Positions 1 to 32,622 of a stretch of DNA of 32,622 nt are shown one piece after another (within the stretch, counting starts at the first letter, position 1; each line of letters starts with the position of its first letter). Location of the stretch: contig JABIBA010000005.1 in the NCBI GenBank assembly GCA_018652955.1, positions 1-32,622 of the forward strand. The letters are read 5' to 3'. Both the position numbers and the translations under genes were made by a program. The notes beneath the pieces were generated by a model. It saw nothing but the letters and a program-made list of their open reading frames with translations. It searched no databases and was not told the DNA's origin. Source of the DNA: Candidatus Peribacter sp. (lineage in GTDB: Bacteria > Patescibacteriota > Gracilibacteria > Peribacterales > Peribacteraceae).

Positions 1-122
1 GACGATAGCGGTGACACTGGTACAATTGGTGATAGTAGCGGCGAAACCGGTGCAACTGATGGAGGAGACGATAGCGGTGACACTGGTACAATTGGTGATA
101 GTAGCGGCGAAACCGGTGCAAC
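1..122 (+). repeat. 66-bp tandem repeat inside the Cys-rich surface gene
   Basis: Bases 1-56 and 67-122 are identical, giving a 66-bp (22-codon) period that encodes DDSGDTGTIGDSSGETGAT. A further decayed SGET unit follows at about 124. The array may continue upstream of the window. Confidence 0.9.
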
Positions 123-2493
123 ATCAGGTGAAACTGCAGGCGATGATGGAGGAACTGATGAAGATGATGGTGGTCCCTGTTGCAAAGATCCAGACCCTTC
201 TGAAGCTGCATGTACAGCAGGTGCATGTGTTCCGTCATCGTGTGGTTGTAATACAGATTCTTGTAGCTGGATTTGCACGAGTGATTGTGGAGGATGTTCT
301 TCGGATCAAGATGACGAAGAAATGGAAGACGAAGAAGAAGAAGAGGAGGAAGAGGAAGAGGATGACGCTTCAGGCTCTTCTAGTGCAAAGAGTAGTGCTA
401 AAAGTAGTGGATGTACTGACGATAGTGATTGTGGATCTTTCGTCTATAAATGTAATGGATGTAAACAAGATACGAATACGCAAACATGTGTATTTGGTTC
501 TTGTGTAGATAACATCTCAACAGGAACTTGTCCTGATCCTGCATGCAAGAAGGAGGACAAAGAACACATGGGTTGTGTAATACTAAGTCCAGGCATATTT
601 ACTTGTGGGTCTGTGTCCGGAGAAGGAGAAGATGAATGCCAGTCTGCTTCAGACTGTTATTCAAACCTGAGGAGTAGTGCAGCAAGTATTGCCTCTGATA
701 AGAAATCTAGTGAACAGGCGACACATCTCTCTTGTGTAGGTAATTCCTGTATTACGGTCGATGGTGCTGGTGACGATGGTTGTACAGATAACACAGAGTG
801 CATAGAAGAAAATGAGCACTTAGCTTGCGTAGATAATTCTTGTATTGCGGTCGCCGGAGAAGGAGAAAACGACTGCACAGATAACACGGAGTGTATTGCA
901 GAGGACGAGCACCTAACTTGCGTAGATAAAGCGTGTACTGCGGTAGATGGAGAAGGCGACAATGACTGTACAGATAACACAGGTTGTATAGATGAAGATG
1001 AACATCTCACCTGCATTGATAAAACCTGCACAGTTGTCGATGGCGAAGGGGATAATGAGTGTGTAAATAACACAGGATGCATATCAAAAGATGAACATCT
1101 CGCATGTAAAGATCAAGCGTGTGTAGCAATTCTCTCAAAAGGAGATAATACCTGTGTGACTGATGCTGGTTGCAAGAATGCAAGTAGCTCAAGTTCTAGT
1201 AAAAGTGCAATTAGCTCTGTAGCAAGTTCCGCTTGCCCACAATGTGAGCTTCCACCAAGTAATGAATGTATCGGACTTGGAGAATGTGGATGTGGACCTT
1301 ATATTTGTCCGAGCTCATCTACGGCAACAACATCAACTGCAACAACATCTGTAGCAACAACTTCTATTGCTTCATCAAAACGTTCTGTAATTGCACTTAT
1401 TTCTTCTAGCTATTCATCCGATGCTCCATTGTGTGCAGATGAGTGTAATCCTCCTCCTCCAGATCCAAATTGTGTAGGCCTTGGACCATGCGAATGTGGG
1501 CCATATGTTTGCCCTCAAGATCTTAGTGATGATGAATTTTATGACGACGACGATGATGCTAATACTGGCAACAACAACAACGGCGGAGGCAACAATAGTG
1601 AAAACAACGGCGGCGAAAGTTTCGACCCGCAGCGTTGCGGTAACGGCACCCTCGAACCAGGTGAACAGTGTGAAACGGGATCTACGAATTACTGCACCTC
1701 TAGTAGAGTGTGCAATACATCTGATTGCACCTGCTATGCAGTTCCTCCCTTGCCAAACTGTGGAGATGGCACCCTCCAACAAGGAGAACAGTGTGAGAGC
1801 GGATCGATTAATTACTGCACCAAAGGAAGAACATGTAACACCGATCTTTGTACGTGTGTGCCGCCGACATCTCTTTGTACGAGTGACAACGATTGTGGAG
1901 AGGATGTCTGTAAAAATAGTAAATGCGTCGAACCAGTAAGAACACTTGTCGCTGCAGCACCTCTTTGTGGAAATGGAATCGTAGATAACGGGGAGCAATG
2001 TGATGACGGAAACCTTCGTAGTGGAGATGGTTGCAATAGAGCATGTCTCGAAGATTATGATGTGACTGGTACGCAGGTAGCTGCTGATACGTCTAGTGCT
2101 TTGCAACAAGCTTTAGCGATTCCTATAGGTGTACAAAAAGCATTACCAACTCCTTCATCTGTTCTTGCAGATACACAGTTTGCGTCGAATACTGCTCAAA
2201 TTTCCAATGTTGTTGGGGGTCAATTTACAAATTATGCACCGGGCGTGTCACAAGTACAAAATCAATACACCAATAGGGCACAAGTTCTTGGAGGTATGTA
2301 TCAACAACAGCAGCAATTCGGTTTCCCTCAGTATCCAAACTTCCAGCAACTTCCATACCAATTACCACTTGCACAGTTGCAACCTCTTGCTACGCGAAGA
2401 GCACCGATAGGAGACACGGGACCAGCTGCAGTAGCAGTAATAGGCGCGGGTGCAGCTGCGGGACTTAGTTGGATACGAAGAAAGAGGAAGTAG
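1..2493 (+). CDS. Large cysteine-rich, repeat-rich surface protein, 5' end outside window
   Basis: The frame is open from base 1, so the gene enters from outside; 830 residues are visible. In order they show a Gly/Asp/Thr segment with a perfect 66-bp tandem repeat (1-122), Cys clusters, an acidic Glu run (about 322-366), Ser/Lys/Ala linkers, about five 31-residue (93-bp) Cys repeats built on CTDNTxC...EHLxC...C (about 778-1160), two units of the type C..C.PP..C.GLG.C.CGPY.CP (about 1233-1310 and 1435-1515), two CGxGTLxxGEQCxxG units and one CGNGIVDNGEQCDDGN unit. The last matches the Myxococcus-type Cys-rich repeat (DUF4215/TIGR02232-like). A Gln/Pro-rich stretch follows. The C-terminus has IGDTGP, a short Ala/Gly hydrophobic segment and RRKRK, like a degenerate sortase-type or C-terminal membrane anchor. 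It is probably a disulfide-rich extracellular stalk or adhesin. Its stop codon abuts the stop of the convergent SLH-CAP gene. The precise function is unknown. Confidence 0.85.
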   Translation, partial: DDSGDTGTIGDSSGETGATDGGDDSGDTGTIGDSSGETGATSGETAGDDGGTDEDDGGPCCKDPDPSEAACTAGACVPSSCGCNTDSCSWICTSDCGGCSSDQDDEEMEDEEEEEEEEEEDDASGSSSAKSSAKSSGCTDDSDCGSFVYKCNGCKQDTNTQTCVFGSCVDNISTGTCPDPACKKEDKEHMGCVILSPGIFTCGSVSGEGEDECQSASDCYSNLRSSAASIASDKKSSEQATHLSCVGNSCITVDGAGDDGCTDNTECIEENEHLACVDNSCIAVAGEGENDCTDNTECIAEDEHLTCVDKACTAVDGEGDNDCTDNTGCIDEDEHLTCIDKTCTVVDGEGDNECVNNTGCISKDEHLACKDQACVAILSKGDNTCVTDAGCKNASSSSSSKSAISSVASSACPQCELPPSNECIGLGECGCGPYICPSSSTATTSTATTSVATTSIASSKRSVIALISSSYSSDAPLCADECNPPPPDPNCVGLGPCECGPYVCPQDLSDDEFYDDDDDANTGNNNNGGGNNSENNGGESFDPQRCGNGTLEPGEQCETGSTNYCTSSRVCNTSDCTCYAVPPLPNCGDGTLQQGEQCESGSINYCTKGRTCNTDLCTCVPPTSLCTSDNDCGEDVCKNSKCVEPVRTLVAAAPLCGNGIVDNGEQCDDGNLRSGDGCNRACLEDYDVTGTQVAADTSSALQQALAIPIGVQKALPTPSSVLADTQFASNTAQISNVVGGQFTNYAPGVSQVQNQYTNRAQVLGGMYQQQQQFGFPQYPNFQQLPYQLPLAQLQPLATRRAPIGDTGPAAVAVIGAGAAAGLSWIRRKRK
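778..1160 (+). repeat. 93-bp Cys-rich coding repeats
   Basis: About four full units and one degenerate unit of 31 residues, each with four Cys in a fixed pattern (CTDNTxC, then EHLxC, then a final C before the next GEGxN). Units differ by many substitutions, so the array is older than the perfect repeat at the window start. Confidence 0.8.
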
Positions 2494-3717
2494 TTAATTG
2501 AACTTGAGCCTTCCAAAGTTTTGAACCCACTCATCTTCAAACAGTCCAATACCAATTTCTTCGAACTCCGGTCGCAAAATATTTCGCCGGTGATTGGGGC
2601 TGTTCATCCAGTCTTCCATTACCTGCTTTACCGAAAGTTGTCCCTTAGCTAAGTTTTCTCCAAGTGAGAAGATTGGCTCACAGCTGCATTCTTGTAGACC
2701 TGTGAGGATAAAGTCGGGTCCTTGGTCTTCCACAGTAGATTCACCACCAAGGTCAAACTGTTGCGCACAGCTACAGGAATTTGGATTGATATCTAAGTAT
2801 CCACCTCCACGAATACGGTCAACGTAACTTAAGCCTTCTGGTGTGTAGTGACTAAAGTATCCGCGTTCTGCCATATCTTTTGCATGACGTTGTGCAGAAA
2901 CTTCAAGGTAGTAGTTACTTCTAATAGGAGTCAGTTTAAATTTCGCGCGCTCTTCGTTTACTGCATGGATCAAGTCGTTGCGTGTTTGCTCGGCGAGACT
3001 TCCTCGAGAACGAATGAGTCCAAGCACTGCAGACTTTACGGTTTTTGGTGTAGCGATATCGGTATAACTTTTTGCAAGTTTTGATGTCGTAGTAGCAACA
3101 GAGATCGTCACGTTTTCGAAGAACGAAGAACGTGAATCTTTCGGTGCGCTGTAGTGCTCCTCTTTTACAGGGAACATATCTGGCTCTGGCTGAAGAGATG
3201 GCTCTGCAGTAAGTAGTGTGTAAATCGCCATTGCCGCTTCTTTGTGCGTAATCTTAAGCTCTGGTTGAAAGAGATTAGGATTTTGTTTATTTCCAATAAG
3301 TTTATATCGCCAAGAAAGTCCCACATATGGACTGTAATTTGCGCCGACAGGAATATCTGTATATTGATAGGGGATGTTTGTCGTCAGATCGAACACCTTT
3401 GTCGTCATCATCAAAAACTCAGCGCGCGTTACAGATTTATGTGGATACGCAAAACTTGTAGAAGGGTCTGGGGTGAGCAATCCTAGTTTTATAGCTTTGA
3501 TCATATAGGGGGCATACCACTGACCATCGATCATGTCGGGGTAGTCTCCGAAGGTCTGCACATCTTTTTCTACAGTGATACCAGCGTTCTTCATAAGTAT
3601 CATTGCGGCCTCTGCCCTACGCACATAGGTGATAGGTTCTTGCGCTGCTCCAACGTTTATTAGAAGGGGAGCGAATGTAAGCAGGCCGATAAATACTGAA
3701 GATATAAATTTACGCAT
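2494..3717 (-). CDS. Secreted SLH-domain / CAP (SCP-like) protein
   Basis: 407 residues. A Sec signal peptide (about 1-25, cleavage after VGAA) is followed by two or three S-layer homology repeats (about 58-110 with the VTRAEF motif, about 118-169), a linker, and a C-terminal CAP/SCP domain (about 245-400). The CAP core shows VNEERAKFKLTPI, a His in GYFSHYTPEG, SLGENLAKG and DWMNSPNHRRNIL. SLH domains usually bind cell-wall polymer, so this should be a wall-attached exported protein; bacterial CAP domains have no settled activity. An insertion (about 312-347) contains two C-x-C pairs, echoing the Cys-rich neighbour. It converges on that neighbour with zero bases between stop codons. The start is the first ATG, supported by a TAGAAT element 10 nt upstream. 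Confidence 0.88.
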   Translation of the reverse strand: MRKFISSVFIGLLTFAPLLINVGAAQEPITYVRRAEAAMILMKNAGITVEKDVQTFGDYPDMIDGQWYAPYMIKAIKLGLLTPDPSTSFAYPHKSVTRAEFLMMTTKVFDLTTNIPYQYTDIPVGANYSPYVGLSWRYKLIGNKQNPNLFQPELKITHKEAAMAIYTLLTAEPSLQPEPDMFPVKEEHYSAPKDSRSSFFENVTISVATTTSKLAKSYTDIATPKTVKSAVLGLIRSRGSLAEQTRNDLIHAVNEERAKFKLTPIRSNYYLEVSAQRHAKDMAERGYFSHYTPEGLSYVDRIRGGGYLDINPNSCSCAQQFDLGGESTVEDQGPDFILTGLQECSCEPIFSLGENLAKGQLSVKQVMEDWMNSPNHRRNILRPEFEEIGIGLFEDEWVQNFGRLKFN

Positions 3718-3727
3718 GAATCATACT

Positions 3728-3733
3728 ATTCTA
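3728..3733 (-). promoter_or_regulatory. -10 element for the SLH-CAP gene
   Basis: Read on the minus strand it is TAGAAT, ending 10 nt before the ATG. The predicted transcript start lies within about 3 nt of the start codon. The -35 is poor. Confidence 0.5.
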
Positions 3734-3806
3734 CCATAAATTTTGCATTTTTAACAGATAGAGAACGCAAGAATGCTCTGTGGCCTAAAAACGCATAAGA
3801 AATGCC

Positions 3807-3835
3807 TTTACGAGATCAAATCCACACAGTACCAT
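3807..3835 (+). promoter_or_regulatory. Promoter of the rplO-secY operon
   Basis: TTTACG, a 17-nt spacer, then TACCAT, ending 9 nt before the rplO ATG at 3845. This implies a leaderless or nearly leaderless mRNA. It fits rplO being the first gene of the transcript. Confidence 0.5.
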
Positions 3836-3844
3836 ATCGCGGCT

Positions 3845-4285
3845 ATGTTGCATTCTTTGAAAGCAGCACCGGGTTCACGCAAGTCCTCAAAAAGGGCAGG
3901 GCGTGGTAACAGCGCAGGTCGTGGAACCACGGCTGGTCGTGGTACAAAAGGACAGGGCTCACGCTCTGGTAGCAGTCGTAACCGTATTTTTGAAGGTGGT
4001 CAGACACCTCTGTTGCAGCGTCAGCCAAAGCTCGGTGGATTTAAAAATCCTAACCGTATTGAGTACGAGGTAGTAAACCTTGGTTCTTTGGAAGAGGTTC
4101 TTGCAGCAGGAAAGTACGATGTTGCTTCTTTAAAAGAGAACAAACTCGTATCTACTGGTAAGCGCGTTAAGCTACTTGGAAGAGGCGAGGTGAAAAAGAA
4201 ATTTGATATCACCGTCCACGCCGCTAGTAAAACTGCAGTACAGGCTATCGAAAAAGCAGGTGGCAAGGTGACAGTGACGACATAA
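3845..4285 (+). CDS. rplO: 50S ribosomal protein L15
   Basis: 146 residues. The Gly/Arg-rich N-terminus (RAGRGNSAGRGTTAGRGTKG, then FEGGQTPLLQRQPKLGGF) is diagnostic of L15, a late-assembling 23S rRNA-binding protein of the large subunit. The ATG at 3845 (MLHSLKAAPGSRK) is chosen because it matches the family N-terminus; an in-frame ATG 72 nt upstream would add 24 atypical residues. The gene is followed by secY after 20 nt, the usual order. Unusually, rpsE/rpmD do not precede it; a divergent SLH-CAP gene does. Confidence 0.95.
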   Translation: MLHSLKAAPGSRKSSKRAGRGNSAGRGTTAGRGTKGQGSRSGSSRNRIFEGGQTPLLQRQPKLGGFKNPNRIEYEVVNLGSLEEVLAAGKYDVASLKENKLVSTGKRVKLLGRGEVKKKFDITVHAASKTAVQAIEKAGGKVTVTT

Positions 4286-4305
4286 TTCTGTCATACTCCA
4301 CTTAA

Positions 4306-5589
4306 ATGTTTACGTACCTACGACAGCTCTGGCACTCAGAAGAACTCCGCAAGAGAATTATTATGACTATTGGTCTTTTGCTTATATATCGCATTGTTGC
4401 GCACATTGCCGTTCCTGGAACAGATCCGTTTGCTCTTAGCTCATTTCTCGATCAGAGAAGTGGAGGTGGAATAGTTGGCGTATTTGCAGCACTTACGGGT
4501 GGTGCGATTGATAACTTCTCTATCGTGCTTCTTGGACTTTCTCCATACATTAATGCATCTATTATTATGCAGCTCTGTACGGTGATCTTTCCTAAGCTTG
4601 AAGCTCTCAGCAAAGAAGGACAGCAAGGACAGCAAGTTATCAACAAGTACACACGTTGGCTCACTGTTCCTCTCGCATTCATTCAGAGTTACGGATTCCT
4701 CATCTTGCTTGGGCAAGGTGGTGTACAGCTCGTAGACCTTACATTCCCTGGAGTACTTCTTCCTATGCTCTATGTAACAACAGGTGCACTGTTCCTTATG
4801 TGGCTTGGAGAACTTATTACAGAGAAGGGAATTGGAAACGGTATCTCTCTGATTATCTTCATTGGAATCGTATCTGGAATGCCAACAACGCTTTCTACTA
4901 TGTTCCTTGCAGGACAAGGTAAGCAGGCTGCATTCTTCCTCTTTGCCATTGTTTCTCTCGCTATGCTTGTTGCGGTAGTTCTGTTTACAGATGCTCACCG
5001 TCTCATTCCTATAACCTATGCAAACCAAGGAGCTGGACGCGGAGTGCAGGGGAATATCCCTATTCGATTGAACCAAGCAGGAATGATCCCGATTATCTTC
5101 GCGATCTCTCTTATTACACTTCCTGCAATTATCGCTCAATTCCTAAGTACAGCGACTCGTCCTGTCCTTCAGGCTGTTGCTAACTTCATTAACATTAACA
5201 TCAATCCCAACAACCCCAGTATATTGTATATAGCCATATACTTCCTTCTGGTGGTCGGGTTTACATATTTCTTCGTATCGGTAACATTCAAGCCTGACGA
5301 GGTAGCAGAGAACATTCAGAAGCGTGGTGGATTCGTCCCAGGTGTGCGCCCAGGAAAGCAGACAGCAGAACTCCTAGCAAAGGTCTCTAGCCGTATGAAC
5401 CTCTGGGGTGGAAGCTTCCTTGGACTTGTTGCTATCGTTCCACTCGTATTTACCAAGTATTCAACACTCAGCTCCCAAGACCTTATTATCTCCGGTTCAG
5501 GACTGATTATTGTTGTAGGTGTGGTGATGGAGCTTATCCGTCAGATTAACGCTCAACTCCTCGCGCACGATTACGAGAAGCTTGTCTAA
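4306..5589 (+). CDS. secY: Protein translocase subunit SecY
   Basis: 427 residues with the ten-helix pattern of the SecYEG channel core. Recognisable pieces are the N-terminal LRKRIIMTIGLLLIYRIVAHI, the plug region after TM1, the GNGISLIIFIGI segment, NQAGMIPIIFAISLITLPA, and the C-terminal VVMELIRQINAQLLAHDYEKL. Length is normal for the family. It is the membrane channel for Sec-dependent export, which the SLH-CAP, DUF192 and other exported proteins here would need. No Shine-Dalgarno is visible; a CATACT hexamer lies 8 nt upstream of the ATG, so an internal leaderless start is possible. Confidence 0.97.
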   Translation: MFTYLRQLWHSEELRKRIIMTIGLLLIYRIVAHIAVPGTDPFALSSFLDQRSGGGIVGVFAALTGGAIDNFSIVLLGLSPYINASIIMQLCTVIFPKLEALSKEGQQGQQVINKYTRWLTVPLAFIQSYGFLILLGQGGVQLVDLTFPGVLLPMLYVTTGALFLMWLGELITEKGIGNGISLIIFIGIVSGMPTTLSTMFLAGQGKQAAFFLFAIVSLAMLVAVVLFTDAHRLIPITYANQGAGRGVQGNIPIRLNQAGMIPIIFAISLITLPAIIAQFLSTATRPVLQAVANFINININPNNPSILYIAIYFLLVVGFTYFFVSVTFKPDEVAENIQKRGGFVPGVRPGKQTAELLAKVSSRMNLWGGSFLGLVAIVPLVFTKYSTLSSQDLIISGSGLIIVVGVVMELIRQINAQLLAHDYEKLV

Positions 5590-5610
5590 TCTTTGTAAAC
5601 AACATATATT
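5582..5610 (+). promoter_or_regulatory. Internal promoter upstream of the 158-aa gene
   Basis: TTGTCT (5582-5587), 17-nt spacer, TATATT (5605-5610), then 6 nt to the ATG at 5617. This is well formed and implies a leaderless transcript. It overlaps the end of secY. Confidence 0.6.
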
Positions 5611-5616
5611 GATTCC

Positions 5617-6093
5617 ATGACTGAACAAACAGAGACGCCACCAGTAGAAACAGCAGAACAAGAAGTGCAGGATCGTATCCCATTTGCAGATGTTCAACAG
5701 AGAGGAGATGCACATTGGAAAGTTTCTCATTCAGCATGGAAAGAAATTGGAGAAGCATTTGATATTAAGGATGGTCTTAGGACATTAAAACAAAATTTAA
5801 TGCGTATACGTTCTACTATTGGACATCTCGTTCTCACAGATGAGCAACCTGGTGAAGAGCTTATCGAAGGCGGCAAAGCCAACATGGTTTCTGTAGCAGA
5901 GCAAGAAGCACAGCTAAAAGAAGCATGGTACCAGGTTCGTGAGAAGATTCTCAAAACGCTTGGTGAGACCATTGGGTTCCAGGAGATGCTGAATGCCGAC
6001 CAAAAGGATATAGAAACATTCCTTGATGATTCTATTGCTGAGTGTGATGTACAGATGAGCGTTGGTAGATTACTTAGTCCCAAGAAACCCTAA
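5617..6093 (+). CDS. Unknown soluble protein inserted between secY and adk
   Basis: 158 residues with no family I recognise and no signal peptide or membrane segment. It begins with a disordered acidic Thr/Glu/Pro stretch (1-20), then a mostly helical charged body with KVSHSAWKEIGEAFDI, LKQNLMRIRSTIGHL and EAQLKEAWYQVREKIL, a Glu/Asp-rich C-terminal helix and the end SPKKP. secY and adk are normally adjacent, so this is an added gene in a conserved operon. It has its own promoter-like sequence and lies 7 nt before adk, so it may be co-expressed with the translation genes downstream. Function unknown. Confidence 0.8.
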   Translation: MTEQTETPPVETAEQEVQDRIPFADVQQRGDAHWKVSHSAWKEIGEAFDIKDGLRTLKQNLMRIRSTIGHLVLTDEQPGEELIEGGKANMVSVAEQEAQLKEAWYQVREKILKTLGETIGFQEMLNADQKDIETFLDDSIAECDVQMSVGRLLSPKKP

Positions 6094-6100
6094 CTAGTAT

Positions 6101-6670
6101 ATGGACTTAGTTTTCTTCGGTATTCAAGGCAGTGGTAAAGGAACGCAAGCAAAGACGCTTGCGGCAGAATTGAAGTACTACATTTTTGAAGCGGGCGGAG
6201 AGCTGCGTAAGATCAAAGCTTCAGGGACTGACCTCGGAGAGCTTGTAAAAAAATATATCGATAACGGAGAACTCGTTCCGTTTGAGATTATTATGGAAGT
6301 GGTAAACGAGGCAGTCGCTGCTGTTCCAGACGATCAGAAGATTTTATTCGATGGAATCCCACGCGATGAAGACCAGATGAATGCCTTCGACAAGATCCTT
6401 TCAGATGCAGGACGTCAGATTCGCTGTGTGCACATCTTGCTGGATAAAGACGAGGCAGTAGAGCGCATCAAAGGCCGTGCAGAAATAGAAGGCCGTGCAG
6501 ATGACGCCGACCAAGAAAAAGTATTACGCCGAATGGATCTGTTTTCCGAAAAGACTATGCCCGTGATTGCAGAGTACGAATCGGCAGGAAAGGTAATAGA
6601 GATAGACGGGAAAGGATCAGTAGAAGAGATATACGCACGAATTAAAGACGGAATTGCAGATCTTAACTAG
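6101..6670 (+). CDS. adk: Adenylate kinase
   Basis: 189 residues. The P-loop is FGIQGSGKGTQ, the AMP-binding segment GGELRKI and VPFEIIMEVV, the core motif LFDGIPRDEDQMNAF, and the LID/core end RADDADQEKVLRRMDLF. It catalyses ATP + AMP to 2 ADP. The LID is the short, zinc-free type, so the protein is near the minimum length for the family. Note GIPR where GFPR is usual, and EAGGELR where xxTGDLxR is usual, so the Thr that contacts AMP is replaced by Gly. Position between secY and map is the classic spc-operon order. Confidence 0.92.
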   Translation: MDLVFFGIQGSGKGTQAKTLAAELKYYIFEAGGELRKIKASGTDLGELVKKYIDNGELVPFEIIMEVVNEAVAAVPDDQKILFDGIPRDEDQMNAFDKILSDAGRQIRCVHILLDKDEAVERIKGRAEIEGRADDADQEKVLRRMDLFSEKTMPVIAEYESAGKVIEIDGKGSVEEIYARIKDGIADLN

Positions 6671-6679
6671 ATCATGCGC

Positions 6680-6685
6680 TAGAAT
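6680..6685 (+). promoter_or_regulatory. -10 element for map
   Basis: TAGAAT ends 6 nt before the map ATG at 6692, in the 21-nt gap after adk. There is no good -35 at standard spacing (TTGCAG lies 20 nt away). It would yield a leaderless mRNA. Confidence 0.4.
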
Positions 6686-6691
6686 CTACAT

Positions 6692-7441
6692 ATGTCTGAG
6701 TTTCAAATCTTCTCACCTAAAGAAATGGATTCCCTTCGCAGAGCGGGGAAGATTTTGGGTGAAACACTAGAACTCATGGGAAGATTGGTCGCACCGGGCA
6801 TCACCACAAAAGAATTAGACCGTGCAGCTGAGGAGTTTATCAGAAGTCACGAAGGGGCAACGCCTGCGTTCATGGGATATCACGGCTACCCAGCAACGCT
6901 CTGTACATCGGTAAACGAACAGTGTGTGCATGGACTCCCTGGAGACTATGTTCTTAAAGAAGGAGATGTTGTCTCCACAGACTGTGGAGTGCTGGTTAAT
7001 GATTTGTATACTGATGCCTGCCGAACATTTGGCGTAGGAAAGATCAGCAAAGAAGCTCAGGGACTCCTCGCAGTATCCAGCCAAGCACTCGAGGATGCTG
7101 TTGCGATGATCAAAGCAGGAGTGAAGGTAGGGGATATCTCCTCTACGGTTCAGGCAACAGTAGAAGGAGCAGGCTTAACGATTGTTTCTGCTCTTACAGG
7201 CCATGGACTCGGAAAGACGCTCCATCAGTTCCCAGATGTGCCAAATTACGGCGAAAAGGGCCATGGACCAAAATTACCAGCACATACACTTATTGCTGTA
7301 GAGCCGATTGTTTGTACCGGAAAAGACGGTATTAAAGAGGCTGATGACAACTGGACGATTAATACAAAGGACGGATCGCTGTCTGCCCATTTCGAACACA
7401 CACTTCTCATTTTGGAGGACGGAGTTGAGGTTATCGCCTAA
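6692..7441 (+). CDS. map: Methionine aminopeptidase, type I
   Basis: 249 residues, normal for MetAP-I. It removes the N-terminal Met from nascent proteins. All five metal ligands are visible in order: Asp in VVSTDCGV, Asp in YTDACRTF, His in LTGHGLGKTLHQ, Glu in AVEPIVC and Glu in HFEHTLLI. The substrate His is in CVHGLPGDYV. The fold (pita-bread) begins with FSPKEMDSLRRAGKI. Gene order adk-map-infA is the common one. It is followed by a 145-nt leader-like gap before the inferred infA start. Confidence 0.95.
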   Translation: MSEFQIFSPKEMDSLRRAGKILGETLELMGRLVAPGITTKELDRAAEEFIRSHEGATPAFMGYHGYPATLCTSVNEQCVHGLPGDYVLKEGDVVSTDCGVLVNDLYTDACRTFGVGKISKEAQGLLAVSSQALEDAVAMIKAGVKVGDISSTVQATVEGAGLTIVSALTGHGLGKTLHQFPDVPNYGEKGHGPKLPAHTLIAVEPIVCTGKDGIKEADDNWTINTKDGSLSAHFEHTLLILEDGVEVIA

Positions 7442-7586
7442 TTAGAGCCAAATTAGTATTGTAATGACAATATTTCTTGTCTTTGACAAGTACTTTTCAA
7501 AGAAAGTGAAGATTTTTCCCCCTTGCCGCTTGTGTAAGCAGATTCTGCACTGTAGGCTCTTTCGGCTTGTATCCCCGAACAATTTT
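7442..7586 (+). other. Intergenic leader before infA
   Basis: The only long gap in the r-protein block. It contains two small inverted repeats (ATTGT-AATG-ACAAT, about 7458-7471; CTTGTC-TTT-GACAAG, about 7476-7490), a TTGACA hexamer (7483-7488) without a clear -10 at standard distance, and TTGTAT at 7567-7572. An in-frame ATG at 7464 could extend IF-1 by 41 residues including a C-x2-C-x6-C pattern, but the extension looks non-coding. Confidence 0.4.
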
Positions 7587-7871
7587 GTGGCCAAAGATGT
7601 AATTGAACTTGTCGGCGTTGTAGAGGAATCGTTCCCAAACACCACCTTCAACGTCAAAATCTTAAGTCCACAAGCAAAGGATCACTCGATCCTCTGTACG
7701 CTCGCCGGAAGAATGCGTGTACATCGTGTACGTATCCTCCCAGGTGACCGGGTGAAGGTAGAAATGACTCCTTATGATCTAGAAAAGGGTCGAATCTGCT
7801 ACCGCTACAGGTCTGATCAACAGATCGACTTAGAAACGGGAGAGGCCCTTAGGCCTCCTACACAAGCGTAA
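7587..7871 (+). CDS. infA: Translation initiation factor IF-1
   Basis: 94 residues from a GTG start. The start is chosen because [11 protein letters not shown] aligns with the family N-terminus (MAKEDVIEVEG). The OB-fold core follows: [22 protein letters not shown], then [15 protein letters not shown]. It binds the A site of the 30S subunit during initiation. Two deviations are visible: an extra few residues in the loop before LAGRMR (SPQAKDHSI), and a C-terminal tail of about 18 residues after the usual end. An in-frame ATG at 7464 is an alternative start. The context (map upstream, rpmJ downstream) is canonical. Confidence 0.88.
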
Positions 7872-7899
7872 GTATTATCTCTTTATACCCCTCCTTACG

Positions 7900-8055
7900 T
7901 TGAAAGTTCGTGCATCCGTAAAACCAATTGCAAAAGGTGATCGCCTCGTGATCCGCCGTGCAGGTGTGCGTATCAAGAAAGGAAAGATCAAAGGAGGTAA
8001 AAAAGTACGACGTATTGTTTCTTCTATTCCTCGTAACAAACAGCGACAGGGTTAA
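7900..8055 (+). CDS. rpmJ: 50S ribosomal protein L36, expanded cysteine-free form
   Basis: 51 residues starting at TTG (7900). The ends are typical: MKVRASVKPI at the N-terminus and PRNKQRQG at the C-terminus. The middle is not. The four zinc ligands of standard L36 (C..C...C....H) are absent, and the protein has about 14 extra basic residues (GVRIKKGKIKGGKKVRRIV) against the usual 37-38. It is therefore a zinc-independent, enlarged L36, which in the ribosome sits near the L11-stalk base and H91/H97 of 23S rRNA. Order infA-rpmJ-rpsM is conserved, which supports the call. Confidence 0.9.
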   Translation: MKVRASVKPIAKGDRLVIRRAGVRIKKGKIKGGKKVRRIVSSIPRNKQRQG

Positions 8056-8069
8056 TCCCACCTCTTATC

Positions 8070-8450
8070 ATGCCACGTATAGCAGGAGTTCAACTACCGG
8101 GTAATAAACGATCAGAAATTGCTCTGACGTATATCAAGGGTATTGGACGCTCAATGTCACTCTCCATTCTTAGAGAATTAAAGATTGATATTAATAAGAA
8201 GGCAGATGACCTTACAGAGGACGAGCAAGGAAAGCTTCGTACACGTATCGAAAGTGAGCTCGTAGAAGGTGAGCTTACGCGTAAAGTTTCAATGGATATC
8301 AAACGTCTACAGGACATCGGAACATGGCGTGGTTTCCGCCACCGTCGTAAACTCCCTGTTCGTGGACAGACTTCCCGTCGTAACGCCCGCACCAAGCGTG
8401 GTAAGAAGAAGACTGGAGGATCTGGACGTACTTCCCTTTCTAAGACCTAA
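8070..8450 (+). CDS. rpsM: 30S ribosomal protein S13
   Basis: 126 residues. Family signatures are MPRIAGVQLPGNKRSEIALTY, YIKGIGRSMSL (helix-two-turn-helix), and the C-terminal GTWRGFRHRRKLPVRGQ-TSRRNART-KRGKKK tail that reaches into the decoding region. S13 lies in the 30S head and forms inter-subunit bridges with L5 and 23S rRNA. It lies 14 nt after rpmJ and 2 nt before rpsK. No Shine-Dalgarno; the preceding sequence is a pyrimidine-rich CCCACCTCTTATC. Confidence 0.97.
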   Translation: MPRIAGVQLPGNKRSEIALTYIKGIGRSMSLSILRELKIDINKKADDLTEDEQGKLRTRIESELVEGELTRKVSMDIKRLQDIGTWRGFRHRRKLPVRGQTSRRNARTKRGKKKTGGSGRTSLSKT

Positions 8451-8452
8451 AC

Positions 8453-8851
8453 ATGGCTGAAGCAAAAGCTAAACCAAAGGCAAAGAAGAAGAAGATTAAG
8501 AGAACTGTTCCTAAAGCTCGCGTGTGCATTCACGCTGGTGAAAACAACACAATTGTTAGCTTTACAGACTTTGAAGGAAACAAGCTTGGAGGAAGTTCTT
8601 CTGGAGCTTGTGGCTTTAAAGGAACTCGAAAGTCTACTCCGTATGCCGCTAAAATCGCAGCTGAGGCTGCAGTAGAAGCAGTTGCCGGTTTCAATATTGA
8701 ATCTGTACAAGTTGAAGTAAAAGGCCTCGGGCCCGGACGCGAACAAGCGATCCGTGGTATCCAGGGTGGAGGACTTGATCTTGATGCGATTATTGATAGA
8801 ACACCTGTTCCTCACGGAGGCTGCCGTAAACCTGGACGCCGCCGCGTATAA
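8453..8851 (+). CDS. rpsK: 30S ribosomal protein S11
   Basis: 132 residues. A Lys/Ala-rich N-terminal extension (1-20) is followed by the S11 core: ARVCIHAGENNTIVSFTDFEGN, SSSGACGFKGTRKSTPYAA, VEVKGLGPGREQAIRGIQGGG, and the C-terminal DRTPVPHGGCRKPGRRRV. S11 is a 30S platform protein near the 16S rRNA 3' end. Co-transcribed with rpsM and rpsD in the alpha operon order. Confidence 0.97.
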   Translation: MAEAKAKPKAKKKKIKRTVPKARVCIHAGENNTIVSFTDFEGNKLGGSSSGACGFKGTRKSTPYAAKIAAEAAVEAVAGFNIESVQVEVKGLGPGREQAIRGIQGGGLDLDAIIDRTPVPHGGCRKPGRRRV

Positions 8852-8882
8852 CCTTACTATTCCCACTACTTAATTTTTATTC

Positions 8883-9500
8883 ATGAAATTTACTGGACCT
8901 AAAGCAAAGCGCTGTCGTCGACATGGAGTCAATATCTTTGGCTCTGATAAGTACGACAAAATCCTACAACGAAAGCCATACGGACCAGGTAAGGGACCGC
9001 GTACTCGTGGTAAGCGTCCTAGTGAATATGGAAAGCAGCTGCTCGAAAAGCAGAAGGCGCGTGACATGTTCGGTGTTTCCGAGCGCCAATTCCACCGTCT
9101 CTACAAAACTGCAGCTTCTTCTCAGGAGCAAACAGGTGACGAACTTCTAAAGCTATTAGAACGTCGTCTTGATAATGCTATTTACCGTGCTGGATTTGCA
9201 CTTACGAGGTTCCAATCTCGTCAGTTCTCTAGCCACGGACTCTTTACCGTTAATGGTGTACGTGTCACATCTCCTTCATTCCGCTTGAAGGAAGGTGACG
9301 TGGTGGAGATTCGGCCAAAGAGCAAAAACTCGTCTGTATTTTCTCCAATAGTGGAGGCGCATGAGAAATATATGCCGCCTTCATGGCTAAAGGTAGATGC
9401 CGGAAACCTCAAGTTTGAGGTAACGGGACTCCCTGGAGCCGATGACTTTGAGCAGGCTATCGACGTCCGCCAAGTCATTGAATATTACTCACGTCGATAA
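8883..9500 (+). CDS. rpsD: 30S ribosomal protein S4
   Basis: 205 residues, normal length. It begins MKFTGPKAKRCRRHGVNIFG without the four N-terminal zinc cysteines, so it is the C-minus type. The S4 RNA-binding domain lies at about 94-160 (LLKLLERRLDNAIYRAGFAL, then SHGLFTVNGVRVTSPSFRLK). S4 nucleates 30S assembly at the five-way junction of 16S rRNA. In many bacteria it represses the alpha operon, but no pseudoknot operator is obvious here. The 31-nt gap before it is T-rich. Confidence 0.97.
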   Translation: MKFTGPKAKRCRRHGVNIFGSDKYDKILQRKPYGPGKGPRTRGKRPSEYGKQLLEKQKARDMFGVSERQFHRLYKTAASSQEQTGDELLKLLERRLDNAIYRAGFALTRFQSRQFSSHGLFTVNGVRVTSPSFRLKEGDVVEIRPKSKNSSVFSPIVEAHEKYMPPSWLKVDAGNLKFEVTGLPGADDFEQAIDVRQVIEYYSRR

Positions 9501-9524
9501 TCTCTCAACCTTCCCTTCTCTCTT

Positions 9525-10520
9525 ATGCACATCATTCAGGAAGAAATCGGCCTCCCAATCTTCTCCGCTCAAACCGGTGGAGGATCCGGTGACGATTCCC
9601 ACAAGGTCTTTACAATTGGACCCCTTCCTCCTGGGTTTGGTATGACGCTTGGTAATGCAATGCGTCGTGTACTCCTTTCTAGCCTTCCAGGCGCAGCGGT
9701 AACATCCATGCGTATGAAGGGTGTATCCCACGAGTACAGCACTGTAAAAGGTGTTCTCGAATCCGGTATCGATATCGCTCTTAACCTAAAGAGCCTTAAA
9801 CTTCGTAAGTTTAACAAAGACTCTGAAGTCATTACTCTTAAGGGTAAAGGACCTGGAACACTTACTGCGAAGGATCTACAAGTTTCTTCTGATATTGAAG
9901 TACTCGATCCATCACACGAGATTCTTACTCTAGAAAAAGCTGGTGAAGTAGATATCAGCATCACTGTAGAAAAAGGCGTTGGATACAGCCCAGCTGCAGA
10001 TCGTAACAAAAAGAGTAACGAACCAGGGCTTATTCACGTAGATGCAATTTACAGCCCAGTTACCAAAGTACAGTTTGAGGTAGAAGCTGCCCGTGTTGGA
10101 CAGCGAACAGACCTCGAAAAGCTTAGCCTCGACGTTACAACAAATGGTTCTCTTACAGCCGAAGAGGCTGTACAGTTCGCTTCTCAGCTCCTTAAGAGTT
10201 ACTTCGAATACTTCGGAAGCTCTGAGAAGGTTGTAGAAAGCGACTTCATTGCTGACTTCTCTCGTGCAGGTGCACAGGTTTCAGAAGAAGGCGAAGCAGC
10301 TCCTGTAAAAGAGAGCTACACACCTATCGAAATCCTCAACTTCTCTCCGAGAACTCTTAACGCTCTGATTAACGCAGGTGTTGGTTCTATCGAGCAGCTT
10401 ACAAAGTGTAGCGTTGCAGGATTAAGTAACTTCCGTGGATTCGGAGCTAAGGCTCTCGATGAAGTAAATGATACGCTTGCAGAACGTGGTTTAGCCCTTT
10501 CCGCAGACGACGAAAAGTAG
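9525..10520 (+). CDS. rpoA: RNA polymerase alpha subunit
   Basis: 331 residues. The N-terminal domain (1-235) has GPLPPGFGMTLGNAMRRVLLSS, the dimerisation and beta-contact surface, and VDAIYSPVTKVQFEVEAARV. After an acidic linker, the C-terminal domain (about 265-325) shows PIEILNFSPRTLNALINAGV and LSNFRGFGAKALDEV, the helix-hairpin-helix that binds UP elements and activators. It assembles the core polymerase. The gene lies between rpsD and rplQ as usual. Confidence 0.97.
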   Translation: MHIIQEEIGLPIFSAQTGGGSGDDSHKVFTIGPLPPGFGMTLGNAMRRVLLSSLPGAAVTSMRMKGVSHEYSTVKGVLESGIDIALNLKSLKLRKFNKDSEVITLKGKGPGTLTAKDLQVSSDIEVLDPSHEILTLEKAGEVDISITVEKGVGYSPAADRNKKSNEPGLIHVDAIYSPVTKVQFEVEAARVGQRTDLEKLSLDVTTNGSLTAEEAVQFASQLLKSYFEYFGSSEKVVESDFIADFSRAGAQVSEEGEAAPVKESYTPIEILNFSPRTLNALINAGVGSIEQLTKCSVAGLSNFRGFGAKALDEVNDTLAERGLALSADDEK

Positions 10521-10538
10521 TAGGATCTCCCACTCATT

Positions 10539-10979
10539 ATGCGACACCGCAAATCTAGAAACCGGCTAAAGCAAAAACCTGGTCACGCCAGAATGGTGAA
10601 GAGAAATCTCCTAACTTCACTCCTGCTCTACGAGAACGTTCGTACAACGAAGAAGCGTGCTGCAGTTATTGCTCCTCAAGTAGATAAGATCATCAACTAC
10701 GCTAAAACGCACAAGCCTCATGTTGCTATCCGTTACATCAACAAGACCGTAACTGATAAGAATGCGAGCAAGAAGATCATGGAGGTGTTCATTAAGAGAT
10801 ACGCAAAGAAAAGCAGCGGACTCACACGCACAAAAGCTGCTGGATTCCGTGTAGGAGATGGTGCATCTGTTGTTGATATCAGCCTTGTAGAAGGTGCAAC
10901 TGTTGCCGCTCCAGCTAAAGAAGCAAAGAAAGAAGCACCAAAGAAGAAGCCTACTCCCGCTAAAACCCCAGCTAAATAA
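10539..10979 (+). CDS. rplQ: 50S ribosomal protein L17
   Basis: 146 residues. The first 110 match L17 (MRHRKSRNRLKQKPGHARMV, KRNLLTSLLLYENVRTTKKRAA, then the VFIKRYAKKSSGLTR region). A C-terminal extension of about 35 residues ends in a Lys/Pro/Ala-rich tail (KKKPTPAKTPAK), probably disordered and rRNA-binding. L17 sits near the exit tunnel. Its stop codon TAA shares one base with the rplM start (TAATG), so translation is likely coupled. Confidence 0.95.
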   Translation: MRHRKSRNRLKQKPGHARMVKRNLLTSLLLYENVRTTKKRAAVIAPQVDKIINYAKTHKPHVAIRYINKTVTDKNASKKIMEVFIKRYAKKSSGLTRTKAAGFRVGDGASVVDISLVEGATVAAPAKEAKKEAPKKKPTPAKTPAK

Positions 10980-11407
10980 TGAAAACTACTACGCTAAAAC
11001 CGGCAGATCCACAGTGGATCATTATCGATGCCGAAGGTCAGAACCTTGGTCGCATGTCGACACAAATTGCCTCAGCGCTTCGTGGAAAGAACAAGCCTAC
11101 ATTTAGCCCACATCAGTTGTGTGGAGATCACGTTATCGTGATCAATGCAGAGAAGCTCTTCTTCCACCCTACAAAGCACCGCCGAAAGGTTTACGTAACG
11201 CACTCTGGATACTTGGGTCACCTAAAGACAAAGTCACTTCAGGAGATGATGGACAAGAAGCCAACACAGATTATTGAAAAAGCTGTGAAGGGAATGCTTC
11301 CTAAAAACCGCCTATCCCGTCAGATGCTTAAGCGTCTACATGTTTACACAGGAACAGAGCACAAGCACGAAGCTCAACAGCCTAAAGCCCTTACTTCAGC
11401 TAAATAA
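10979..11407 (+). CDS. rplM: 50S ribosomal protein L13
   Basis: 142 residues. Family segments are WIIIDAEGQNLGRMSTQIAS, the LCGDHVIVINAEKLF strand, YVTHSGYLGHLKTKSL, and AVKGMLPKNRLSRQMLKRLHVY. L13 is an early-assembly large-subunit protein. The ATG overlaps the rplQ stop by one base. rplM-rpsI normally form their own operon; here they are joined directly behind rplQ, as in several Gram-positive and CPR lineages. Confidence 0.96.
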   Translation: MKTTTLKPADPQWIIIDAEGQNLGRMSTQIASALRGKNKPTFSPHQLCGDHVIVINAEKLFFHPTKHRRKVYVTHSGYLGHLKTKSLQEMMDKKPTQIIEKAVKGMLPKNRLSRQMLKRLHVYTGTEHKHEAQQPKALTSAK

Positions 11408-11409
11408 TT

Positions 11410-11817
11410 ATGACAGCCGCTACTAAATCTCAGTACTTCTACTCTGCAGGAAAGCGCAAGACTGCTATCGCACGCGTAAAGCTATTCGATGGTGGAAAAG
11501 GAGATGTTACGATCAATGGACTTCCAATTCGTGACTACTTCCCTACATTCGTACACACAGAGAATGCTCTTGCACCTTTGCGTATTACGGATCTTGCAAA
11601 GAAGTACAACGTAGAGATCCAAGTAAAGGGTGGTGGAAAAGCTGCACAAAGTGACGCTGCTCGTCATGGAATCAGCAGGTGTCTTCTTCTTGTCGATCCA
11701 GAACTTCGTCCAACGCTTAAGCGCGAAGGATTCCTTCGTCGTGATGCTCGTATCAAAGAGCGAAAGAAGCCAGGACTCAAGGGAGCTCGAAGAGCGCCTC
11801 AGTTCTCAAAGCGATAG
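11410..11817 (+). CDS. rpsI: 30S ribosomal protein S9
   Basis: 135 residues. It opens with QYFYSAGKRKTAIARVKLF, continues with VKGGGKAAQSDAARHGISRCLL, and ends in the basic RRDARIKERKKPGLKGARRA-PQFSKR tail that contacts P-site tRNA. It lies 2 nt after rplM. The gene converges on the unknown minus-strand gene with only 7 nt between stops and no recognisable terminator. Confidence 0.97.
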   Translation: MTAATKSQYFYSAGKRKTAIARVKLFDGGKGDVTINGLPIRDYFPTFVHTENALAPLRITDLAKKYNVEIQVKGGGKAAQSDAARHGISRCLLLVDPELRPTLKREGFLRRDARIKERKKPGLKGARRAPQFSKR

Positions 11818-11824
11818 TTCAGTT

Positions 11825-12205
11825 TTACGCTGCTTGCTTATCTTCTTTAAGGTTGATTCCCATCTTTACGTAGAAGAGGGAAACACCTTCTTCGGTATCC
11901 AAGATAAACTTCGCATCAATCGTAGAGAGCTGCAAAATCGTCTGACACATCTTAAGAAGCATCTTTGGTGGGATTCCAATACCTGCATTCATGCATGTAG
12001 CACAAAGGCCAGCTGCATCTTTTGCGCGGAGGAATGAATCTCCAGTTTCCACAATAACACCACGAAGCTCCTGTTGCACAGTAAGGATATAGTGCTCTAT
12101 GTAGGGCTCAAGGCTTTCTACAGGCATACCTTTTAGCTCTGGCAGAACCTCGAGGATATCGAGATCTGAATGAATAGCGTGGGCGATACAGGCATCAATG
12201 GACAT
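11825..12205 (-). CDS. Unknown 126-aa cytoplasmic protein
   Basis: 126 residues, no recognised family, no signal peptide or membrane segment. It is mostly helical and mildly acidic, with a Cys pair in AAGLCATCMNAGIGIPPKML, another Cys in LKMCQTILQLS, and a C-terminal beta-like segment (IDAKFILDTEEGVSLFYVKM). The ORF is supported by a clear upstream promoter on the same strand and by tight convergence with rpsI (7 nt). With no terminator between them, opposing transcripts probably overlap. Function unknown. Confidence 0.75.
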   Translation of the reverse strand: MSIDACIAHAIHSDLDILEVLPELKGMPVESLEPYIEHYILTVQQELRGVIVETGDSFLRAKDAAGLCATCMNAGIGIPPKMLLKMCQTILQLSTIDAKFILDTEEGVSLFYVKMGINLKEDKQAA

Positions 12206-12240
12206 TTTGTTTGTGTGGGTTTTTTTAAAGTTTTCATATT

Positions 12241-12269
12241 AGTATAGCAAAAATACCGTTTCTTTGGAA
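12241..12269 (-). promoter_or_regulatory. Promoter of the 126-aa gene
   Basis: On the minus strand: TTCCAA, 17-nt spacer, TATACT (plus-strand 12241-12246). The ATG lies 35 nt downstream, so a leader of about 28 nt is expected. The -35 is weak. Confidence 0.5.
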
Positions 12270-12294
12270 GGGTCTTATTTAGAGGAGAAATACC

Positions 12295-12322
12295 TTGTAG
12301 CTTACAAATAGCGTGGTAGGAT
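12295..12322 (+). promoter_or_regulatory. Promoter of the basic secreted protein gene
   Basis: TTGTAG (12295-12300), 16-nt spacer, TAGGAT (12317-12322). The ATG at 12354 lies 31 nt downstream. The same TAGGAT -10 recurs before the Crp/Fnr gene. Confidence 0.5.
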
Positions 12323-12353
12323 TGCTCTCCAATTGGATTTACCCACTTTTTCT

Positions 12354-12770
12354 ATGAAAATATTATCTCTATTTATAGCTCTCAGCATCTTCGCTCCTGT
12401 AGCAGTACAAGCAGAAGAACTGTCAGAGTCACCACAGTTTCGATACCGAGCACACCGAACACGTGCTATTTCACGACCATCACACCGTTCTGTAGAACGT
12501 AACACTCGTGCATACCGTAGAGGTATGGCTGCTCACCGTCGTGGATTTATCACTGATCTTCAGAGGATTGAAGAGACACGTGACGCAATTCGATCTGAAT
12601 ACCGACGTGGAGAATCTCCTGCATTCGTTATAGATAAGCAGGGATTTGTTCCTTTTCACACATACAGGTTCCGCCGAAGCGTACGTCAGTTCCACTGGAA
12701 TTCTCTTTACCAGGAGCTTCCAGATGCAGATCTTGGACAAGGACACGGAGCAGATGAGACTCAGGAATAA
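12354..12770 (+). CDS. Small Arg-rich secreted protein
   Basis: 138 residues from ATG 12354. The start is chosen because MKILSLFIALSIFAPVAVQA is a typical Sec signal peptide; an ATG 21 nt upstream would put seven residues before it. The mature part is very basic in its first two thirds (RYRAHRTRAISRPSHRSVER, RAYRRGMAAHRRGF), then FVIDKQGFVPFHTYRFRRSV, and ends acidic. No family recognised. A basic exported protein could bind cell-wall polymer, envelope anions or DNA; this is inference. A strong terminator follows 28 nt after the stop, so it is probably a monocistronic unit. Confidence 0.75.
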   Translation: MKILSLFIALSIFAPVAVQAEELSESPQFRYRAHRTRAISRPSHRSVERNTRAYRRGMAAHRRGFITDLQRIEETRDAIRSEYRRGESPAFVIDKQGFVPFHTYRFRRSVRQFHWNSLYQELPDADLGQGHGADETQE

Positions 12771-12797
12771 TCAAAATAGTAATAAATTTCACATCTT

Positions 12798-12826
12798 AGA
12801 GACGTACAGGGGTACGTCTCTTTTTT
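12798..12826 (+). terminator. Rho-independent terminator
   Basis: A perfect 10-bp stem AGAGACGTAC / GTACGTCTCT with loop AGGG is followed by a T run. It ends the basic secreted protein gene and directly abuts the promoter of the Crp/Fnr gene. Confidence 0.93.
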
Positions 12827-12829
12827 GTG

Positions 12830-12838
12830 TGATAGGAT
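12830..12838 (+). promoter_or_regulatory. Extended -10 promoter of the Crp/Fnr gene
   Basis: TG-A-TAGGAT, ending 7 nt before the preferred ATG at 12846. This is leaderless geometry and supports that ATG over the ones at 12825 and 12837, which lie upstream of or within the -10. Confidence 0.6.
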
Positions 12839-12845
12839 GGAGACT

Positions 12846-13535
12846 ATGTCTCGTCCTCCTCTCTGGTACCTCAAGAATGTAGAGCTCTTTAAGGGGCTTT
12901 CTGATGAAGATATGATGGAGCTTCTCCAGGGGCTTTTGCATAGCCATCATGAGAATAAGCAATTTCTCTATACACCAGAGGATAGTGTTGAGAATGTCTT
13001 TATCCTGAAGGAAGGGGAGGTAACCCTTTATAAAGCAGTAGACGGAAAGAAGATCATTCTGGATGTATTAAAGCCAGGTGCCGTATTTGGAAATATCGGG
13101 TTTAACCCTGACACTGGCGAAAATCACTTCGCTGAGGTTACTCAGAAGGCATATATTTGCACGTTGCCACACGATTTCTTCCTACAGATCATTCAGAAAC
13201 GGCCTGATATAGCACTCCAAGCCCTCAAGGTGCTTTCTAAAAGAGTTTCCCAGTATGAGATGCAGATTCGAACCTTAAGCGCTCTACAGGCCAGAGATAG
13301 GATTCTTGCTACTATTCATCTTCTTAATGAGAAGGAAGATAGCAGTATCCTTCCACCTATCTTGCGTACAAATACCAAAATTACCCATGAACGACTGGGA
13401 AATATGACAGGACTCACTAGAGAGACTGTTACCAAACAATTAGCAGAGCTTGAAAAAGAAGAGCTCCTGTATAGCGAAAAAAAGCATATTCGCCTCACAG
13501 AGGCTGGCCTCAAAGCGGTCATGGATATTGTGTAG
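12846..13535 (+). CDS. Crp/Fnr-family transcription regulator
   Basis: 229 residues from ATG 12846. The N-terminal cupin-like cNMP-binding fold (about 8-125) starts LKNVELFKGLSDEDMMELL and contains FILKEGEVTLYK and LKPGAVFGNIGF. A long dimerisation helix (about 125-155) leads to a winged helix (about 170-229) with ITHERLGNMTGLTRETVTKQ as recognition unit. The usual phosphate-binding Arg-Ser/Thr of cAMP receptors is not visible in the segment after GNIGF, and there is no FNR-type Cys cluster, so the ligand is unknown. It stands between a terminator and dprA. Targets cannot be read from sequence alone. Confidence 0.88.
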   Translation: MSRPPLWYLKNVELFKGLSDEDMMELLQGLLHSHHENKQFLYTPEDSVENVFILKEGEVTLYKAVDGKKIILDVLKPGAVFGNIGFNPDTGENHFAEVTQKAYICTLPHDFFLQIIQKRPDIALQALKVLSKRVSQYEMQIRTLSALQARDRILATIHLLNEKEDSSILPPILRTNTKITHERLGNMTGLTRETVTKQLAELEKEELLYSEKKHIRLTEAGLKAVMDIV

Positions 13536-13644
13536 TCACTGCAGTTCTTCGGTCTTGCAGAACTATTTTCTTGGCTAATGGTAGCGGTAAAACTTTTATA
13601 TGTACTGCATGAATGTCAGTTGGATATTCGCAAATGCATTACTC

Positions 13645-13653
13645 TGATACACT
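13645..13653 (+). promoter_or_regulatory. Extended -10 promoter of dprA
   Basis: TG-A-TACACT ends 8 nt before ATG 13662, supporting that start and a leaderless transcript. Confidence 0.5.
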
Positions 13654-13661
13654 CATATCCC

Positions 13662-14747
13662 ATGCAAAAAGAAACCGCCCTTATATTCTCTTGGCTCAAT
13701 GTGCTTACAAAAAAGCGCTACGATGCACTGATAGAAAAGTTTAGTTCGATCGACGAAGCGTTACAGCATATCGATCCAGAGCTTCTTAAGAGTCTCGGTT
13801 GCAAAGAAGAAACAGTATTTAGAGCACTAAACAGAATGGATGAATGCGATCCAGAGAGTTACCTCGCAGAACTTACTAAACGCGGTATCTCACTAATTTC
13901 AATAGAAGATCCGCAGTACCCAGCGAGGCTTAAGCAGATCGCTGACCCTCCAGTTTTCCTCTACTACAAGGGCTCTTTAGAGATTTTAAATGAGCCGACA
14001 ATTGCCTGTGTAGGCAAACGCGAAATGAGTACATACGGTCAGCGCGTTACCGATATGTTCGTTCCGGTGTTTATCAAAGCAGGGATGGTCACAGTTAGTG
14101 GTCTTGCTGCAGGTATTGATGCAGCGGTTGCAAAAGAGAGCATTAGAGCAAACGGAAAAACCGTTGCGGTAGTTGGTCATGGCCTTGCGGATATCTATCC
14201 ATCTGCAAACAAGCCTCTTGCAAAAGAGATCATAGAACAAGGCGGACTTATTCTCAGTGAGTTTCCACTCGACCATCCGGCAGATAAATTTACCTTCCCT
14301 GCACGCAATAGAATTATTGCTGGTCTCTCTCTTGGTACCGTAGTCTTAGAAGCTGGAGAGGGAAGTGGAGCGTGTATTACAGCAGATCTTGCACTCGACT
14401 ATGGACGAGAAGTGTTTGCGGTCCCTGGTCAGATTTTTGATGAGCACTACAAAGGATGTCACCAACTCATTGCAAAGGGCCAAGCAAAACTTGTGCAGTC
14501 TCCAGAAGAAGTATTATCAGAAATAGGGATCGTATCGCTCTCTGCAGATGAGCCAACAAAACACTATGACCCAGCAGACGAACAGGAGGAAAGCATTCTC
14601 AATGTTCTTACTACCATGCCGCAGTCCACATCTGACATAGTAGAAAAGGCACAACTAGATACAGCTATCATCAATGCAAAGCTCACCATGCTTGAGTTAA
14701 ATGGAGTTGCAAAGAATGTAGGGAATGGCATGTGGGTTCGACTGTGA
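13662..14747 (+). CDS. dprA: DNA-processing protein DprA
   Basis: 361 residues from ATG 13662 (MQKETALIFSWLN). An upstream in-frame ATG at 13578 would add 28 residues not typical of the family. The N-terminal helical/SAM-like part (1-75) is followed by the Rossmann-like domain: IACVGKREMSTYGQRV, VSGLAAGIDAAVAKESI, PLAKEIIEQGGLILSEFP, FPARNRIIAGLS, GSGACITADLALDYGREVFA-VPGQI. A winged-helix-like C-terminus follows (about 300-361). DprA loads RecA on incoming single-stranded DNA, so it points to natural transformation, often the main competence trace in small CPR genomes. Stop is TGA, whose TG doubles as part of the extended -10 for the next gene. Confidence 0.95.
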   Translation: MQKETALIFSWLNVLTKKRYDALIEKFSSIDEALQHIDPELLKSLGCKEETVFRALNRMDECDPESYLAELTKRGISLISIEDPQYPARLKQIADPPVFLYYKGSLEILNEPTIACVGKREMSTYGQRVTDMFVPVFIKAGMVTVSGLAAGIDAAVAKESIRANGKTVAVVGHGLADIYPSANKPLAKEIIEQGGLILSEFPLDHPADKFTFPARNRIIAGLSLGTVVLEAGEGSGACITADLALDYGREVFAVPGQIFDEHYKGCHQLIAKGQAKLVQSPEEVLSEIGIVSLSADEPTKHYDPADEQEESILNVLTTMPQSTSDIVEKAQLDTAIINAKLTMLELNGVAKNVGNGMWVRL

Positions 14748-14753
14748 TATAGT
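14745..14753 (+). promoter_or_regulatory. Extended -10 promoter of the multi-pass membrane protein gene
   Basis: TG-A-TATAGT overlaps the dprA stop codon. The ATG is 23 nt downstream, leaving a leader of roughly 16 nt. Confidence 0.5.
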
Positions 14754-14776
14754 GGATTCCAATTACCCCTACTATT

Positions 14777-15634
14777 ATGACTGACTCACTTGGAACAATC
14801 CTTTCTGGAAGCTGGAAATACTTTACAGCTCATATTCGTCCGATTCTTATCGCTTCGATAATTTTTGGAGTATTAATGTTTGGCTTGCAGAAGGTATTAG
14901 AAGTGCAGACAACTGGAAATATCGAAAAGCATTTTGGGGACATAGAGCAAATGCAAGAACTTGCTGAGCGTATAGAGGATGGAGATGAAGAGGCTTTCCA
15001 AGAGATGATGGACCAAATGGGAATGGTAGGAGAGGAAGGAGAACTTGATGAGAAAGCTTTGGCAGGTCTAGCATCGGGAATGATGGGAAACATGATGCCG
15101 ATGTTCGGTCTCTTCTTTATTACAATGATGCTCCTCACCCTTGTAACAAGCACGTTCTATATCGTGCTCGCTCTTGAGAGTTCTCAGAGTGCTATGACTG
15201 TATTTAAGAAAGTCCCAGCCCTACTACTGCCAATGCTTGGAGTGTGGATTTGGAGTTTCCTTCGGTCGTTTGCATGGATCCCTGTTGTAGGAATTATCCC
15301 TGCAATTATCATAGGACCAAGACTTACGTTGAGTAGTGTTATTCTCGTAAAAGAAAAGAAGGGCGTATTCGAAAGTGTGAAGGCAAGTTACACAAGGACA
15401 GGTGGATACTGGGGAAAGATCGTTGGGAATGGCATCGTAGGTGCACTTGTGGTAATGCTCGCGGTCTTAGTACTTAGTCTTGGAATTGGAATAGTCGGCT
15501 CTGTGTCTATGACAGGGGCTGCTATAGCAGGAGCTATCTTGCAGAGTGCAACGACTGCATACGCGACCATCTTTATTGTAGGACTCAGCAATACAATTAT
15601 TGCCAATCCTAAAGCGTCTGCTACATCTAAATAA
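14777..15634 (+). CDS. Multi-pass membrane protein, unknown, with Met-rich loop
   Basis: 285 residues. Hydrophobic segments lie at about 22-40, 106-133, 148-180, 215-243 and 248-275. Between the first two is an acidic, Met-rich loop (about 48-108; MMDQMGMVGEEGELDE and GMMGNMMPMFG). The SVILVKEKKGVFESVKASYT segment between helices resembles the DUF975/glycerophosphodiesterase-membrane-domain type of integral proteins, often seen beside exporters. That assignment is weak. It follows dprA by 29 nt and ends at a bidirectional terminator. Function unknown. Confidence 0.75.
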   Translation: MTDSLGTILSGSWKYFTAHIRPILIASIIFGVLMFGLQKVLEVQTTGNIEKHFGDIEQMQELAERIEDGDEEAFQEMMDQMGMVGEEGELDEKALAGLASGMMGNMMPMFGLFFITMMLLTLVTSTFYIVLALESSQSAMTVFKKVPALLLPMLGVWIWSFLRSFAWIPVVGIIPAIIIGPRLTLSSVILVKEKKGVFESVKASYTRTGGYWGKIVGNGIVGALVVMLAVLVLSLGIGIVGSVSMTGAAIAGAILQSATTAYATIFIVGLSNTIIANPKASATSK

Positions 15635-15644
15635 TCAGATAATA

Positions 15645-15676
15645 AAAAACACCTTTCTATTGCGAGAGGTGTTTTT
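15645..15676. terminator. Bidirectional rho-independent terminator
   Basis: AAAAACACCT ... AGGTGTTTTT with an inner TTC/GAG continuation forms a stem, with T runs readable on both strands. It ends the membrane protein gene (+) and the 45-aa small gene (-). Confidence 0.9.
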
Positions 15677-15690
15677 AATATTCTAATTAA

Positions 15691-15828
15691 TTACTCAATT
15701 GAATCTAGTTGCTCCGTCAATGCATCAGTAACTTCTGTAAGAGTAGTTTCAACATCAGTTTCTGTAGGCAATTCTGCTACAGCTACTGTTTCATCTGTTT
15801 CTGCGAAGCTTGGGTGTTCTCCTGGCAT
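15691..15828 (-). CDS. Small acidic 45-aa protein
   Basis: Forty-five codons, ATG to TAA, beginning MPGEHPSFAETDETVAVAEL and continuing as a Thr/Glu/Val-rich acidic chain to EQLDSIE. No Cys, no membrane segment, no family recognised. Evidence that it is real: a good promoter on the same strand (TTGAAC, 16-nt spacer, TATGAT), a terminator 14 nt past the stop, and a protein-like regular composition. It fills an otherwise empty gap. Function unknown. Confidence 0.6.
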   Translation of the reverse strand: MPGEHPSFAETDETVAVAELPTETDVETTLTEVTDALTEQLDSIE

Positions 15829-15854
15829 GAGGTGTGGGGGAAAAATACGTTCCT

Positions 15855-15882
15855 ATCATACTACTTCAGCTTTGAAGTTCAA
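15855..15882 (-). promoter_or_regulatory. Promoter of the 45-aa small gene
   Basis: On the minus strand TTGAAC (15877-15882), 16-nt spacer, TATGAT (15855-15860). One of the better promoters in the window. The ATG lies 26 nt downstream of the -10. Confidence 0.6.
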
Positions 15883-15921
15883 TAACCTTCTTTGGTATTT
15901 AGTAATAGGCTTCACAGAGCC

Positions 15922-15956
15922 AAAAAAATACCTAAGAAGCACTTAGACGTTCTTAG
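15922..15956 (-). terminator. Terminator of the tpiA operon
   Basis: On the minus strand CTAAGAA - 11-nt loop - TTCTTAG is followed by TATTTTTTT. The first stem arm overlaps the stop codon of the 177-aa gene, an economical arrangement. Confidence 0.7.
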
Positions 15957-16486
15957 TTTGGGGTCGTTAATATGACATAGATGAGCATGAGGACCAGTAG
16001 TCCAAATAATCCAAGACCCCATAGGAATTCACCTTTTCTTACAGAGACATCTTTTTTGGCAATGGTCTCAGCAGATTCTCTTCCGAAACCAAATTCATTT
16101 TTGAGATAGGAGAAAATTTCTTCATTGCGTTCATAGGAATATCCCATCAGGTTTACAGATATATTTTGAGCAGCATCTTTAAGAATAATATATTTACGCC
16201 TTTTGTTTTGTAGTATTTCTAGGCGACAGTCTAAAATTTTACATAATTGTTTATCTTTACTCGTTATTACCTGAATACTGTCTCCTTTTCGGATAAATAG
16301 GACAATATCTTGCAGGGAAATCACAATAGCAAATGCAATCGCACACAGGAATGCTATGGGAGCGCTAAACGCTTGAGATGTTTTATATCCAGTGACGAGT
16401 CCTGCATACATCACGATAAATCCACCAATAGTGAGTATTGCTGGTATCCACAGACAGGTGTGATTGGCCTTTATTCTGATAAACAT
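15953..16486 (-). CDS. Unknown membrane protein downstream of tpiA
   Basis: 177 residues. Membrane segments lie at about 11-31, 40-62 and 152-173. Between the second and third is a soluble domain of about 85 residues (RKGDSIQVITSKDKQLCKIL, KYIILKDAAQNISVNLMGYS, then an amphipathic helix FSYLKNEFGFG). The soluble part looks like a small beta domain, perhaps PH-like, but no family is certain. The start codon lies one base after the tpiA stop (TAA-T-ATG), so the two genes are co-transcribed and probably translationally coupled. The stop codon sits inside the terminator stem. Confidence 0.8.
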   Translation of the reverse strand: MFIRIKANHTCLWIPAILTIGGFIVMYAGLVTGYKTSQAFSAPIAFLCAIAFAIVISLQDIVLFIRKGDSIQVITSKDKQLCKILDCRLEILQNKRRKYIILKDAAQNISVNLMGYSYERNEEIFSYLKNEFGFGRESAETIAKKDVSVRKGEFLWGLGLFGLLVLMLIYVILTTPN

Positions 16487-16487
16487 A

Positions 16488-17198
16488 TTATGAAAGGGAA
16501 GTAGCCATTTCGACTATCGCTCCAAAGTCAGTAGGTTTTAGAGATGCCCCACCGATAAGCCCTCCATCGATATCATCTTGTGAGAGGAGCTCTTCTGCGT
16601 TGTCAGGTTTCATTGACCCACCGTAAAGTATTCTTGTCACATCACGTCTATCTTCAGGGATCAAACTTCTGATAAATGCATGCATTTCTTGGGCTTGCTC
16701 AGGACTTGCGGTCTTTCCTGTGCCTATTGCCCAAACAGGCTCGTAGGCAATCGTAATTTCAGACTCAAGAGGTAGGACTGCTATCTGTGCTTTAACAATA
16801 TCCTTTTCTTTGCCAGCGTCTCGCTCACTTTCTGTTTCCCCAACGCATACAACAGGATGAAGACCGAGTTCTAGGGCTGCAATGCACTGTGCCGCAACGT
16901 CTTCATTAGTCTCTCCGTGGTCTGCTCTACGCTCACTGTGGCCACAAAGCGCATAGAGGCACCCGAGGTCTTTACACATCTTAAGGCTAACATCACCGGT
17001 GTGGGCTCCATGATCTTCTGTATGACCGTGTTGTGGGCCACAAAGGATCTTTGCATCTATGCATCCAGGAAGATCTAAGAAGCTTGGAAACACGACAACG
17101 TCGACATCTGCGTGGGTCTGGTAAGTAGAACCTGAATCTAATGCTCCTGATGGAGCGCTATTCATTTTCCAGTTGCCGGCGATGAGGTATTTTCGCAT
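16488..17198 (-). CDS. tpiA: Triose-phosphate isomerase
   Basis: 236 residues from the ATG giving MRKYLIAGNWKMN, the family N-terminus; an upstream ATG would add 12 unlikely residues. Active-site residues are visible: Asn and Lys in AGNWKMN, catalytic His in LCGHSERR, catalytic Glu in IAYEPVWAIGTGK, and phosphate-binding LYGGSMKPDNAEEL and GLIGGASL. It interconverts dihydroxyacetone phosphate and glyceraldehyde 3-phosphate. It is slightly shorter than the typical 250. It is divergent from rpiB and shares a 66-bp promoter region with it. An extended -10 (TG-A-TATGCT) ends 8 nt before its ATG. Confidence 0.96.
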   Translation of the reverse strand: MRKYLIAGNWKMNSAPSGALDSGSTYQTHADVDVVVFPSFLDLPGCIDAKILCGPQHGHTEDHGAHTGDVSLKMCKDLGCLYALCGHSERRADHGETNEDVAAQCIAALELGLHPVVCVGETESERDAGKEKDIVKAQIAVLPLESEITIAYEPVWAIGTGKTASPEQAQEMHAFIRSLIPEDRRDVTRILYGGSMKPDNAEELLSQDDIDGGLIGGASLKPTDFGAIVEMATSLS

Positions 17199-17206
17199 AT
17201 GCTGTA

Positions 17207-17215
17207 AGCATATCA
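17207..17215 (-). promoter_or_regulatory. Extended -10 promoter of tpiA
   Basis: On the minus strand TG-A-TATGCT, 8 nt before the tpiA ATG, implying leaderless mRNA. Confidence 0.55.
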
Positions 17216-17223
17216 CTGGAGTC

Positions 17224-17240
17224 CCCCTACACAATAGGGG
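17224..17240. promoter_or_regulatory. Inverted repeat between tpiA and rpiB, candidate operator
   Basis: CCCCTA-CACAA-TAGGGG, a perfect 6-bp inverted repeat lying between the two divergent -10 elements. Its place suggests a shared binding site for a regulator of sugar-phosphate genes. This is inference. Confidence 0.4.
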
Positions 17241-17250
17241 AAAACCGCTG

Positions 17251-17256
17251 TACCAT
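17251..17256 (+). promoter_or_regulatory. -10 element of the rpiB operon
   Basis: TACCAT, preceded directly by TG, 8 nt before the rpiB ATG. The same hexamer serves rplO. Confidence 0.45.
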
Positions 17257-17264
17257 CAGCGCGT

Positions 17265-17708
17265 ATGACAACTCCAGAACATATAGTACTCGCTGCAGAT
17301 CACGCTGGTTTCACTCTAAAAGAAGCCATTAAGGCGTATTTGGCAGAGAAAGGTATTGATGTCATTGATGTAGGAACCTTCTCGGATGAGTCGGTCGATT
17401 ACCCAGCAATCATCAGAAAAGGATGCGCAGCAGTGTTGGAGCAAAGTTGTATCGGTATTATCTTTGGTGGAAGTGGAAATGGTGAAGCGATGGCAGCAAA
17501 CAAAGTGTCCGGTATTCGATGTGCTCTTGTGTATAGTGAAGAAACTGCTCGTCTTGCTCGTGCACACAATAATGCAAACGTCATAAGTCTTGGTGCAAGA
17601 TTGACGGATGAGGACTTGGCGAAGAAACTTGTAGACGTTTTCCTCGAAACAGAATTTGAAGGAGACCGACATCAACGTCGTATTGATGACTTAGAAACTT
17701 CTCTATGA
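17265..17708 (+). CDS. rpiB: Ribose-5-phosphate isomerase B
   Basis: 147 residues. Signatures are LAADHAGFTLKEAIKAYL, VGTFSDESVDYP, IIFGGSGNGEAMAANKVSGI, RCALVYSEETARLARAHNNA-NVISLG, and the C-terminal DRHQRRIDDL. It interconverts ribulose 5-phosphate and ribose 5-phosphate. The Cys used as base in E. coli-type RpiB (CGTGIG) is replaced: the loop is GGSGNGE, as in mycobacterial RpiB, where a Glu serves. The gene overlaps rpe by four bases (ATGA), showing a coupled operon. Confidence 0.95.
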   Translation: MTTPEHIVLAADHAGFTLKEAIKAYLAEKGIDVIDVGTFSDESVDYPAIIRKGCAAVLEQSCIGIIFGGSGNGEAMAANKVSGIRCALVYSEETARLARAHNNANVISLGARLTDEDLAKKLVDVFLETEFEGDRHQRRIDDLETSL

Positions 17709-18346
17709 GCCCTATAACTATTACACCATCGATTCTTTCTGCAGACTTTTCCCGTCTGCAAGAGGATATCGACTCTGTGGCAGATAGTGCAGATTGGCTT
17801 CAGGTAGACGTAATGGATGGACACTTCGTGCCAAACTTAAGCTTTGGAGCGCCAGTTCTTAAGTGGATTAAAACCAAGCTTCCTCTAGATATTCATCTTA
17901 TGGTGAGCAATCCTGCGCAGCGTATTCAAGAGTTCCTCGATCTGAAAGTTGCGAATATCACCTTTCACGCAGAAGCAGTATCAAGCACAGAAGAGCAAAA
18001 GAAGCTGATAGAACAGATTCGTGCAGGTGGTGCTACAGCTGGTATTGCTCTTAATCCTGAGACACCGCTAGATACTATTGGAGGCATTATAGAAGATATT
18101 GATCTCCTCCTGATTATGTCCGTGCATCCTGGTTTTGGTGGGCAGGAATTTATAGAACATGTCTTAAGTCAGGTGCAAACAGCTCGGTCTGCCTTCCCAG
18201 ACCTTATTATCCAGATGGATGGGGGAATCAACGACACTACGGCACCAAAGTGTATCGAAGCAGGAGCAAATAACCTTGTTTCCGGCAGCTTTATTTTCGG
18301 AGCGAAGGACCGTACAATGGCAATCGAATCACTGCGATCTTCATGA
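17705..18346 (+). CDS. rpe: Ribulose-phosphate 3-epimerase
   Basis: 213 residues, typical length for this TIM-barrel enzyme. Metal and catalytic motifs are visible: TPSILSADFSRLQEDI, LQVDVMDGHFVPNLSFG, IHLMVSNP, TFHAEAV, GIALNPETPLD, MSVHPGFGGQEF, IQMDGGIND and NLVSGSFIFG. It interconverts ribulose 5-phosphate and xylulose 5-phosphate, next to RpiB in the non-oxidative pentose phosphate pathway. It overlaps rpiB and the following lipoprotein gene by four bases each (ATGA). Confidence 0.97.
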   Translation: MSPITITPSILSADFSRLQEDIDSVADSADWLQVDVMDGHFVPNLSFGAPVLKWIKTKLPLDIHLMVSNPAQRIQEFLDLKVANITFHAEAVSSTEEQKKLIEQIRAGGATAGIALNPETPLDTIGGIIEDIDLLLIMSVHPGFGGQEFIEHVLSQVQTARSAFPDLIIQMDGGINDTTAPKCIEAGANNLVSGSFIFGAKDRTMAIESLRSS

Positions 18347-18801
18347 GATTTCTTTTACCACTCTTCGGCTTAGGAGTTTTGCTATCCGCATGCTCATTTA
18401 CTCCTCAAGGAGATTTGGGGGACCAGAAAATTGCATTAGTAGGACCTGAGGATCAGGCGGTTTCTGTAGATGTAGAAATTGCAGATGACGCAGCTTCTAG
18501 AGCAAAAGGTTTGATGGAAGTAGAGTCACTCGCGATGAATGAGGGGATGCTCTTTATGTTCGAAAAATCAGAGCCACTGACATTCTGGATGAAGAACACT
18601 TTAATACCATTGGACATCATTTTCTTCGATGGGCAAGGCCGTGTAATCGGGGTCGATTCTATGGTGCCATGTCTCGAAGATCCATGCCTCAGATATACTT
18701 CATCGGGACCGGCAAATATTGCCCTAGAAGTACCTGCTGGGTTTGTCGAAACCCATGGAATTGGAGCTGGATGGCGCATCGCGCTTCCCGCTAACCTATA
18801 A
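18343..18801 (+). CDS. DUF192 family lipoprotein
   Basis: 152 residues. A lipoprotein signal (MRFLLPLFGLGVLLSAC, lipobox LSAC) is followed by a DUF192 domain (about 40-150): ASRAKGLMEVESL, MLFMFEKSEPLTFWMKNTLI, PLDIIFFDGQGRVIGVDSM, and the closing ANIALEVPAGFVETHGIGAG. The family is small, extracellular and of unknown function, with conserved W-MKNT and ALE motifs. Two Cys (CLEDPC) may form a disulfide. It is the last gene of the rpiB-rpe operon by four-base overlap. A clear terminator is not visible before purC. Confidence 0.9.
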   Translation: MRFLLPLFGLGVLLSACSFTPQGDLGDQKIALVGPEDQAVSVDVEIADDAASRAKGLMEVESLAMNEGMLFMFEKSEPLTFWMKNTLIPLDIIFFDGQGRVIGVDSMVPCLEDPCLRYTSSGPANIALEVPAGFVETHGIGAGWRIALPANL

Positions 18802-18803
18802 GG

Positions 18804-18872
18804 AAAAACCCAAAATGAGCCTAAAGATTGAGCCTGATTTACTTACTAATATACGGCTCAAGATTTTTTACA
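18804..18872 (-). terminator. Possible terminator-like end of purC
   Basis: On the minus strand TTGAGCC ... GGCTCAA can pair across about 20 nt, overlapping the purC 3' end, and GGGTTTTT follows some distance downstream. The stem-to-T-run distance is not ideal, so the call is tentative. Confidence 0.3.
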
Positions 18873-19828
18873 ATTCTTGATGGAATATCTGGGTCATTTG
18901 GAATGACAAATGTGCCGCCAGTAACCTTTTCAAAGAGCTCAATATATTTGGTTCCAAGCATAACGCGAACCTCATCAGTGATTTCGGGCCATGTCGATTT
19001 ATCACCATATTCAAAGCCCTGTTCTCGTAGCCAAAGACGGAAAAATTCCTTATCCAAACTCTCTGGCTCTTGCCCCGCATCGAACCGCTCTTGGTAGGAA
19101 TTTTCCACCCAGAAGCGTGAAGAATCTGGTGTGTGGACCTCATCTGCGATCGTAAGAACGCCGTTTTCGTCGTATCCCATCTCATATTTGGTATCAACAA
19201 GGATCAAACCTCTTTGTGCTGCCAATTCCTGCCCTCTTCGGAATACGGCAAAGGCCTTTTCTTCGATCTCAGCCCATTGCTCAGGGGTCGATAATCCTTG
19301 TTCAAAAATCCCATTAGCATCAATCAATTCATCATCTTCGCCCTTTGTTGTAGGGGTTAGAATGATATCGTCAAACTTCTGGTTTTTAACCATTCCCTCT
19401 GGGAGGGTATTTCCGCAGTAATTTCGCACTCCTTCTTTGTAATTTACCCATACGGCAGTTTTACTGGATCCTGTTAGATAAGCGCGAACGACTATCTCTA
19501 CAGGGATCATAGTAAGATCCTTCACAACGACGACATTTGGATCTGGGTTTTCGATAACCTGCGTTGCCATAATATCGCTGATTTGGTCGAACCACCATGA
19601 GCTAATTTGAGTCAAAACTTGCCCTTTTAGAGGAATAGTTGTCCAGTTAATATCAAAAGCGGACTGCCTATCTGTCGCAACGAGGAATCGTCTCTTCTGG
19701 TCCTTTTGAAGGTATACATCGCGAACCTTACCGCCATAGCGCTCTCCAAGACCTTGCAAATCAGTTGTTTCAAGCGTTGTGTCAAGAAAGGGCTCTAGGG
19801 CCGATGATGTGAGGGCTGTATTTGTCAT
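18839..19828 (-). CDS. purC: SAICAR synthetase (PurC)
   Basis: 329 residues, the longer type of the family. Motifs in order are YGGKVRDVYLQKDQKRRFLV, ATDRQSAFDINWTTIPLKG, VLTQISSWWFD, MIPVEIVVRAYLTGSS, LILVDTKYEMGYDENG, LTIADEVHTPDSSRFW, and the end GTKYIELFEKVTGGTF. It joins aspartate to CAIR in de novo purine synthesis. It stands alone, without other pur genes. It is divergent from the giant gene; the 141-bp gap holds both promoters. Confidence 0.96.
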   Translation of the reverse strand: MTNTALTSSALEPFLDTTLETTDLQGLGERYGGKVRDVYLQKDQKRRFLVATDRQSAFDINWTTIPLKGQVLTQISSWWFDQISDIMATQVIENPDPNVVVVKDLTMIPVEIVVRAYLTGSSKTAVWVNYKEGVRNYCGNTLPEGMVKNQKFDDIILTPTTKGEDDELIDANGIFEQGLSTPEQWAEIEEKAFAVFRRGQELAAQRGLILVDTKYEMGYDENGVLTIADEVHTPDSSRFWVENSYQERFDAGQEPESLDKEFFRLWLREQGFEYGDKSTWPEITDEVRVMLGTKYIELFEKVTGGTFVIPNDPDIPSRIVKNLEPYISK

Positions 19829-19841
19829 AATTTATGCTCAT

Positions 19842-19871
19842 ATCGTACATGTTCTAGGCTCATTTCTACAA
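19842..19871 (-). promoter_or_regulatory. Promoter of purC
   Basis: On the minus strand TTGTAG (19866-19871), 18-nt spacer, TACGAT (19842-19847), with 13 nt to the ATG. The same TTGTAG -35 is seen at 12295. Confidence 0.45.
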
Positions 19872-19881
19872 AAAAACCCAA

Positions 19882-19910
19882 TTGAGAAAAAGCTGTTTTT
19901 CGGCTATAAT
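19882..19910 (+). promoter_or_regulatory. Promoter of the giant surface-protein gene
   Basis: TTGAGA (19882-19887), 17-nt spacer, TATAAT (19905-19910). This is the best match to the housekeeping consensus in the window. A leader of about 53 nt follows, carrying a perfect palindrome. Confidence 0.75.
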
Positions 19911-19935
19911 AAGATGATATATCAAAAAAAACCCA

Positions 19936-19952
19936 ATGAGCCTCAGGCTCAT
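19936..19952. promoter_or_regulatory. Leader hairpin ATGAGCC-TCA-GGCTCAT
   Basis: A 7-bp perfect stem with 3-nt loop in the 5' leader of the giant gene. On the minus strand it is followed by TGGGTTTTTTTT and would act as a terminator for antisense transcription. On the plus strand it is a leader stem-loop. Near-identical palindromes recur at 20236-20249 and 20662-20676 within the gene. Confidence 0.6.
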
Positions 19953-19969
19953 CCACACAAACACTACAC

Positions 19970-22900
19970 ATGACATCAGAAGTCGACTTCCTCCTCCCGG
20001 GATCTATAGAAAATATTCACCAAGCAGTGAATAGTTTTTCTGGAGAGGGTTCACTTCTTAAACTTACGAAGAAGCAGAGGCAGCAGTGGATCTCAACTCT
20101 TCTTGGTTCATGTGAATATGATCAACTGTCAAGAAATGACAAAGGTCTCGTTCGCCAATATATTCAAAATGAAACAGGGTACTCCAGAGCACAAACTGCG
20201 AGACTGATTAGTTCGAGTCTCAAGGCTATTCGCACTGAGCCTCAGGTTCTTATGCCACAGGTGGAAGCAAAGAAGCTTTTGCCACTACGAACAATCACAC
20301 TTACATCTGCTGTAGGAGTAATGCTCCTTCTCGTAATGTCTCGTCCAGAAACGGGGATCGAATTTCTCAATGCTGATGTGCAGAAGACTCTCACGGTCTC
20401 ATCAGAGATTCCCAAGGATCCATTTGATCCTAAAGATCCAGAACTAACTCAGGCAGTTCCCGTTCGTACGACTGTATATTCCTTGCTAGATTCTGGTAAG
20501 CACCCACTCTTCGTTCAGCAAGAGAACGTAGCATTCTCTGCAGACGTCGCCGTTGCATACGAAAAGATCGTAGCGGTGACAGTTTCAGAGTTAGAGAAGC
20601 GTGTTGCTCTGCGTCGCAGTTTACGGTCCTTAAGGACAGCGTTTACAACTGCTGTGCGTCCTGAGCCTCAGGCTCAAGAGATGAAACAGGCCGCACCATC
20701 ATCTACTGAGGTAGTTGAGCAAGTTTCCGGACATCGCATTCTGCGACTTGGTGCATCTACTATTAACCAAGAGGGAGCTGTAACACAGGTTCGTGGTCGT
20801 ACAACTGCACATGATACACGTGCAGGATTGATGGCTGATATATTCAGGCGAGCTGCACAGCGCAGAGCTGCTAGGATTGTGTTCGTCCCAGAAGAAGATC
20901 GTTACAGTCCTCCAGAGGTGGTGCATGCAAGTGCGGGGCCAATCTACGCATCTGCTCCAAACATCTGGAATGCAATGGGGAGTGGAGATGACGGACAGGT
21001 ATTGATGGTAGTTGATGGAACACCGCAGTGGACATTCATCAACAAGACCAATGTAGAGCAACTCCCATCTGGATATGTGAGTCGTCGTGGAGGAGGAAGT
21101 GGACGAGGAGGCGGAGGTGGAGGAGGTGGATCTTCTGGATCCGATGGAGCTGCAGGTGCAGATGGAGCTGCGGGAGCAGCAGGTGCTTCAGGTGCTGACG
21201 GAGCAGATGGTCCTACACTTGGAATCTATAACTCACTCATCCTTGAAAGTTCTGGAGGCCTAGAAGCTGGAAATGCCAGCGGACAGAAGCTTATACAAGT
21301 AGGACTACTTACATCATCTGGAAAATTGATTGTCGAAAATGATGTTCGGTTTAATTCTGGTGTGATCATCAACGGAGTGTCATACCTCTTCCCATCTTCT
21401 GATGGCAGCGCTTCTGGGAAAGTACTGCATACAGACGGTAATGGAAACCTAAGCTGGTCTACAGATGACGGTGCTGGAGGGGGAACAACAGAGTATGCAG
21501 GTCAGGGACTGAACAAAAATGGAGATAATTTCATTTCTCTCAATTCAGCTCTTACTGGAACAGACATTCTCGCTCTCAACTCGCTCCGATCAAGCGGAAC
21601 ATTAGTAGTTGCAGGGACATCTACGCTCTCTGGAGCTGTGACGATCAACGATGAAATCGCCTTTGGTTCTGGTCTCATCATCAACGGTGTTACCTACAGA
21701 TACCCAAGTTCAGATGGATCTGCTTCTGGAAAGGTTCTTTCGACAGATGGAAATGGAAACCTCTCTTGGTCTGATGATGACACAGGAGGCTCATCTCTCT
21801 CTGCAGGGCAGGGAATAAGTATCGCTTCAGACTTCATCACATTAACTTCAACACTCACAGGAACATCTGTTCACGCTATCGATCGCCTCTCTTCTTCTGG
21901 AGTATTGCTTGTCGATGGGGATGCAGATATTCGTGGAATTCTTTCGGGTGCTGTAGTGAAGGCAACAAACAGCCTCGCATCCTCTGGATCTCTCCAGGTA
22001 GAAGGTGCTGCTAATATTCACGGAACACTCTCAGGAAACACGATTGCAGGATTCAATCTTTCCGATTGTAATGGCGCATCAAACAAGCTTGTCTACAACG
22101 CAGCAAGTCAGCGATTTGAGTGTGAAGGGGATACTGATACCACCATTGCAGATACAGATACCACATACACAGAAGGCCAAGGCTTAACCCTTGATGGAAC
22201 AACTTTCTCCCTAACAGCTGCACATTCAGGAACAACTATCGAAGGAACAACTCTCCTTTCTGGAGCCCTTGTTCACGCTCAAAATGGACTGACATCATCT
22301 GGAACTCTTCAGGTAGATGGAGCTGTAGAATTTGGATCCACACTCACGATTGGAGGAGTGACCTATGTCTTCCCTGTAGGAAATGCTTCTGCCACAGGAA
22401 AAGTCCTTAAGTCAGATGGAAGTGGAAACCTCTCATGGTCTGACGATACCGATACCACTGTTGCAGATACCGACACGACCTACAGTGCAGGACAGGGAAC
22501 AAGTATCGATGGCGCTAACTTCATCACGCTCTCAGCAACACTCACTGGAACAGATATCCTCGCACTCAACTCTCTACGTTCCTCAGGAACGTTAGTGGTT
22601 AAAGGCGCATCAACACTCTCTGGAACGACCACTATTCAAGATGATCTCATCGCAAACTCTGGAGCAATCTTTAATGACGAAGTAGTCTTCGGTTCAGGAA
22701 TCATCATCGAGAATATTACCTATCACTTCCCACAAGCGGAGGGAGCGTCAGGTACTGTTCTTGCAACAGATGGAGGAGGAAATCTTACATGGACAACTGC
22801 AGCTTCTTCTCTCTCTGCAGGGCAGGGAATCAGTATTGATTCAGACTTCATCACTCTCACAGAAACCCTCACAGGAACATCACTTCAAGTTTCTGACTCA

Positions 22901-25900
22901 CTCGCTTCCTCCGGAACATTGGTTGTAGAAGGAGATACAGAGCTTCATGGCAATCTCTCAGGTTCTACTATTCAAGCTGCAACATCCCTCACAACTTCTG
23001 GAACTCTCGTTACAGAAGGGGATGCTACTATCAATGGAACTTTGAGTACAAATACGATTACTCGTATTGGCGATGATGATACTAATATAAACTTAGGAAA
23101 TAGTGATCAAATATACTTAAGAGCTGGTGGAATTGACTTTATAGACATGAATGAAACATTTGAAGATATTCTAACATTCAACCCTGCAAGTAATGATATT
23201 GATACAATTATTGAGGGAGATAATGATCTTTATTTATTCTATGCAGATGCAGGAACTGATCGTATTGGTATTAGTACAGATGCACCAGATACAAAACTAG
23301 AAGTAGTAGGCACTATCTCTGGTTCTCAGGTCTACGCAGCGGACACGCTTCGCTCTTCTGGAGCATTAATTGTAGATGGAGATACCTTCCTCGATGGTGA
23401 AGTTACCTTCGGGTCTGGCCTCATCATCAACGGTGTCACTTACAGATTTCCAAGCTCAGATGGTTCTGCCACAGGAAAAGTCTTGGCTACAGATGGTAAT
23501 GGAAACCTCAGCTGGACTACGGCTGCTGCAGGAGGATCAACCTACTACGGAGGACAGGGGATTAGTATTAACGGATCAGACTTCATCACACTTTCATCAA
23601 CTCTTACAGGAACAGATATCCTTGCTCTCAACTCTCTTCGTTCATCTGGAACCTTAGTCGTTGCAGGAGCATCTACTCTTTCTGGAACGACCACTATCCA
23701 AGATGATCTCATCGCAAACTCTGGAGCAATCTTTAATGACGAAGTGGTCTTTGGTTCAGGGCTCATCATCAACGGAATTACGTATCTATATCCAGATTCC
23801 GATGGTTCTGCAAACCAAGTACTCCACACAGATGGAAACGGAAATCTTACATGGGCTGCAGATGATGGAGCTGGTGGAGGGTCTACAGAAGACGCAGGTC
23901 AGGGACTTTCTAAAAATGGTTCAGACTTTATTAGTCTTAGTGCTGCATTTACTGGAACAGATATCCTTGCTCTCAACTCTCTTCGCAGTTCCGGAACTCT
24001 AGTAGTTGCAGGAACATCTACATTGTCTGGAGCTGTGACAATCAACGATGAAGTGACTTTCGGATCAGGATTGATCATCAACGGAGTCACATATCTCTAT
24101 CCAAGTTCAGATGGTTCTGCAAACCAAGTACTCCACACGGATGGAAATGGAAATCTTACATGGGCTGCAGATGATGGAGCTGGTGGAGGATCTACAGAAG
24201 ATGCAGGTCAGGGACTTTCTAAAAATGGTGCAGACTTCATTAGCTTGAATGCAACTATTACTGGATCAGATATCCTCGCCCTTGATTCTCTACGATCAAG
24301 TGGAACCCTAGTCGTAGCAGGAACATCCACACTCTCTGGAACGACCACTATTCAAGATGATCTCATCGCAAACTCTGGAGCAGTCTTTAATGACGAAGTA
24401 GTCTTCGGTTCAGGAATCATCATCGAGAATATTACCTATCACTTCCCACAAGCGCAGGGAGCGTCAGGTACTGTTCTTGCAACAGATGGAGGTGGAAACC
24501 TCACATGGACAACTGCAGCTTCTTCCCTCTCTGCAGGGCAGGGAATCAGTATTAGTTCTGACTTCATCACTCTCACTTCTACACTAACAGGATCTTCAGT
24601 CCACGCTATCGATCGACTCTCTTCATCCGGAGTCTTACTCGTAGATGGTGATGCAGATATCCGTGGAATCCTTTCGGGTGCTATTGTAAAAGCTGCTACA
24701 ACCCTTACATCTTCTGGATCTCTTCAGGTAGAAGGTGCTGCCAATGTTCACGGAACACTCTCTGGAAACACTATCACAGGATTCAATCTTGCTGACTGTA
24801 ACGGTTCTTCTAACAAATTAGTCTACAACGCAGCAAACCAACGATTTGAATGTGAAACAGATACCGATACAACAATTGCAGATACAGATACCACGTACAC
24901 AGAAGGTCAAGGTCTTACCCTTGATGGAACAACGTTCTCCCTAACAGCTGCACATTCAGGAACAACTATCGAAGGAACAACTCTCCTTTCTGGAGCCCTT
25001 GTTCACGCTCAAAACGGATTGACATCATCTGGAACTCTTCAGGTAGATGGAGCTGTAGAATTTGGATCCACACTCACGATTGGAGGAGTACTTTACATCT
25101 TCCCAGTGGGAGACGGGTCAGCTACTGGAAAAGTTCTCAAGACTGACGGTAGCGGAAACCTCAGCTGGAGTGATGACACAGACACAACAATTGCAGACAC
25201 AGATACAACATACAGTGCAGGTCAGGGAGTAAGTATTGATGGATCTAATTTCATCACCCTCACTTCAACCCTTACAGGAACATCTGTTCACGCTATCGAT
25301 CGTCTCTCATCTTCTGGAGTACTTGTTGTCGATGGTGATGCAGATATTCGTGGAATCCTCTCTGGCTCTATCGTCAAAGCTGCAACAACCCTTACATCCT
25401 CTGGATCTCTCCAGATAGAAGGTGCTGCCAATATTCACGGAACACTCTCAGGAAACACGATTGCAGGATTCAATCTTTCCGATTGTAATGGCGCATCAAA
25501 CAAGCTTGTCTACAACGCAGCAAATCAACGATTTGAATGTGAAGGAGATACCGATACAACAATTGCAGATACTGATACCACGTACACAGAAGGCCAAGGT
25601 CTGACCCTCGACGGAACAACTTTCTCCCTAACAGCTGCACATTCAGGAACAACTATCGAAGGAACAACTCTCCTTTCTGGAGCCCTTGTTCACGCTCAAA
25701 ACGGACTGACATCATCTGGAACTCTTCAGGTAGATGGAGCTGTTGAATTTGGATCTACACTCACCATTGGAGGAGTGACCTATGTCTTCCCTGTTGGAAA
25801 CGGATCTGCCACAGGAAAAGTCCTCAAAACAGACGGCTCAGGAAACCTCTCATGGTCTGACGATACGGATACCACCATTGCAGATACGGACACTACCTAC

Positions 25901-28900
25901 GATGGAGGACAGGGAATTTCTATCGATGGAAACAACTTCATCACCCTATCAGCGACTCTTACTGGAACAGATATCCTCGCATTAAATTCACTTCGATCAA
26001 GTGGAACCTTAGTAGTTGCAGGAACATCGACACTCTCTGGAGCTGTGACCATCAACGACGAAGTCACCTTCGGTTCAGGGCTTATTATTAACGGAATCAC
26101 TTACAGATTCCCAGGTTCAGATGGTTCTGCAAACCAAGTACTGCACACAGACGGAAACGGAAACCTCACATGGGCTGCAGATGATAGTGGAGCTGGTGCT
26201 CTTTCTGCAGGTCAGGGAATCAGTATCAACGGATCTGACTTTATTGTCCTTACTTCAACACTTACAGGATCTTCAGTTCACGCTATCGATCGACTCTCTT
26301 CTTCTGGAGTATTGCTTGTCGATGGTGATGCAGATATCCGAGGAATCCTCTCGGGTGCTATTGTTAAGGCAACAAATAGTCTCACTTCTTCAGGAACTTT
26401 GGTTGTAGAGAAAGATGCAAGATTTAATTCTGGTATAACTATCCAAACAACAACAGATGCTATTACTGCCTTCCAAGTTCTAGATGCAAATGGAGGACGT
26501 TCTATATTGAATGTTGATACAACAAACGAGAGAGTAGGTATAGGAACAGATACACCTACTGTAAAACTTCAAGTTCAAAATAATGCAGGTACCACTCCTT
26601 CATATGAAAGTAATACTGTTGCTGGTTTTTCAAATACAGCTGGAGGAACTAGTGAGGCATTTATTGCAGTTGCAGGAGGATCTGTTGGAGTATCTGGATA
26701 TAATTTCGGTTCCAGTGGAGATTCAGACGATGGACAAATCCTTTACAGAAAATCACTCAATAAACTCGAATTCGTTGCTGATAAAGTGACACAATTCTCT
26801 ATCGATTCGAGTGGTATAGCCTCAGGATTGTATCTCCATGCACAAGGTTTGCTTACCTCTTCAGGTGCATTTGCTGTCGAAGGAGATTCATATTTACAGG
26901 GAGAAGTCACCTTCGGTTCAGGAATCATCATCGAGAATATTACCTATCACTTCCCACAGGCTGAGGGAGCGTCAGGTACTGTTCTTGCAACAGATGGAGG
27001 TGGAAATCTCACGTGGACAACTGCAGCTTCTTCTCTCTCTGCAGGTCAAGGAATTTCAATTGCTTCAGACTTCATTACTCTCACATCAACCCTCACAGGA
27101 ACATCACTCCAAGTCTCTGACTCACTCGCTTCCTCTGGAACATTGGTTGTAGAAGGAGATACAGAGCTTCATGGAAACCTCTCAGGTTCTACTATTCAAG
27201 CAGCAACATCCCTTACAACTTCTGGCACCTTGGTTGCAGAAGGAGATGCGGACATTCATGGGACACTCTCTGGTGCAACAGTCCGTTCAAGTTCTGGCCT
27301 AGTAGTACTCAATGGAAGGATGGGTATTGGTACTGACACACCAAAAACATCTTTGCACATTTTCGATGGTGTCTCAGGTGGAACACCAGATAGTGGTACA
27401 CGTCTTCTTATAGAAGATAACACCACTGCACGTCTAGAATTCCTTGTACCAGGTGATGGAATCTCTGCAGGTATTTACTTTAGTGATGCTGCTGAAGCTG
27501 GTATTGGTCAGATAAATTATAGTCATACGTCAGATCAAATGCTCCTTGAGGCTGAGGACGCTGTGAGTTTCCGAGTAGGTAACATCAGTAATCGAATGAT
27601 CATTAACTCTGGTGGAAATGTTGGTATTGGTATGGGGACAGATCTTTCTCCAGAAGCAAAACTCGAAGTCATAGGTGCTATTTCTGGTTCTAAAATTTAT
27701 GCAAATGACATTCTGCAATCTTCTGGTGCGCTTGCCATTGAAGGGGATTCCTTCCTTGCGGGAGAAGTCACCTTCGGATCAGGACTCATCATCAACGGAG
27801 TGACGTACAGATTCCCAGGTTCCGATGGCTCTGCAAACCAAGTATTGCACACAGATGGAAACGGAAACTTATCATGGGCTGCTGATGACGGTTCTGGAGG
27901 AGGGTCTACAGAAGACGCAGGTCAGGGACTAACTAAAAATGGCGCAGACTTTATTAGTCTTAATGCTGCATTTACAGGAACAGATATCCTTGCATTAAGC
28001 TCACTTCGATCAAGTGGAACTCTCGTCGTAGCAGGAACATCTACACTCTCTGGAGCGGTCACGATCAACGATGAAGTCGCCTTTGGTTCAGGTCTTATTA
28101 TCAACGGTGTCACCTACAGATTCCCAAGTTCAGATGGTTCTGCTTCTGGAAAAGTATTGGCAACAGACAGTAATGGAAACCTGAGTTGGACAGCTGCTGG
28201 AGCTGGAGGATCAACATATTATGGTGGGCAGGGAATTAGTATCAACGGATCAGACTTCATCACTCTTACATCAACACTTACAGGAACATCAGTCCATGCA
28301 TCAGACTACTTGGCATCATCTGGAGTGCTTGTGGTGGAAAACGCCGCAACTACTACAGGTGCATACATCGAACAAATTGGTAATGGAATGGCAATGGTGG
28401 TTGAATCGAGTGCTACGACTCAAGATATTCTTACAATCTCTGGTGCTAGGCTTACTACAGGATTTGCTATAGATATTCCAAATCTTGATTCTCTCACTGC
28501 ATCAGGAGGAGGATTGCGCATTATCAGCAACTCTAGCAATACTGGGGTGAGAAACCTTGTAGAACTCTTTAACGATAATCCTGCAGCAAGTGGTACGACT
28601 GTACTTTCTATAAGACAGGATGCTGGTGGTACAGGTGTTTCTATTGATATGAATGGAGATGGTGTTGCATTGGATATTGATTCAGAAGCAGATAGTGAAG
28701 CAGGTATCCGCATCAGTATGAATGCAAAGAATGCGAATGACAGAAATCATCTTTCATTTGGATACAATAATCTCTTTGATGCCAATCTCTTCCGCAGTGA
28801 AGAAAATACACTCACGACAAGTGGGGCATTTGTTATAGATCCTCACGGGTTTGATAGCGTGTTCTATTTCGACAGTGCAACGTATAATGACCATACCGCA

Positions 28901-31699
28901 GAGGCAAATACGTCATCTGGTACGCAATTTACAATTTTAGGGAGTAATGCAGATTTCTTATATGTTGGTTCTCATACGCCATTTGGTGTTGTCGATTTCA
29001 ATATAGGAACACCAATGAATGCTGGTATGCACTTACAGCTGGATTACTACAATGGTTCGTGGTCTAGCATTGGCTTCAAAGATAACACAGCATCATTTTC
29101 TAGTGGTGGGATGATCACGTTTAATGCACCAACAGACTGGAGTAAGACACAACTAGAGATGGAGCCAGAGCCTGTCTACTACGTCCGTTTTTATGTTGAT
29201 AGCGAAAGCACCATTACCCGAGGATCAACGGCATACTCTGTTTCTCCGTCACAGGGATATCGATTTAAGGTTCACAGTCAGTCTGGAGATCCAGAGCCGA
29301 CATTCATTGTAGATTCCTACAAGCATGCAGCGTTCGGTACAGGGTATGATCTTCAAGCAGCTGCGACAATTTACACAGAGCGAGACTTTAATCAAGAAGC
29401 CCTGCTTATCAAGACAGATGAAAATACTGCTACACAAAATGTTTTCCGTATTATCTCGGATGTAGCTTCTGATAACGATAATGCCTTCCGTATTAGAGCG
29501 GATGGTTCAACGTTCTCCGACAATGCATACAGTGCTTCTGGAGCTGACTACGCTGAATGGTTTGCAACACGTGATGATGTGCAAAAAGGAGAAGTGGTAT
29601 GTATCTCTGTTGATCAGAACAATGCAGTAGAGCGTTGTACCGATGATGCAGATAGCAATGTGATGGGAGTGGTATCCACCAATCCAGCATTTATTGGAAA
29701 TACCATTACAGGAGCAGATGGAGTAATGCCTCCTGGATATGCATTGATCGGTCTTATCGGACAGGTGCCAACGAAGGTTCTCATAGCTCCATATGGAGAA
29801 GGGGTTCTCAACATTAGTCCAGGTGATGCGCTTACTCCTGCAAGCAAGCCTGGGTACGCACGAAGAGCGCTTCCAGGAGAGCCAACAGTGGGTGTCGCCT
29901 TAGAGAGGTTTGAAGGAAAAAGTGGTACAGAAGGAACAGTAAATGTACTGATCTCTCGCCGCAATAGTTCTGTAACAGTAGATCAAGTAGAACAGGAAGT
30001 ACTTGATCAAATCGCCTCTATGGAAATAGAGGACGAAGTGGAAATTATGGTTGCTGGAGCTATTGAGGCAATTGACTTCAACGACGATATCCTTGCTGTT
30101 GTCCGTCAGCAAATACAAGAAGTTGATTTGCGACAAACGGTTCTCGATATTCTTGAAGAAGCTGGTATCGGTACAGGAACAACGGTCGCCACACAGGAGC
30201 AGCACAATGTACAGATGTTAGCTGTAGAGCTTGGAACTGGGTCTGCTCTTTGGGGAATAGTGGATACACTCGAAGCAGAGATTGCACAGTTGCGAGAAGG
30301 AATGCAGATTATGAGTGGTGCAATCGCTACCCACCCTGAGAACTTCGAAAACCTCTCTATTGCAGACACTTTAATGATTGGTGGAGATGCGAGAGCGGTT
30401 AAAGACTTCTACGTCGATGGCACTCTGCATGCAGAAGACATCTTTGTTCCGGGACTTATTCATATTGATGGAAGAGTGGATATAACAGGGAATATGGATA
30501 TTGCAGGTGATACAGAAATAGCAGGAAGACTGACTGCAGGTTCATTCGAAATCAATAGTGGAGCGACTGTTCATGGGCCACTACACATCGACGGTGTACT
30601 AGTGATCGACGGACAGGAAATCGATCTTTCCGGTCTTGTTTCTACAGGATCAATGCTCAACCTCAGTAGTCTTCTCGTACAAAACTCTATGATGGTTCTT
30701 GGAAATATTACTATCGATGGCATGGCAGAGATCCTTGGTGATGTTACTATCGGAGGAAGTCTAACTGTCTCTGGAGCCCTTACCATAAACAATAACCAGG
30801 CAGGGTATGCAGTAGTTGTCGAAACAGGAACATCGGCAATCGTAAGCTTTGGATCTGGTACCTATTCGTATCCACCAATAATCACTGCGAGTTCTGATAA
30901 CTTTATTCCATGGCGTATTCACAGTGTGACGGGAACAGGATTCGTTATCGAAACCAAAGAGCAAGCTGCAGAAGATATTACGTTCTCATGGCATGCAATG
31001 CTTACGGAAGATCCGAATACCTTTAAGGGACTCCCTGCAGGAGCTAGCGTAAACGACATCGCATTCTTTGTAGATAACAATGGAGTACCGCTAAGTACCA
31101 GTGATATCTGGAATGCATGTATCAGAAACCAGCAACCACTGGGTCTTGATGGTAAGCCATTTAATTGCCGCCGATACAGAGATAGTGGCGAGAAGTGGAC
31201 GCACCCAGATCACCCAATTGAATTCCTCTGGGATCCAGATGCAAACGATCTGCGTCTCGTAATTCCACGTGGATACTACATTGAGGTTGTCGGAGAAGTA
31301 GAAGAGGAGATAGATGAGCCGGAGATCAAGGAGGCTACAGAAAGCGAGAAGACCGAAGAGGAAGAGGTAGAATCCGGAACTGGAGAAACAGTGGTAGAAG
31401 AGGAAGAAGTAGAAACAGGAACAGGAACAGGTGAAGTCATCATCGAAGAAAAACCAGAAACAGGAACAGGTGAAGTCGTCATCGAAGAGAATCCTGAAAC
31501 AGGAACAGGTGAAACGGTTATCGAAAAGCAAGAACCAGAACCAGAGCCAGAGCCAGAACCAGAACCAGAGCCAGAACCGCAGCCTGAACCAGAACCAGAA
31601 TCGCAGCCAGAACCTGCGCCAGAGCCAGAGTCAGAACCGCAGCCTGAACCAGAACCAGAACCTGAACCAGAATCTGAAGAGGAATCGTCAGAAGAATAA
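19970..31699 (+). CDS. Giant membrane-anchored modular fibre protein with N-terminal helix-turn-helix
   Basis: 3909 residues. Cytoplasmic N-terminus (1-104): LTKKQRQQWI ... LSRNDKGLVRQYI ... TGYSRAQTARLI, resembling the N-terminal HTH of IS/integrase-type transposases. One transmembrane segment (about 107-123) after Lys/Arg gives an N-in anchor. A Gly-rich hinge and eight collagen-like G-X-Y triplets (about 372-416) follow. Residues about 457-2790 are an array of 14 modules centred on FGSG-IINGVTY-FP, alternating with SSGTLVV, TDGNGNLSW and SAGQGISI segments, plus three inserts carrying GI(G/S)TD(T/A)P or GIGMGTD motifs as in phage tail fibres. About 2960-3100 is a beta-sandwich-like unit (W...F...G.I.FNAPTDW...YYVRF). 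About 3188-3335 (SGADYAEWFATRDDVQKGEV) resembles the Peptidase_G2/IMC autoprocessing region. Then come a coiled coil (3338-3400), bactofilin-like beta repeats (3460-3610), a beta domain and an acidic Glu-Pro tail (3776-3909). Likely a trimeric surface fibre or adhesin; function inferred. Confidence 0.9.
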   Translation: MTSEVDFLLPGSIENIHQAVNSFSGEGSLLKLTKKQRQQWISTLLGSCEYDQLSRNDKGLVRQYIQNETGYSRAQTARLISSSLKAIRTEPQVLMPQVEAKKLLPLRTITLTSAVGVMLLLVMSRPETGIEFLNADVQKTLTVSSEIPKDPFDPKDPELTQAVPVRTTVYSLLDSGKHPLFVQQENVAFSADVAVAYEKIVAVTVSELEKRVALRRSLRSLRTAFTTAVRPEPQAQEMKQAAPSSTEVVEQVSGHRILRLGASTINQEGAVTQVRGRTTAHDTRAGLMADIFRRAAQRRAARIVFVPEEDRYSPPEVVHASAGPIYASAPNIWNAMGSGDDGQVLMVVDGTPQWTFINKTNVEQLPSGYVSRRGGGSGRGGGGGGGGSSGSDGAAGADGAAGAAGASGADGADGPTLGIYNSLILESSGGLEAGNASGQKLIQVGLLTSSGKLIVENDVRFNSGVIINGVSYLFPSSDGSASGKVLHTDGNGNLSWSTDDGAGGGTTEYAGQGLNKNGDNFISLNSALTGTDILALNSLRSSGTLVVAGTSTLSGAVTINDEIAFGSGLIINGVTYRYPSSDGSASGKVLSTDGNGNLSWSDDDTGGSSLSAGQGISIASDFITLTSTLTGTSVHAIDRLSSSGVLLVDGDADIRGILSGAVVKATNSLASSGSLQVEGAANIHGTLSGNTIAGFNLSDCNGASNKLVYNAASQRFECEGDTDTTIADTDTTYTEGQGLTLDGTTFSLTAAHSGTTIEGTTLLSGALVHAQNGLTSSGTLQVDGAVEFGSTLTIGGVTYVFPVGNASATGKVLKSDGSGNLSWSDDTDTTVADTDTTYSAGQGTSIDGANFITLSATLTGTDILALNSLRSSGTLVVKGASTLSGTTTIQDDLIANSGAIFNDEVVFGSGIIIENITYHFPQAEGASGTVLATDGGGNLTWTTAASSLSAGQGISIDSDFITLTETLTGTSLQVSDSLASSGTLVVEGDTELHGNLSGSTIQAATSLTTSGTLVTEGDATINGTLSTNTITRIGDDDTNINLGNSDQIYLRAGGIDFIDMNETFEDILTFNPASNDIDTIIEGDNDLYLFYADAGTDRIGISTDAPDTKLEVVGTISGSQVYAADTLRSSGALIVDGDTFLDGEVTFGSGLIINGVTYRFPSSDGSATGKVLATDGNGNLSWTTAAAGGSTYYGGQGISINGSDFITLSSTLTGTDILALNSLRSSGTLVVAGASTLSGTTTIQDDLIANSGAIFNDEVVFGSGLIINGITYLYPDSDGSANQVLHTDGNGNLTWAADDGAGGGSTEDAGQGLSKNGSDFISLSAAFTGTDILALNSLRSSGTLVVAGTSTLSGAVTINDEVTFGSGLIINGVTYLYPSSDGSANQVLHTDGNGNLTWAADDGAGGGSTEDAGQGLSKNGADFISLNATITGSDILALDSLRSSGTLVVAGTSTLSGTTTIQDDLIANSGAVFNDEVVFGSGIIIENITYHFPQAQGASGTVLATDGGGNLTWTTAASSLSAGQGISISSDFITLTSTLTGSSVHAIDRLSSSGVLLVDGDADIRGILSGAIVKAATTLTSSGSLQVEGAANVHGTLSGNTITGFNLADCNGSSNKLVYNAANQRFECETDTDTTIADTDTTYTEGQGLTLDGTTFSLTAAHSGTTIEGTTLLSGALVHAQNGLTSSGTLQVDGAVEFGSTLTIGGVLYIFPVGDGSATGKVLKTDGSGNLSWSDDTDTTIADTDTTYSAGQGVSIDGSNFITLTSTLTGTSVHAIDRLSSSGVLVVDGDADIRGILSGSIVKAATTLTSSGSLQIEGAANIHGTLSGNTIAGFNLSDCNGASNKLVYNAANQRFECEGDTDTTIADTDTTYTEGQGLTLDGTTFSLTAAHSGTTIEGTTLLSGALVHAQNGLTSSGTLQVDGAVEFGSTLTIGGVTYVFPVGNGSATGKVLKTDGSGNLSWSDDTDTTIADTDTTYDGGQGISIDGNNFITLSATLTGTDILALNSLRSSGTLVVAGTSTLSGAVTINDEVTFGSGLIINGITYRFPGSDGSANQVLHTDGNGNLTWAADDSGAGALSAGQGISINGSDFIVLTSTLTGSSVHAIDRLSSSGVLLVDGDADIRGILSGAIVKATNSLTSSGTLVVEKDARFNSGITIQTTTDAITAFQVLDANGGRSILNVDTTNERVGIGTDTPTVKLQVQNNAGTTPSYESNTVAGFSNTAGGTSEAFIAVAGGSVGVSGYNFGSSGDSDDGQILYRKSLNKLEFVADKVTQFSIDSSGIASGLYLHAQGLLTSSGAFAVEGDSYLQGEVTFGSGIIIENITYHFPQAEGASGTVLATDGGGNLTWTTAASSLSAGQGISIASDFITLTSTLTGTSLQVSDSLASSGTLVVEGDTELHGNLSGSTIQAATSLTTSGTLVAEGDADIHGTLSGATVRSSSGLVVLNGRMGIGTDTPKTSLHIFDGVSGGTPDSGTRLLIEDNTTARLEFLVPGDGISAGIYFSDAAEAGIGQINYSHTSDQMLLEAEDAVSFRVGNISNRMIINSGGNVGIGMGTDLSPEAKLEVIGAISGSKIYANDILQSSGALAIEGDSFLAGEVTFGSGLIINGVTYRFPGSDGSANQVLHTDGNGNLSWAADDGSGGGSTEDAGQGLTKNGADFISLNAAFTGTDILALSSLRSSGTLVVAGTSTLSGAVTINDEVAFGSGLIINGVTYRFPSSDGSASGKVLATDSNGNLSWTAAGAGGSTYYGGQGISINGSDFITLTSTLTGTSVHASDYLASSGVLVVENAATTTGAYIEQIGNGMAMVVESSATTQDILTISGARLTTGFAIDIPNLDSLTASGGGLRIISNSSNTGVRNLVELFNDNPAASGTTVLSIRQDAGGTGVSIDMNGDGVALDIDSEADSEAGIRISMNAKNANDRNHLSFGYNNLFDANLFRSEENTLTTSGAFVIDPHGFDSVFYFDSATYNDHTAEANTSSGTQFTILGSNADFLYVGSHTPFGVVDFNIGTPMNAGMHLQLDYYNGSWSSIGFKDNTASFSSGGMITFNAPTDWSKTQLEMEPEPVYYVRFYVDSESTITRGSTAYSVSPSQGYRFKVHSQSGDPEPTFIVDSYKHAAFGTGYDLQAAATIYTERDFNQEALLIKTDENTATQNVFRIISDVASDNDNAFRIRADGSTFSDNAYSASGADYAEWFATRDDVQKGEVVCISVDQNNAVERCTDDADSNVMGVVSTNPAFIGNTITGADGVMPPGYALIGLIGQVPTKVLIAPYGEGVLNISPGDALTPASKPGYARRALPGEPTVGVALERFEGKSGTEGTVNVLISRRNSSVTVDQVEQEVLDQIASMEIEDEVEIMVAGAIEAIDFNDDILAVVRQQIQEVDLRQTVLDILEEAGIGTGTTVATQEQHNVQMLAVELGTGSALWGIVDTLEAEIAQLREGMQIMSGAIATHPENFENLSIADTLMIGGDARAVKDFYVDGTLHAEDIFVPGLIHIDGRVDITGNMDIAGDTEIAGRLTAGSFEINSGATVHGPLHIDGVLVIDGQEIDLSGLVSTGSMLNLSSLLVQNSMMVLGNITIDGMAEILGDVTIGGSLTVSGALTINNNQAGYAVVVETGTSAIVSFGSGTYSYPPIITASSDNFIPWRIHSVTGTGFVIETKEQAAEDITFSWHAMLTEDPNTFKGLPAGASVNDIAFFVDNNGVPLSTSDIWNACIRNQQPLGLDGKPFNCRRYRDSGEKWTHPDHPIEFLWDPDANDLRLVIPRGYYIEVVGEVEEEIDEPEIKEATESEKTEEEEVESGTGETVVEEEEVETGTGTGEVIIEEKPETGTGEVVIEENPETGTGETVIEKQEPEPEPEPEPEPEPEPQPEPEPESQPEPAPEPESEPQPEPEPEPEPESEEESSEE
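21146..21217 (+). repeat. Short collagen-like G-X-Y coding stretch
   Basis: Eight Gly-X-Y triplets rich in Ala and Asp, preceded by a poly-Gly segment. Short collagen-like runs often promote trimerisation, which fits a fibre. Only one hinge-type stretch is present. Confidence 0.7.
21340..28330 (+). repeat. Array of 14 fibre modules
   Basis: The FGSG-type motif recurs at about 21350, 21662, 22331, 22688, 23408, 23750, 24059, 24405, 25066, 25746, 26069, 26915, 27774 and 28082. Spacings fall into classes: about 308-357 bp (short), 661-719 bp (long) and about 850 bp (with inserts). Segments 22613-22837 and 24329-24553 differ at 6 of 225 bases; 22191-22359 and 24921-25089 at 3 of 169. The 22021 region recurs at 25438 at an in-frame offset of 3417 bp. 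Confidence 0.9.
31421..31690 (+). repeat. Tail repeats: 39-bp units then Glu-Pro dipeptides
   Basis: Three 13-residue units (GTGEVIIEEKPET, GTGEVVIEENPET and a third beginning GTGETVIEK) are followed by a long run of Glu-Pro/Gln-Pro dipeptides from six-base units (GAACCA/GAGCCA). The tail is rigid, acidic and probably extended. It carries no visible C-terminal anchor or sorting signal. Confidence 0.85.
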
Positions 31700-31705
31700 T
31701 CAAAC

Positions 31706-31734
31706 TTGCTGATATCTAGCTGCCATCGTATGAT
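31706..31734 (+). promoter_or_regulatory. Promoter of the 138-aa membrane protein gene
   Basis: TTGCTG (31706-31711), 17-nt spacer, TATGAT (31729-31734). The ATG lies 30 nt downstream. It sits in the 65-bp gap after the giant gene, so this gene has its own start. Confidence 0.6.
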
Positions 31735-31764
31735 TACTCCTGAACTTTCATTTCCCTTATTATT

Positions 31765-32181
31765 ATGGCTAAGCGCAGAGGAGTACTCGTCACATTTATC
31801 GTCTTAGGTCTTATCGGCCTTGTCGCTGCTGTTGAACTAAAGCGTCAGGCAATTTCTGCTCAACTAGAAGATATCACAGAGCATTTGCAGGAAATGAAAT
31901 TCGATGATCCTACTAAAAACCAAGAAACAGCGGATATCATCGTCAAAGAATTGCGTAATCTTATGGATATCCCAGAAGACATTGAGCCAACAGTCGCTAC
32001 GATTGTAGATGTAGAAATTTTGAAAGAGAAAAATCCATTCTACGCAAAGGCTGAAAATGGAGATCATCTTATTGTCACTCCAACGCGGGCTATTCTTTAC
32101 AGTTCAAAGACAAAGAAGATTATTGATGTTGTCCCTGTGCAGCTAGAGCCAGTTGCTGGCGAAGGTTCTGCAGAGGAATAG
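31765..32181 (+). CDS. Single-pass membrane protein, unknown
   Basis: 138 residues. A basic start (MAKRRG) and one hydrophobic segment (about 7-23, VLVTFIVLGLIGLVAAV) give an N-in signal anchor. The outer part has a helical stretch (about 25-70, LEDITEHLQEMKFDD and TADIIVKELRNLMDIPED), then a small beta domain (IEPTVATIVDVEIL, FYAKAENGDHLIVTPTRAIL, YSSKTKKIIDVVPV). The spacing of short strands is seen in many CPR single-pass proteins of unknown role. It follows the giant fibre gene and could be an accessory, but it has its own promoter. Confidence 0.8.
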   Translation: MAKRRGVLVTFIVLGLIGLVAAVELKRQAISAQLEDITEHLQEMKFDDPTKNQETADIIVKELRNLMDIPEDIEPTVATIVDVEILKEKNPFYAKAENGDHLIVTPTRAILYSSKTKKIIDVVPVQLEPVAGEGSAEE

Positions 32182-32283
32182 AACGGGGTATGTGGCTTGC
32201 TTAAGGCAAATTATGTGCATGTATCTTGATAGATAGATTATGAGTATGTGATCTCTATTACTATGCATTTATAGTAAAAGACT
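32182..32283 (+). other. Intergenic gap before the last gene
   Basis: AT-rich. No convincing terminator is seen after the 138-aa gene. It holds ACTATGCATT twice (32260-32269 and 32281-32290), the second copy spanning the start codon. Confidence 0.4.
32270..32275 (+). promoter_or_regulatory. -10 element of the last gene
   Basis: TATAGT, 8 nt before the ATG at 32284, implying leaderless mRNA. No clear -35. Confidence 0.45.
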
Positions 32284-32622
32284 ATGCATTCATCAGATCG
32301 CATCTCTCTATGCTTGGCTCTGTATTGCCTCTCAGCATCTTCTGGCTTTTTAACAGGGAGACTCATTGTCAATCAACAGTCACCAATTACACTTAGTTCA
32401 GATACAAGACCTCTTGTTCCTACTATCAACATAGAGGGAATTCGTAATGGTCTATTGCATGGTTCTATTAAAGGATCTGCTCGTATCAGCATCGGGTCTC
32501 AGCTTCTCACACACAGTGGAACGTTTGCCCTAGATGCTTCTGATATTCTACGGAACGAAGTATCCATATTTGTCCCAGAAGGAATGCAGTACGTCGCTTC
32601 TAAAAGAGGAAAAAAGTACTAC
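32284..32622 (+). CDS. Exported or membrane-anchored protein, 3' end outside window
   Basis: 113 codons are visible and the frame is open to the last base. The N-terminus has a hydrophobic signal or anchor (ISLCLALYCLSASSGFLTG), then a beta-rich segment (NIEGIRNGLLHGSIKGSARI, SIGSQLLTHSGTFALD) and the sequence VPEGMQYVASKRGKKYY at the window edge. In CPR proteins a VASK-GK-YY motif commonly opens a small metal-binding domain related to Ada_Zn_binding, so one probably follows outside the window. That is memory-based and cannot be checked here. Confidence 0.6.
   Translation, partial: MHSSDRISLCLALYCLSASSGFLTGRLIVNQQSPITLSSDTRPLVPTINIEGIRNGLLHGSIKGSARISIGSQLLTHSGTFALDASDILRNEVSIFVPEGMQYVASKRGKKYY

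Follow-up and report, generated by a model that had tools for sequence, protein, structure and literature searches.

The giant fibre protein encoded in the window (the whole 32,622-nucleotide stretch of DNA analyzed here) appears to be a membrane-anchored autoregulator, probably a repressor of its own gene, whose helix-turn-helix (HTH) domain and operator would have been captured together from the end of an insertion sequence (IS); we assign this reading a probability of about 0.6. At the sequence level, the homology of the domain, the architecture of the protein, the common DNA word, the position of that word, and the controls are firmly established. From these we infer DNA binding, membrane topology, and repression rather than activation.

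Architecture of the fibre gene and its relationship to transposases

The fibre gene, its promoter, and the candidate sites around it have the following layout, with positions counted in the window.

19970 to 31699, plus strand: fibre gene with the order HTH, transmembrane segment (TM), fibre; open reading frame of 3,909 aa without internal stops, N-terminal order conserved in relatives
20069 to 20236, plus strand: transposase-derived HTH, residues 34 to 89, with homology over residues ~10 to 90 (from homology and AlphaFold2)
20174 to 20194, plus strand: TGYSRAQ, the turn and the start of the recognition helix; the GYSR residue tracks the DNA word
20288 to 20341, plus strand: TM, residues ~107 to 124, expected N-in/C-out from hydropathy and charges only
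19905 to 19910, plus strand: -10 box TATAAT (CGGCTATAAT), consensus-like in 33 to 34 of 37 relatives
19937 to 19951, plus strand: main putative operator TGAGCCTCAGGCTCA, with the -10 box 26 bp before it and the ATG 18 bp after it
19856 to 19862, plus strand: half-site AGGCTCA located 81 bp before the operator, a distance that is 82 bp in three congeners
20236 to 20250, plus strand: intragenic imperfect site TGAGCCTCAGGTTCT, 2 mismatches
20662 to 20676, plus strand: perfect palindrome TGAGCCTCAGGCTCA inside the gene; the genome has no exact copies beyond this one and the main operator
18816 to 18835, plus strand: distal direct half-site pair TGAGCCT-N6-TGAGCCT, in the 37-bp gap between the convergent genes for DUF192 and purC
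18839 to 19828, minus strand: purC (SAICAR synthetase), divergent neighbor with a promoter region in common with the fibre gene

The source genome (1.2 Mb, 17 contigs) has its closest relatives in the named collection among Ca. Peribacter and Ca. Peregrinibacteria MAGs. The earlier note on this DNA had described a 3,909-residue open reading frame with transposase-like motifs at its N terminus, followed by a TM stretch; all of this is present, and it is not a product of chance, as the HTH segment has matches in 32 of 96 relative genomes, with E values down to 9e-34. The motifs are LTKKQRQ (residues 32 to 38), SRNDKGLVRQYI (54 to 65), and TGYSRAQTARLI (69 to 80). The hydrophobic stretch extends over residues ~105 to 124 (KD of 1.80 in the best 19-residue window), with a weak charge difference around the TM (0 before, -2 after), and is followed by a Gly-rich stretch, a long fibre of beta-type repeats, and a Glu/Pro-rich tail. 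Near the C terminus, a weak bactofilin-like match (positions 30410 to 30580, residues 3481 to 3537, E value of 0.0012) stays below the curated cutoff. Another conserved C-terminal domain (DYAEWF..GVVSTNP, positions 29420 to 29869) recurs in 45 of 70 family genomes, in fibres that have the HTH as well as in those that do not, and has no clear family in Pfam or PHROGs. A second likely surface protein of the window, with CAP and SLH domains, is encoded at positions 2494 to 3717 on the minus strand.

An AlphaFold2 model built from an alignment of 45 sequences places helices at residues 34 to 47, 55 to 69, and 73 to 89 (pLDDT of 92 to 97 over residues 11 to 90), the last two being arranged as an HTH around TGY. 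The domain is very small for fold comparison, and searches of solved structures gave no significant match; the best rows obtained with Foldseek and VIA-align were mixed helical proteins, including the HOXB13 homeodomain (Z of 4.4) and the Trp repressor (Z of 3.3). Pfam, NCBIfam, and PHROGs hold no significant family for the HTH itself, and neither Pfam nor NCBIfam matched an OmpR-type winged helix in the fibre protein up to an E value of 10. As the earlier note had stated, no transposase catalytic domain is fused to the HTH: a domain search of the 3,909 residues gave only the weak bactofilin-like match and no rve (DDE) domain, and rve was found in the transposases L061 and L062, which served as positive controls.

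The transposase origin that the same note had suspected is borne out by collinearity and by phylogeny. Along its full ~85 residues, the N-domain (residues 1 to 90) aligns collinearly with the HTH at the N terminus of rve-type transposases, and tblastn comparisons across fibres and transposases returned E values from 9e-32 to 5e-4, with an invariant Y, TGYSRA, and R. Two wider screens, a profile search covering 380 genomes of the phylum and a scan for the motif TGYSRA[QH]x[ATE]R across 84,980 species, recovered transposases or fragments thereof outside the family, and no fibre with this HTH; the matches carry rve and align with the fibre N-domain at full length. In a tree of 58 HTHs based on 75 columns, the 32 fibre HTHs form one clade that faces the 26 transposases (support of 99/94), neither side being nested in the other, a pattern that fits a single capture event. 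Because the transposases have a much wider host range, the capture probably ran from transposase to fibre.

Within the family, the architecture recurs across Ca. Peribacteria; the earlier note had called for a search of CPR genomes for it. A profile search located the HTH in 39 of 74 genomes, and the domestication surmised there takes the form of one family of 37 fibre genes with an N-terminal HTH, which were all examined; nearly all of their frames run into fibre or end at a contig edge. The order HTH, TM, fibre is also general, with a TM candidate (by hydropathy) 30 to 122 residues after the GYSR motif in all 29 of 29 loci and a motif of the type GQVLM..G..W behind it in most of them. Tandem HTH copies occur at the N terminus of single fibre proteins, three in L036 (G023:C11) and two in L050 (G013:C38). 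Among congeners, the part from helix 2 to the recognition helix is 79 to 90% identical, compared with 29 to 63% in the rest of the domain. As in transposase-host fusions, a transposase-derived domain has been attached to a host protein and stays conserved there.

A DNA word at fibre promoters and insertion sequence ends

Upstream of the fibre genes, a palindrome TGAGCCTNAGGCTCA, mostly in the form TGAGCCT-N-AGGCTCA, lies between the -10 box and the ATG, and counted from the GYSR codon, the TGAGCCY word stands at about -240. Within a 135-bp leader window, at least one half-site is present in 36 of the 37 fibre promoters and at least two in 29 of them, compared with 4.2% and 1.1%, respectively, of 2,709 background windows. 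An unbiased count of 7-mers ranks AGGCTCA first (34 of 37 genes); the fibre gene of L052 is without an exact half-site and has the near match GGAGCCTGAGGCTCC. Family-wide, 29 of 32 exact copies of the 13-bp core GAGCCTNAGGCTC are located on the contig of a fibre locus, and the core is held by 21 of 30 genomes with the HTH versus 0 of 27 without it. The window's genome contains two exact palindrome copies only, at 19937 and 20662, both in the fibre locus, and a search for a wider regulon, defined by half-sites paired within 30 bp, found none elsewhere in this genome. Fibre relatives without the HTH had a half-site in 0 of 8 cases (-300 to +60), including a paralogue in G033 and the genome's own second fibre (L202 on G000:C1).

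The left operator arm lies 7 to 30 bp after the -10 box, at distances grouped around 8, 18, and 28 bp. A period of 10.5 bp fits these distances best (R of 0.62, P of 0.0003, one value per genus), a helical phasing that points to RNA polymerase being contacted from a single face of the helix. The half-sites themselves vary in arrangement, with a spacer of 0 or 1, head-to-head, or separate, and therefore fit half-sites on DNA better than an RNA stem. Two further origins of the palindrome were considered and rejected, namely, a coding remnant (the leader frames differ, reading SLRLI, EPEAH, and SGSF) and an intrinsic terminator (no conserved T-run lies behind it). Farther upstream, the DUF192/purC gap holds full palindromes in G001, G003, and G004. 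The locus L039 (G050:C86) has sites at -4262, -3070, -1292, and -243 relative to the GYSR codon, and in L039 and L036 palindromes or half-site pairs are found in several neighboring intergenic regions, including just before dprA.

The same word marks the insertion sequences that encode this HTH. Relative to the GYSR codon, each of the 17 checked has TGAGCCY near -278 and/or -242, and in 9 transposases among those with readable 3' ends, an inverted TGAGCCY is located close to where the gene or element terminates; the IS ends carry single half-sites. Related IS ends, as read from the flanks with provisional boundaries, resemble AGTCTT..TTCCAAT; for the IS1202 family, TGT/ACA outer ends and target duplications of 3 to 5, >15, or 0 bp have been described (PMC10132070). 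Given that one word is common to IS ends and fibre promoters, HTH and word look as if they had been captured together from a left IS end. The earlier note had seen no IS ends, and this needs correction: a relic of one is present in the TGAGCCT palindrome at 19937 to 19951, which lies outside the segment described there.

Recognition helix and word also change jointly. In a grouping of helices by residue, made after the data were seen, GYSR helices pair with CC before TG/CG in 15 lineages (TGAGCCTG, TGGCCTG, CGACCTG, TGACCCTG, and TGAGCCCG), TGAGCATG is the partner of helices that have T, N, S, E, or P at the arginine position, and ..ACTG that of helices with K, D, or H at this position; CC before TG occurs in 0 of 9 non-R lineages. 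The strongly changed helix GYADDS pairs with ACACCC. In the fibres, SRA is kept in all aligned HTHs and TGAGCC is kept in the promoters. Because of this co-conservation and the joint changes of helix and word, we strongly infer that the fibre HTH still reads TGAGCCY, and, if this is true, the pairings would make a helix-to-word code readable for this HTH family. Four in-family transposases of the same HTH lineage (L061, L062, L211, and L212) have the words ATGACCCTG, ATGAGACTG, and, twice, TGAGCATG, in contrast to TGAGCCT in most relatives from other groups, changes that possibly reflect avoidance of the fibre HTH.

A second family of HTH fibres

About a dozen family genomes encode a second transposase-type HTH (HTH_28, E value of 2e-4; HTH_Tnp_IS630, E value of 1.5e-3; both under the curated cutoffs) that is unrelated to the first and fused to a TM and another type of fibre (ASSWNPTLLVNTEAFQ..).

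L275 to L289 (e.g., L276, 866 to 2525, and L288, 1654 to 4738), also L254 and L270 to L273: second-family loci
L276: second-family HTH, candidate target CTGTATCGCGACAG

The promoters of this family carry the palindrome TGTNNCGNNACA 9 to 29 bp after the -10 box, perfectly in 9 of 13 compared with 0 of 575 background windows, and in 10 of the 13 another copy (at least 11/12) lies upstream of the -10 box. The two words do not cross: the first is found in 0 of 13 second-family promoters and the second in 0 of 28 promoters with the first. Among the few readable ends of the IS481-type relatives of the second HTH, TGTNNCGNNACA is absent, and cocapture is unsupported there. In G049 (L198, 2457 to 3233, plus strand) and G022 (L197, 13393 to 14244, minus strand), a separate open reading frame with HTH and TM lies directly upstream of a fibre frame without HTH and overlaps it.

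That this arrangement recurs with a different HTH and a different operator speaks more strongly than any other observation for a functioning design rather than a relic. It is tempting to generalize that the fibres of Ca. Peribacteria act as their own transmembrane transcription factors, so that fibre number or state is read out at the gene, and that this design arose at least twice from unrelated transposase-type HTHs and palindromic operators placed after the -10 box, one HTH with its operator coming from an IS end; we consider the odds of this wider proposition to be even.

Proposed autoregulation, alternative readings, and known systems

Under autoregulation, the left end of an IS would have supplied HTH and operator to an ancestor of Ca. 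Peribacteria. The HTH would lie in the cytoplasm, followed by a single TM helix and ~3,780 residues outside, and would bind TGAGCCY half-sites, usually as an inverted pair, in its own gene's promoter, directly behind the -10 box. Membrane-inserted fibres would occupy this operator, perhaps with a bridge to the upstream and the distal sites, and occupancy would block further fibre transcription; few fibres would be made per cell, and fibre loss would reopen the gene. Since the word of the HTH stands at the gene's own promoter, control of this gene by the membrane-anchored fibre itself is probable, and repression is preferred because a site just after the -10 box normally blocks transcription. 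The operator position suits a repressor, and an activator or a pure anchor is compatible with it, too. Regulation of its own promoter, which this position favors, is a reading absent from the earlier note. Of the functions proposed there, DNA tethering and one-component regulation from the membrane are both possible, and tethering of mRNA is without support.

The extra upstream and distal half-sites leave room for looping or anchoring, and the distal and intragenic sites suggest more than a simple operator. A membrane-held HTH might bind a cluster of sites and thereby keep the fibre gene near the place of fibre insertion, with little effect on transcription. Sites away from promoters speak for this: clusters lie 0.45 to 2.3 kb upstream in 9 of 30 loci (background windows, 3 of 96), G050 has four palindrome-like sites spread over 4 kb, and the window has intragenic sites. 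CadC illustrates that a membrane regulator can locate its DNA site and be positioned by it (PMC6320335). However, one near-universal, helically phased site sits at the -10 box of the gene's own promoter, and paired sites at a single locus of the window's genome are few for a general anchor, which makes this role unlikely. Even less is to be expected of a one-component surface sensor in which contact with, or loading of, the fibre alters the grip of the HTH on DNA and switches the gene on or off. Its layout of a cytoplasmic DNA-binding domain, one TM, and a large outer part is that of receptors of the ToxR/CadC type, but no sensor domain or signal path was found and targets beyond its own locus are not evident; sensing is compatible with autoregulation as an added layer.

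The 5' module looks inherited as a unit, with the same -240 spacing as in the IS, and the palindrome could form a small RNA stem, so that it might be a passive IS-end relic or a leader hairpin whose word the HTH no longer reads. This is very improbable, since a 7-bp word in 36 of 37 diverged genes needs selection, half-sites change in order, spacing, and orientation, with uncompensated arm changes that a hairpin could not tolerate, IS ends have single half-sites, and fibres without the HTH are without the word. The HTH that precedes the TM in RodZ can have a protein-protein role. An analogous use, with a cytoskeletal or secretion partner in place of DNA, is most improbable here: the fibre protein has no match to the RodZ-type HTH (HTH_25) up to an E value of 10, and recognition helix and DNA word are co-conserved. 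We give equally slight credence to competition of the HTH with same-family transposases for IS ends. All four in-family transposases use changed words, as if avoiding a host domain, yet the window's genome has no such transposase by profile, and membrane anchor, fibre, and operator would be left unexplained.

If autoregulation holds, a structural surface protein would sense its own presence in the membrane and control its own gene without a separate regulator, which suits small genomes and would concern a group, the Peribacteria, with hardly any known regulation of surface proteins. It would also represent a transposase-host fusion from bacteria whose domain and operator were acquired jointly, and would allow a direct test of whether a gene can be held or silenced by its own membrane-bound product.

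PutA-type enzymes offer a precedent for a product that has another job, acts at the membrane, and also represses the gene encoding it; PutA, however, is an enzyme, neither transposase-derived nor a transmembrane fibre. With the rve transposases (IS481/IS3-like, annotated as ISNCY; L109 and L120 to L135), a lineage scoring far below the IS481 cutoff, the fibre has in common the first HTH, TGYSRAQ, and TGAGCCT at about -240. Unlike them, it lacks both a catalytic domain and a right IS end, and continues into TM and fibre instead. In a review of recruited prokaryotic mobile elements, the passages on recruited regulators name phage and toxin-antitoxin HTHs as sources and contain no transposase HTH (PMC8987985), and the pertinent passages of the first Peribacteria genome paper describe large variable exported proteins and hold nothing on this HTH domain (PMC4736985).

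In its predicted layout of a cytoplasmic N-terminal DNA-binding domain, a single TM, and an outer domain, the fibre protein resembles ToxR and CadC (PMC6320335, PMC5430869), and a comparable action on DNA from the membrane is expected. ToxR and CadC, in contrast, use an OmpR-type winged helix and not a transposase-derived HTH, and the outer part of the fibre protein is a giant structural fibre whose evident target is its own gene. TldR, a TnpB-derived flagellin regulator, is likewise a protein of mobile-element origin that now regulates a filament on the bacterial surface, but it is RNA-guided and encoded apart from the filament protein (PMC13418256). Comparable in origin are SETMAR (PMC6326780) and ADF-1L (PMC11893794), in which a transposase DNA-binding domain was fused to, or kept as, a host protein that still targets transposon-end words; the transposon-derived ADF-1L acts on its own gene (PMC11893794). 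Both are eukaryotic nuclear proteins, whereas the fibre is a bacterial membrane surface protein with a putatively cocaptured operator at its own promoter.

Follow-up and report, generated by a model that had tools for sequence, protein, structure and literature searches.

The window, the whole stretch of 32,622 nucleotides analysed here, encodes a giant fibre protein whose residues ~3156–3330 are homologous to the autochaperone domain D4 of gp12 from phage phi29 (Pfam Peptidase_G2). In the phage, the domain assists folding of the spikes and then removes itself by cutting; in the bacterial fibre it lies internally, ahead of a lectin-like tip. The literature searched, which takes in few subscription papers, gave no account of a G2-type autochaperone within a fibre on a bacterial surface. 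For these tiny bacteria, which depend on hosts, the recognition and binding of other cells is largely unknown (PMC12206443, in excerpt). If the domain cuts, a large family of their surface fibres would have a maturation step and a tip fragment with defined ends.

Fibre protein and genomic setting

The fibre gene is an open frame with an ATG start (19970..31699, forward strand) and encodes 3,909 amino acids. Its neighbours are SecY, RpoA, DprA and TIM, and the protein therefore belongs to a bacterial chromosome. The hydropathy maximum of the whole protein marks a single predicted membrane-spanning stretch near the N-terminus (aa 104–122; 20279..20335, +), and throughout the protein no 19-residue window outside aa 96–129 exceeds 1.6. 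The predicted topology thus places the N-terminus inside the cell and the fibre outside. A preliminary description of this DNA had assumed a bacterial protein, in agreement with these neighbours and this topology, and all the segments that it quoted lie within the same frame (+). Ca. Peribacter riflensis, of the same bacterial group, is described as having very large extracellular proteins that may serve attachment (PMC4736985); unlike for the window fibre, the excerpted text of that source mentions no autochaperone domain.

Sequence evidence for a D4-like domain

A region resembling the Peptidase_G2/IMC region of phage appendages had been proposed near the fibre C-terminus (29515–29975, about aa 3182–3335), and it is confirmed by family profiles and by the fold. 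Profile, paralogue and fold matches delimit the domain to aa 3193–3330 (29546..29959, +). It is entered by a stalk strand, aa 3156–3192 (29435..29545, +), which aligns to phi29 gp12 from residue 656 on in the structure alignment with 3suc. The suggested check against PF11962 gave a divided answer. The window sequence had no match, whether scanned as the whole protein (E ≤ 1) or as a 233-residue slice (E ≤ 0.1), whereas the genome also encodes a paralogue that shares 44% identity with the window domain (E 4.3e-32), carries the domain at its end and scored 27.8 bits, over the curated cut-off of 25. PF11962 was also matched at E ≤ 0.1 by 13 of the 20 members of alignment A1, hand-chosen from 67 loci and the window (best 4.3e-8), and exceeded its cut-off in 5 of 145 genomes of the class, the window's own among them.

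PDB searches with the paralogue or a family profile outperformed those with the window domain alone, for which the sole phmmer hit was a collagen adhesin (E 0.59). The A1 profile retrieved P22 of entry 8h2i (2.2e-10), the D4 domain of Dpo31 (3e-5) and phi29 gp12 (1e-4 and 5.5e-4). P22 matches the domain in sequence, GADYAE included, but belongs to the capsid of an algal virus, PBCV-1. Alignment A2 comprised the window and 56 of 78 stretches, excluding 19 Rhodobacteraceae stretches, L061, L046 and L002 (the window itself). Aligned with gp12 by hhalign, it gave a probability of 85.6 and E 5.6e-6 over 61 columns that do not extend beyond the first half of the domain, and its profile had 0 matches at E ≤ 1 among residue-shuffled ORFs. 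Weak profile matches in frames of 250–310 residues covered mostly the second half and were excluded from the family, with the exception of L162, which stayed in the motif counts of the stalk- and motif-free profile given below. For the window region, PHROGs yielded nothing usable (phrog_22593, E 0.03) and NCBIfam only chance matches. Separately, phrog_5070 and phrog_36281 match a later beta-rich part of the fibre protein.

Predicted fold and cysteines

An AlphaFold2 monomer model of the domain reached a pLDDT of 84.8. Its best structural match is 3suc, the uncleaved gp12 (Z 14.8; 151 residues aligned at 2.9 Å, in both halves), over model residues 12–185 and chain residues 656–854, and it also matches 3gqh (Z 14.2) and the phi29 head-fibre base gp8.5 (6qyy, Z 9.0). 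A structure search found the same fold in phage capsid decoration proteins as well as the gp8.5 base; neither is known to cut itself. The fibre domain has in common with phi29 gp12 D4 (PF11962; 3suc, 3gqh) the fold, the junction between stalk and domain, and D-[YF]-A-E at the cut. It differs in a cysteine pair, C3211 and C3223 (29600..29638, +), which lies C-terminal of the cut and may form a disulphide inside the domain. Both cysteines are present in 47 of the 57 A2 rows, and the remaining 10 have neither.

Predicted cut site and catalytic pair

Inspection of the catalytic positions, as the preliminary description had advised, aligned D3193 and E3196 with gp12 D692 and E695. The predicted scissile bond, A3192/D3193 (29543..29548, +), corresponds to gp12 S691/D692, and E3196 (29555..29557, +) is the aligned Glu. 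The window reads A3192 and then D3193-Y-A-E3196, D3193 being the first residue of DYAEWF, and residue 692 of 3gqh aligns to model residue 49, which is D3193. The gp12 cut is placed at S691/D692 because chain 3gq7 stops at S691 and 3gqh starts at D692, although both chains may have been engineered with these ends and need not stem from cleavage. In 3suc, the uncleaved 'pre-mature' gp12, residue 695 is Q (E695Q) and the protein is folded with D4 attached; the phi29 Glu therefore seems to be needed for cutting and not for the fold. D-x-A-E is absent at the matching position of gp8.5 despite the fold match.

The junction of Dpo31 from phage Carin-1 (28lx, 28nb) reads A-DYAE in the full PDB chain, as in the window. 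Its D4 was systematically missing from the expressed protein, and an autochaperone role has been proposed (PMC13317679, in excerpt). Ala before the cut is thus compatible with cutting, since Dpo31 has A-DYAE and lost its D4. One Dpo31 D4 chain reads 'GS' before DYAE, which we take as a construct end, the full chain having Ala.

Across 125 unique copies, the Glu is conserved in all 122 aligned residues and the Asp in 119 of 120 (35 of 35 and 32 of 33 in the 38 divergent copies; the Asp is replaced by Ser in one L040 copy and by Asn in L156), counts that are open to ascertainment bias because the loci were gathered by searches including the motif. With a profile free of stalk and motif, D-x-A-E was found just upstream in 98 of 107 unique hits versus 576 of 5,350 random windows. 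Among the nine hits that remain, L151 carries the motif just outside the stretch read, five retain the Glu with a changed neighbour, two end at a locus border with the Glu visible, and L162 alone is without the Glu. A further Asp and three glycines show the same degree of invariance as the catalytic residues, and the near-invariant Asp and Glu could serve structure instead of cutting.

Position of the domain and the parts beyond the cut

In all 78 viral frames that reach a stop codon the domain forms the end of the protein, as in phi29 gp12, where D4 ends a virion protein, and in Dpo31, where it is the last domain of a phage depolymerase spike. In contrast, it is internal, and probably outside the cell, in the window fibre, and 38 of 39 Peribacteria-group loci carry 395–834 residues beyond the Asp. 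The window has 717 residues after the predicted cut, 579 of them beyond the D4-like domain. This piece would consist of the domain, helices, a bactofilin-like stretch, an H-type-lectin-like domain and a tail. The earlier proposal that a C-terminal chaperone is trimmed and the Glu-Pro tail released finds no support on either count: a cut before D3193 would yield a piece with domain and lectin-like tip together, and an internal domain does not fit release of the chaperone alone. Two or three unique copies occur in 16 proteins, nearly all with the motif; cutting would then mean several cuts per fibre, a point against it.

The coiled coil described directly after the domain is partly borne out: a predicted helical stretch follows at once (aa 3339–3397, then 3424–3448; 29984..30313, +) and may be a trimeric coiled coil, with low AlphaFold2 confidence (mean pLDDT per ten residues 42–61 and 45–55). 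The bactofilin-like stretch (aa 3481–3537; 30410..30580, +) matched PF04519 with 29.9 bits against a cut-off of 27.9 when the C-terminal 765 residues were scanned; over the whole protein the score, 19.5 bits, fell short of it. Both assignments are tentative because model quality in the C-terminal part is low ahead of aa 3607. The H-type-lectin-like domain (aa 3607–3679; 30788..31006, +) is tentatively assigned from structure matches of model residues 271–340 (pLDDT 75–93 per ten residues) to tailspike C-terminal domains (7eea of Pam1; Z 10.5, 68 aligned, 1.7 Å) and Helix agglutinins (Z 7.5–7.8; 2ccv 7.8), with 4q56 at E 4.8e-4 in Foldseek; aa 3607–3679 gave no sequence match. Judging from the model, this domain is probably an adhesive tip and not a spent chaperone. 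It is followed by a conserved segment (aa 3680–3775; 31007..31294, +), in which C3717 and C3733 are invariant in alignment A3 (20 of 21 delimitable stretches, L040 excluded; 19 of 40 frames gave no end), and by the low-complexity Glu/Pro tail already noted in the preliminary description (aa 3776–3909; 31295..31696, +; 55 E and 24 P of 134 residues).

Proposed mechanism and alternatives

The reading that we prefer, at slightly under an even chance, is an internalised D4-type autochaperone, a trimerising domain that would nick itself while the tip stays attached. The fibre would be anchored by its N-terminus, the repeat shaft emerging outside, and the domain would help three chains find register. 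Once the trimer of stalk and domain had formed, E3196 would help to break the A3192/D3193 bond, as gp12 E695 appears to do, and the tip would stay docked on the shaft, leaving a nicked but complete fibre. Docking may be expected because the lectin-like tip, perhaps together with a coiled coil of its own, is part of the piece, and because external ATP for release would be lacking, ATP not being expected outside the cell.

A less probable, still plausible, alternative is that the domain is purely structural, a trimer clamp between shaft and tip that does not cut, with Asp and Glu serving trimer contacts or ligand binding. The internal location before a likely adhesive tip, the proteins with several copies, and the fold shared with decoration proteins and gp8.5, which are not known to cut themselves, would all suit a clamp. 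However, gp8.5 without D-x-A-E and the folded gp12 E695Q indicate that the fold can form without the pair, which is nonetheless near-invariant.

We consider it unlikely that the domain cuts and the 717-residue piece is then shed from the cell, either to uncover a fresh end of the shaft or to act as a soluble lectin-like factor. Virion models of phi29 gp12* do stop at residue 691 (PMC6542822, in excerpt), and the loss of Dpo31 D4 points the same way, but the fibre piece is long, conserved in A3 and carries the likely binding tip. The expected lack of external ATP also argues against shedding, as release of phi29 D4 is described as ATP-dependent (PMC13397572, in excerpt).

An S74-type (endosialidase/MyRF) chaperone has a counterpart of similar role in Bdellovibrio Bd3182, which sets a precedent for a self-cutting chaperone of phage type on the surface fibre of a bacterium, but these MAT fibres differ from the window protein in family (S74), catalytic Ser and terminal position (PMC10769870, in excerpt); with no S74 match at E ≤ 1 in the window protein, and fold and motif matching gp12, this identity is rejected as highly improbable. 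Chance resemblance in a low-complexity fibre would explain the empty direct PF11962 scan and is equally improbable given the paralogue's PF11962 match, the PDB profile matches, the fold, the hhalign result and the shuffled-ORF control.

Extended beyond the window, the preferred self-nicking autochaperone leads to a more tentative proposal: Patescibacteria may have acquired a phage-type self-cutting autochaperone and put it, in one or several copies, inside giant membrane-anchored fibres. Each fibre would be built as a single chain and later nicked into a stack of docked trimeric segments with a separate adhesive tip, possibly exchangeable or sheddable. Relatives of the domain occur across the phylum, in 96 of 286 genomes.

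Relationship to Peptidase_G2

The preliminary description likened a region near the C-terminus of the fibre to the Peptidase_G2/IMC autoproteolytic domain and proposed a search against PF11962. The domain (aa 3193-3330) is a Peptidase_G2 relative at the family level, although the direct test was negative: a PF11962 scan of the window protein itself gave no match. The likeness is carried by relatives, profile matches and predicted fold. A paralogue elsewhere in the genome, a 979-aa frame whose protein stops directly past its domain, shares 44% identity with the window domain and matches PF11962 at 27.8 bits against a cut-off of 25, and 13 of the 20 sequences selected from 67 loci and the window are matched at E <= 0.1. 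A PDB search with the profile of these 20 recovers P22 of 8h2i, D4 of Dpo31 (the depolymerase spike of phage Carin-1) and phi29 gp12, of which D4 is the C-terminal autochaperone; the sequence match to gp12 falls largely within the domain's first half (61 columns), with a weak second segment. The domain recurs, with GADYAE, in P22, a protein of PBCV-1, an algal virus (8h2i chain cU, residues 1088-1187).

An AlphaFold2 model of aa 3145-3377, built from 57 sequences (pLDDT 84.8), is best matched by uncleaved gp12 (3suc; Foldseek E 3.6e-5; VIA Z 14.8, 151 residues). The free D4 fragment 3gqh scores Z 14.2; its residue 692 aligns with model residue 49 (D3193). The next-best matches are mostly decoration-type phage capsid proteins, in agreement with the ECOD class given for this domain in PMC13397572. 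The phi29 gp8.5 base also matches the model (6qyy, Z 9.0); it starts with MMVSFTARAK, without D-x-A-E there, and retains the later GD-x-L-T and VTLVISR segments.

Predicted cut site and conservation of the catalytic pair

The PDB sequences suggest the cut chemistry of gp12. S691 is the last residue of its N-terminal crystal chain (3gq7) and D692 the first of its C-terminal chain (3gqh); virion models of gp12* likewise stop at 691 (PMC6542822). Compared with the phage record over gp12 660-854, the uncleaved 3suc carries E695Q, D701G and G817S. Since 3gqh has the latter two as well, E695Q is the sole change in this stretch peculiar to the uncleaved form. The corresponding window sequence reads A3192|D3193-Y-A-E3196; the segment quoted in the preliminary description begins at aa 3190, with the first residue of DYAEWF at aa 3193. 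Inspection of the catalytic positions, proposed there, thus found both residues in place, D3193 and E3196 matching gp12 D692 and E695 in the PDB sequences and the 3gqh-model alignment. Ala ahead of the cut is native to Dpo31 too, whose D4 was consistently missing from the expressed protein and showed up as a separate band (PMC13317679).

Across 125 unique copies from the loci then in the set, all 122 aligned residues at the Glu position are Glu, and 119 of the 120 at the Asp position are Asp. The 38 copies with something other than DYAE or DFAE give 35/35 and 32/33; in these, a GD-pair Asp and three glycines are just as invariant. GADYAEWF was one of six patterns in the search giving the 67 loci. 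Because several searches had used the motif itself, the profile was rebuilt without stalk and motif; D-x-A-E then stood just upstream in 98 of 107 unique hits, compared with 576 of 5,350 random 75-residue windows from the same proteins, with some ascertainment bias left because the loci came from full-sequence searches. As for the other nine hits, the motif of L151 sits just beyond the stretch read, L040, L142, L147, L152 and L156 retain the Glu next to at least one altered residue, L119 and L157 are truncated at the locus boundary yet show the Glu, and L162 lacks it.

The fold can do without the pair, as seen in the motif-less gp8.5 base and in gp12 E695Q, a folded protein with D4 still attached. 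For this reason, and with moderate confidence, we read the conservation as a sign that cutting has been retained.

The region downstream of the predicted cut

On viral contigs the domain ends the protein, whereas in the Peribacteria group it is internal. The pattern GADYAE[WY] gave 264 relatives on viral contigs; among the 81 frames from the best 80 of these, 78 include their stop codon, and all 78 extend 136-232 residues past the Asp. The Peribacteria group comprises 39 of the 67 loci (L004-L041 and L047; 35 with Peregrinibacteria or Peribacter-type titles, four vaguer), and 38 of them extend 395-834 residues, with L041 alone at 131. Of the remaining 28 loci, 27 include a stop, at most 144 residues past the Asp, and L046, likewise from Peribacteria, is cut off by the contig end. 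L049-L057 and L059-L070 are Roseobacter-type bacterial proteins, mostly ~390-490 aa, in which the domain is C-terminal and reads GADYAEWFEW.

The part following the domain is conserved in 20 aligned C-terminal stretches. Predicted helices come at once, then a bactofilin-like stretch, a domain spanning aa 3607-3679, a segment in which two cysteines are invariant across this alignment, and a low-complexity tail. The coiled coil previously placed directly after the domain is possible, its helices being predicted at low confidence. The model of aa 3607-3679 (window 30788-31006) resembles tailspike C-terminal domains, pyocin fibre tips and Helix agglutinins (7eea, Z 10.5, 68 residues, 1.7 A; 2ccv, Z 7.8; 6ct8, Z 7.2). 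This H-type-lectin likeness is a lead at fold level, as sequence searches gave no supporting match and Z below 8 may reflect a mere common arrangement. Judging from the model, this domain probably forms the fibre's adhesive end. Lying downstream of A3192|D3193, this likely tip would be freed by a cut. The earlier idea that a C-terminal chaperone is trimmed off, releasing the Glu-Pro tail, found no support: the cut piece, counted from the Asp onward, would span 717 residues and include the likely tip.

Possible role of the domain

We tentatively favour a scheme in which the domain would guide trimerisation of the fibre chains, nick itself once the trimer has formed, and stay in place. A clamp that no longer cuts is somewhat less likely; the pair conservation is read the other way, and several copies per protein suit a purely structural role. 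Two or three unique copies, almost all of them bearing the motif, occur in 16 proteins (e.g. L040, L147, L150); this fits nicked-and-held segments and a purely structural role alike. In the multi-copy proteins L040, L038, L093, L104, L147 and L150, the more divergent copies mostly read D[LV]AE, then x and Y. Extracellular ATP is not expected. By argument rather than result, this makes true shedding of the cut piece unlikely, phi29 release being described as ATP-dependent (PMC13397572), and the multi-copy proteins also speak against simple release.

Two cysteines of the domain, C3211 and C3223 (window 29600-29638), occur together in 47 of 57 aligned rows (the window and 56 of 78 stretches), and the other 10 lack both. 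They possibly form an extracellular disulphide, which could stiffen the domain rather than tie two parts, because both lie downstream of the cut.

Distribution, precedents and genomic setting

Within the family, 36 of 56 genomes have a match to the window domain, whose closest named relatives are from Candidatus Peribacter and other Peregrinibacteria/Peribacteria. Across the phylum, the profile from the 57 rows has matches in 96 of 286 genomes (counting the window's own), the weakest covering only part of it. At E <= 0.001, 6 of 145 genomes of the class match PF11962, five of them above the cut-off; all six belong to the window's family.

The gp12 authors reportedly suggested a similar maturation for bacterial adhesins. 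That a bacterial fibre may carry a self-cutting chaperone of phage type is no new idea, since an S74 chaperone, of another family than G2, was shown to cleave itself in a surface fibre of Bdellovibrio (PMC10769870). Literature searches found nothing on a G2-type domain in Patescibacteria, and one by Pfam/InterPro domain names returned nothing on bacterial surface proteins, as judged by titles and abstract openings.

The genome (1.2 Mb, 17 contigs, completeness 99.14%) carries the 3,909-residue fibre ORF (19970..31699) among ordinary chromosomal genes: SecY, a type-M24 peptidase, RpoA, DprA, triosephosphate isomerase, ribulose-phosphate epimerase and SAICAR synthetase (10 window ORFs scanned). 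The protein has a single predicted membrane-spanning stretch (aa 104-122), preceded by a probably cytosolic segment (window 20126-20209, aa 53-80) that gave no match in a Pfam scan. Its pattern, LSRxxKGxVRxYxxxxTGYSRAxxxRxI, is also present in L014 and L018. Window positions 1-3717 encode other surface-type proteins, one of them a DUF4215 protein, another a CAP protein that carries an S-layer homology domain.
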